NCBI RefSeq assembly: GCF_002140175.1
Contig: NZ_NGMO01000003.1
Coordinates: 392,186-428,890 of the forward strand
Direction: 5' to 3'
DNA: 36,705 bases
Origin: Candidatus Enterococcus wittei
GTDB lineage: Bacteria; Bacillota; Bacilli; Lactobacillales; Enterococcaceae
Within the stretch, counting starts at the first letter, position 1. Each line of letters starts with the position of its first letter. The translations under genes and the position numbers were made by a program. A model generated the notes under the pieces. It was not told where the DNA came from. It ran no database searches and saw only the letters and a program-made list of their open reading frames with translations. Shown here piece after piece: positions 1 to 36,705 of this stretch.

Positions 1-101
1 GTTCCTGGTGTACACCAAAATAAACTAGTAACACGCGGTTCCTGATTTGGATCAGAAACATTTTGTTTTAAGTTTAAATCAAAATCATCATATTTAGGCA
101 T
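1..101 (-). CDS. class I lanthipeptide precursor, partial (window edge)
   Basis: Second structural gene of the pair, cut off by the start of the window. The ATG at 101 follows a GAAAGGAG ribosome site. The leader begins MPKYDDFDLNLKQ, identical to its neighbour for 13 residues, and carries the FDLNL box that class I lanthipeptide dehydratases recognise. The leader ends in EPR, a NisP-like cleavage context, after residue 23. The visible core reads VTSLFWCTPGT, the ring A/ring B start known from nisin-like peptides that bind lipid II. It lies 20 bases downstream of the complete precursor gene, so the two are probably cotranscribed. The rest of the core and any lanB/T/C genes lie left of base 1. 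The family is clear; the final peptide cannot be judged from this fragment. Confidence 0.85.
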   Translation of the reverse strand, partial: MPKYDDFDLNLKQNVSDPNQEPRVTSLFWCTPG

Positions 102-121
102 TATTTTTTTCTCCTTTCATT

Positions 122-298
122 TTAAGCACACGTCCAACAAGTTTTAGTGACGCAGACGTTAGAACACAACCAATTAGTTTGTGGACAGTTGCTATTACAC
201 GTTCCTGGTGTACATGCGATAAGACTAGTCACTCTAACATTTTTTTGATTTGAACTACTTTGTTTTAGATTCAAATCAAAATCATCATATTTAGGCAT
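122..298 (-). CDS. class I lanthipeptide (lantibiotic) precursor, complete
   Basis: A 58-residue precursor of a ribosomally made antimicrobial peptide. An AAAGGAG site 8 bases ahead supports the ATG at 298 rather than the in-frame GTG at 307. The leader is residues 1-22, with the FDLNL box at 7-11 and cleavage probably after Arg22. The 36-residue core starts VTSLIACTPGTC. It has seven cysteines (core positions 7, 12, 16, 23, 27, 32, 35) and ten Ser/Thr, so up to seven thioether rings are possible. Ring B would be TPGTC rather than nisin's TPGC; streptin has the similar TPGSC. The C-terminus CWTCA is crowded with potential rings. Divergent from the LanFEG genes. Class I membership is well supported; the exact ring pattern is inference. 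Confidence 0.9.
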   Translation of the reverse strand: MPKYDDFDLNLKQSSSNQKNVRVTSLIACTPGTCNSNCPQTNWLCSNVCVTKTCWTCA

Positions 299-329
299 TT
301 TTCTCACTCCTTTATATTTTTATATCAAC

Positions 330-341
330 GTAATCGATTAC
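330..341. promoter_or_regulatory. 12-bp perfect palindrome in the lanthipeptide leader region
   Basis: GTAATCGATTAC is a perfect palindrome 31 bases upstream of the precursor start. It is just downstream (precursor strand) of a possible TATACT -10 box at about 349-354. It could be a regulator site. No consensus -35 is seen for the precursor gene, which fits activator-dependent expression. Function is inferred from position only. Confidence 0.35.
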
Positions 342-371
342 AACTATCAGTATAGATTTACAATATAAAGT

Positions 372-407
372 TTTTATAAACTATTTCTTTTTTATTTGTT
401 TATAAAA
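372..407. promoter_or_regulatory. 10-bp inverted repeat between divergent lanA and lanF
   Basis: TTTTATAAAC at 372-381 and its exact complement GTTTATAAAA at 398-407 face each other in the 166-base divergent intergenic region. It may be an operator serving both transcription units, for example for a LanR-type response regulator not in the window. AT-rich inverted repeats can arise by chance. Confidence 0.35.
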
Positions 408-464
408 GGTTTATTGTTTACTGCTAAACTAAAATAATTCAAATAAGAGAGGAGCATGTAAAAT

Positions 465-1166
465 ATGGATTTACTGTTGAAAACAGATAATTTAACAAAA
501 AAATTTAGTAAGCAAGTGGTTGTTAAATCACTCTCTATCCATGTAAAAAAGAATTCGATTTATGGTTTAGTTGGTCCCAATGGCGCTGGGAAATCCACAA
601 CTTTAAAAATGCTAACTGGTAGTTTAAAACCAACAAGTGGAAACATCTTCTTCACTAGAGAAACAAGCGATGGTCCTACGATTGGATCATTAATTGAAGA
701 TCCTGCACTATATAAGAATCTAACAGCTGAAGAGAACCTTTTAGTATTAGTAAAACTTTTCGGTTTAAAAAAGGACCGCATTAAAGAAGTTTTACATCTT
801 GTAGATTTAGAAAATACTGGAAAAAAAATCGTTGCTAGATTCTCTTTAGGAATGAAGCAACGATTAGGTATTGCAGCCGCACTGATCAGACAACCTAATC
901 TACTTATCTTAGATGAACCCACAAATGGGTTAGATCCTATTGGTATTAAGGAACTTCGAAATTTAATTAAATCATTTCCTAAACTTGGAATTACAGTTAT
1001 CGTGTCTAGTCATAATCTAAACGAAATCCAACACATGACTAATCATGTTGGTATTATGAATGCTGGTGTTTTGAAATATGAAGGGAGGATACCTGAGGGC
1101 ATTGATTTAGAAGATTTCTTTCTAGATCAAATAAATTCTGATGAGTATGGAGGAGAAGCAAAATGA
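465..1166 (+). CDS. lanF: lantibiotic immunity ABC transporter ATP-binding protein (LanF type)
   Basis: A 233-residue ABC ATPase that would energise export of the lantibiotic from the producer's own membrane. Visible motifs are Walker A GPNGAGKST near residues 37-45, the signature FSLGMKQR near 126-133, Walker B LLILDEPTNGLDP near 147-159, and an H-loop SSHNL. The size and the GPNGAGKST/SLGMKQR pattern fit the bacitracin/lantibiotic-immunity class (LanF, BcrA). A GAGGAG site precedes the ATG. The stop overlaps the start of the next gene (ATGA), so translation is coupled. Two permeases follow directly and two lanthipeptide precursors diverge upstream, which makes immunity the likely role rather than general drug export. 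Confidence 0.85.
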   Translation: MDLLLKTDNLTKKFSKQVVVKSLSIHVKKNSIYGLVGPNGAGKSTTLKMLTGSLKPTSGNIFFTRETSDGPTIGSLIEDPALYKNLTAEENLLVLVKLFGLKKDRIKEVLHLVDLENTGKKIVARFSLGMKQRLGIAAALIRQPNLLILDEPTNGLDPIGIKELRNLIKSFPKLGITVIVSSHNLNEIQHMTNHVGIMNAGVLKYEGRIPEGIDLEDFFLDQINSDEYGGEAK

Positions 1167-1909
1167 AAAATTATATAATGGCGGAATACATTAAAGGGAA
1201 ACGATCTTTCAGTCATTTTTTCTTTATGTGGCTTCCACTGATTGTCGTCCTCATCTGTATTCCATTTTCTCAGTTTATGTATTTTGATATCAATTTTTTT
1301 GTTCCCCTTATTTATAACTGGTGGCCAACACTTTTCTTGCCTACGGGATTGGCAGTTTTAGGGTATCAGTCCATACAGAGAGAAAAAGAAAGTCACACTC
1401 AGAACTATTATTATTTATTGAGCCAAAATACATTTTGGAAAACAAAATTGATTACATTAGCTGGATACTCATTGATAGCTAACAGTTTGATTGCTCTTTT
1501 GACCATCCTTTTTGAATTCATCATGTATGATGCATCAACTATCATCATTATGAATGTATTATCAGCATCACTGGTTCTTTGGATTACAACATTATTTATT
1601 ATTCCACTTTCGATTTTATTGGCACAGTTGCTCACACCAATCATTTCTATTGTTGTAAATCTTTTTGGTATGATGGTAGGCATTTTTACGGTTGCAGGAA
1701 GTTACTGGTATATCAGTCCTTGGGGATGGTCATTACGCTTGATTACACCTATCATTAAGACAAACCCTAATGGCACATTACTCCAAGAAAATGATCCATT
1801 AAACACACCTTCCATCGTCTACCCTGGGCTTGGCCTGGCACTTTCTATTTTCATTATTCTCTTTGTTAGTGTGCCATTCATTTTATCAAGAACTAGGGAG
1901 AGTGATTAG
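1163..1909 (+). CDS. lanE: lantibiotic immunity ABC permease (LanE type)
   Basis: A 248-residue membrane protein with about six hydrophobic segments: near residues 20-42, 50-66, 95-118, 128-152, 157-178 and 222-243. This is the ABC-2 architecture of LanE/MutE immunity permeases. It follows the ATPase with a four-base ATGA overlap and has a GGAGGAG ribosome site inside the upstream gene. Position and topology carry the assignment, since these permeases have few conserved residues. It would pair with the next permease as a heterodimer in the cytoplasmic membrane. Confidence 0.8.
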   Translation: MKNYIMAEYIKGKRSFSHFFFMWLPLIVVLICIPFSQFMYFDINFFVPLIYNWWPTLFLPTGLAVLGYQSIQREKESHTQNYYYLLSQNTFWKTKLITLAGYSLIANSLIALLTILFEFIMYDASTIIIMNVLSASLVLWITTLFIIPLSILLAQLLTPIISIVVNLFGMMVGIFTVAGSYWYISPWGWSLRLITPIIKTNPNGTLLQENDPLNTPSIVYPGLGLALSIFIILFVSVPFILSRTRESD

Positions 1910-1911
1910 CG

Positions 1912-2652
1912 ATGTCTTTTTCTTTTAGTGCGGAGTGGCTTAAAACAAAAAAATCACTATTCAGAACAACTTTATATGGTTCTCCAATTGTGTTTAATTT
2001 ATTGATTTTTGGATACATCATTTTCGCTAATCAAAAAGTATCCGAAAGTAACTTTTATTTTAATTATTTCTCAATCCTCAATTTTTTATTACCATTTACT
2101 GTAAGTTTCATACTTGCATTGATGAATAATTGTGAACGAGAAGCTGGAAACTTCAAAAATATTTTTGGGTTAAATCGTCACTACTATTTTTTATTATCTC
2201 AAAAATTCATTTTTTCATATTTAGTGATTAGTTTTGTCTTCCTATTTAATTTATTATTGACAATTGCGTTACTTAAATTTACCTTCAACGTACCTACCAC
2301 AAGTTTCAACTCTCATTTTTTATACGGTTCTACTTTCATATGGTTAGCTTTTATGACGTCATTTGTCCTATACTTTTTTCTGAGTATCATTTGTAGCTTT
2401 ATCACAACACTTTTCATTGGATTAGCCTCCTCACTATTAACAGCTATTCTAGGCTTAACAGCTTTAGGCAATGGAATTTGGCAATTCTTTCCATTCACAT
2501 GGGGAAGCCGTGTGATTCCAATGCTTATGAACAATTCCTCCTTAGTTGGATTTTTTTATGAACACACCTATTTTAGCTATGTTCTTTTGTTCTGCCCCTT
2601 CATTTGTTTTTTTGTATCCCTAATTATCTCTGTCTCTTTATTTAGAAAATAA
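1912..2652 (+). CDS. lanG: lantibiotic immunity ABC permease (LanG type)
   Basis: A 246-residue protein with about six membrane segments and very hydrophobic composition, starting two bases after the previous stop with a GGGAGAG site upstream. It is the third gene of a LanFEG-type trio. A segment near residues 70-90 (NCEREAGNFKNIF) resembles the cytoplasmic loop E-x-G-x-F-x-N seen in LanE/LanG and MutG permeases. No LanI-type immunity lipoprotein is visible downstream; a decayed insertion sequence follows instead. Which permease is E and which is G is by gene order only. Confidence 0.8.
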   Translation: MSFSFSAEWLKTKKSLFRTTLYGSPIVFNLLIFGYIIFANQKVSESNFYFNYFSILNFLLPFTVSFILALMNNCEREAGNFKNIFGLNRHYYFLLSQKFIFSYLVISFVFLFNLLLTIALLKFTFNVPTTSFNSHFLYGSTFIWLAFMTSFVLYFFLSIICSFITTLFIGLASSLLTAILGLTALGNGIWQFFPFTWGSRVIPMLMNNSSLVGFFYEHTYFSYVLLFCPFICFFVSLIISVSLFRK

Positions 2653-2741
2653 TCAAAGAAAAAAGACTTTTATTCCCACCTTTAAATTTAATGAACCCAC
2701 AAGAAAACTATCAACTAGTATGGGGTAGTTTTTGAGACTCT

Positions 2742-3170
2742 ATGCTTTTTGATGTCGGTGATTTTCACCAACAGTTTTTTTATTTGAAAAAACAGAATAG
2801 ACACCTTAAATACTTTGGAACTAAATATCTAGTTTTTGGAAAACTGTTCAACAAAAAAGTACCAAGCTCAAATCGCCTAAAACTAACTGAAATAGTTGAG
2901 CGCCTTCTCAGTGATTGTCCTAAGCTATGCTCTGGTTGTCAACTAACATTACTTTTTGCAGTAAAAATGTGAGATTGAACCGTTTGGCAGTATAAAACAG
3001 CACATTCTGAGGCCTATGATATGCCCTTGGAAATTTTCTTCACACTCTCTTCGTTAACTCAAATATTACAGTTGTTTGAATAAACCTATCTAGGGATTAT
3101 AACAAAATGTTTCTGGTTTCCGAACCTTTTAGAGTTTTAAATGACGGATAATCATTCGACATGGAAAAGT
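2742..3170 (+). pseudogene. decayed ISL3-like transposase, C-terminal remnant
   Basis: An open stretch at 2742-2972 reads like the middle of ISL3-family transposases, including RLKLTEIVERLLSDCPKL. After several stops, about 3095-3160 still reads QNVSGFRTF-stop-SFK-stop-RI. This mirrors the family's C-terminal motif of the type KRNAFGFRNFDNFKKRI. At least three in-frame stops show that the gene is dead. The 5' half is missing: lanG ends only 90 bases upstream. The match is from memory of the family, not a search; the C-terminal motif is the strongest part. Confidence 0.5.
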
Positions 3171-3190
3171 GTTACCCATGAAATAAAAAA

Positions 3191-3225
3191 TGAATGGAGA
3201 GAAACTGTCGTTTTCTTTCCATTCA
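3191..3225. repeat. imperfect hairpin within the IS remnant
   Basis: TGAATGGAGAGAAAC and GTTTTCTTTCCATTCA form a stem with one mismatch and one bulge around a 4-base loop. It lies between the decayed transposase and the putative terminal repeat. It could be the transposase terminator. Confidence 0.35.
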
Positions 3226-3251
3226 CCAATGATTCTAAAATTTTCCTCGTT

Positions 3252-3269
3252 AGTATCGGACAAAGAACC
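3252..3269. mobile_element. putative right terminal inverted repeat of the ISL3-like remnant
   Basis: On the minus strand this reads GGTTCTTTGTCCGATACT. It resembles ISL3-family ends, which typically begin GGYTCTTTGTC. It is placed as expected about 100 bases beyond the transposase C-terminus. No matching left end was found near 2653-2741, so the element is truncated on the lanG side. Confidence 0.45.
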
Positions 3270-3290
3270 AAAAAAGTCTAACTTTTTTGG
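3268..3290. repeat. perfect 10-bp stem, 3-base loop
   Basis: CCAAAAAAGT-CTA-ACTTTTTTGG. It directly abuts the putative IS end. On the minus strand the T run is inside the stem, so it is a poor rho-independent terminator, although it lies 240 bases beyond jetD. No gene is visible in 3291-3527. Confidence 0.4.
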
Positions 3291-3527
3291 GTGCCTACAT
3301 ATCCGAGCATTTTAACAGTATTAACTCTTGTCTATTATCTATTACAGCAGCTGAATCATTTAATAAATCGACAAAAATAGGAATCATAATCGTTGATATT
3401 TATTTTATGTTGTTACTTATTTCTACAAAATTTCCTTATTAAAACTTTTCCTTACGTGGCTCAATAATAAATAAGTAATCAACGACTTTCTAGGTATTTT
3501 CAACTTATAATTTCTTTTTTTATTAGG

Positions 3528-4718
3528 TCAATGAAGAGAAATGATTTCTTGTTCCAATTTAATATTCTTTTCTAACATTATTTCAAATACTTCTAATGGC
3601 TGTTTCTGGTATAAAATTTTCAATCTTCTATGATCATTTGTACTTAATTTTTTTCCGTAACTTTGATATTTTAATAACGTATCTTTATCCATAGCTAAAG
3701 TTTGAAAAGGAATACCTGTCATTTCCTTTAAATGAAAAAAGATTTCAAAACCGCCTACATCAATATCACCAAAATGCAAATAATGCTTCGTAGGAAATTG
3801 ACGATAGATTAACTTTAAAAATTCTCTTCTGATTCGATTATGAAAGCCACCTAGATAAAGGACTAATTGATTATTCGGTATAAAATCATGAAATGAGGTT
3901 AAATTTTCTATGGTTATCACTTGCTTGCTTAACAACTCTTTAAGCTCGATTTTGGGAACCATTTCTGGAGACAAACCTATCGCACCATCATCTTCTCTGA
4001 GAGCTATAATTGATTGCCCGACACTAAAAGTCACATTTCCTTTCAAATAAATAAAACTGGGATTTTTAGCGATATTGAAATACTCTAGTAATTCTTTTGA
4101 TTCAAGTAATGGGACAGAATCATCTACTTGTTGAATGAATTGTATGATCCTATTTTGCATTGATGAAAATTTTTTTGTATCAGAAAAAATTTGTTGAGAA
4201 AATCGCCGTATCGAGATTTCCTCCTCTTGATTATACAGAGCCACCAAAGTATCAAACAGCTCTTTCAATTCCTTAACACTCTCTGTTGGAACATATTTTT
4301 TTATTGAATATTTAGTTTTCAATTGCTGATCAATAAACAAGCAATATGGTTTGATGATTGGATGTTGTTCTTGATATTGCCAACAAAAAGAAAGTAACTC
4401 TTTTCTTTTTTTATTTGGTTCTTCTTTACCCAAATAACGATAAATCTCCACTAGTTTATCCAGATTCAAGAAAATTTGTGTCGTATATTGTTCTTCAGTC
4501 TTCAGTCGGATCCATTCTTCACTGACCAATTGAGCAAATAACGCATTATATTCCTCAAATCGTTGGTAAAAGTTTACTGTATCAAAATAGGTACCGTCAT
4601 ATTTTTTGATAGATAGTGCTATTTGCAATTCTCGATTCGAACCTTTTCTAGATAACACACTTTTTTCATATTTATCAATTAAAGCTTCTACTAATACTTT
4701 TTTAGCTATCTTTTTCAT
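3528..4718 (-). CDS. jetD: Wadjet anti-plasmid protein JetD (TOPRIM-like nuclease subunit)
   Basis: 396 residues. It is the subunit of Wadjet that cleaves circular plasmid DNA after loop extrusion by JetABC. Its N-terminal part matches DUF3322 in style and its C-terminal part DUF2220. The TOPRIM-like core is visible: a glutamate in TIEN near residue 271, then HFGDIDVGG with GDID at about 317-320, giving the metal-binding acidic set. I chose the ATG at 4718 because a GGAG site lies 8 bases ahead and the protein then starts MKKIAKKVLVEAL; the reading frame is open further up to 4820, inside jetC. It overlaps jetC by 17 bases. Last gene of the operon; no convincing terminator directly follows. 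Confidence 0.9.
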   Translation of the reverse strand: MKKIAKKVLVEALIDKYEKSVLSRKGSNRELQIALSIKKYDGTYFDTVNFYQRFEEYNALFAQLVSEEWIRLKTEEQYTTQIFLNLDKLVEIYRYLGKEEPNKKRKELLSFCWQYQEQHPIIKPYCLFIDQQLKTKYSIKKYVPTESVKELKELFDTLVALYNQEEEISIRRFSQQIFSDTKKFSSMQNRIIQFIQQVDDSVPLLESKELLEYFNIAKNPSFIYLKGNVTFSVGQSIIALREDDGAIGLSPEMVPKIELKELLSKQVITIENLTSFHDFIPNNQLVLYLGGFHNRIRREFLKLIYRQFPTKHYLHFGDIDVGGFEIFFHLKEMTGIPFQTLAMDKDTLLKYQSYGKKLSTNDHRRLKILYQKQPLEVFEIMLEKNIKLEQEIISLH

Positions 4719-7700
4719 GACATAACTCCACTGCAAATGATTGATTTCCTTTTCTGATGACACCAACCGTAGTCTGTACGTATGGTAAAATAGTAGACAA
4801 GCGATTCGGTGGTACAACAATGATGATTTGAATGTTTAAATTGTTATAAAATTTCATCATCGCTTTTATTCGAGCCTCATCCATATTATTAAAAGCTTCA
4901 TCAAATAACACCACGCAACCTGCCTCTACAATATTCAGCTTGTGTAACATCTGTTCAAAACAAGAAGCAATGGTGACATAAAAAGGTGTTTGTGTTTCCC
5001 CTCCTGAGTTTTCCTTAATAACATTTGATAGTTTAGTGATGTCTCCATTTTCATTGGTTACAATGATATCATAAGACATATAATTACGATAATCCGTATA
5101 TTTTCTAAGTTCGCGCTCATCTTTTCTTTCATCGTCAAAGTAGGCTAATTTATCGAACAACGTTTCCATCAAATCACGTTCATGATCCATAAGTCCATCT
5201 AAAAATAAATTGTCCATATATAAAGCATTATTTCCCGTAACAATCTCATAATACTGTTTAAAAGCCGGATCAGAATTAGCTTCATAAACAAATTTATAGG
5301 TGTCTCCATTAAAGCTTTGTTGCTCTAATCCTTTATTGAGTTCCTTGATGCTTTTCTTTGCTTTATTGATATTATCTGAGAGCTTTGCAACAAAGCTCTC
5401 GTTAAATGCTTTTTCGCTTTTTTCTTTTGCTAAATTAAGACTGTCTTTAGTACGAATAATGTCGATTTCATTTAATTGATTAAATTTATCTAGATATTGT
5501 TGGATATTGTCTAAAGAATTTCCATATCCAAGTTTTGTTCGATTGTTGAATTTAATCATACTATCTTTTAACCATACTACTTTATCTTCATTGTCACGTC
5601 TTATTTTTAACTGTTTTGCTTGAATGATTTTACTCGTTTCGTTCAGAGCATTTTTATTCTCAGCTAAAACTTTTTTTAATTCTAACTGTGCTTTTTCAAA
5701 AGTGTCGATGTCTTGTATGCTACAAGTTTCCTTAACTTTAGAAAATAACTTAAGTTGTTCATTTACACTAGCTAAATCTCTTTCAGACTGTTCAATTTCC
5801 TTTTTATAACCCCCTTTTTGTTCTTTTAGTTCGTTAACATCAAGTTCATAACTATGTACAACAGATTTCAAATTTTCTAATGCTTCAATTTTAGAAAAAA
5901 GTTCATCTTTTTCTTTAAAGGTAGAGAGAAAATCTTCTAAAGAGGCTTTGCTCTCTAGAGAAATCCAATAATTTTCTAACTGTTCATCCAACCTTTTTAA
6001 TTCAGTAGGCTTGATTCTTTCAAGAGATGAAAATAATCTATTTGTTTCTGTTCTTTGGCTTTCTATCCTTTGCTTCTCTTCTCTTAATGCAATTAAAACT
6101 TTCCTTTCATTTTTCAATTGCGTTTCAAATGCTTGTTGACCTATATAAGGCTTGTTGTAAACTTTAGGATGAATCGCATAGACAGAATATTGATTGTAAG
6201 TCATACATTCTTTGGTGATCGCTACTTTATGATTCCTTAAACATACTACTTCATCTACACACTTTACTCGTCCAAGTAAAAAGTTGATGTATCCTTGTGC
6301 AAATTGGTTTTTACATTGTAATTGCTTTGCTAACGTACCCTCTTCTGCAGAAAATTCTTTAGTTTTACTTACATCAACTACACGTACACCAAATATTTTT
6401 TCTTTTTGAGTATATTCCTTATAAAATTCCATTGCTTTGAGGAAATATTTTGGTTCGACAATCAAATTAAAACGATTTTTCCCTAAAAATCCTTCTGCTG
6501 CATTCCGCCAAGATTCATCATGCATTTCTAACAACTCACACAATGGCTTCACTTCGATGGGTTCTTCATAAAAATTTTTTAACTCTCTTGTCAAAATCTC
6601 TTGTAGCTTTTTAGTTTCATCTGGATACTTGAATTGGCGTTTTTCAAGTGAACGAATCAAATTCGTACTTTCCTTAATTTTCAGATTTAAGTCATTCATG
6701 CGCGATTCAAATTGGAACAGTTCTTTCCTGTATTGCTCTTTTACTTTATGTAATCCTTTTGAGAATTCTTCTAAATGACCGATTCTTTTTTCTTGAGCTG
6801 ACTCTTTAGAGGTAAGTAGCTTTACATCCAATAATAAATTGACAGGCTTCAAATAAAGATTCGCTTCTTTCAATAACGAGAGATACTTTTTATAACCAGT
6901 TTCTCTTTGCTCCACTTCTAACCTTAAGCGGTCTAATTCTCTTTCAGTATCCCTAATTACTTGTAAATCATGGTCATGTTCAAGTTGAAACTTTTTTTCT
7001 TGGTTTTCTTTTAAATATTGTTCTTTGATTGGTAACTGTTCGTCAATTTGTTTCAATTGACGCTTTTTCTTGGTGATTTCTTCTATGTTTTTGCTCTGTT
7101 TCTTGATAAGAAATTTTTCTTTTAATAACTCTTCCATCCTATTTGCAATGTTTAATTGTCTATTTCCTTCTTCAATTTCATAATAACAATTTCTAATTTG
7201 TGTTAATTCATTTAAACTTTTTTCTTCTTCTACCAACTTTTGATTAATCGAACGATAACTACGGATATTTTCTCTTAGTGTATCGATGTCGACAGGTTCA
7301 TCATCTAATAAAAATTGAAATATAAACTTATTTAAGTCTTCAACAGGTTTAAACGCTAATGCTTTTGGTACTAACTCCATATACTTTGATTTAACCCCCA
7401 GTGCAGTGGTAAACATGATATTTTTTTGCGTAGCTCTACTTGGAATATCTATCTGGATCTGTTGATTTTTAAAATACGCACGAAAAGCGACCATATCTCT
7501 AACGTTCTTGTTATCAACAAACCACTCTTCTTGAAGGGCTGAATTAATTTTGTAAAAATGGGCTCTTGGTTGTTGATGTTTTTCAGCTTCAATAACAGCA
7601 CCTAAAACAAAATAAGAAGTCATATCACTACCAGTTTGAAACTCCAACGCTACATGAGCAACAACAAAGTCCTCTCGCAAAAATTTTTTTCCTTCAACGC

Positions 7701-7923
7701 CTAACTTTCCTCGCACATAGCCTTCCAAAGTTCGTGTACTACGTTCATTAGCAGCCATATTAAATTTTGCTTTACCCGCAGTCAAAATAAATTGGATTGC
7801 ATCAAGAACGGTTGATTTTCCACTCTTATTATCCCCAGACATTAAAACATTATCTTTGATTTGTATCGTTTGATTCTTGAACATGTGCCAGTTAATCAAT
7901 TTGATCTTCGTCAGTTTCTTCAT
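4702..7923 (-). CDS. jetC: Wadjet anti-plasmid protein JetC (SMC-like ATPase)
   Basis: 1073 residues with SMC/MukB-like layout: an N-terminal ATPase half with Walker A GDNKSGKST at residues 30-38, long charged coiled-coil stretches (roughly 210-430 and 600-870) with a central hinge region, and a C-terminal half with signature SGGETQ and Walker B CVVLFDEAFNNMD. It is the motor that extrudes plasmid DNA. The ATG at 7923 has an AGAGG site 9 bases ahead; the frame is open to 7947. It overlaps jetB by 32 bases and jetD by 17, as expected for a coupled complex. Both catalytic halves are intact, so the ATPase should be active. Confidence 0.93.
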   Translation of the reverse strand: MKKLTKIKLINWHMFKNQTIQIKDNVLMSGDNKSGKSTVLDAIQFILTAGKAKFNMAANERSTRTLEGYVRGKLGVEGKKFLREDFVVAHVALEFQTGSDMTSYFVLGAVIEAEKHQQPRAHFYKINSALQEEWFVDNKNVRDMVAFRAYFKNQQIQIDIPSRATQKNIMFTTALGVKSKYMELVPKALAFKPVEDLNKFIFQFLLDDEPVDIDTLRENIRSYRSINQKLVEEEKSLNELTQIRNCYYEIEEGNRQLNIANRMEELLKEKFLIKKQSKNIEEITKKKRQLKQIDEQLPIKEQYLKENQEKKFQLEHDHDLQVIRDTERELDRLRLEVEQRETGYKKYLSLLKEANLYLKPVNLLLDVKLLTSKESAQEKRIGHLEEFSKGLHKVKEQYRKELFQFESRMNDLNLKIKESTNLIRSLEKRQFKYPDETKKLQEILTRELKNFYEEPIEVKPLCELLEMHDESWRNAAEGFLGKNRFNLIVEPKYFLKAMEFYKEYTQKEKIFGVRVVDVSKTKEFSAEEGTLAKQLQCKNQFAQGYINFLLGRVKCVDEVVCLRNHKVAITKECMTYNQYSVYAIHPKVYNKPYIGQQAFETQLKNERKVLIALREEKQRIESQRTETNRLFSSLERIKPTELKRLDEQLENYWISLESKASLEDFLSTFKEKDELFSKIEALENLKSVVHSYELDVNELKEQKGGYKKEIEQSERDLASVNEQLKLFSKVKETCSIQDIDTFEKAQLELKKVLAENKNALNETSKIIQAKQLKIRRDNEDKVVWLKDSMIKFNNRTKLGYGNSLDNIQQYLDKFNQLNEIDIIRTKDSLNLAKEKSEKAFNESFVAKLSDNINKAKKSIKELNKGLEQQSFNGDTYKFVYEANSDPAFKQYYEIVTGNNALYMDNLFLDGLMDHERDLMETLFDKLAYFDDERKDERELRKYTDYRNYMSYDIIVTNENGDITKLSNVIKENSGGETQTPFYVTIASCFEQMLHKLNIVEAGCVVLFDEAFNNMDEARIKAMMKFYNNLNIQIIIVVPPNRLSTILPYVQTTVGVIRKGNQSFAVELCHEKDS

Positions 7924-8536
7924 CAACTCGTTCCTCTTTTCGTTCATACTTCTGAATTTGTTGCTCTACTTCTTCTAACGTTTCTGTGGATACGACATAA
8001 ATAATCGCTGGTTGAATAATGATAACAGTTTCTAAATCAGCTAAGTCCCCAGAATAGTCACATAAATTATGCCGTTTAAATAATTGAATAATTTGTTTGA
8101 ACTCTGTCTTCGGGATAACATTTTCAAATAAGCCTGTGACTAGCAATTCTTGATAAATTTCTTCTGCCGTGGTAACTATTTTATTCATAGATGAGATTTC
8201 ATGTTGTCGTTTAAAATAGATTTTTCTAAGAATCAACAATGCAATCGTTTGAATTTTCGTGAGATTTAATCGATTCAAAGAATTTGCTGGGTACAGTCCG
8301 ATCACACCAAGAGTTTTATCGAAAATCATTTCATAATTTAATATTGAAAAGTAATTCTCGAACATTTTCTGATTTGGAAGAATGGCGTAATAATTTTTTT
8401 TATCTTTCTCGTGATCTCTACAAATAAAATTATGATTCAATAGACGACTGGCTAACATTGCAAATTGTTCTTGCTCTTTTTCTTCCAAATGACGATAGGC
8501 TAAATAAAAATGCTGACTATTTCCTGCTAAATTCAT
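7892..8536 (-). CDS. jetB: Wadjet anti-plasmid protein JetB (DUF4194, MukE-like)
   Basis: 214 residues, mostly helical winged-helix style, with a strongly acidic C-terminal tail (EEVEQQ...EERVDEETDED). Size, position between jetA and jetC, and the segment NRLNLTKIQTIALLILRKIYF fit the DUF4194 JetB family, the counterpart of MukE/ScpB that bridges kleisin and ATPase. The start overlaps the jetA stop as ATGA. Identification leans on the operon as well as on the sequence. Confidence 0.88.
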   Translation of the reverse strand: MNLAGNSQHFYLAYRHLEEKEQEQFAMLASRLLNHNFICRDHEKDKKNYYAILPNQKMFENYFSILNYEMIFDKTLGVIGLYPANSLNRLNLTKIQTIALLILRKIYFKRQHEISSMNKIVTTAEEIYQELLVTGLFENVIPKTEFKQIIQLFKRHNLCDYSGDLADLETVIIIQPAIIYVVSTETLEEVEQQIQKYERKEERVDEETDEDQID

Positions 8537-9867
8537 GTCTTCCTCCTAATGACATAATCTCTAAAAACGGTATCTTCCTGCGAAAACTCCTTGTCTAGAT
8601 CTTCTACGGTATAGCTAGCTTCATAAGAAAAAGCATAAATATAAATGAGAACATAATATGCTTTATTATTTAAAACATATTCTGAAACACAAATTTCAGA
8701 ATTTTCTTCCAGTAGATCAGTAACAAATTTTTCTATATTCACCTGTGAAAACTCACTAGATTGCATTAATGTCTCTTGAAAAATACTCTTTTCATCCTCT
8801 GTTAATTTCAACGGATGACCAATATTACTTTCCCCAAGTATTCTCTTTCTTCTAGGTGTCGCCAATGAATATGGATCCATTAATTTTACTTGGCTTAGAA
8901 ATAACGTTTCAAAATAATAATCTATCTGACTTATTTTGCGAATCAACATGTTGATACTTCCTTCAATATCCTCTGTTTCACTTAGTAAAAAGCTGATTCG
9001 ATTAATTGCTGAAGAAATAAACCGCTGATTCTTATCGTTTATTTCCTTCAAAATATCATCGACGGATTCAAATTGTTCTTTGATGAAAACTAATTTTTCA
9101 TACAATTCATGATAAATTTCAATATAGTCTTTTTTGGTTGTAACCATTAACCTTTCAGCAATCTCTTCTAATAATTCATCATCCAGTAGCCAATTAATTG
9201 CGTCAATAATCTTCCCTTTATACTTATTTGGATGATCATTTGTCATTAGGTGGTAGTATGCCTTATCTACCACGTTGAGTTGGTATTCATTCGCTAATAA
9301 TAAAAATAATTGGTTGAGATCATCTTTTATTCCATCGTCTAAAATCTTTTGTATGTATTTTTTGATACTTGTGTTCAATTGCTTTAATTGAGAAAAAAAT
9401 TCTTTTGTTTGATGATAAGCTGATTCAATACTTAATTCTTCACGTCTATCAGAATTAAAATTTTCAAATAACTTATAGATTGTATAAACGTTCCTCGAAT
9501 AAGATAGTTCCGAACCTTGTTTAAAATTGTATAAAAATTCTAAAAAAGAGTAGCCAATATCACTCAATAAGATAATCACTTGGTAATTCGCATTGCGATC
9601 CTCACTCAGCCAGCCAGTATTTTTAAATCTACTTAAAAAAGCCAATGCACGTTCTCTTGAAGTTTGTTTTTTATCTTCAAACAAATTGACTCTCTCTGAA
9701 AAATAGTTTTCAAATATTGAAATGACTTCATTCTTCGTTAGTGTATGTTCTAATTTTTCATTGACTTGTTTGTATAACAAAAGTAAACAATCACTATATT
9801 CCTCTTTATTTTCACCACTCAATACATTAAAAAAATTTGCTGGAACTACTTCGAATATGCTTTTCAT
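8533..9867 (-). CDS. jetA: Wadjet anti-plasmid protein JetA (kleisin-like)
   Basis: 444 residues from the ATG at 9867, preceded by a GGGAGGG ribosome site. The frame stays open to a GTG at 9966, but no ribosome site supports that. The N-terminus MKSIFEVVPANFFNVL followed by a predicted winged-helix and helical region resembles the JetA/DUF5716 form, not the DUF3375 form; that subtype call is from memory. JetA is the kleisin-like subunit that links the JetC heads with JetB. First gene of jetABCD, with four-base overlap to jetB. No consensus promoter is obvious; a hairpin with T run lies 147 bases upstream (10014-10034). Confidence 0.85.
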   Translation of the reverse strand: MKSIFEVVPANFFNVLSGENKEEYSDCLLLLYKQVNEKLEHTLTKNEVISIFENYFSERVNLFEDKKQTSRERALAFLSRFKNTGWLSEDRNANYQVIILLSDIGYSFLEFLYNFKQGSELSYSRNVYTIYKLFENFNSDRREELSIESAYHQTKEFFSQLKQLNTSIKKYIQKILDDGIKDDLNQLFLLLANEYQLNVVDKAYYHLMTNDHPNKYKGKIIDAINWLLDDELLEEIAERLMVTTKKDYIEIYHELYEKLVFIKEQFESVDDILKEINDKNQRFISSAINRISFLLSETEDIEGSINMLIRKISQIDYYFETLFLSQVKLMDPYSLATPRRKRILGESNIGHPLKLTEDEKSIFQETLMQSSEFSQVNIEKFVTDLLEENSEICVSEYVLNNKAYYVLIYIYAFSYEASYTVEDLDKEFSQEDTVFRDYVIRRKT

Positions 9868-10007
9868 ATACCCTCCCTCGCACAAAAATAAAGCGCTATC
9901 ATTTTCCGTTAAGTTATCAAAGCTTAGTACACTAATATTTAGAAATTTAGACATACTACTGTACACCTAAAATCATATCACAATTTATAAAAATATTTCT
10001 AAAAAAC

Positions 10008-10034
10008 ATAAAAATATGGAAGAAATTTCCATAT
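10008..10034 (-). terminator. hairpin with T-rich tail upstream of jetA
   Basis: On the minus strand ATATGGAA-ATTTC-TTCCATAT is followed by TTTTATGTTTTTT. It could terminate transcripts from the decayed gene upstream, or attenuate read-through into jetABCD. The bases from 10035 to 10256 show no gene. Confidence 0.45.
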
Positions 10035-10256
10035 ACTCTTTTCTGTCTTGCTCATATTTTCCCTTTCCACTAAGAGACACACACTAATCATAGATATTAC
10101 AGATTATATGGTATTTTTCTCCAATCGTTATTTTAAGCAAAAAATTGCTCTTACTATCCAAATATTGATTTTGTAAGTTTGCTTTCCTTAAACAGGCTAA
10201 AATATTTATTTTTTGATAGATTAATTCAAAAATCATAAGGAACAACATCATTGTAC

Positions 10257-10733
10257 TTATTTCCTGAAACTAACTATCGATAAAACAAGTGCAATAATGA
10301 TGTTGATTAAAGAAACCTTACTCACTAAAGGAAGGAATATACCCCAGACTGCCAGGGATACTACTCCTGCTTACCCGAAAATCGCAAGAGCAAATTTTTT
10401 ACTATTGATACACTTCTCCCTATGATTGAAGTTTGGACCTGTTAAAAAATCTTTTACATAGGTTTTACTATTTTCAGATTCTGGGATATGATTAAAATAA
10501 AATGTACACAACAAAAAAATCAGTTGACCGATATCAAACCAATAGGATTCTGCCTGGTTTCTTGATATTAATACTTCAATAATGAAGAAAACGAGTACAA
10601 AACATGCCATTTTCAATGATGAATAACATGCAAAAAGTATTTTTTATGTATTTCTGAAAGGTCTTTTAGAATAATGCTTGATGAAAGAAGCATTCTTTAC
10701 TAGTCGATAACGAAGTTTGACTACCTCAGACAT
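10257..10733 (-). pseudogene. decayed small membrane protein gene with two in-frame stops
   Basis: From an ATG at 10733 (GGAG 12 bases ahead, loose) one reading frame of 159 codons runs to a stop at 10257. It is interrupted only by TAA codons at 10644-10646 (codon 30) and 10371-10373 (codon 121). The translation starts MSEVVKLRYRLVKNASF, has two hydrophobic segments after the first stop (ACFVLVFFIIEVLI and FDIGQLIFLLCTFYF), a soluble stretch GPNFNHREKCINSKKF, then two more after the second stop (VSLAVWGIFLPLV and NIIIALVLSIVSF). Membrane pattern continuing across both stops in one frame argues for nonsense mutations in a former four-segment membrane protein. Family not recognised. Confidence 0.55.
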
Positions 10734-10970
10734 GGTTCAACATCACTCCTATCAATAAAAATATTTAATTTATAGCATAAAAAGTACTAGCAGCGCATAA
10801 CAGCTTCTTTTTTTCACACATTTCAAACATCATCTTCTTAAATAAATCAATTTGGGAAGCAATGAAAGGAATCTAGATATACAAACAATTTTAATCTGTA
10901 GACGAAATTTTAAGTAATAAACATAAACATTTTTTGATATTTTTTTCTAAAAATGAAAGGAAGTAACCTA

Positions 10971-11348
10971 ATGGACAAAACAACCTATAGAACAGCCAAT
11001 GAAGGTAGTAAAAAGGTATATATAAATAAAAAAATAATGATTTTTGACATTATTTTTAGCTTCATCACAAATGAACCTATACTTCAGACACAATTTCTAC
11101 ACAGAAAACTAGAGTTACTGATGAAGGAAAAGGGCATGAATATTGATATCGAAACCTATAGCTCAAATAAAATAGATCAATATGGGGGACAAGCTGATCT
11201 TATATTATTAACCCCTGTATTTGGACATGCTAAAGAAGAATTTGAAAAAAAATTCCCTGAAACACCAGTCATAGCTATTTCCAAACAGGACTATGGTTTG
11301 TTAAATATGGAATCATTGTATAACGGAATAATAGACTTATTAAAATAA
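10971..11348 (+). CDS. stand-alone PTS EIIB-like protein (lactose/cellobiose type) without the active-site Cys
   Basis: 125 residues from the ATG at 10971, which has an AAAGGAAG site 7 bases ahead. The second half follows the lactose/cellobiose IIB fold: DLILLTPVFGHAKEEFEKKF, then PVIAISKQDYGLLNMESLYNGIIDLL, matching the family pattern VVLLGPQ...IPVAVIDPRDYGMMNGEKVL. The first beta strand, where IIB proteins carry the phosphorylated cysteine, reads MIFDIIFSFITNEP, and there is no Cys anywhere in the protein. It therefore cannot carry out normal phosphotransfer. It may be a regulatory relic or a decaying gene. No IIA, IIC or sugar genes adjoin it. Confidence 0.6.
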   Translation: MDKTTYRTANEGSKKVYINKKIMIFDIIFSFITNEPILQTQFLHRKLELLMKEKGMNIDIETYSSNKIDQYGGQADLILLTPVFGHAKEEFEKKFPETPVIAISKQDYGLLNMESLYNGIIDLLK

Positions 11349-11441
11349 GACTGCTAAAACATCCATATGCACTATTACTAAAAGACAAAGATTTAATGCA
11401 TAGCTCCTCAGCTTTTATTCGACCTATGTATATGTATCCTG

Positions 11442-11650
11442 TTACTCTTCTTTTGTGTTTGCTGAAAAGCCAAAACTAAATACACTAATAGCAAATCCTA
11501 ACATGATGGAGAATAATTTATGTTTTTATAGCTTATCCTTCCTGACTCATTGATTTTATAGTATCATTCCTCACCCACTATAGAAATCGTTTTCTTAAAA
11601 GAGTAGTTAATATGTCAGGTTTAAATAGTTTCTTTGTGTTTAACTGTCAT
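11442..11650 (-). pseudogene. possible decayed short gene
   Basis: A very strong GGAGGAGGG site precedes an ATG at 11650, but that frame (MTVKHKETI) stops after nine codons. Downstream in shifted frames are WVRNDTIKSMSQEG and then KHKLFSIMLGFAISVFSFGFSANTKEE-like text ending at 11442, which looks like a membrane segment with a polar tail. This suggests a short gene broken by frameshifts. The evidence is weak. Confidence 0.3.
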
Positions 11651-11777
11651 TTAAATTCCCTCCTCCAAACAAAAGTTTACTTTATAATAATGAATTTATA
11701 ATTTTCAGTAATTTTCTATTACATTTACTGATAATCTATTTACCTATGAAACATTATATTCACGATGTATAATCGGC

Positions 11778-11936
11778 TCAGTATTCGCTATCCTTCACTT
11801 CAAAGGCCACAAATCTTAACGGGAAGACGGTAAAACGAAAAGGAATAGGCAGTTTTTCCTGACTATGACTCTGCGTGTTTAGGGTGAACATCACATGCAC
11901 TAACCTGTTACCTTCACTATAACTTGGATGTAACTT
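11778..11936 (-). other. open fragment of unknown origin
   Basis: A 52-codon stretch without its own start reads HVMFTLNTQSHSQEKL...FVAFEVKDSEY. Its beta-rich style recalls DUF4352/DUF5067 lipoprotein domains such as the fragment at 13527-13817, but I cannot confirm a relation. Nothing else is recognised in 11349-11974. Confidence 0.2.
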
Positions 11937-11974
11937 TTAAGGAAATGAGTCAACATACTTTGTAAATGATTGAT

Positions 11975-12301
11975 TTAGTAAGCATTTTCTATAGTGAATA
12001 TTGGATTAGCTATTTTGAGTATGCGATCACCTTTATTAATATATTTGAAGTATTTTTTTACATAATAGTCATCATGAAGCGAGCTTTTTTTCATCAGATT
12101 TAATCGTAATTTTTCTTTTTCCAAAATTGTTAGATGATGCATAGAATCAATTTGGTTATTGATTGCATTTCTAAGCAACACGCTTTCCTCGTCTTCATAG
12201 CTATTTTTTAGCCCATGTCCAAATAATTTAAGGATGGAGATTTTTATTAATCCATTCTTTCTAGAATCATATGAAGAATCCTGACTGGAAAATTCATCCA
12301 A
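11975..12301 (-). CDS. hypothetical protein, possibly a fragment
   Basis: A 108-codon frame starting MDEFSSQDSSYDSRKNG. From KISILKLFGHGLK onward it is lysine- and leucine-rich, predicted helical, and ends KIANPIFTIENAY. No ribosome site precedes the first ATG, and this start overlaps the broken AbiEi-like gene in another frame. It may be the 3' part of a different gene fused by deletion to the AbiEi remnant. Family not recognised. Confidence 0.35.
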   Translation of the reverse strand: MDEFSSQDSSYDSRKNGLIKISILKLFGHGLKNSYEDEESVLLRNAINNQIDSMHHLTILEKEKLRLNLMKKSSLHDDYYVKKYFKYINKGDRILKIANPIFTIENAY

Positions 12302-12590
12302 ACAGTATAAGGAAATTTATCTGTAAGGTCGTGTATATATAGTGCTGTTTCATTAGAATAAATCCCTTTAGGCAAAATCATCTGACGTACCAGAAATCAT
12401 CTACATAACTGTTCGTCCTAATATAAACGCCATAATATACTTCTTCAAGAACCCCGCCTTTTATCAAATCGTTAATAAAATCTTTTGAAATATCTTTCTT
12501 CAAAAAATCTTCATTAGTGAAAATAATATCCGACTTAATCAAGTTTTCTGCTTGCTTCAACTGTTCCTTTTGTACTTCAAAGAACTCCAT
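12256..12590 (-). pseudogene. broken AbiEi-type (type IV antitoxin) transcriptional regulator
   Basis: The N-terminal 70 codons from the ATG at 12590 (AAGGTGAAAG site) form the AbiEi winged helix: FTNEDFLKKDISKDFINDLI followed by GVLEEVYYGVYI and DDFWYV. A one-base deletion near 12390 shifts the frame; the next frame continues MILPKGIYSNETALYIHDLT, exactly the AbiEi continuation seen as YPKGIYSHETALYLHGLT in the family. The text then loses similarity after MNFP and stops near 12256. The C-terminal half needed to neutralise the AbiEii toxin is missing, and no AbiEii gene is visible. A dead remnant of an abortive-infection toxin-antitoxin system. Confidence 0.65.
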
Positions 12591-12605
12591 ACTTTCACCT
12601 TCTTT

Positions 12606-12632
12606 TTCTTAGTAAATTAAAATTACTAAGAA
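12606..12632. promoter_or_regulatory. 10-bp inverted repeat at the AbiEi-like gene: candidate operator
   Basis: TTCTTAGTAA-ATTAAAA-TTACTAAGAA is a perfect 10-bp inverted repeat just upstream of the ribosome site of the AbiEi-like gene. AbiEi-family antitoxins are known to repress their own promoter by binding inverted repeats, so this is a natural operator candidate. The function is inferred from position. Confidence 0.5.
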
Positions 12633-12639
12633 GAATATG

Positions 12640-13255
12640 GATAGTTCTTATATAAAAAGCGCAAAAGAAAAAGGCTTACGCCCTTCATCAAAAAACTATG
12701 CGGAGTATTTCTCTCTACGCCATGTGATTGCAATGTTGTTCGGTCACACATTCTACAATACCGTACCAGTCGGAGCGACCGCTGGCATATTGCAGCCTTA
12801 CGAGATGTGGTCAGGCATGACAGCCTACAAATTTCACAGGGGCATTCGGTATATTAGAGTATCATCCTTTAATTTACCGCCTACTGCTACTCTCACGCGT
12901 TTCTTGTCTTATAGATTATTTCTAATCACTTCACGGCGAAGGACTTCTTTGGATGTTTCCGTCAGTGCTAAATGCCAATCCCTTAGCAATTCTCTTTACG
13001 GAGGGGCTAAGTCTTATCAACCTAGCTTTCTATTGTCGTCTCGACAAGTTCGCTACCTTACATTTGGTCACACTTTGCACACGTTCTTTGCGCTCCAATG
13101 CTTTTACACTGGCTTTCCCCTTGTTACCAAGAATACTCACTTGATACGCAACAGTATCCCATTACGACACCAACAACGACTTATTACCAAACGTTCCTTG
13201 ACGAGTTGCTTAAACTCTCATACACAAGGTTCTGCATCAGTTTTTTGATAAAAAG
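12640..13255. other. GC-richer block, probably non-coding, origin unknown
   Basis: About 600 bases visibly richer in G and C than their surroundings, with sharp edges. The plus strand is open for 203 codons from 12637, and shorter frames overlap it. The translation is Ser/Thr/Leu/Phe/Arg-rich without domain character and lacks a ribosome site, so I do not call it a gene. All minus frames have frequent stops, though one holds ILGNKGKASVKALERKERVQ-like text. It may be the non-coding or decayed part of a mobile element, or a structured RNA. I could not place it. Confidence 0.3.
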
Positions 13256-13526
13256 AATAAACTTTTTATCATTTTTCAGGGAGTTTATTATCCCATATAT
13301 CAAAATAAATTGCAAACGGATTCTTAAATAATATTTGACTTATTTATTAATGATTCTTCAATCTTTCAATACGCTATGCACGGAAAACTTGTGTCACAAG
13401 ATCCAAATGACTAGTGTTTCAAGCAGACCAACTTTATTTTCTTCAGCCATTCTTCCAATTTCCTCATTTTCATTTTCAAAAATCACAAAAATGATATTAA
13501 CTTGAAAGTCACTAATAAAATAAGCC

Positions 13527-13817
13527 TTACAAAGTAAAGGGTAATCCAACAAAATAACCATTCGCTCTACGTACTACGTTTTGGTAATCCTGCATTTCAC
13601 TCGGTAATTGGTAATAGTAATTTATCGTCTTTACATTGCCACTTTCAATATACTCTGGACTGTCTAATATCATAGCATACTCATAAAGTTCTTCACCATC
13701 CTTATTTTCAATCGACCATTGTTGCGGACGTATCGGATTTTCTGTATCATTTTTCAATGTATAGGTCACTTGTAATACACGATCATGCTGTGCAAATTCA
13801 TTTCTTTTTTCGGTCAA
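13527..13817 (-). pseudogene. C-terminal fragment of a DUF5067/DUF4352-like surface lipoprotein
   Basis: The frame is open from TTG at 13817 but is not preceded by a ribosome site or a signal peptide; a stop lies only five codons further upstream. The text RVLQVTYTLKNDTENPIRPQQW and GEELYEYAMILDSPEY, then VKTINYYYQLP and VVRRANGYFVGLPFTL, has the beta-sandwich pattern of DUF5067/DUF4352 lipoproteins (tether, then V-x-V-x-x-T-x-x-N). The N-terminal lipobox and linker are missing, so this is a 5'-truncated remnant. The family call is moderate. The bases 13256-13526 show only short open traces; 13818-14077 show no gene. Confidence 0.5.
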
Positions 13818-14077
13818 TTCAAAATTTCAGATGATGATACTTATGAAAAAATAGTTCCCAGTATTAAACTAAAAGCGATAGTGGGGCTAAAATTTTGATG
13901 TTAGTTTAGAAAAAGTGAATAATATTTCTCATACATTAACATAAACTAAAAGGATGAAATACAAGAACTAGAAATACTCTTTATAGGTATTTTTTCAATA
14001 ATATTAAAATTCAAAAAACTTACATCATTGAAACATCTAAAACACAAATGACTATAAAATCACTTTTAAGGCAATAT

Positions 14078-14113
14078 AAAAAACTTCAAATGCTGTTTTA
14101 TCAACATTTGAAG
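14078..14113 (-). terminator. rho-independent terminator of the suf operon
   Basis: On the minus strand CTTCAAATG, a 12-base loop, CATTTGAAG and then TTTTTTAT, placed 15 bases after the sufB stop. Confidence 0.85.
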
Positions 14114-14127
14114 CTCGTACTATATGA

Positions 14128-15519
14128 TTATCCCACTGACCCTTCCATCTCATAACTGATCAATCGGTTTAATTCTACTGCGTATTCCATTGGTAATTCT
14201 TTGGTGAATGGTTCAACGAATCCCATGACGATCATTTCAGTCGCTTCAGATTCGGTCAAGCCTCGGCTCATAAGGTAATAAAGTTGTTCTTCAGAGATTT
14301 TTGAGACTTTTGCTTCGTGTTCCAAAGAGACTTGGCTGTTGTGGATCTCGTTGAATGGGATCGTATCGGATTTTGAGAGTTCATCCATGATGATCGTGTC
14401 ACATTCAATATGGGAGATCGATCCAGCACTCTTTTTGCCAAATGTGACTTGGCCACGATAGTTTACTTCCCCGCCGTCTTTTGAGATGGATTTTGAGACG
14501 ATCGAGCTAGAAGTGTTTGGTGCATTATGGATCATTTTTGCACCAGTATCTTGGATTTGATTCGCACCGGCAAATGCGATAGAAAGCATCGTGCCACGAG
14601 CGCCTTTTCCGTCCAAGTACACACTTGGATATTTCATCGTTGTTTTTGCGCCTAAGTTTCCATCGATCCATTCGACCGTTGCCCCTTCGTAGGCTTTTGC
14701 TCGTTTGGTGACGAGATTGTAGACATTGTCTGACCAGTTTTGGATCGTTGTATAGCGGCAGTAAGCATCTTTTCTCGTAAAGATTTCTACGATAGCTGCA
14801 TGTAGACTGTTGCTTGAATAGGTTGGTGCTGTACAGCCTTCTACATAATGGATGCTTGCACCTTCGTCAACGATGATCAACGTCCGTTCAAATTGTCCAG
14901 TGTTCTCCGCATTGATCCGGAAATACGTTTGTAATGGGACATCGACTTTGACTCCTTTTGGTACATAGATGAACGTACCACCTGACCATACCGCAGAGTT
15001 TAATGCGGCTAATTTATTGTCAGTTGGAGGTACAAGTTTGGAGAAATATTCTTTGAACAATTCAGGGTATTCTTTAAGTGCAGAATCCGTATCTGTAAAG
15101 ACGATCCCTAATTTTTCAAATTCATCTTTCATATTGTGGTATACGACTTCTGATTCGTATTGGGCAGAAGCACCGGCTAAATACGCACGTTCCGCTTCTG
15201 GTATCCCGATCCGTTCAAAGGTTTCTTTGATTTTATCTGGTACATCATCCCAGTCACGAGCTGGTCCGTCACTTGGTCTTTGATAATATTTGATCGCATT
15301 GAAATCGATGTCTGACAAATCAGGGCCCCAAGTTGGCATCGACATCTTATGGAATGTTTCTAGAGATTTCAATCGAAATTCTAACATCCATTCTGGTTCG
15401 TCTTTGATTCTAGACATTTCACGAACAACTTCTTCAGTCAAGCCTTCACCTGTACTAAAAACAGGTTCTACATCATCGTGAAAGCCAAATTTATATTCTT
15501 CTAATTCTGGTACACCCAT
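14128..15519 (-). CDS. sufB: Fe-S cluster assembly scaffold protein SufB
   Basis: 463 residues from the ATG at 15519 (GAGGAG site; the frame is open to 15546). SufB with SufC and SufD forms the SufBC2D scaffold on which Fe-S clusters are built in the cytosol. Recognisable Gram-positive SufB blocks are [69 protein letters not shown] and the conserved end [23 protein letters not shown]. The beta-helix core spans roughly residues 130-400. Last gene of sufCDSUB; the start lies just past the sufU stop, with five bases separating stop and ATG. Length is normal for the family. Confidence 0.97.
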
Positions 15520-15523
15520 GTTC

Positions 15524-18502
<2,979 letters not shown>

Positions 18503-18516
18503 AGATGTGCTCCTCC

Positions 18517-19290
18517 TTACGCTTCTTCTTCTTTGTAGTCGATTCCTAATTCTTTACTGATTCCTGCATATCCTTCTGCTTCAAGGCGTTTTGCTAAATC
18601 AGCTGTTCCAGTCATCACCACTCGACCATCCATCATGATATGCACCACGTCAGGTGTGATATAGTTCAAGAGACGTTGATAGTGGGTGATGATCAATGCG
18701 CCAAAGTTTTCGCCACGCATTTCATTGACTCCTTTAGCAACGACTTTCAAAGCATCGATATCCAATCCTGAGTCGATTTCATCTAAAATCGCAAATGTTG
18801 GTTCCAACATCAACAATTGTAAAATTTCATTGCGTTTCTTCTCACCACCAGAGAATCCTTCATTCAAATAACGCTCTGCCATTTCTTCTGGCATATTCAA
18901 AAGTGCCATTTTTTCATCTAATTTTTTTAAAAATGACATGACAGAAATCTTATTGTCTTCATCACGTGTGGCATTGATTGCAGCACGCATAAATTCTGCA
19001 TTGGTAATTCCCGGAATTTCACTTGGGTATTGCATGGCTAAAAATAGACCTAAACGTGCCCGTTCATCGACTTCTAAGTCTAAGACATTTTCACCATCAA
19101 AAAGGATTTCACCTTCCGTCACTTCATAGTTAGGATTTCCCATGATTGCCGCAGATAAGGTAGATTTTCCTGTTCCGTTTGGTCCCATGATCGCATGGAT
19201 CTCACCGGTTTTCATTGTTAAATTGACGCCCTTAAGGATCTCTTTATCCTCGATCGACACATGTAAATTTTTAATTTCTAAGACAGACAT
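18517..19290 (-). CDS. sufC: Fe-S assembly ATPase SufC
   Basis: 257 residues from the ATG at 19290, preceded by TTTGGAGGGAA; the frame is open to 19323. ABC-type ATPase that drives conformational change in SufB-SufD; soluble despite the ABC fold. Walker A GPNGTGKST at residues 36-44, signature FSGGEKKR, Walker B FAILDEIDSGLD, H-loop ITHYQR. The EKKRNEI signature and ITHYQRLL are specific to SufC. First gene of the operon. Confidence 0.97.
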   Translation of the reverse strand: MSVLEIKNLHVSIEDKEILKGVNLTMKTGEIHAIMGPNGTGKSTLSAAIMGNPNYEVTEGEILFDGENVLDLEVDERARLGLFLAMQYPSEIPGITNAEFMRAAINATRDEDNKISVMSFLKKLDEKMALLNMPEEMAERYLNEGFSGGEKKRNEILQLLMLEPTFAILDEIDSGLDIDALKVVAKGVNEMRGENFGALIITHYQRLLNYITPDVVHIMMDGRVVMTGTADLAKRLEAEGYAGISKELGIDYKEEEA

Positions 19291-19325
19291 GCAAATTCCC
19301 TCCAAATTCTGTTTCGTTCTCACTT

Positions 19326-19354
19326 ATTTTAGACTAATTGAGAATGAATCGCAA
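19326..19354 (-). promoter_or_regulatory. sufCDSUB promoter
   Basis: -35 TTGCGA at 19349-19354, 17-base spacer, -10 TAAAAT at 19326-19331, ending 35 bases ahead of the sufC start. Good sigma-A match except the end of the -35. A convincing Fur or PerR box was not found. Confidence 0.7.
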
Positions 19355-19379
19355 TGATCATCCTTATTAAAAATTGAAT

Positions 19380-19826
19380 AAATTTGATTTATTCCTATTA
19401 AACCCTTACTTCTAGATGATAATTTTTATAATCTAAACAAAGGATAAAAAATCGTAGTGAAAAATCTCATACTCTATAAAAAAATGAATGAAATCAGTGT
19501 CAAAAAATCGAATTGACTATTTTTATATATCGTATATCTTAAAATCAACATAATTGCTACAACAATGACTAAAATTCCGACTGAAATATAGTTCCTTTAA
19601 CTCCTTTATTTTTCATTTTTACTCCTCTTTTAGTTAAGAACTGTATTTTAGATTTTTTGCTTCAAGTGACTCCTATTTAGAAAACGGGTTTGAATATTTC
19701 CGATCATTTTATCCAAGTTTTCTAAAATAGTTTGTTTGACCTACTCATGGTTGGAAATATGTATATAAGTTTGAAAAAAAATAATAAAACTTAGCTTTAC
19801 GAGAAAACTAGATCTAAAAACAATAC
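19380..19826. other. intergenic region, no gene seen
   Basis: About 450 AT-rich bases upstream of the suf promoter. All frames are short, no ribosome site precedes an open frame, and no RNA gene was recognised. Confidence 0.6.
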
Positions 19827-19868
19827 AAAAATATCGTAAAACATTTTTCATGCTTTACGATATTTTTT
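19827..19868. terminator. bidirectional terminator distal to metQ
   Basis: AAAAATATCGTAAA and TTTACGATATTTTTT form a stem of about 14 bp with T runs on either strand. It probably ends metNIQ transcripts after they cross the repeats at 19885-20145. Confidence 0.7.
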
Positions 19869-19884
19869 GTTACCTATTTAGAAC

Positions 19885-20145
19885 AAAAGCTTCGTGCACA
19901 ACCATTGGTAAACGGTGTTCAAAAGCCAGCTCTTTCGGTATTAAGCCGAAACTTGAAAAAATATGAGAAATTATTTCCCCAAGTTCCTTCTTAATACTCA
20001 GAGCTAAACGGATTTTTCACAACCTTAATAAACGGTGTTCAAGAAGCTGATCTTCAATATTAAGCCAGAAAATTGTAAAGTATAGGAAGCTATTTTTCAA
20101 TTTCCTGTCTTAATATTCAGATCAAAGCGCTTCTTTCACGATCTC
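19885..20145. repeat. two tandem copies of a ~120-bp intergenic repeat
   Basis: The motif AACGGTGTTCAA recurs at 19911 and 20031, exactly 120 bases apart, each followed by related text (CTTAATATTCAG-type blocks, ATATGAGAAATTATTT/TATAGGAAGCTATTTTT) and bounded by TTCRTGCACAAC/TTTTTCACAAC. The second copy ends AAGCGCTTCTTTCACGA beside the metQ stop. The same family occurs inverted at 27700-27905. Confidence 0.7.
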
Positions 20146-20993
20146 TACTTTGCGTTTGCATCGACTGGTTTGACGGAGCCTTCCCATTTCTCTTTGATCC
20201 AGTTTTGAACGTCTTCACTGTGTAGTGCATCCATCAATTTTTTGATTTTCTCACTGTCTTCATCGCCTTTACGTGTAGCAATGATGTTGACATATGGTGA
20301 GTTGTCTTTTTCTAATAAAACGGCATCTTCTAATGGATTTAAGCCAGCGCCATAAGCAAAGTTCGCATTGATTGCTACTAGATCACCTTCGTCATTTTGG
20401 TACGTAGAGGCTAATAATGCAGGATCGATGGTATGATTGAATTTCAAGTTTTTAGGGTTTTCATCAATATCGTCAAAAGTGGCTGTTTCTAAATCAACCC
20501 CATCTTTCACTGTGACTAGACCTGCATCTTTTAAGATTGTGATGATCCGACCCCAGTCAGACTCAGAATTTGAAGTGATGATCGTTGCGCCATCTTTCAA
20601 TTCAGAAATGTCATCGATTTGTTTTGAATACAAGCCCATTGGTTCAATATGGACAGCTCCTGCATTGACAAAGTCATAACCTTTTTCTTCGATTTCTTTG
20701 TTCAAATAAGGGATATGTTGGAAATAGTTCGCATCGATGTCGCCTTCTGCTAATGCTTGGTTTGGTAACACATAATCATCGAATTTAACGATTTCTAAAT
20801 CAATTCCTTCATCTTTCAATATTGGTTTCACATGTTCTAAAATTTCAGCATGAGGAGTCGGTGATGCGCCTACTTTTAAAGTAGAATCATTTTCTTTGCT
20901 GGATGAATCACTACTTTTATTTTCGCTCCCACATGCCGCTAAACCAACTGTCAGTAAAAGTGCTGCTGCAAATCCAAAAATTTTCTTCTTCAT
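20145..20993 (-). CDS. metQ: methionine ABC transporter substrate-binding lipoprotein MetQ
   Basis: 282 residues. Signal peptide MKKKIFGFAAALLLTVGLAAC with lipobox LAAC and lipidated Cys21. NlpA/MetQ-family pattern: VGASPTPHAEILEHVKP, DDYVLPNQALAEGDIDANYFQH, AVHIEPMGLYS and INANFAYGAGLNP. It captures methionine outside the membrane for MetNI. A TAGGAGGA site precedes the ATG, 23 bases after metI. Last gene of metNIQ, so under the T-box upstream of metN. Confidence 0.96.
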   Translation of the reverse strand: MKKKIFGFAAALLLTVGLAACGSENKSSDSSSKENDSTLKVGASPTPHAEILEHVKPILKDEGIDLEIVKFDDYVLPNQALAEGDIDANYFQHIPYLNKEIEEKGYDFVNAGAVHIEPMGLYSKQIDDISELKDGATIITSNSESDWGRIITILKDAGLVTVKDGVDLETATFDDIDENPKNLKFNHTIDPALLASTYQNDEGDLVAINANFAYGAGLNPLEDAVLLEKDNSPYVNIIATRKGDEDSEKIKKLMDALHSEDVQNWIKEKWEGSVKPVDANAK

Positions 20994-21016
20994 ATCCTAT
21001 ATCCTCCTATTTCCTA

Positions 21017-21703
21017 TTATCTTTTATCTGTTTTTTTAGTTAAAAAGTCTCCAATTCCTTGAACAATAAATACGATCACTAAGATAATCAATGTAGCGAC
21101 AAATGTCACCGTTAAATTACCACGTTGGTAACCTTCTTGCCAAGCTAAACCACCTAGTCCACCGGCACCGATCGCACCAGCCATAGCAGTGAACCCGATC
21201 ATCGAAATAGTTGTGACAGTCAACCCAGAGATCAATGCTGGAACACTTTCTGGGATCAACACTTTCCAAATGATTTGCCAGTAGCTAGCACCCATTGCAT
21301 CTGCTGCTTCTAGTACACCTGGACTGACTTCACGAAAAGCAATCTCCACTAAACGAGCATAAAAGGGAGCTGCAGATAATACCAACGCTGGGATAGCTGC
21401 TTGAGCACCAAGCATAGTTCCTACAATAGCTTTAGTAAATGGAATGATCAGCACCATCAAGATCATAAATGGCGTGGATCGGAAAATATTACTGATGATC
21501 GACACGATACCATAGATGATCCGTGCATAAGGTTTGTTTTGACGTCCGATCGAATACAAGATCAAACCTAATACTAATCCGATGACCGTCACTAATACCA
21601 TGGAAACTAAAGTCATATAAAGTGTATCGATGATCGCTTGTTTCATTGTTTCCATATTGATTTGACTAAAATCCAAATACGTTTCTGCAAAGCTTTTATC
21701 CAT
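21017..21703 (-). CDS. metI: methionine ABC transporter permease MetI
   Basis: 228 residues with five to six membrane segments and the ABC coupling (EAA) loop EAADAMGASYWQIIWKVLIPES near residues 132-153. MetI forms a homodimer channel for methionine. The start overlaps the metN stop by eight bases, with GGAGGTGAT upstream. Family length is about 220-230. Confidence 0.95.
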   Translation of the reverse strand: MDKSFAETYLDFSQINMETMKQAIIDTLYMTLVSMVLVTVIGLVLGLILYSIGRQNKPYARIIYGIVSIISNIFRSTPFMILMVLIIPFTKAIVGTMLGAQAAIPALVLSAAPFYARLVEIAFREVSPGVLEAADAMGASYWQIIWKVLIPESVPALISGLTVTTISMIGFTAMAGAIGAGGLGGLAWQEGYQRGNLTVTFVATLIILVIVFIVQGIGDFLTKKTDKR

Positions 21704-22730
21704 GGTGGATCACCTCCACCCCAACACCTTGTTCTTTGATAAATGTTTCTGCTTGATCCAACTCTTTTTCCTCTCCTAGCATCAATGTCGTCAATGAGCC
21801 AAATGAGCCATCTTTTGTTTGTTTGATTTTCCCATAAACCACATTGATATCTACATTATAGTGGCGAATAGCTTGGGAAATAACAGGTTCATTGGCATTT
21901 TGTTCATTGAATGTCAATGTCACTAAACGACCATTAGGATTTTCTTTGATCAATTCAGCTAACAGCTCCGTAGATTCCGCTTCAGGTTCGATATCTTGTT
22001 GGACAAAGCGCTTTGTCACTTCTTGTTGCGGATGACGAAATACAGTCAGTGCATCGCCTTCTTCCACGACCTTTCCACGTTCCATGACAGCAACTTTATT
22101 ACAAATTTTGCGGATCACGTTCATTTCATGAGTGATCAAGACGATCGTCAAATTCAATTTTTTATTGATCGCTAATAAGAGATCTAAGACTTCTTCTGTC
22201 GTTTGTGGGTCTAGTGCGCTTGTCGCTTCATCACAAAGTAAGATTTCAGGATCATTGGCTAATGCCCGAGCAATCCCTACTCTTTGTTTTTGCCCACCGG
22301 ATAATTGTGATGGATAGGCTTGACCTCTACCTTCTAAACCGACTAAACGTAATAATTCTTCTGCACGTTCTTTGCGAGTTTGTTTAGGCACTCCTGCTAA
22401 CTCCAAGGGTAATTCGATATTTTCAAGAACTGTTCTCGACCATAAAAGGTTGAAATGTTGGAAAATCATACCGATTTTTTTACGAAATACTCTTAACTCT
22501 TTATTTTTCAATTTTGTGATATTTTGCTTATTCACAATAACTTCTCCACTTGTCGGCAACTCCAGTCCATTCAATAATCGGACCAAGGTACTTTTTCCTG
22601 CGCCTGAATACCCTACGATTCCGAAGATATCGCCTTGCTCAACACTTAAAGAAACATCGTTGATGGCGTGAATCGTCCCGTTTTTCCCGCCAAATGTTTT
22701 CTTGACATTCGTCAATTGGATCAATGACAT
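21696..22730 (-). CDS. metN: methionine ABC transporter ATP-binding protein MetN
   Basis: 344 residues from the ATG at 22730 (MSLIQLTNVKKTF). The frame is open to 22799, but that stretch overlaps the T-box terminator, so the shorter start is chosen. Walker A GYSGAGKST, signature QLSGGQKQR, Walker B ILLCDEATSALDP, H-loop ITHEM. The C-terminal about 75 residues form the NIL domain (GRLVTLTFNEQNANEPVIS...), which in MetN binds methionine and inhibits transport when the cell is full. Length fits the family. Confidence 0.96.
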   Translation of the reverse strand: MSLIQLTNVKKTFGGKNGTIHAINDVSLSVEQGDIFGIVGYSGAGKSTLVRLLNGLELPTSGEVIVNKQNITKLKNKELRVFRKKIGMIFQHFNLLWSRTVLENIELPLELAGVPKQTRKERAEELLRLVGLEGRGQAYPSQLSGGQKQRVGIARALANDPEILLCDEATSALDPQTTEEVLDLLLAINKKLNLTIVLITHEMNVIRKICNKVAVMERGKVVEEGDALTVFRHPQQEVTKRFVQQDIEPEAESTELLAELIKENPNGRLVTLTFNEQNANEPVISQAIRHYNVDINVVYGKIKQTKDGSFGSLTTLMLGEEKELDQAETFIKEQGVGVEVIHHG

Positions 22731-22770
22731 ATCCTTCACATCTTTCTTTTCAAATTTTTCCTGAGGAACA

Positions 22771-22812
22771 AAAAAACTTCCGTCCTCTGCGTTTAGCAAA
22801 AGGACGAAAGTT
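22771..22812 (-). terminator. T-box attenuator terminator ahead of metN
   Basis: On the minus strand AACTTTCGTCC pairs with GGACGGAAGTT (one mismatch), followed by TTTTTTG. It lies directly after the T-box sequence and before metN, as expected for a transcription attenuator. Confidence 0.9.
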
Positions 22813-23053
22813 TAGACTTCCGTGTGACCACCTTGATTCGCTGCTATTTCACAATAACAACCTCTTTCAGTACTTGAACTCTGTCGCATACTGCTGTGCT
22901 GTAACGGGCACTCCCGTAATAAGTTTGCTGATGCTCACTTATTCTGCTCTAAGACCATCTTCCATCTCATTTCTGTTACCCCTTCTCAGCAAATAGGGCT
23001 CTCTTGGAACATCCGTGACATGTACTCTTCTTTTCAAAGCTTTCAATATAGTT
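22771..23053 (-). promoter_or_regulatory. T-box riboswitch, methionine-specific, controlling metNIQ
   Basis: A leader of about 280 bases. The T-box core is on the minus strand at 22834-22820 (AAGGTGGTCACACGG, family form AGGGTGGNACCGCG), followed by the terminator. Upstream is Stem I material with the AGAGAG motif and GAAATGAGATGG, where AATGA fits an ATG (Met) specifier with following purine. Uncharged tRNA-Met would pair with the T-box bulge and allow read-through to metNIQ. The T-box class is secure; the specifier is my reading. Confidence 0.9.
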
Positions 23054-23059
23054 GTTATG

Positions 23060-23088
23060 ATTATATCAGCAGAAAGAATGTGTGTCAA
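23060..23088 (-). promoter_or_regulatory. metNIQ promoter, perfect consensus
   Basis: -35 TTGACA at 23083-23088, 17-base spacer, -10 TATAAT at 23060-23065 on the minus strand. Both hexamers are exact, which fits strong initiation with control left to the T-box. Confidence 0.92.
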
Positions 23089-23107
23089 TCTTTTATCCGA
23101 AGCATTA

Positions 23108-23452
23108 TTATAGCGCTGCGAACTCTTCTGGATCGACGCCTTTGAAGCTTAAGATCCATGCATTCATTTCATCTTCATCATTTAAAATAGCAATATTTTC
23201 GTTGATTTTTTCATTTACTGAAGAAATCGTGCCACTTAGTGGACTGACAAACTCATTGACTGCTTTTTCAGCTTCTACTTCGATCAATGAATCCCCTGCT
23301 TTGTATGTCTTACCTTCTTTAGGCAGATTCGCAAAAGTCACTTCTCCTAATTCATCTTGAGCTTCTTTGGTCAAACCCACACAATATTCTTTCCCATTAA
23401 ATAAAATCCATAGGTTATCTTTTTTCTTTAAGTGTTTCCCAGCCATTTTCAA
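23108..23452 (-). CDS. gcvH: GcvH-like lipoyl-carrier protein
   Basis: 114 residues if translation begins at the TTG at 23452, which has GAAGGAG 7 bases ahead and overlaps the previous stop as TTGA. An ATG two codons later at 23446 is the alternative. The GcvH barrel is visible: WILFNGKEYCVGLTKEAQDELGEVTFANLP, then IEVEAEKAVNEFVSPLSG with the lipoylation lysine at K63, and a short C-terminal helix. No glycine cleavage P or T genes adjoin it. In lactic bacteria such stand-alone GcvH-like proteins are thought to relay lipoate, which is the likely role. Confidence 0.85.
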   Translation of the reverse strand: MKMAGKHLKKKDNLWILFNGKEYCVGLTKEAQDELGEVTFANLPKEGKTYKAGDSLIEVEAEKAVNEFVSPLSGTISSVNEKINENIAILNDEDEMNAWILSFKGVDPEEFAAL

Positions 23453-23805
23453 ATCAATGCTCCTTCGTATGTTTTTTCATTAAATCCAATTGCGACAAGT
23501 TGATTTTCTTTGACGATCAGTGGTCGTTTGATCAGCATCCCATCCGTGGAAAGCAACTGACTTGCTTGGGCGATCGAAAGACTGTCGACTTGGTCTTTGA
23601 GACCAAGCTCTCGGTATTTCATCCCGCTGGTATTAAAAATACGGCGAATTGGTATATCCGAATGCTTCAGCCATATTTCAATCGTTTCAGCAGTTGGCGG
23701 ATATTGGATCATATCAATCGTTTGATACACGACTTGGTGATTGTCAAGCCATGTTTTGGCTTTGCGACAAGTAGAACATTTGGGGTACCAGTAAAAAGTA
23801 AACAA
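23449..23805 (-). CDS. ArsC/Spx-family protein (YusI-like)
   Basis: 118 residues of the thioredoxin-fold arsenate reductase/Spx family. Starts MFTFYWYPKCSTCRKAKTWL with the CxxC pair at Cys10 and Cys13; later blocks IRRIFNTSGMKYRELGLKD and GMLIKRPLIVKENQLVAIGF are typical. It lacks nearby arsenic genes and sits between rodA and the GcvH-like gene, so arsenate reduction is unlikely to be its main task. It may be a thiol-linked regulator or reductase. The start lies six bases after the rodA stop. Confidence 0.88.
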   Translation of the reverse strand: MFTFYWYPKCSTCRKAKTWLDNHQVVYQTIDMIQYPPTAETIEIWLKHSDIPIRRIFNTSGMKYRELGLKDQVDSLSIAQASQLLSTDGMLIKRPLIVKENQLVAIGFNEKTYEGALI

Positions 23806-23811
23806 GTTGCG

Positions 23812-24999
23812 TTACCTCCTTGAAATTTTTGCTGGTGCTTCCTTTTGGTATCTCATTGATAAGATCAAACCAATCCCGATCATGTTTCCTAAAATAGATG
23901 ACCCCCCTTGACTGATGAACGGCAATGGGATACCTGTTAATGGAAGTAAGCCAATGTTTGCCCCGATGTTTTCAAATACATGGAACAATAGCATCATGAT
24001 CAGGCCACTAGCAATGTAAGCATAAAATTCATTGTTTGTATCGAAACAAACTCGTATCATACGATAAATCAAGACAAAATACAAGAAAATGACAAATGCG
24101 CCTCCGATAAAGCCAAAATTCTCACCGATAACCGTGAAAATCATATCTGACTCTCGGACTGGAACATAAATATCACTCACATTAAATCCTTTTCCAAGTA
24201 ATCCTCCCGTTCCAATGGCAAGAAGTCCTTGTGCAGGTTGATAACTCATACCCGATGTATCATGGAAAGGATCTAACCAAGAATCGATTCGGGCGAATTG
24301 GTAAGATTTGAACCCGATATTATAAAGTAATTCTCTACCGCCTTCTGTCGTCACTAAAAAGATCGTACCGCCACCTACGATGACCGCTAAAGCAAAGACT
24401 GGTGCGATGATTTTCCAAGAAATCCCTGACATCAAGAACACACCACCAAAAATGGCTAAGAAAACGAGCATCGTCCCAAAGTCATCTTGGGCCATGATCA
24501 ATGCCAAGACAGGTGCAGTGACAAGCAACATTTTAGCAATCAGCCAAAGATCTGATTTGATCGTTCGTACTTTGACTTGTGTATTATGCTTTGTGACGAT
24601 CAATGCCATCATCAAAATATAAGCGATCTTCATCAGCTCGGCAGGTTGAAACGTCACCGAACCAAAGCGGAACCAGTTTTTTGAACCCGTACTTGCTGCC
24701 AAATTTTGATCATAAAATTTCAATAGCAGTCCCATCACGACTAACCCTAGTCCATAAAGATAAGGCGTAAGTTTCCAGATCCATTTTGAATTGATCCTCA
24801 TAATGATGACAATAGCCAATGATCCGACTAAGTACCAAACCAACTGCATACCAACACCTCTTACGACAGATGGGTGATTCGGATCGTGACTAAGTGCCAC
24901 ATATAAAGATAATAGGCCAATCAAACACAGTAAAAATACCGGTAAGATCACACCATAATCAATTCGATTATCATTCGAAGCTTTTATTTTTTTTTCCAT
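23812..24999 (-). CDS. rodA: peptidoglycan glycosyltransferase RodA/FtsW family
   Basis: 395 residues, about ten membrane segments. SEDS polymerase that builds glycan strands from lipid II with a class B PBP; RodA serves side-wall or peripheral growth. Hallmarks: GSKNWFRFGSVTFQPAELMKI, AQDDFGTMLVF with the catalytic Asp region, YVPVRESDMIFTVIGENFGF, and PLTGIPLPFISQGGSS near the C-terminus. The order (RodA rather than FtsW) is inferred from the motif VPVRESDMIF, the lack of mur genes and its small operon. Start ATG with AAAGGGATG upstream. Confidence 0.93.
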   Translation of the reverse strand: MEKKIKASNDNRIDYGVILPVFLLCLIGLLSLYVALSHDPNHPSVVRGVGMQLVWYLVGSLAIVIIMRINSKWIWKLTPYLYGLGLVVMGLLLKFYDQNLAASTGSKNWFRFGSVTFQPAELMKIAYILMMALIVTKHNTQVKVRTIKSDLWLIAKMLLVTAPVLALIMAQDDFGTMLVFLAIFGGVFLMSGISWKIIAPVFALAVIVGGGTIFLVTTEGGRELLYNIGFKSYQFARIDSWLDPFHDTSGMSYQPAQGLLAIGTGGLLGKGFNVSDIYVPVRESDMIFTVIGENFGFIGGAFVIFLYFVLIYRMIRVCFDTNNEFYAYIASGLIMMLLFHVFENIGANIGLLPLTGIPLPFISQGGSSILGNMIGIGLILSMRYQKEAPAKISRR

Positions 25000-25383
25000 C
25001 TTTCATCCCTTTTCCTAAAAACCATACTGCCCTATATTATAGCTGTCTCGACTTATAAAGAAAAGCCAAAGCAAATGAGATTTGAGAAAAATTAATCTTA
25101 TTTCTTACTTCTAGGTTCGCCCCACTGAACTTATTCCTAAAATCAGTGAGAAAAAATTTTATCTATAACAATAAAACAATAATCACCACTTGTATTTAGA
25201 ACGGCACATTCCTTTTATCAAATCTAAAAATGATGGAGCAAACCAGCATTTCGATAAAATACTGCATTTTATTATCCATTTCTTGTTTTCCACTTTTTTT
25301 ATTTAAGAAACAGCTAGTGACTATTTTCTAAAAACTGGATTTTTTTATTATAAATAACCCTATTTCATCTGTAGAAAAATTTT
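25000..25383. other. intergenic region; one perfect 12-bp inverted repeat
   Basis: No gene or RNA was recognised. TATTATAAATAA at 25346-25357 is the exact complement of TTATTTATAATA at 25384-25395, which covers the LysR stop codon. The minus-strand 3' side is followed by A, not T, so it is not a clear terminator. Confidence 0.5.
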
Positions 25384-26190
25384 TTATTTATAATACTTCA
25401 AAATCTCTTGTCCAACTTCCAAGATACGTTCAGATGTGAGATGGGTTCGTTGAATCAGATAAAAATATCGTTGGTTATCAAGTGGTTCAAAAGGTACGTC
25501 TTCTGGTACTGCTCTTTTTGATAAAATAGAGCGGCCAATCCCTTCTTTCAACATAGCTGCAATCACTTCATTACTTTTAACAACCATTTTCTTTTCTTGC
25601 TTGTTCTTTTCTTCAAAATAACGTTGCGTATAATGGAAAACCCCTGAAGAAGTTTCTCTGACTAACCACAATTTGTTTTCTGGACTCCCTGCTACGACTA
25701 AGTCATCTTCGATCAAAGAGTATCTTTGAACACCAGAGGTTTCTAGTGGCTTCTCAATAAAACCAAAATCCGCTTCATGTTTTGCCACTTGATCCAATGC
25801 ATCATGAGAATTGGCAAAATCAATCGAAAAATTGATTTTAGGGAATTTCGCTAACAGTTCTTTCATTAATTTAGGCAATAAATAAACTGCAAACGTATGG
25901 GAGGCAACAATGCGACACAATTCCTCTTCGTTTTGCTCATCCAATAATTTTTGTTGTGTGTCATCCCATTCTTCCAATAAGACTAATGCCCGTTCATAAA
26001 GTAGATCAGCTTGCTTTGTTGGTTGCATTTCTTTTCGACCATTACGTTGAAATAAATCTACTCCTAACTCTCGTTCTAGTTGTTTGATCTGATTCGAAAC
26101 AGCCGGTTGGGACAAATACAAAAGCTCTGCTGTTCTCGAAAAATTTCTAGTTTCATAAACGACACGAAAAGTTGTTAGTAATTTAAACAT
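25384..26190 (-). CDS. LysR-family transcriptional regulator
   Basis: 268 residues, shorter than the usual 290-310. N-terminal helix-turn-helix TRNFSRTAELLYLSQPAVSNQIKQLERELG at residues 15-44, followed by a linker helix and a co-inducer domain (FAVYLLPKLMKELLAKFPKINFSIDFANS). Divergent from a TDT-family transporter, with a YeiH-family exporter beyond, so it probably regulates one or both. CysL/YeiE-type LysR proteins often accompany YeiH in other bacteria; whether this one is CysL-like is inference. Confidence 0.9.
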   Translation of the reverse strand: MFKLLTTFRVVYETRNFSRTAELLYLSQPAVSNQIKQLERELGVDLFQRNGRKEMQPTKQADLLYERALVLLEEWDDTQQKLLDEQNEEELCRIVASHTFAVYLLPKLMKELLAKFPKINFSIDFANSHDALDQVAKHEADFGFIEKPLETSGVQRYSLIEDDLVVAGSPENKLWLVRETSSGVFHYTQRYFEEKNKQEKKMVVKSNEVIAAMLKEGIGRSILSKRAVPEDVPFEPLDNQRYFYLIQRTHLTSERILEVGQEILKYYK

Positions 26191-26215
26191 CTATCCACTT
26201 CCATAACATAATTTT

Positions 26216-26226
26216 ATAGTAACTAT
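26216..26226. promoter_or_regulatory. candidate LysR operator
   Basis: ATAGTAACTAT, an 11-base palindrome followed by the partial copy ATAATAACTAT, lies 26 bases upstream of the LysR start. LysR proteins bind such dyads and often repress their own gene. Confidence 0.35.
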
Positions 26227-26261
26227 AATAACTATTTGATTTAAATATAACAGAAATCCAC

Positions 26262-26628
26262 TATAATGATAAGTGTAAAGCAAAGGATATGAAAGGAATC
26301 TTCTGCACCAAGTAATCAGACAGAAATATTCAACCTGTTTTTTCATCTTTGTGCTTTATTAGCGAAATATTCTGTCTAGTGCAGTATTCAGACTATTACA
26401 AATCATTTTCTATTTTTGACTAGTCTGATGGATGATCATCCCTTTCACCTCCAAACAGACAGCTTGATGAGTAACGATAGATAGGTAGATACTACATGCG
26501 ATTTGTTTATTTCCCGTTAGATGTCTTACAATTTCTTCGTAACTATCAATTTTTCCCACTATCTAACGTTACTCTTAAAGCCTGTCTACTTCTATCAAAT
26601 CATAATCTTAGAAAAAGGGAGACTGGCT
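26262..26628 (+). promoter_or_regulatory. promoter and long structured leader of the TDT transporter gene
   Basis: TATAAT at 26262-26267 is a perfect -10 with no recognisable -35, as expected for an activator-dependent LysR target. If used, the leader is about 355 bases. It contains nested hairpins: CTGCAC...AGACAGAAATATT at 26303-26330 against AATATTCTGTCT...GTGCAG at 26366-26384, and GAGTAACGATAGATAG at 26469-26484 against CTATCTAACGTTACTC at 26559-26574 (one mismatch in 16). Function unknown. Confidence 0.5.
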
Positions 26629-27597
26629 ATGAAACACTTCTTAAAAATTATTCCTATTCCGATTTGTGGAATGATTCTTGGTTTAGCTTCTTTGGGAAAT
26701 CTTTTCAAAGATTATCATCTTATCCCATTAGGTAATTTCATTGGTGCGATCAGTACCATTTTGATCCTTTTAATGTTTGGTAAATTATTTCTCTTGTTCG
26801 AGCATACAAAACAAACGTTACATGATCCAATTATCGCATCCGTTTCACCAACTTTTACAATGGCGTTGATGGTCATTTGTACGTACTTCGTTCCATTTAA
26901 AGAAATTGCTCCTTTCGTTAAATTCATTTGGCTATGTGCAGTGCTCTTCCAAATCGTCTTAGTATTCTATTTTACGTATCATCATGTCATCAAAGCGGAT
27001 CTATCGATTGAAGCCATCTATCCAAGTTGGTTCATTATCTATGTTGGATTTGGTGTAATCACAGTCACAGCTGGAAACTTTTTACCAGTACTTGGAAAAA
27101 TCTTCTTCTGGATCTCGCTAACTTGCTATGCATTCTTGTTGCCGATCATCATCAAACGAATCTTTTTCGTTAAGAACATGGCACATCCAACACTACCATT
27201 GATTGCGATTCTCGCAGCGCCTGGTTCTTTGTGTTTGACTGGCTACTTAAAAAACTTTGTACAACCAAATATTTACTTAGTTTTATTACTATTTGTTATT
27301 TCACAAGTCTTGTACTTTATCGTCCTAGCTATGTTGCCACATTTGTTGTCTCTTGACTTTTATCCAAGTTACGCAGCATTCACATTTCCATTGGTCATCT
27401 CAGCGACCGCTTTATTTACGACCGTTCGTTATTTCCATACATTAGGCATTCCAACTGGTTTATTAGATGCCTTGAAAGTAATAGAATGCTTAATCGCTAC
27501 AGGAATGATCCTATACGTATTTGGACATTACCTACGTTATCTAATCAAAGAACATCGTAAAAACAAACCAATCATGACAAAAGAACTAATCGATTAA
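26629..27597 (+). CDS. TDT-family transporter (TehA/sulfite exporter-like)
   Basis: 322 residues from the ATG at 26629, which has AAAGGGAG 7 bases ahead; the frame is open from 26521 without a ribosome site. About ten membrane segments. Features of the tellurite-resistance/dicarboxylate (TDT) family include KIIPIPICGMILGLASLGN at the N-terminus, YPSWFIIYVGFGVITVTAG, AAPGSLCLTGYL and YPSYAAFTFPLVISATAL. Family members export sulfite, C4-dicarboxylates or other anions; the substrate here is not clear. Pairing with a YeiH-family (sulfate/sulfite-type) exporter suggests sulfur anions. Confidence 0.8.
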   Translation: MKHFLKIIPIPICGMILGLASLGNLFKDYHLIPLGNFIGAISTILILLMFGKLFLLFEHTKQTLHDPIIASVSPTFTMALMVICTYFVPFKEIAPFVKFIWLCAVLFQIVLVFYFTYHHVIKADLSIEAIYPSWFIIYVGFGVITVTAGNFLPVLGKIFFWISLTCYAFLLPIIIKRIFFVKNMAHPTLPLIAILAAPGSLCLTGYLKNFVQPNIYLVLLLFVISQVLYFIVLAMLPHLLSLDFYPSYAAFTFPLVISATALFTTVRYFHTLGIPTGLLDALKVIECLIATGMILYVFGHYLRYLIKEHRKNKPIMTKELID

Positions 27598-27645
27598 TCT
27601 TTTACTATATGAGTTGCGACTTGTACAACTCCCACAAATATGCCG

Positions 27646-27688
27646 AAGAATCCGAAAATGATTTTAGACATTTTCGGATTCTTTTTTT
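27646..27688 (+). terminator. rho-independent terminator of the TDT transporter gene
   Basis: GAATCCGAAAATG, 8-base loop, CATTTTCGGATTC and seven T. Perfect 13-bp stem, 48 bases after the stop. Confidence 0.93.
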
Positions 27689-27699
27689 AGGTTGTAAGA

Positions 27700-27905
27700 G
27701 AAGGGAGCTGACCTGAGCAGTAAGAAAAAATCTCAGAAAATAGCTCCTCATATTTTGTGAGATTTTAGCTTAGTGCTGAAGGTCCCCTTCTCGAACACCG
27801 TTTATCAAGAAGTTGTGAAAGAAGCGTTCTTCACTGAGGCATAAGGAAGGAACTTAGGAAATGCCCCCTCCTATTTTATGAGATTTTAACTCAGCGACTT
27901 GGATT
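27700..27905. repeat. second locus of the ~120-bp intergenic repeat, inverted
   Basis: Contains GAACACCGTTTATCAAGAAG at 27793-27812, the reverse complement of the AAACGGTGTTC motif at 19911 and 20031, with TTGTGAAAGAAGCG and AAGGAAGGAACTTAGGAAAT blocks matching the other locus. Again about two units in tandem. It lies between the TDT gene terminator and the YeiH gene. The bases 27906-28054 hold only the YeiH leader. Confidence 0.7.
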
Positions 27906-28054
27906 TTTAGATCAGATCAATGATTATCCAATCTAAACATTCTATACACGCTCTATCTACCATCCTCAAAATTTTGTGTTTTATTAAAAAAGGATTTAAT
28001 GCTAATATATTTTAGAAATTATTTTTACTATTGTTTATGAAAGGACTCAAATCA

Positions 28055-29098
28055 ATGAATGCTTTACTTTATTATCTCAATGCTTTAAAAAACTTCGGAT
28101 GGAGAAAAATTTTCCCTGGGTTGCTACTTGCTTTTATCGTTGCTGTTATCAGTAAACTACTAGCACTTTTTGTTCCCCAGATCGGTGCTGCGACACTTGC
28201 GATTCTTTTAGGTATCGTCTTGGGAAATACCTTTTTTAAACAACCTACTCTTTCGATCGGAACAAAATTTGCTGAGAGCAAGTTATTAGAATTCTCTGTT
28301 TTTTTATTAGGAGCAACCGTAACCGTCCAAACAATTGCACAAATCGGGATAAAAGGTGTAACCTTTGTTCTCCTCCAAATGGCTGTGACTATCGTGGGTG
28401 CTTATCTTATTGGAAAAAAACTACTATTTAGTGATACTTCTTCATTGCTGATGGCTGGTGGGAATGCAGTCTGTGGTTCTTCTGCGATTGCCTCGATTGC
28501 CCCAGGTATTCATGCATCTGAAGAAGAAAAAGGACAAATCATTACTTTGGTGAATTTATTAGGTACAGTGATGATGTTGACACTACCATTTCTTGGCTTG
28601 CACTTATATGGCGATCAACTGATCGAAAAAAGCGCCTTATTAGGAGGTACGCTACAATCTGTTGGTCAAGTTGTAGCAGGTGCAAGTTTATTGGATGCTT
28701 CCGTTGTCCAATTTGCTATGCTTTTTAAAATCATGCGTATCATGATGCTAGTAGTTGTTGTTTATCTGTTTGAAAAATTTATGCAAAATAAACAACCGGC
28801 TGTTACTTCCGTCTATGCACCAAAAACCAAACAAAAATCGCTACCATTACCATGGTATGTCTTAGGTTTCCTGATTTTTTGTTTGATCAATAGTGCCTTC
28901 ACTCTTCCAACATGGATTGATCAGTCTGCTCATTTTATCAGCAATTGGTTTGAAATTACCGCTCTAGCTGCTATTGGGTTAAGATTGGATTTTGCTAAAT
29001 TCATGAAAGAAGGTCCACGTTTCTTAACCTATGGATTATCCGTTGGAATCTTGCAAACCATTATGGCACTATTCTTTATCTGGTTGATCCAACTTTAA
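28055..29098 (+). CDS. YeiH-family putative sulfate/anion exporter (UPF0324)
   Basis: 347 residues from the ATG at 28055, which has GAAAGGA 9 bases ahead. About ten membrane segments. UPF0324 hallmarks: [52 protein letters not shown] and [14 protein letters not shown]. YeiH proteins are named putative sulfate exporters, but the substrate is poorly established. Nearby LysR and TDT genes suggest a sulfur-anion locus. Confidence 0.88.
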
Positions 29099-29150
29099 AC
29101 TACTACAATTAAAGTCACGAGTATTCTCGAATAACTAATAAATATAAAAA

Positions 29151-29242
29151 CTGTGATTAAAAGAACATCATTTCCAAAAAATAAACAGACATCAACGTTC
29201 GTTTTGAGGAAACTATGCACTTAAATCACAGCTTTTTATTTT
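29151..29242 (+). terminator. possible terminator between YeiH and ogt genes
   Basis: CTGTGATTAAAAG and CTTAAATCACAG form a stem of about 12 bp around a 56-base loop, with CTTTTTATTTT following on the plus strand and a T run on the other. The long loop makes it uncertain. Confidence 0.4.
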
Positions 29243-29700
29243 GACAAAATATTTTCTAAGATCAATAATTTTCGTTTGATCAGCAATCCATTTTCGGCAC
29301 TCCCCATGTAACCAGTCAACTGCCCATTTTGGCCAATGACTCGATGACATGGAATGATGATAGGCAAAGGATTTAGCCGATTAGCTTGACCAATGGCTCG
29401 TGCAGCTTTTGGACGATTAACCGCTTCGGCAATTTGTTTATACGTACGACTCTCTCCATAAGGGATTTTTCCGAGTGCATACCAAACACTTTGTTGAAAT
29501 TCACTACCTCTTTGAATGGATAATGGGACAGTAAATACTTGTCTCGTTCCAGAAAAATATTCTTCTAACTCTTTTCTTGCAAGAGCAAGCACTTGTGGAT
29601 CTGCTTGCTGATTTTCTTGAATCAATTGAAATGAGACAGACGTCAAACCCACTGCATCCGCATCTAGCCATAATGGACCAATTGGTGTACTTATTTTCAT
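29236..29700 (-). CDS. ogt: methylated-DNA--protein-cysteine methyltransferase
   Basis: 154 residues from the ATG at 29700. Repairs O6-methylguanine by transferring the methyl group to its own cysteine. The active site IIIPCHRVIG has Cys118; the DNA-binding segment PYGESRTYKQIAEAVNRPKAARAIGQANRLNP is typical. The start is odd: the best GGAGG (29729-29733) is 28 bases upstream of the ATG, separated by GCCC-10 bases-GGGC. An ATT codon at 29721 in the same frame would have a 7-base spacing and add seven residues. The family's N-terminus often extends slightly further, so either start is possible. Confidence 0.92.
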   Translation of the reverse strand: MKISTPIGPLWLDADAVGLTSVSFQLIQENQQADPQVLALARKELEEYFSGTRQVFTVPLSIQRGSEFQQSVWYALGKIPYGESRTYKQIAEAVNRPKAARAIGQANRLNPLPIIIPCHRVIGQNGQLTGYMGSAENGLLIKRKLLILENILSK

Positions 29701-29932
29701 AATGTTCGCCCAAAAAATAATGGGCTATCCTCCTCTATCCTCATTGTTTTTTGTTCCATCATCCATGATATTCCGAGAAAAATCAATCTAAAAGTTTATT
29801 AAATGAAAGATAGATGGTACACTAATTAAGGTGTCTATAACAGCAAACTTGTTGTGTTTAGTTGTTATTTATCAATAGACTCATGTTTCATGATGCTATT
29901 GTAGATAAATTATGTGTGAAAGGATCGAAAGT

Positions 29933-30880
29933 ATGAAAATATCTATTATCGTCCCTTGTTTTAATGAAGAAAAAACTGTACCACTTTTTTTTGAAGAAGT
30001 CGAAAAATATAGAGGGGATTACGAGTTCGAATATCTTTTCATTGATGATGGTTCAGAAGATGGAACATTATCTGCAATAAAAAAATTAGCAAGTAGCCAT
30101 GACTCTGTTCGCTTTGTTTCTTTTTCTCGGAACTTTGGCAAAGAGGCTGCTTTATATGCTGGATTACAAGCATCTACTGGTGACTTGATTACCGTCATGG
30201 ATGTGGATCTACAAGACCCTCCAGAATTGTTACCTGTCATGATTGATCGTGTGCTTCACTCGGATATCGATTGTATCGGTACACGTCGTTCCACTCGAGA
30301 AGGCGAACCTGCGATTCGTAGTTTTTTTGCGAAGAAATTTTACCAATTGATCAATAAAATCAGCGATACTGAAATGGTTGACGGTGCAAGAGATTATCGT
30401 CTGATGACAAGACAAATGGTAGATGCAGTATTGGAATTATCCGAGCATAATCGCTTCTCAAAAGGGCTATTCAGTTGGGTCGGATTCAAAACAGAATACA
30501 TTTCTTTTGAAAATCGTGAGCGTGTAGCTGGTGAAACCTCTTGGTCTTTCTGGAAATTATTCAATTACTCGATTGACGGAATCGTCAATTTTTCGGATAC
30601 GCCTCTTAACATCGCTTCTTTTGTTGGCGCATTATCTTGTGTAGGATCGGGTATTGCCATCTTATTTATTATTTTACGAGCATTACTTTTTGGCGATCCA
30701 ACGTCCGGTTGGCCTTCACTTGTTTCCATCATCTTATTTATCGGTGGTGTGCAATTACTTTGTCTAGGAATAATTGGAAAGTATATTGGAAAGATTTTCT
30801 TAGAAACGAAACAGCGTCCCGTTTATATCGTCAGAGAAACAGAAAAGCAAAAAGCGCATCAAATCAACGAGAAAAACTAA
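29933..30880 (+). CDS. GT2 family bactoprenol glucosyltransferase (GtrB/CsbB/YkcC type)
   Basis: 315 residues from the ATG at 29933 (GAAAGGA 8 bases ahead). GT-A fold with IIVPCFNEE at the N-terminus, FIDDGSEDGT, and the metal-binding DVD at residues 90-92 in VMDVDLQDPPELL; then GARDYRLMTRQMVDAV and RVAGETSWSFWKLFNYSIDGI, diagnostic for the DPM1-like/GtrB subgroup. Two membrane segments near 228-252 and 262-285. It would load glucose or a related sugar onto undecaprenyl phosphate at the inner leaflet for cell-wall glycosylation. No flippase or GT-C partner adjoins it here. Confidence 0.9.
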   Translation: MKISIIVPCFNEEKTVPLFFEEVEKYRGDYEFEYLFIDDGSEDGTLSAIKKLASSHDSVRFVSFSRNFGKEAALYAGLQASTGDLITVMDVDLQDPPELLPVMIDRVLHSDIDCIGTRRSTREGEPAIRSFFAKKFYQLINKISDTEMVDGARDYRLMTRQMVDAVLELSEHNRFSKGLFSWVGFKTEYISFENRERVAGETSWSFWKLFNYSIDGIVNFSDTPLNIASFVGALSCVGSGIAILFIILRALLFGDPTSGWPSLVSIILFIGGVQLLCLGIIGKYIGKIFLETKQRPVYIVRETEKQKAHQINEKN

Positions 30881-30901
30881 AAATTTCCACTTACCTCTAT
30901 G

Positions 30902-30937
30902 AAGCTGTCCCAAGTTACTTGGAAGACAGCTTTTTTA
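30902..30937 (+). terminator. rho-independent terminator of the glycosyltransferase gene
   Basis: AAGCTGTC and GACAGCTT, with an inner CAAGT/ACTTG stem, then a T run. The bases 30938-31249 show no gene; TTGGTTAACCAA at 31084-31095 is a perfect palindrome of unknown role. Confidence 0.9.
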
Positions 30938-31249
30938 TTTATGATAAGCTTTTTGAAAAACTGTCGTTATCAATGTAAATTCTCTTTAAATCATTTCAGG
31001 CTTATGGATAGTGAAATATAATAGAAATGAAAAGTTACAGACATTCACACTTATAAATCATTGTTCTCCATATTATTTCCTAGTTGGTTAACCAATGGAG
31101 AAAATATCCCCATGAAAGTAGTTTCAATCACTACTAACACTCCACTTTCCGTCCTACACTCTTTCACTTATTAGTCTTTGGATCTTGCACAACTTGAAAA
31201 TACACAAGCATTCAATAATAATTGCTTATCAACTATCATCTAATTTAAA

Positions 31250-32425
31250 TCAACTAGATAACTCTTTACGCATCAGACTTTGTGTCAAACGGTTCAGGCC
31301 GTCTTCGAGTTTTTTCCTTGGACAGCCGACATTTAAGCGCAAAAAGTTTTTCCCTGATTCACCATAAACCGCACCAGACATAATTGCGACTTTACCAATA
31401 TGGATCATCCTAGCTTGGAGTTCTTCCATACTAACAGGTAACTTCGAACAATCCAGCCACATTAAATACGTCGCTTCACTTTTTGTTACGATGATCTCTG
31501 GATGATGTTGCTTCAGATACTCAGTTACAAAAATAATATTGTTATCAATGTAGTGATTCAGTGCATTGACCCATTCTTGTGATTTCTCATAAGCAGCAAT
31601 GGTTGCGGTCAATCCGAATACACTTGTGGAACTCAACCCATCCGCTTCCTTTAATTGTTGAAGAAACCGTTGGCGTAAGTCACTATCAGGAAGGATAGCA
31701 TAAGAGAAGATCAAGCCGGGAAAATTAAATGTCTTGCTGCCAGAAGTAACAACGGCTACATTTTTTTGGATAAAGTCGGTCAGCGGTCGATGGACTTGCC
31801 CTTCTCGTAAAATATCCATATGAATCTCATCTGAAATGATAAATACTTTATGTGTTTGTGCAAGTTCGATGATTGCCTTTAATTCTTCTTGTGTCCAAAC
31901 TCTACCAGTTGGATTATGAGGACTGCACAGCAATAAGATTTTATTTTCAGGTTTGGCCATTTGTTCAGCCAACTCAGGTAGATTCAGGTGATATTTTCCC
32001 TCACTATAAATCAGATCATTTAAAATGATGTTCCGCTGATTTCCACGGATCACTTTATAAAAGGCATCATAAGCAGGTGTCTGGATGATCACGCCATCTC
32101 CTGGATTACTAAGCAAGGTTAATAATTGTTTAATACTATAAATGACAGACGGACTATAGACCAGCCACTCTTCCTTGATAAAACTTGAGAATCGATTTTG
32201 ATACCATCTACTGACAGCGGATTTGAAATCTGTATGGTTCCATCTTGTATAGCCAAAAACAGGATGATTCATCCGTTTTAATAATGCTGACTCAACTACT
32301 GAAGGAACTCTAAAATCAGTATCTGAAATAGTGAAAGGCAACAAGTCTTTTTGCCCAAAGCGATCTTCGACATAATCCCATTGCGTACAATGAGTGCCTT
32401 TGCGATTGATTGGTTCATTAAACAT
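31250..32425 (-). CDS. malY: MalY/PatB-family aminotransferase or cystathionine beta-lyase
   Basis: 391 residues. Fold type I PLP enzyme: the Schiff-base lysine is K231 in VTSGSKTFNFPG, and other motifs are LLCSPHNPTGRVWTQEEL and ISDEIHMDIL. The PatB/MalY subgroup shows YSPSVIYSIKQLL and TISDTDFRVP at the N-terminus. Usual activity is cleavage of C-S bonds in cystathionine or cysteine conjugates. Downstream of malX in the same operon, as malXY in enterobacteria, where MalY also modulates the maltose regulator; that second role cannot be inferred here. Start with AAAGGAGG. Confidence 0.88.
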   Translation of the reverse strand: MFNEPINRKGTHCTQWDYVEDRFGQKDLLPFTISDTDFRVPSVVESALLKRMNHPVFGYTRWNHTDFKSAVSRWYQNRFSSFIKEEWLVYSPSVIYSIKQLLTLLSNPGDGVIIQTPAYDAFYKVIRGNQRNIILNDLIYSEGKYHLNLPELAEQMAKPENKILLLCSPHNPTGRVWTQEELKAIIELAQTHKVFIISDEIHMDILREGQVHRPLTDFIQKNVAVVTSGSKTFNFPGLIFSYAILPDSDLRQRFLQQLKEADGLSSTSVFGLTATIAAYEKSQEWVNALNHYIDNNIIFVTEYLKQHHPEIIVTKSEATYLMWLDCSKLPVSMEELQARMIHIGKVAIMSGAVYGESGKNFLRLNVGCPRKKLEDGLNRLTQSLMRKELSS

Positions 32426-32460
32426 TCATCTTTCCTCCTTTGTCTAGTTCCCCAACTGCT

Positions 32461-34023
32461 TTATAAAATCGCATCTAGCTGATTTCTCACTGTAGTTACT
32501 TTTGTTCCAATGATGACTTGGACATTGGTATCATCTAGGTGGACCACTCCTAAAGCACCGAGTTTCTTCAGACGCTCATCGTCAATAATCGATCCATCAT
32601 TGACTACTAGACGTAAGCGGGTGATGCAGTTGTCAAGAGAATGGATATTTGCTGCACCTCCCAGGGCTGCTAGTATCCCATGGGCATCGAACGCCCCTTT
32701 GGCTTTATAGGAAACTTCTTCCTCTGAGTATTCCACCCCATCTGTACTCTCCTCACGACCAGGTGTTTTCAAATTCTTACGCAAAATAACTGTTTTGAAG
32801 ACAAAATAATAAAGTGCAAACCAGCCAATCCCTACCAACAATACTAACCACCACTTAGTATACGTTCCTTGCATGACACCGAAAATAATAAAATCTAATA
32901 CCCCACCATCTGTATTTCCGATCGTAACTCCTAAAAGACTCATAAGCATAAAGCCAGCTCCAGTCATGATCACGTGGAACACCCATAACAATGGACTTAA
33001 AAATAGAAACAAGAACTCAATTGGTTCAGTAATCCCTGTCACGAAAGTCGCAATCACCCCAGAAATCAGTAATCCTTTGATTTTCGGGCGATTCTCAGGT
33101 TTTGCTGTTTGATACATGGCTAAAGCTGCCGCAGGTAATCCAAACATAAATGTTGGCATTTTCCCTTGTGATAAGAAAGCTGTAGCACTTGGTGAGATCG
33201 CTAACCCATGTTGTAATTCATTGTAGAAAATATTTAATGCACCAAAGACTTGTTGGCCGTCAATCACTTGACTACCTCCAGCTTCTGTAAAACGGATCAT
33301 TGATACCAAAATATGATGCAAGCCAAATGGCAAGAGCAACCGTTCACCTGCCCCAAATAGAAACGGTCCAAAAGCGCCTGATCGTTGAATCAAATGACCG
33401 ATCCCGGTAATCACTGTAGCAAAAATGGGCCAGATCATCGGGATAATCACCCCGACTATTGCCAAAGTAACGGAAGTAATGATCGGCACAAATCGAGTGC
33501 CTGAGAAAAAAGCAAAACTATCTGGCAGTTGGAACTGATAGAACTTGGTATGTAGTTTGTACACAATCAATCCAACGATGATTCCCCCAAGAACTCCCAT
33601 TGATAAAGTCTGGATACCAAAGACCATTTCTTGTCCCGCTTCCCGCAATTGATCCGCAGCAGCCAATTGATTTGTTTCTTGTAAATAGAAGTTGATGGAT
33701 AATTGCATCACTACGTATCCGACAAATCCAGAAAAAGCGGCTACCCCTTTTTCTTTACGAGCAAGACCTAAAGGAATCGCCATTGCAAACATCACCGGTA
33801 AATAACTAAAAGCGAATCCCCCGATCGTTGACATAAAACGAAAAGTGACTTGTAACCAAGAAGCACCTAAAGATGGCAATACTTCAATGGCAGATTCAGA
33901 TGAGAACGCACTCCCAACCCCAAGAAATAACCCCATAAATGCCAATAAAGCAACTGGCAACATAAATGTTTTCCCTAACCCTTGAAAGATTTCCATCCAA
34001 CTTACTTTCTTTCCTTTTCCCAT
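32461..34023 (-). CDS. malX: PTS glucose/maltose-type transporter EIICB (MalX-like)
   Basis: 520 residues: EIIC membrane domain (about residues 10-405, ten segments) followed by a linker and EIIB (about 435-520) with the phosphorylated Cys466 in LDNCITRLR. Conserved EIIC text includes GLHHILVSMIRF and GITEPIEFLFLFLSPLLW. No IIA domain is fused, so the phosphate must come from a separate EIIA. Belongs to the glucose/maltose/N-acetylglucosamine superfamily. GAGGAGG precedes the ATG. Control by CcpA is likely from the perfect cre overlapping the promoter (34059-34072). Confidence 0.93.
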   Translation of the reverse strand: MGKGKKVSWMEIFQGLGKTFMLPVALLAFMGLFLGVGSAFSSESAIEVLPSLGASWLQVTFRFMSTIGGFAFSYLPVMFAMAIPLGLARKEKGVAAFSGFVGYVVMQLSINFYLQETNQLAAADQLREAGQEMVFGIQTLSMGVLGGIIVGLIVYKLHTKFYQFQLPDSFAFFSGTRFVPIITSVTLAIVGVIIPMIWPIFATVITGIGHLIQRSGAFGPFLFGAGERLLLPFGLHHILVSMIRFTEAGGSQVIDGQQVFGALNIFYNELQHGLAISPSATAFLSQGKMPTFMFGLPAAALAMYQTAKPENRPKIKGLLISGVIATFVTGITEPIEFLFLFLSPLLWVFHVIMTGAGFMLMSLLGVTIGNTDGGVLDFIIFGVMQGTYTKWWLVLLVGIGWFALYYFVFKTVILRKNLKTPGREESTDGVEYSEEEVSYKAKGAFDAHGILAALGGAANIHSLDNCITRLRLVVNDGSIIDDERLKKLGALGVVHLDDTNVQVIIGTKVTTVRNQLDAIL

Positions 34024-34056
34024 ATTTTTTCCTCCTCACAGTTTTCTTACTTTTAA

Positions 34057-34085
34057 AATGTAAGCGATATCAACAGATATTACAA
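34057..34085 (-). promoter_or_regulatory. malXY promoter
   Basis: -35 TTGTAA at 34080-34085, 17-base spacer, -10 TACATT at 34057-34062 on the minus strand, 34 bases upstream of the malX start. A CcpA site overlaps the -10. Confidence 0.6.
34059..34072. promoter_or_regulatory. cre site (CcpA operator) at malX
   Basis: TGTAAGCGATATCA matches the cre consensus TGWAANCGNTNWCA at every defined position. It overlaps the -10 region of the malX promoter, so CcpA binding in the presence of glucose would repress malXY. Confidence 0.88.
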
Positions 34086-34093
34086 GTGTGCTT

Positions 34094-34140
34094 AAAAAAG
34101 AAGAATGCCCATTCACAAATTGGAATGAGCATTCTTTTTT
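34094..34140. terminator. bidirectional terminator of the RpiR regulator gene
   Basis: AGAATGCCCATTC and GAATGAGCATTCT with one mismatch, loop of 8, and T runs on both sides. On the minus strand it ends the RpiR transcript ahead of malX, so malX is not simply read through. Confidence 0.88.
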
Positions 34141-34910
34141 TAGAAATCCAATTGATTGGCATATTGGATAATCAAAATATCAAGTAATATATCTATAGAA
34201 ACTCTCGGACTCAAATCAATGTCTTGATGATAGATTGTGATCATTTCCGCAATAAACGAGATTGTCGACAGTTCTTCTAATGTACTAGCTGATTGCCCGA
34301 TAAAAGACAATAAAGGAACACTATGCTCTTTCAATCGCGTGGCATCATTGAGCATCCCAATTGTTTCTCCACTATGACTAATGAAAATCGCTAAATCTTG
34401 TTCTGTCAATTGGTGACTAATAGCCGTTAGTTCATCCCAATCTGTAGAATGTCCTACGTTTTTTCCTAAAAAGCGCAATTTACGATTTACAGAGACAGCA
34501 ACAGGGATACTTTGACCCAAAGCAAAAATCTCGATCCTCTTTGCTTTTTTGAGCATCGCTACTGCTGATTGAATTAGTATCGGATCAATTTTTTCCAGTG
34601 TGCTCGTAAATTGTTGACTGATTTCCTTAATTAAAGGGGCTAAAGAATAGTTTTCATCTGATGTTACTTCTTTCCTCTCAAAAGACTGATATCCTTTGAT
34701 CGCAAACTTGAATTCCTGAAATCCTTTAAATCCAAGTTTTTTTGCCATGCGTGTAATAGTAGCTTGACTGGTAAAGGTTTCGATCGCTAATTCATCCGCA
34801 GTCATTGAAGAAACTTTTTCAGAAGTATGCAAACAGTAATCAAGAACATTTTTTTCCACACGATTCAACTCAGGGATTTTATACTGGATTCGTTTATAAA
34901 AATGATTCAT
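34140..34910 (-). CDS. RpiR/MurR-family transcriptional regulator with SIS domain
   Basis: 256 residues: N-terminal helix-turn-helix ETFTSQATITRMAKKLGFKGFQEFK near residues 44-68, then a C-terminal sugar-isomerase (SIS) domain, for example IEIFALGQSIPVAVSVNRKLRFLG and DLAIFISHSGETIGMLNDA. Binds sugar phosphates and regulates sugar genes. Position directly upstream of malX, same strand, suggests it controls malXY. Start at ATG with GGGAGAGGG upstream. Confidence 0.92.
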   Translation of the reverse strand: MNHFYKRIQYKIPELNRVEKNVLDYCLHTSEKVSSMTADELAIETFTSQATITRMAKKLGFKGFQEFKFAIKGYQSFERKEVTSDENYSLAPLIKEISQQFTSTLEKIDPILIQSAVAMLKKAKRIEIFALGQSIPVAVSVNRKLRFLGKNVGHSTDWDELTAISHQLTEQDLAIFISHSGETIGMLNDATRLKEHSVPLLSFIGQSASTLEELSTISFIAEMITIYHQDIDLSPRVSIDILLDILIIQYANQLDF

Positions 34911-35146
34911 CCCTCTCCCCCTTTTCTTATCTGACAGATATTTTGAATAGGTATATACGTTTATTTTATTTAATTAAGTTTCCCACTCAGGCAAATCCAC
35001 TAATTTACCGTTTAGGATAGAAACTTCTTGGTTAAATTTATCACATTCTATAAATATGATGAGGTGTTTTTCAACTTTTCATCTTATCAACCAGATCAAA
35101 ACTTGCGATCAAAATCTCTGTGGAAATCCGTTGTGCTTAGTTATCA

Positions 35147-35503
35147 TTAGCTCGTCAAGTGATAACTTTCCTCTAACAAATTAATGATTTGTTCGGTTTC
35201 TATTGATCCGTCTAGAATAACGGTAATCCAATGGTTCTTATTCATATGATAAGCAGGGAAATACCCAACGCCTTTTTTTAATATAGAAATCATTTCTGGA
35301 TCAAGCTTTAAATCAATGTTTTCTACACTATCAGTAGAGGCTAAACCTAGTTTGTTTTTTTCAACTGACATCAATAATCCAAACCATTTCCCATTACTTT
35401 TGTGTCGGAAAACTTCATAGTCAGGAAATTTTTTAAATGGTTTATCCACTTTTGCATCTTTTAAAGTATGTGTATATTCAATTACTTTCTCTCTTATTAC
35501 CAT
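35147..35503 (-). CDS. YjbR/MmcQ-family protein
   Basis: 118 residues from the ATG at 35503, which has GAGGAG 7 bases ahead; the ATG at 35509 is too close to the site. Family features: YEVFRHKSNGKWFGLLM, then NIDLKLDPEMISILKKGVGYFPAYHMNKNHWITVILDG, which matches the YjbR pattern PAYHMNKxHW. CyaY-like fold, possibly DNA-binding; function unknown in the family. Single-gene unit. Confidence 0.9.
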   Translation of the reverse strand: MVIREKVIEYTHTLKDAKVDKPFKKFPDYEVFRHKSNGKWFGLLMSVEKNKLGLASTDSVENIDLKLDPEMISILKKGVGYFPAYHMNKNHWITVILDGSIETEQIINLLEESYHLTS

Positions 35504-35509
35504 AGCCAT

Positions 35510-36205
35510 TCTCCTCTCTCATTTAGTCATTTTATCTTAGAAGAACACAGGGTACAAAAGACAATTGATACAATGCCTTACATAAAGTTCTGGAATCAAA
35601 ACCTTTTGATTCCAAACTGATATTTCAAATTCTCGCATTTCTCAGAAACGAAGATCGTGTTTCACACTTTTGAATTTCACATGAAATTCAAAATATATGT
35701 TTGCTAATATTCTCACTGATATAAAGGATAGGATTTAACCTTTATTTATCTCATACCCTTCTTTTCGCATAATCCCTTTAATTATTAACCTATATCATTT
35801 TATTAACACCAAGGTTATATCGCTAAAGCTATTCCATCCACATTTCTACAAGTGTAACTAAAGGAATTAATAAAAAAAGTGATTATCGAAATGATAAGCC
35901 TTAATATCGATGATTTTATTTAGTATGCCAGCTGTAGGTGATATATTTAAAACACACTTGATATTGGTTCCCAAAACTTTGAATATCCTATACATATTCT
36001 AACATTGTTCCAATACGTTAATAATTGTTTAAAAAATTTTTGTACAGATAATCTTATTATAGATATTGTCCAAGTGAAAAATCCATACATATAGTCCAAT
36101 ACAAGGACAAACCATACTATTGTTTCTACTTTTTGAAAAACTAGTTACCGATATCTACACTTTATTGCATATACTGATTGTATAAAGAGAATAGGATTGA
36201 TTAAT
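35510..36205. other. intergenic region with two perfect hairpins
   Basis: No gene or RNA gene recognised. TGGAATCAAAA-CC-TTTTGATTCCA (35591-35614) and TTTTGAATTTC-ACAT-GAAATTCAAAA (35668-35693) are perfect 11-bp stems. Neither is followed by a clear T run on one strand. Confidence 0.6.
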
Positions 36206-36429
36206 ATGAACCAATTTTTTGAATGGTTGAGAAATATTTTTATGAAAATGAACATGTTAAACAACAATGGGAATCAGAGCCGTTGGTGTATTTCCAACAC
36301 CTCAACCGTAATAACAAAAAAGTATGCGAATTAATAGTTTTAGAAGCTAAACAAAATAGCAAGCATCAACCAAATCAATCTAAAAATGAGATTGATTTTT
36401 CCTCTCTATCTCGTGAGCCGAGAGTATAG
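36206..36429 (+). CDS. possible short gene, perhaps frameshifted
   Basis: An ATG at 36206 with a weak AGGA site begins MNQFFEWLRNIF and ends after 42 codons. In another frame an ATG at 36223 opens a 68-codon frame, VEKYFYENEHVKQQW...LIVLEAKQNSKHQ, that looks more protein-like but lacks a ribosome site and is directly preceded by a stop. A one-gene frameshift could join them. Family not recognised; either reading may be spurious. Confidence 0.3.
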
Positions 36430-36490
36430 AATTTATTATATATATCCTAACTCTACACAACTTATCATGGAACAGTTGGCTTTATCTCAT

Positions 36491-36546
36491 ATCGCAAACG
36501 ATTGTTTCCATTTTCAATAAAAAATGTTTCACCTCCCCTTTGCGAT
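36491..36546. repeat. 8-bp inverted repeat upstream of the repeat-protein gene
   Basis: ATCGCAAA at 36491-36498 and TTTGCGAT at 36539-36546 face each other over a 40-base loop, 48 bases before the following start. Possible operator or leader structure; could be chance. Confidence 0.35.
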
Positions 36547-36593
36547 GAAGCATATACTCTTTAGAGAATATACATAGATAGGAGAGATTAACA

Positions 36594-36705
36594 ATGGGAC
36601 AAGGTTCTTCGAAAGAAAGTCAGGATAATACTTACCAAGGAATAGTACAAGGGAATTCTAAGGATAATACTTACCAAGGAATAGCACAAGGGAATTCTAA
36701 GGATA
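36594..36705 (+). CDS. start of a protein with tandem 13-residue repeats, cut by the window end
   Basis: An ATG at 36594 with AGGAGA at 36580-36585 begins MGQGSSKESQ and then repeats DNTYQGIVQGNSK, DNTYQGIAQGNSK and the first residue of a third copy. The repeats are exact at the DNA level apart from one base (39-bp units at 36624-36662 and 36663-36701). There is no signal peptide in the visible part. The reading frame is open to the window edge, so total length and any anchor are unknown. Family not recognised. Confidence 0.7.
   Translation, partial: MGQGSSKESQDNTYQGIVQGNSKDNTYQGIAQGNSKD

Follow-up and report, generated by a model that had tools for sequence, protein, structure and literature searches.

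A class I lanthipeptide gene cluster reaches into the left end of the DNA stretch that we analysed (36,705 nucleotides, G000:C3:392186-428890, G000 being the source genome; hereafter the window). On sequence grounds, this cluster is of a kind that encodes two different nisin-related peptides, LanA1 and LanA2. Its machinery is ordinary. What is unusual is that two diverged cores with a TPGTC motif are kept together, and that two of their predicted rings overlap. The genes lanA1-lanA2-lanB-lanT-lanC-lanR-lanK follow each other on one strand, with lanFEG divergent from them. The features are listed in Table 1, where positions outside the window refer to L005 (G000:C3:376000-392800).

Table 1. Features of the lanthipeptide cluster
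Feature	Position	Strand	Remarks
lanA2, first 33 codons	window 3..101	-	truncated by the 100-N gap that precedes base 1; copy 2 in the assembly
lanA1, complete precursor of 58 aa	window 122..298	-	36-residue core, 7 Cys, 10 Ser/Thr, ends CWTCA; identical copy at L005:15706-15882
Putative divergent promoter region, lanA1/lanF	window 299..464		166 bases; conserved in four loci
12-bp perfect palindrome, GTAATCGATTAC	window 330..341		GTAACCGGTTAC in two relatives; possible operator
TATACT, possible -10 box of the lanA promoter	window 349..354	-	conserved
lanF, immunity ABC transporter ATPase	window 465..1166	+	TIGR03740, 307.2 bits, just under the cut-off of 309.75
lanE, immunity ABC transporter permease	window 1163..1909	+	TIGR03732, 166.6 bits, above the cut-off of 145.2
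lanG, immunity ABC transporter permease	window 1912..2652	+	TIGR03733, 93.4 bits, under the cut-off of 117.2
lanA2, complete gene	L005:15500-15685	-	outside the window
lanB, two pieces	L005:15122-15448 and 12213-14849	-	left of the window; both Lant_dehydr domains found, split over the pieces
lanT	L005:10466-12235	-	Pfam matches without a peptidase domain
lanC	L005:9136-10557	-	PF05147
lanR	L005:8427-9131	-	
lanK	L005:7061-8455	-	

The two precursors

Both precursors are encoded on the minus strand and share the leader start MPKYDDFDLNLKQ as well as a VTS...CTPG core start, as stated in the preliminary description. The size, composition and C-terminal cluster of the LanA1 core given there are also right (Table 1). 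The core of LanA2 starts with VTSLFWCTPG. Its full sequence, VTSLFWCTPGTCNNTCKGGSTLKSNCCVGSILCSLGGC, is taken from the copy left of the window and has 38 residues with 7 Cys and 10 Ser/Thr. The LanA1 and LanA2 cores are 47% identical. For lanA1, an ATG at position 298, eight bases 3′ of an AAAGGAG sequence, is more likely to be the start codon than the GTG at 307 used in the ORF list.

Both precursors pass the NF038155 model (30.9 and 23.2 bits for a cut-off of 20). LanA2 also passes the gallidermin/nisin model TIGR03731 (32.8 bits vs a cut-off of 29.3) and PF02052 (22.2 vs 21). LanA1 stays below the TIGR03731 cut-off (24.8 vs 29.3 bits) and has no Pfam match; with TIGR03731, its counterpart from Thermotalea scores 42.2. 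Overall, the family models and the surrounding lanB, lanT, lanC, lanR, lanK and lanFEG genes support the initial assignment to class I lanthipeptides with a nisin-type start, the position of LanA1 with respect to TIGR03731 being as just given.

A duplicated stretch at the edge of the window

The pair had been described as one complete and one partial gene. There are indeed two different precursors, but the partial gene is due to a scaffold gap and the second precursor is complete in the left copy. Base 1 of the window comes directly after a run of 100 N (L005:16087-16186), and window positions 1-341 are repeated exactly at G000:C3:391584-391924, 602 bases leftward. Palindromic stretches of Nextera mosaic ends (three full, one partial) lie inside lanB and between both lanA copies. 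A 30-bp segment that repeats part of lanR exactly, lanR itself lying about 7.5 kb away, is located between one of these stretches and the gap. Because of the exact copy, the Nextera remnants and the 100-N gap, the second copy of the lanA pair is most likely an assembly artefact, and a single lanA1-lanA2 pair is what the organism most probably carries. Two natural pairs in tandem were rejected, the second copy being exact over 341 bp and surrounded by adaptor remnants and the gap.

In the whole 3.37-Mb assembly, exact mosaic ends were counted 97 times in the forward and 109 times in the reverse orientation, as compared to 0 and 0 for the reversed pattern; none was found within the window. They are seen at L005:15031-16186 and genome-wide, often as head-to-head palindromes. 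These counts indicate that adaptor-joined read pieces were kept in the assembly. Since 206 exact mosaic ends were left unremoved, other gene breaks or duplications in the source genome are doubtful. More generally, unremoved sequencing adaptors can be the cause of an unexpected number of genes at the edge of a window.

Could the lanA pair itself result from a duplicated assembly? The assembly does repeat this stretch, and it contains adaptor sequence in abundance. However, the signs of an artefact concern the second copy only, and LanA1 and LanA2 are different genes, with cores sharing 47% identity, that stand next to each other in four other assemblies. With these four genomes, such an origin of the pair is in effect refuted and retains next to no likelihood.

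Biosynthesis, export, regulation and immunity genes

The place to look for the remaining lan genes, according to the preliminary description, was left of base 1. There, lanB (in two pieces), lanT, lanC, lanR and lanK are present, but no subtilase-type lanP was found in the genome. With lanB and lanC lying left of the window, absence of lanBC is rejected. Searching the source genome for Peptidase_S8 gave no match, and no candidate maturation protease for the peptides was identified; the same search gave matches in seven of 14 named control genomes, Lactococcus lactis among them. A subtilase LanP inside or outside the cluster was rejected on this basis (0/1 genome). Instead of a LanM synthetase, which is usual but not strictly defining for two-peptide lantibiotics, the cluster has LanB and LanC. 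One lanR and one lanK were recognised as regulator and kinase. Among the ORFs inspected, neither lanI nor lanD was recognised. On the divergent strand, LanF is 78-86% identical to LanF of three relatives and LanG 62-79% identical to their LanG.

LanC aligns with its best solved-structure match, 8byk, and with NisC, including the CYG and CHG motifs, which presumably hold the zinc ligands. The intact single-ORF LanB of a Streptococcaceae MAG (L038) aligns with its own best match, 9g04, and with NisB over most of its length. We take 8byk and 9g04 to be the maddinglicin enzymes MadC and MadB.

In the source genome, the lanB break sits at adaptor-bearing repeats, and we read it as an adaptor artefact. 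A cluster that is silent or broken in the source strain, with lanB truly interrupted, is very unlikely. Such a defect would agree with the split of lanB, seen here as two pieces and in Facklamia miroungae as two ORFs of 483 and 510 aa (L039:10431-13510). However, the break falls at the repeats in a genome with 206 exact mosaic ends, and LanB is an unbroken ORF of 1020, 1022 and 1082 aa in three relatives (L038, L040 and L041).

Related loci

LanA1 is encoded in one of the 15 genomes of the genus, the source genome. At the order level, a two-row profile search (E ≤ 0.001) matched 6 of 395 genomes, namely the source genome, F. miroungae (G256), Vagococcus fessus (G112), G235, G249 and G042. G235 and G249 carry tandem nisin-like CTPGC genes; G042 gave a weak profile match and no clear lanA under the filter used. 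Scanning the genome collection yielded six loci, four of them with TPGTC cores: the Streptococcaceae MAG (L038), F. miroungae (L039), V. fessus (L040) and Thermotalea metallivorans (L041). In the two others, from Clostridioides difficile (L042) and Staphylococcus americanisciuri (L043), the match is confined to 17-20 residues of the leader.

Class-level and phylum-level searches matched 6/398 and 2/398 genomes, the source genome included, with no TPGTC core among the other readable loci. Judged by eye, these other loci resemble those of gallidermin, geobacillin, subtilin or nisin; no clear lanA came out of L049 with the filter used. In the plasmid collection, each precursor had one partial match, with less than 60% identity, in Priestia aryabhattai. 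The viral contigs gave 143 pattern stretches and no relative. Tandem arrays of nearly identical precursor genes were also encountered, nisin-like in L021 (G235, 7 genes) and L022 (G249, 4 genes) and gallidermin-like in L045 (G547, 4 genes).

The two precursors are conserved together

In all five TPGTC loci found (the source locus and four others), lanA1 is followed by lanA2 at a distance of 20-49 bp. With both precursors held by 5/5 loci, the initial suggestion of either a two-peptide product or two variants becomes better founded. In the following, the source genome, the Streptococcaceae MAG, F. miroungae and V. fessus are referred to as the four closer hosts, Thermotalea being considered apart. 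Between the four closer hosts, the A1 cores are 86-92% identical and the A2 cores 79-92% (gaps left out), as compared to 42-52% between A1 and A2 within one host, in all five hosts. Calculated for six host pairs each (NG86), dN/dS ranges from 0.069 to 0.229 for A1 and from 0.088 to 0.193 for A2, single values being rough with such short genes. The ratios indicate purifying selection on lanA1 as well as lanA2 among the four closer hosts, across which all Cys are kept in both. Because the pair recurs in four other genera and dN/dS is well below 1 in the four closer hosts, we consider it to be more than chance. Other lanA arrays from the same searches mostly repeat one core (4/4 genes in G547, 6/7 in G235 and 3/4 in G249, the last two each having one shorter gene besides the repeated core).

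The two Thermotalea leaders share 82% identity with one another and 43-65% with the leaders of the other hosts. The cores are 58-67% identical to like-named cores elsewhere and 52% to each other. Leaders tracking the enzymes and cores tracking the type is what would be expected if both products matter. The split between A1 and A2 types is nevertheless not clean in Thermotalea: its A1 core has an A2-like middle and 8 Cys, and aligns with the other A1 cores only with gaps. All leaders of the four closer loci (8/8) end in Arg and both Thermotalea leaders end in Asn.

The conservation data bear on the idea that one peptide is the antibiotic, whereas the other signals to LanRK, acts as a decoy or is an inactive by-product. 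Such a division has parallels, since nisin-type systems are autoinduced through LanRK (accessible part of PMC8308785) and the fourth precursor of nisin O is of unknown role and processing (accessible part of PMC11811420). However, in the four closer hosts every Cys is conserved in either gene, with comparably low dN/dS values for the two. We regard a single antibiotic accompanied by a second peptide of this sort as improbable.

Upstream of lanA1, the divergent region carries TTTATAAA boxes and the TATACT hexamer in all four closer loci. The palindrome stands 5′ of the ribosome-binding site. A paired base change between hosts, from GTAATCGATTAC to GTAACCGGTTAC, keeps its symmetry, and the palindrome may be an operator.

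Predicted rings

In order to pair the cysteines, ring A (Ser3-Cys7) and ring B (Thr8-Cys12) were fixed and donors were accepted at 3-7 residues ahead of each Cys. The minimum of 3 comes from the rule given in the accessible part of PMC11251773, which also places seven bridges within the known range, with geobacillin I and elgicin; the upper bound of 7 residues is our own choice. Under this rule, every core can pair all of its cysteines and the four closer A1 cores have exactly one solution. CTPGT is at the same place in 10/10 cores, and in each of them Thr11 is the only in-range donor for Cys16. Ser14 in A1 of the source genome and of V. fessus, two residues before Cys16, falls outside the allowed range, and Thr15 of A2 directly precedes Cys16. 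The prediction is that ring C starts inside ring B in all ten cores, although Cys16 may also be left free. Calculated monoisotopic masses of the unmodified A1 and A2 cores are 3821.65 and 3813.68 for the source genome, and 3835.70 and 3823.66 for V. fessus CCUG 41755; with 7 to 10 waters lost, the A1 and A2 cores of the source genome would come to 3695.57-3641.54 and 3687.60-3633.57. TPGTC may thus be more than a larger ring B, its Thr supplying the only in-range donor for the third cysteine. A ring starting inside ring B would bear on lipid II binding by nisin-type peptides.

Comparison with known lantibiotics

As far as the literature and sequence collections searched go, the peptides do not correspond to a named lantibiotic, which agrees with the preliminary description. 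No described lantibiotic matching the cores was found in this material. Within the same literature, "lantibiotic" combined with "CTPGTC" gave no paper, and the papers containing "CTPGT" were unrelated by title.

Streptin from Streptococcus pyogenes is a class I lantibiotic with a CTPGSC start, hence with a ring B of the same size as here; it differs in being a shorter single peptide with fewer rings. LanA2 resembles gallidermin and epidermin in that it passes the gallidermin/nisin models and contains an NCC stretch recalling the gallidermin tail. It differs from them by a longer core with two more Cys after CC, and no lanD was recognised in the present cluster. The ericin cores are subtilin-like and are not known to have a TPGTC motif. 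The ericin cluster of Bacillus subtilis A1/3 shares with ours two different lantibiotic-like peptides in one class I cluster; the title of the ericin paper, as cited in the accessible part of PMC3091789, suggests peptides acting each on its own.

According to the available part of PMC9889658, maddinglicin (Clostridium maddingley), the cluster of which has no LanI, and geobacillin I are also class I peptides with a nisin-like start and seven cysteines. Both differ from the present peptides by having one precursor per cluster, as far as described there, CTPGC vs CTPGTC, and another C-terminal half. Nisin O from Blautia obeum A2-162 is a class I nisin relative with several precursors and no clustered protease, the leader of which was removed by trypsin in the test tube (available part of PMC11811420). 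It has four precursors and two regulator/kinase systems, whereas two precursors and one lanRK are found here.

Class II two-peptide lantibiotics, such as lacticin 3147 and vagococcin T, resemble the present system by their two co-encoded precursors. They differ by their LanM enzymes, vagococcin T of V. fluvialis being a type II (LanM) lantibiotic (accessible part of PMC9431498), and, in those studied, only the alpha peptide binds lipid II (accessible parts of PMC9431498 and PMC7268733). This trait of two-peptide lantibiotics, a lipid II-binding motif in only one peptide, is not found here, CTPGT being present in 10/10 cores. Neither the present family nor a synergistic class I pair is described in the accessible parts of PMC7268733, PMC9431498, PMC6165006, PMC11251773, PMC12328550, PMC10134562, PMC11811420, PMC3091789, PMC6509333, PMC8308785 and PMC9889658.

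Proposed mode of action

On balance, we lean towards a class I cluster that makes two peptides with one enzyme set, the peptides having a complementary action on the same targets. Of this reading, the gene set, the two precursors, their co-occurrence and the purifying selection are seen in the sequences themselves. We infer that LanB, guided by the FDLN-box leaders, which are alike, would dehydrate Ser/Thr residues in the two precursors, and that LanC would close the rings. LanT, devoid of a peptidase domain, would export the modified precursors. Leader removal would then fall to a protease from another family than S8 that does not belong to the cluster, perhaps a trypsin-like enzyme present in the habitat. 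The Arg leader ends of the four closer loci fit this reading, the Asn ends in Thermotalea do not. In both peptides, rings A and B would bind the lipid II pyrophosphate as in nisin, and the different C-terminal halves would give rise to complementary action on the same target cells. LanFEG would protect the producer and LanRK would induce the genes.

Two-peptide synergy is plausible. In its strict form, one core would dock on lipid II, the other would join it to form a pore or a block, and each peptide would be weak alone. The adjacency of two diverged cores in 5/5 TPGTC loci, the purifying selection on both genes in the four closer hosts and the repetition of one core in most other lanA arrays all speak for such a class I two-peptide lantibiotic. 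However, both cores have the same CTPGT start, whereas in the studied two-component lanthipeptides alpha binds lipid II and beta differs (accessible part of PMC7268733), and the synergistic pairs in the accessible parts of the literature consulted are class II. This strict form is possible, though we hold it to be rather unlikely. A related and tentative proposal, which we would not expect to be correct, is that class I enzymes produce a two-peptide lantibiotic with synergy between its members, each of which would grip lipid II by an interlocked ring B/ring C clasp (Thr8-Cys12 with Thr11-Cys16) enabled by TPGTC.

If both peptides are made, the family would offer seven-ring nisin relatives with an altered lipid II-binding end. 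V. fessus, a cultured species with the whole cluster, is a place to ask whether class I enzymes make synergistic pairs.

Probable horizontal transfer and neighbouring genes

For the enzymes, regulators and immunity proteins of the cluster, identity amounts to 79-87% with F. miroungae and to 62-79% with V. fessus. The two chromosomal proteins tried rank these hosts in the opposite order (SufB, 69% for F. miroungae and 88% for V. fessus; FtsW, 54% and 68%). This opposite ranking, and the fact that none of the 14 other genomes of the genus has LanA1, point to acquisition of the cluster by horizontal transfer. In the congener G007, only a 203-aa gene and the suf genes are common with the source stretch downstream of sufB, and the boundaries of the transferred segment were not located.

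The lan cluster lies downstream of the suf operon in F. miroungae, about 3.5 kb from sufB (L039:4174-7646), and in the source genome, about 11.5 kb from it (window 2652-14128). In V. fessus, sufB is on another contig than the lan cluster. The region downstream of the suf operon is perhaps a shared variable site.

Related proteins of 205/206 aa with a signal-like start are encoded after lanK in F. miroungae (L039:18676-19293) and V. fessus (L040:18685-19305). They have no Pfam match, and the Facklamia one has no NCBIfam match; a search of the source genome, run without a positive control, gave no counterpart of the Vagococcus protein. An accessory or immunity factor is possible. The C. difficile contig carries a short ORF (L042:2700-2972) that begins like a leader, MPKYDDFNLDLNK, and continues into a different core containing three Cys; it may encode a further lanthipeptide precursor. 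Finally, a Wadjet-type four-gene defence operon adjoins lanG (window 3528-9966, minus strand), with JetA, JetB, JetC and JetD each matching PADLOC type 1 models.
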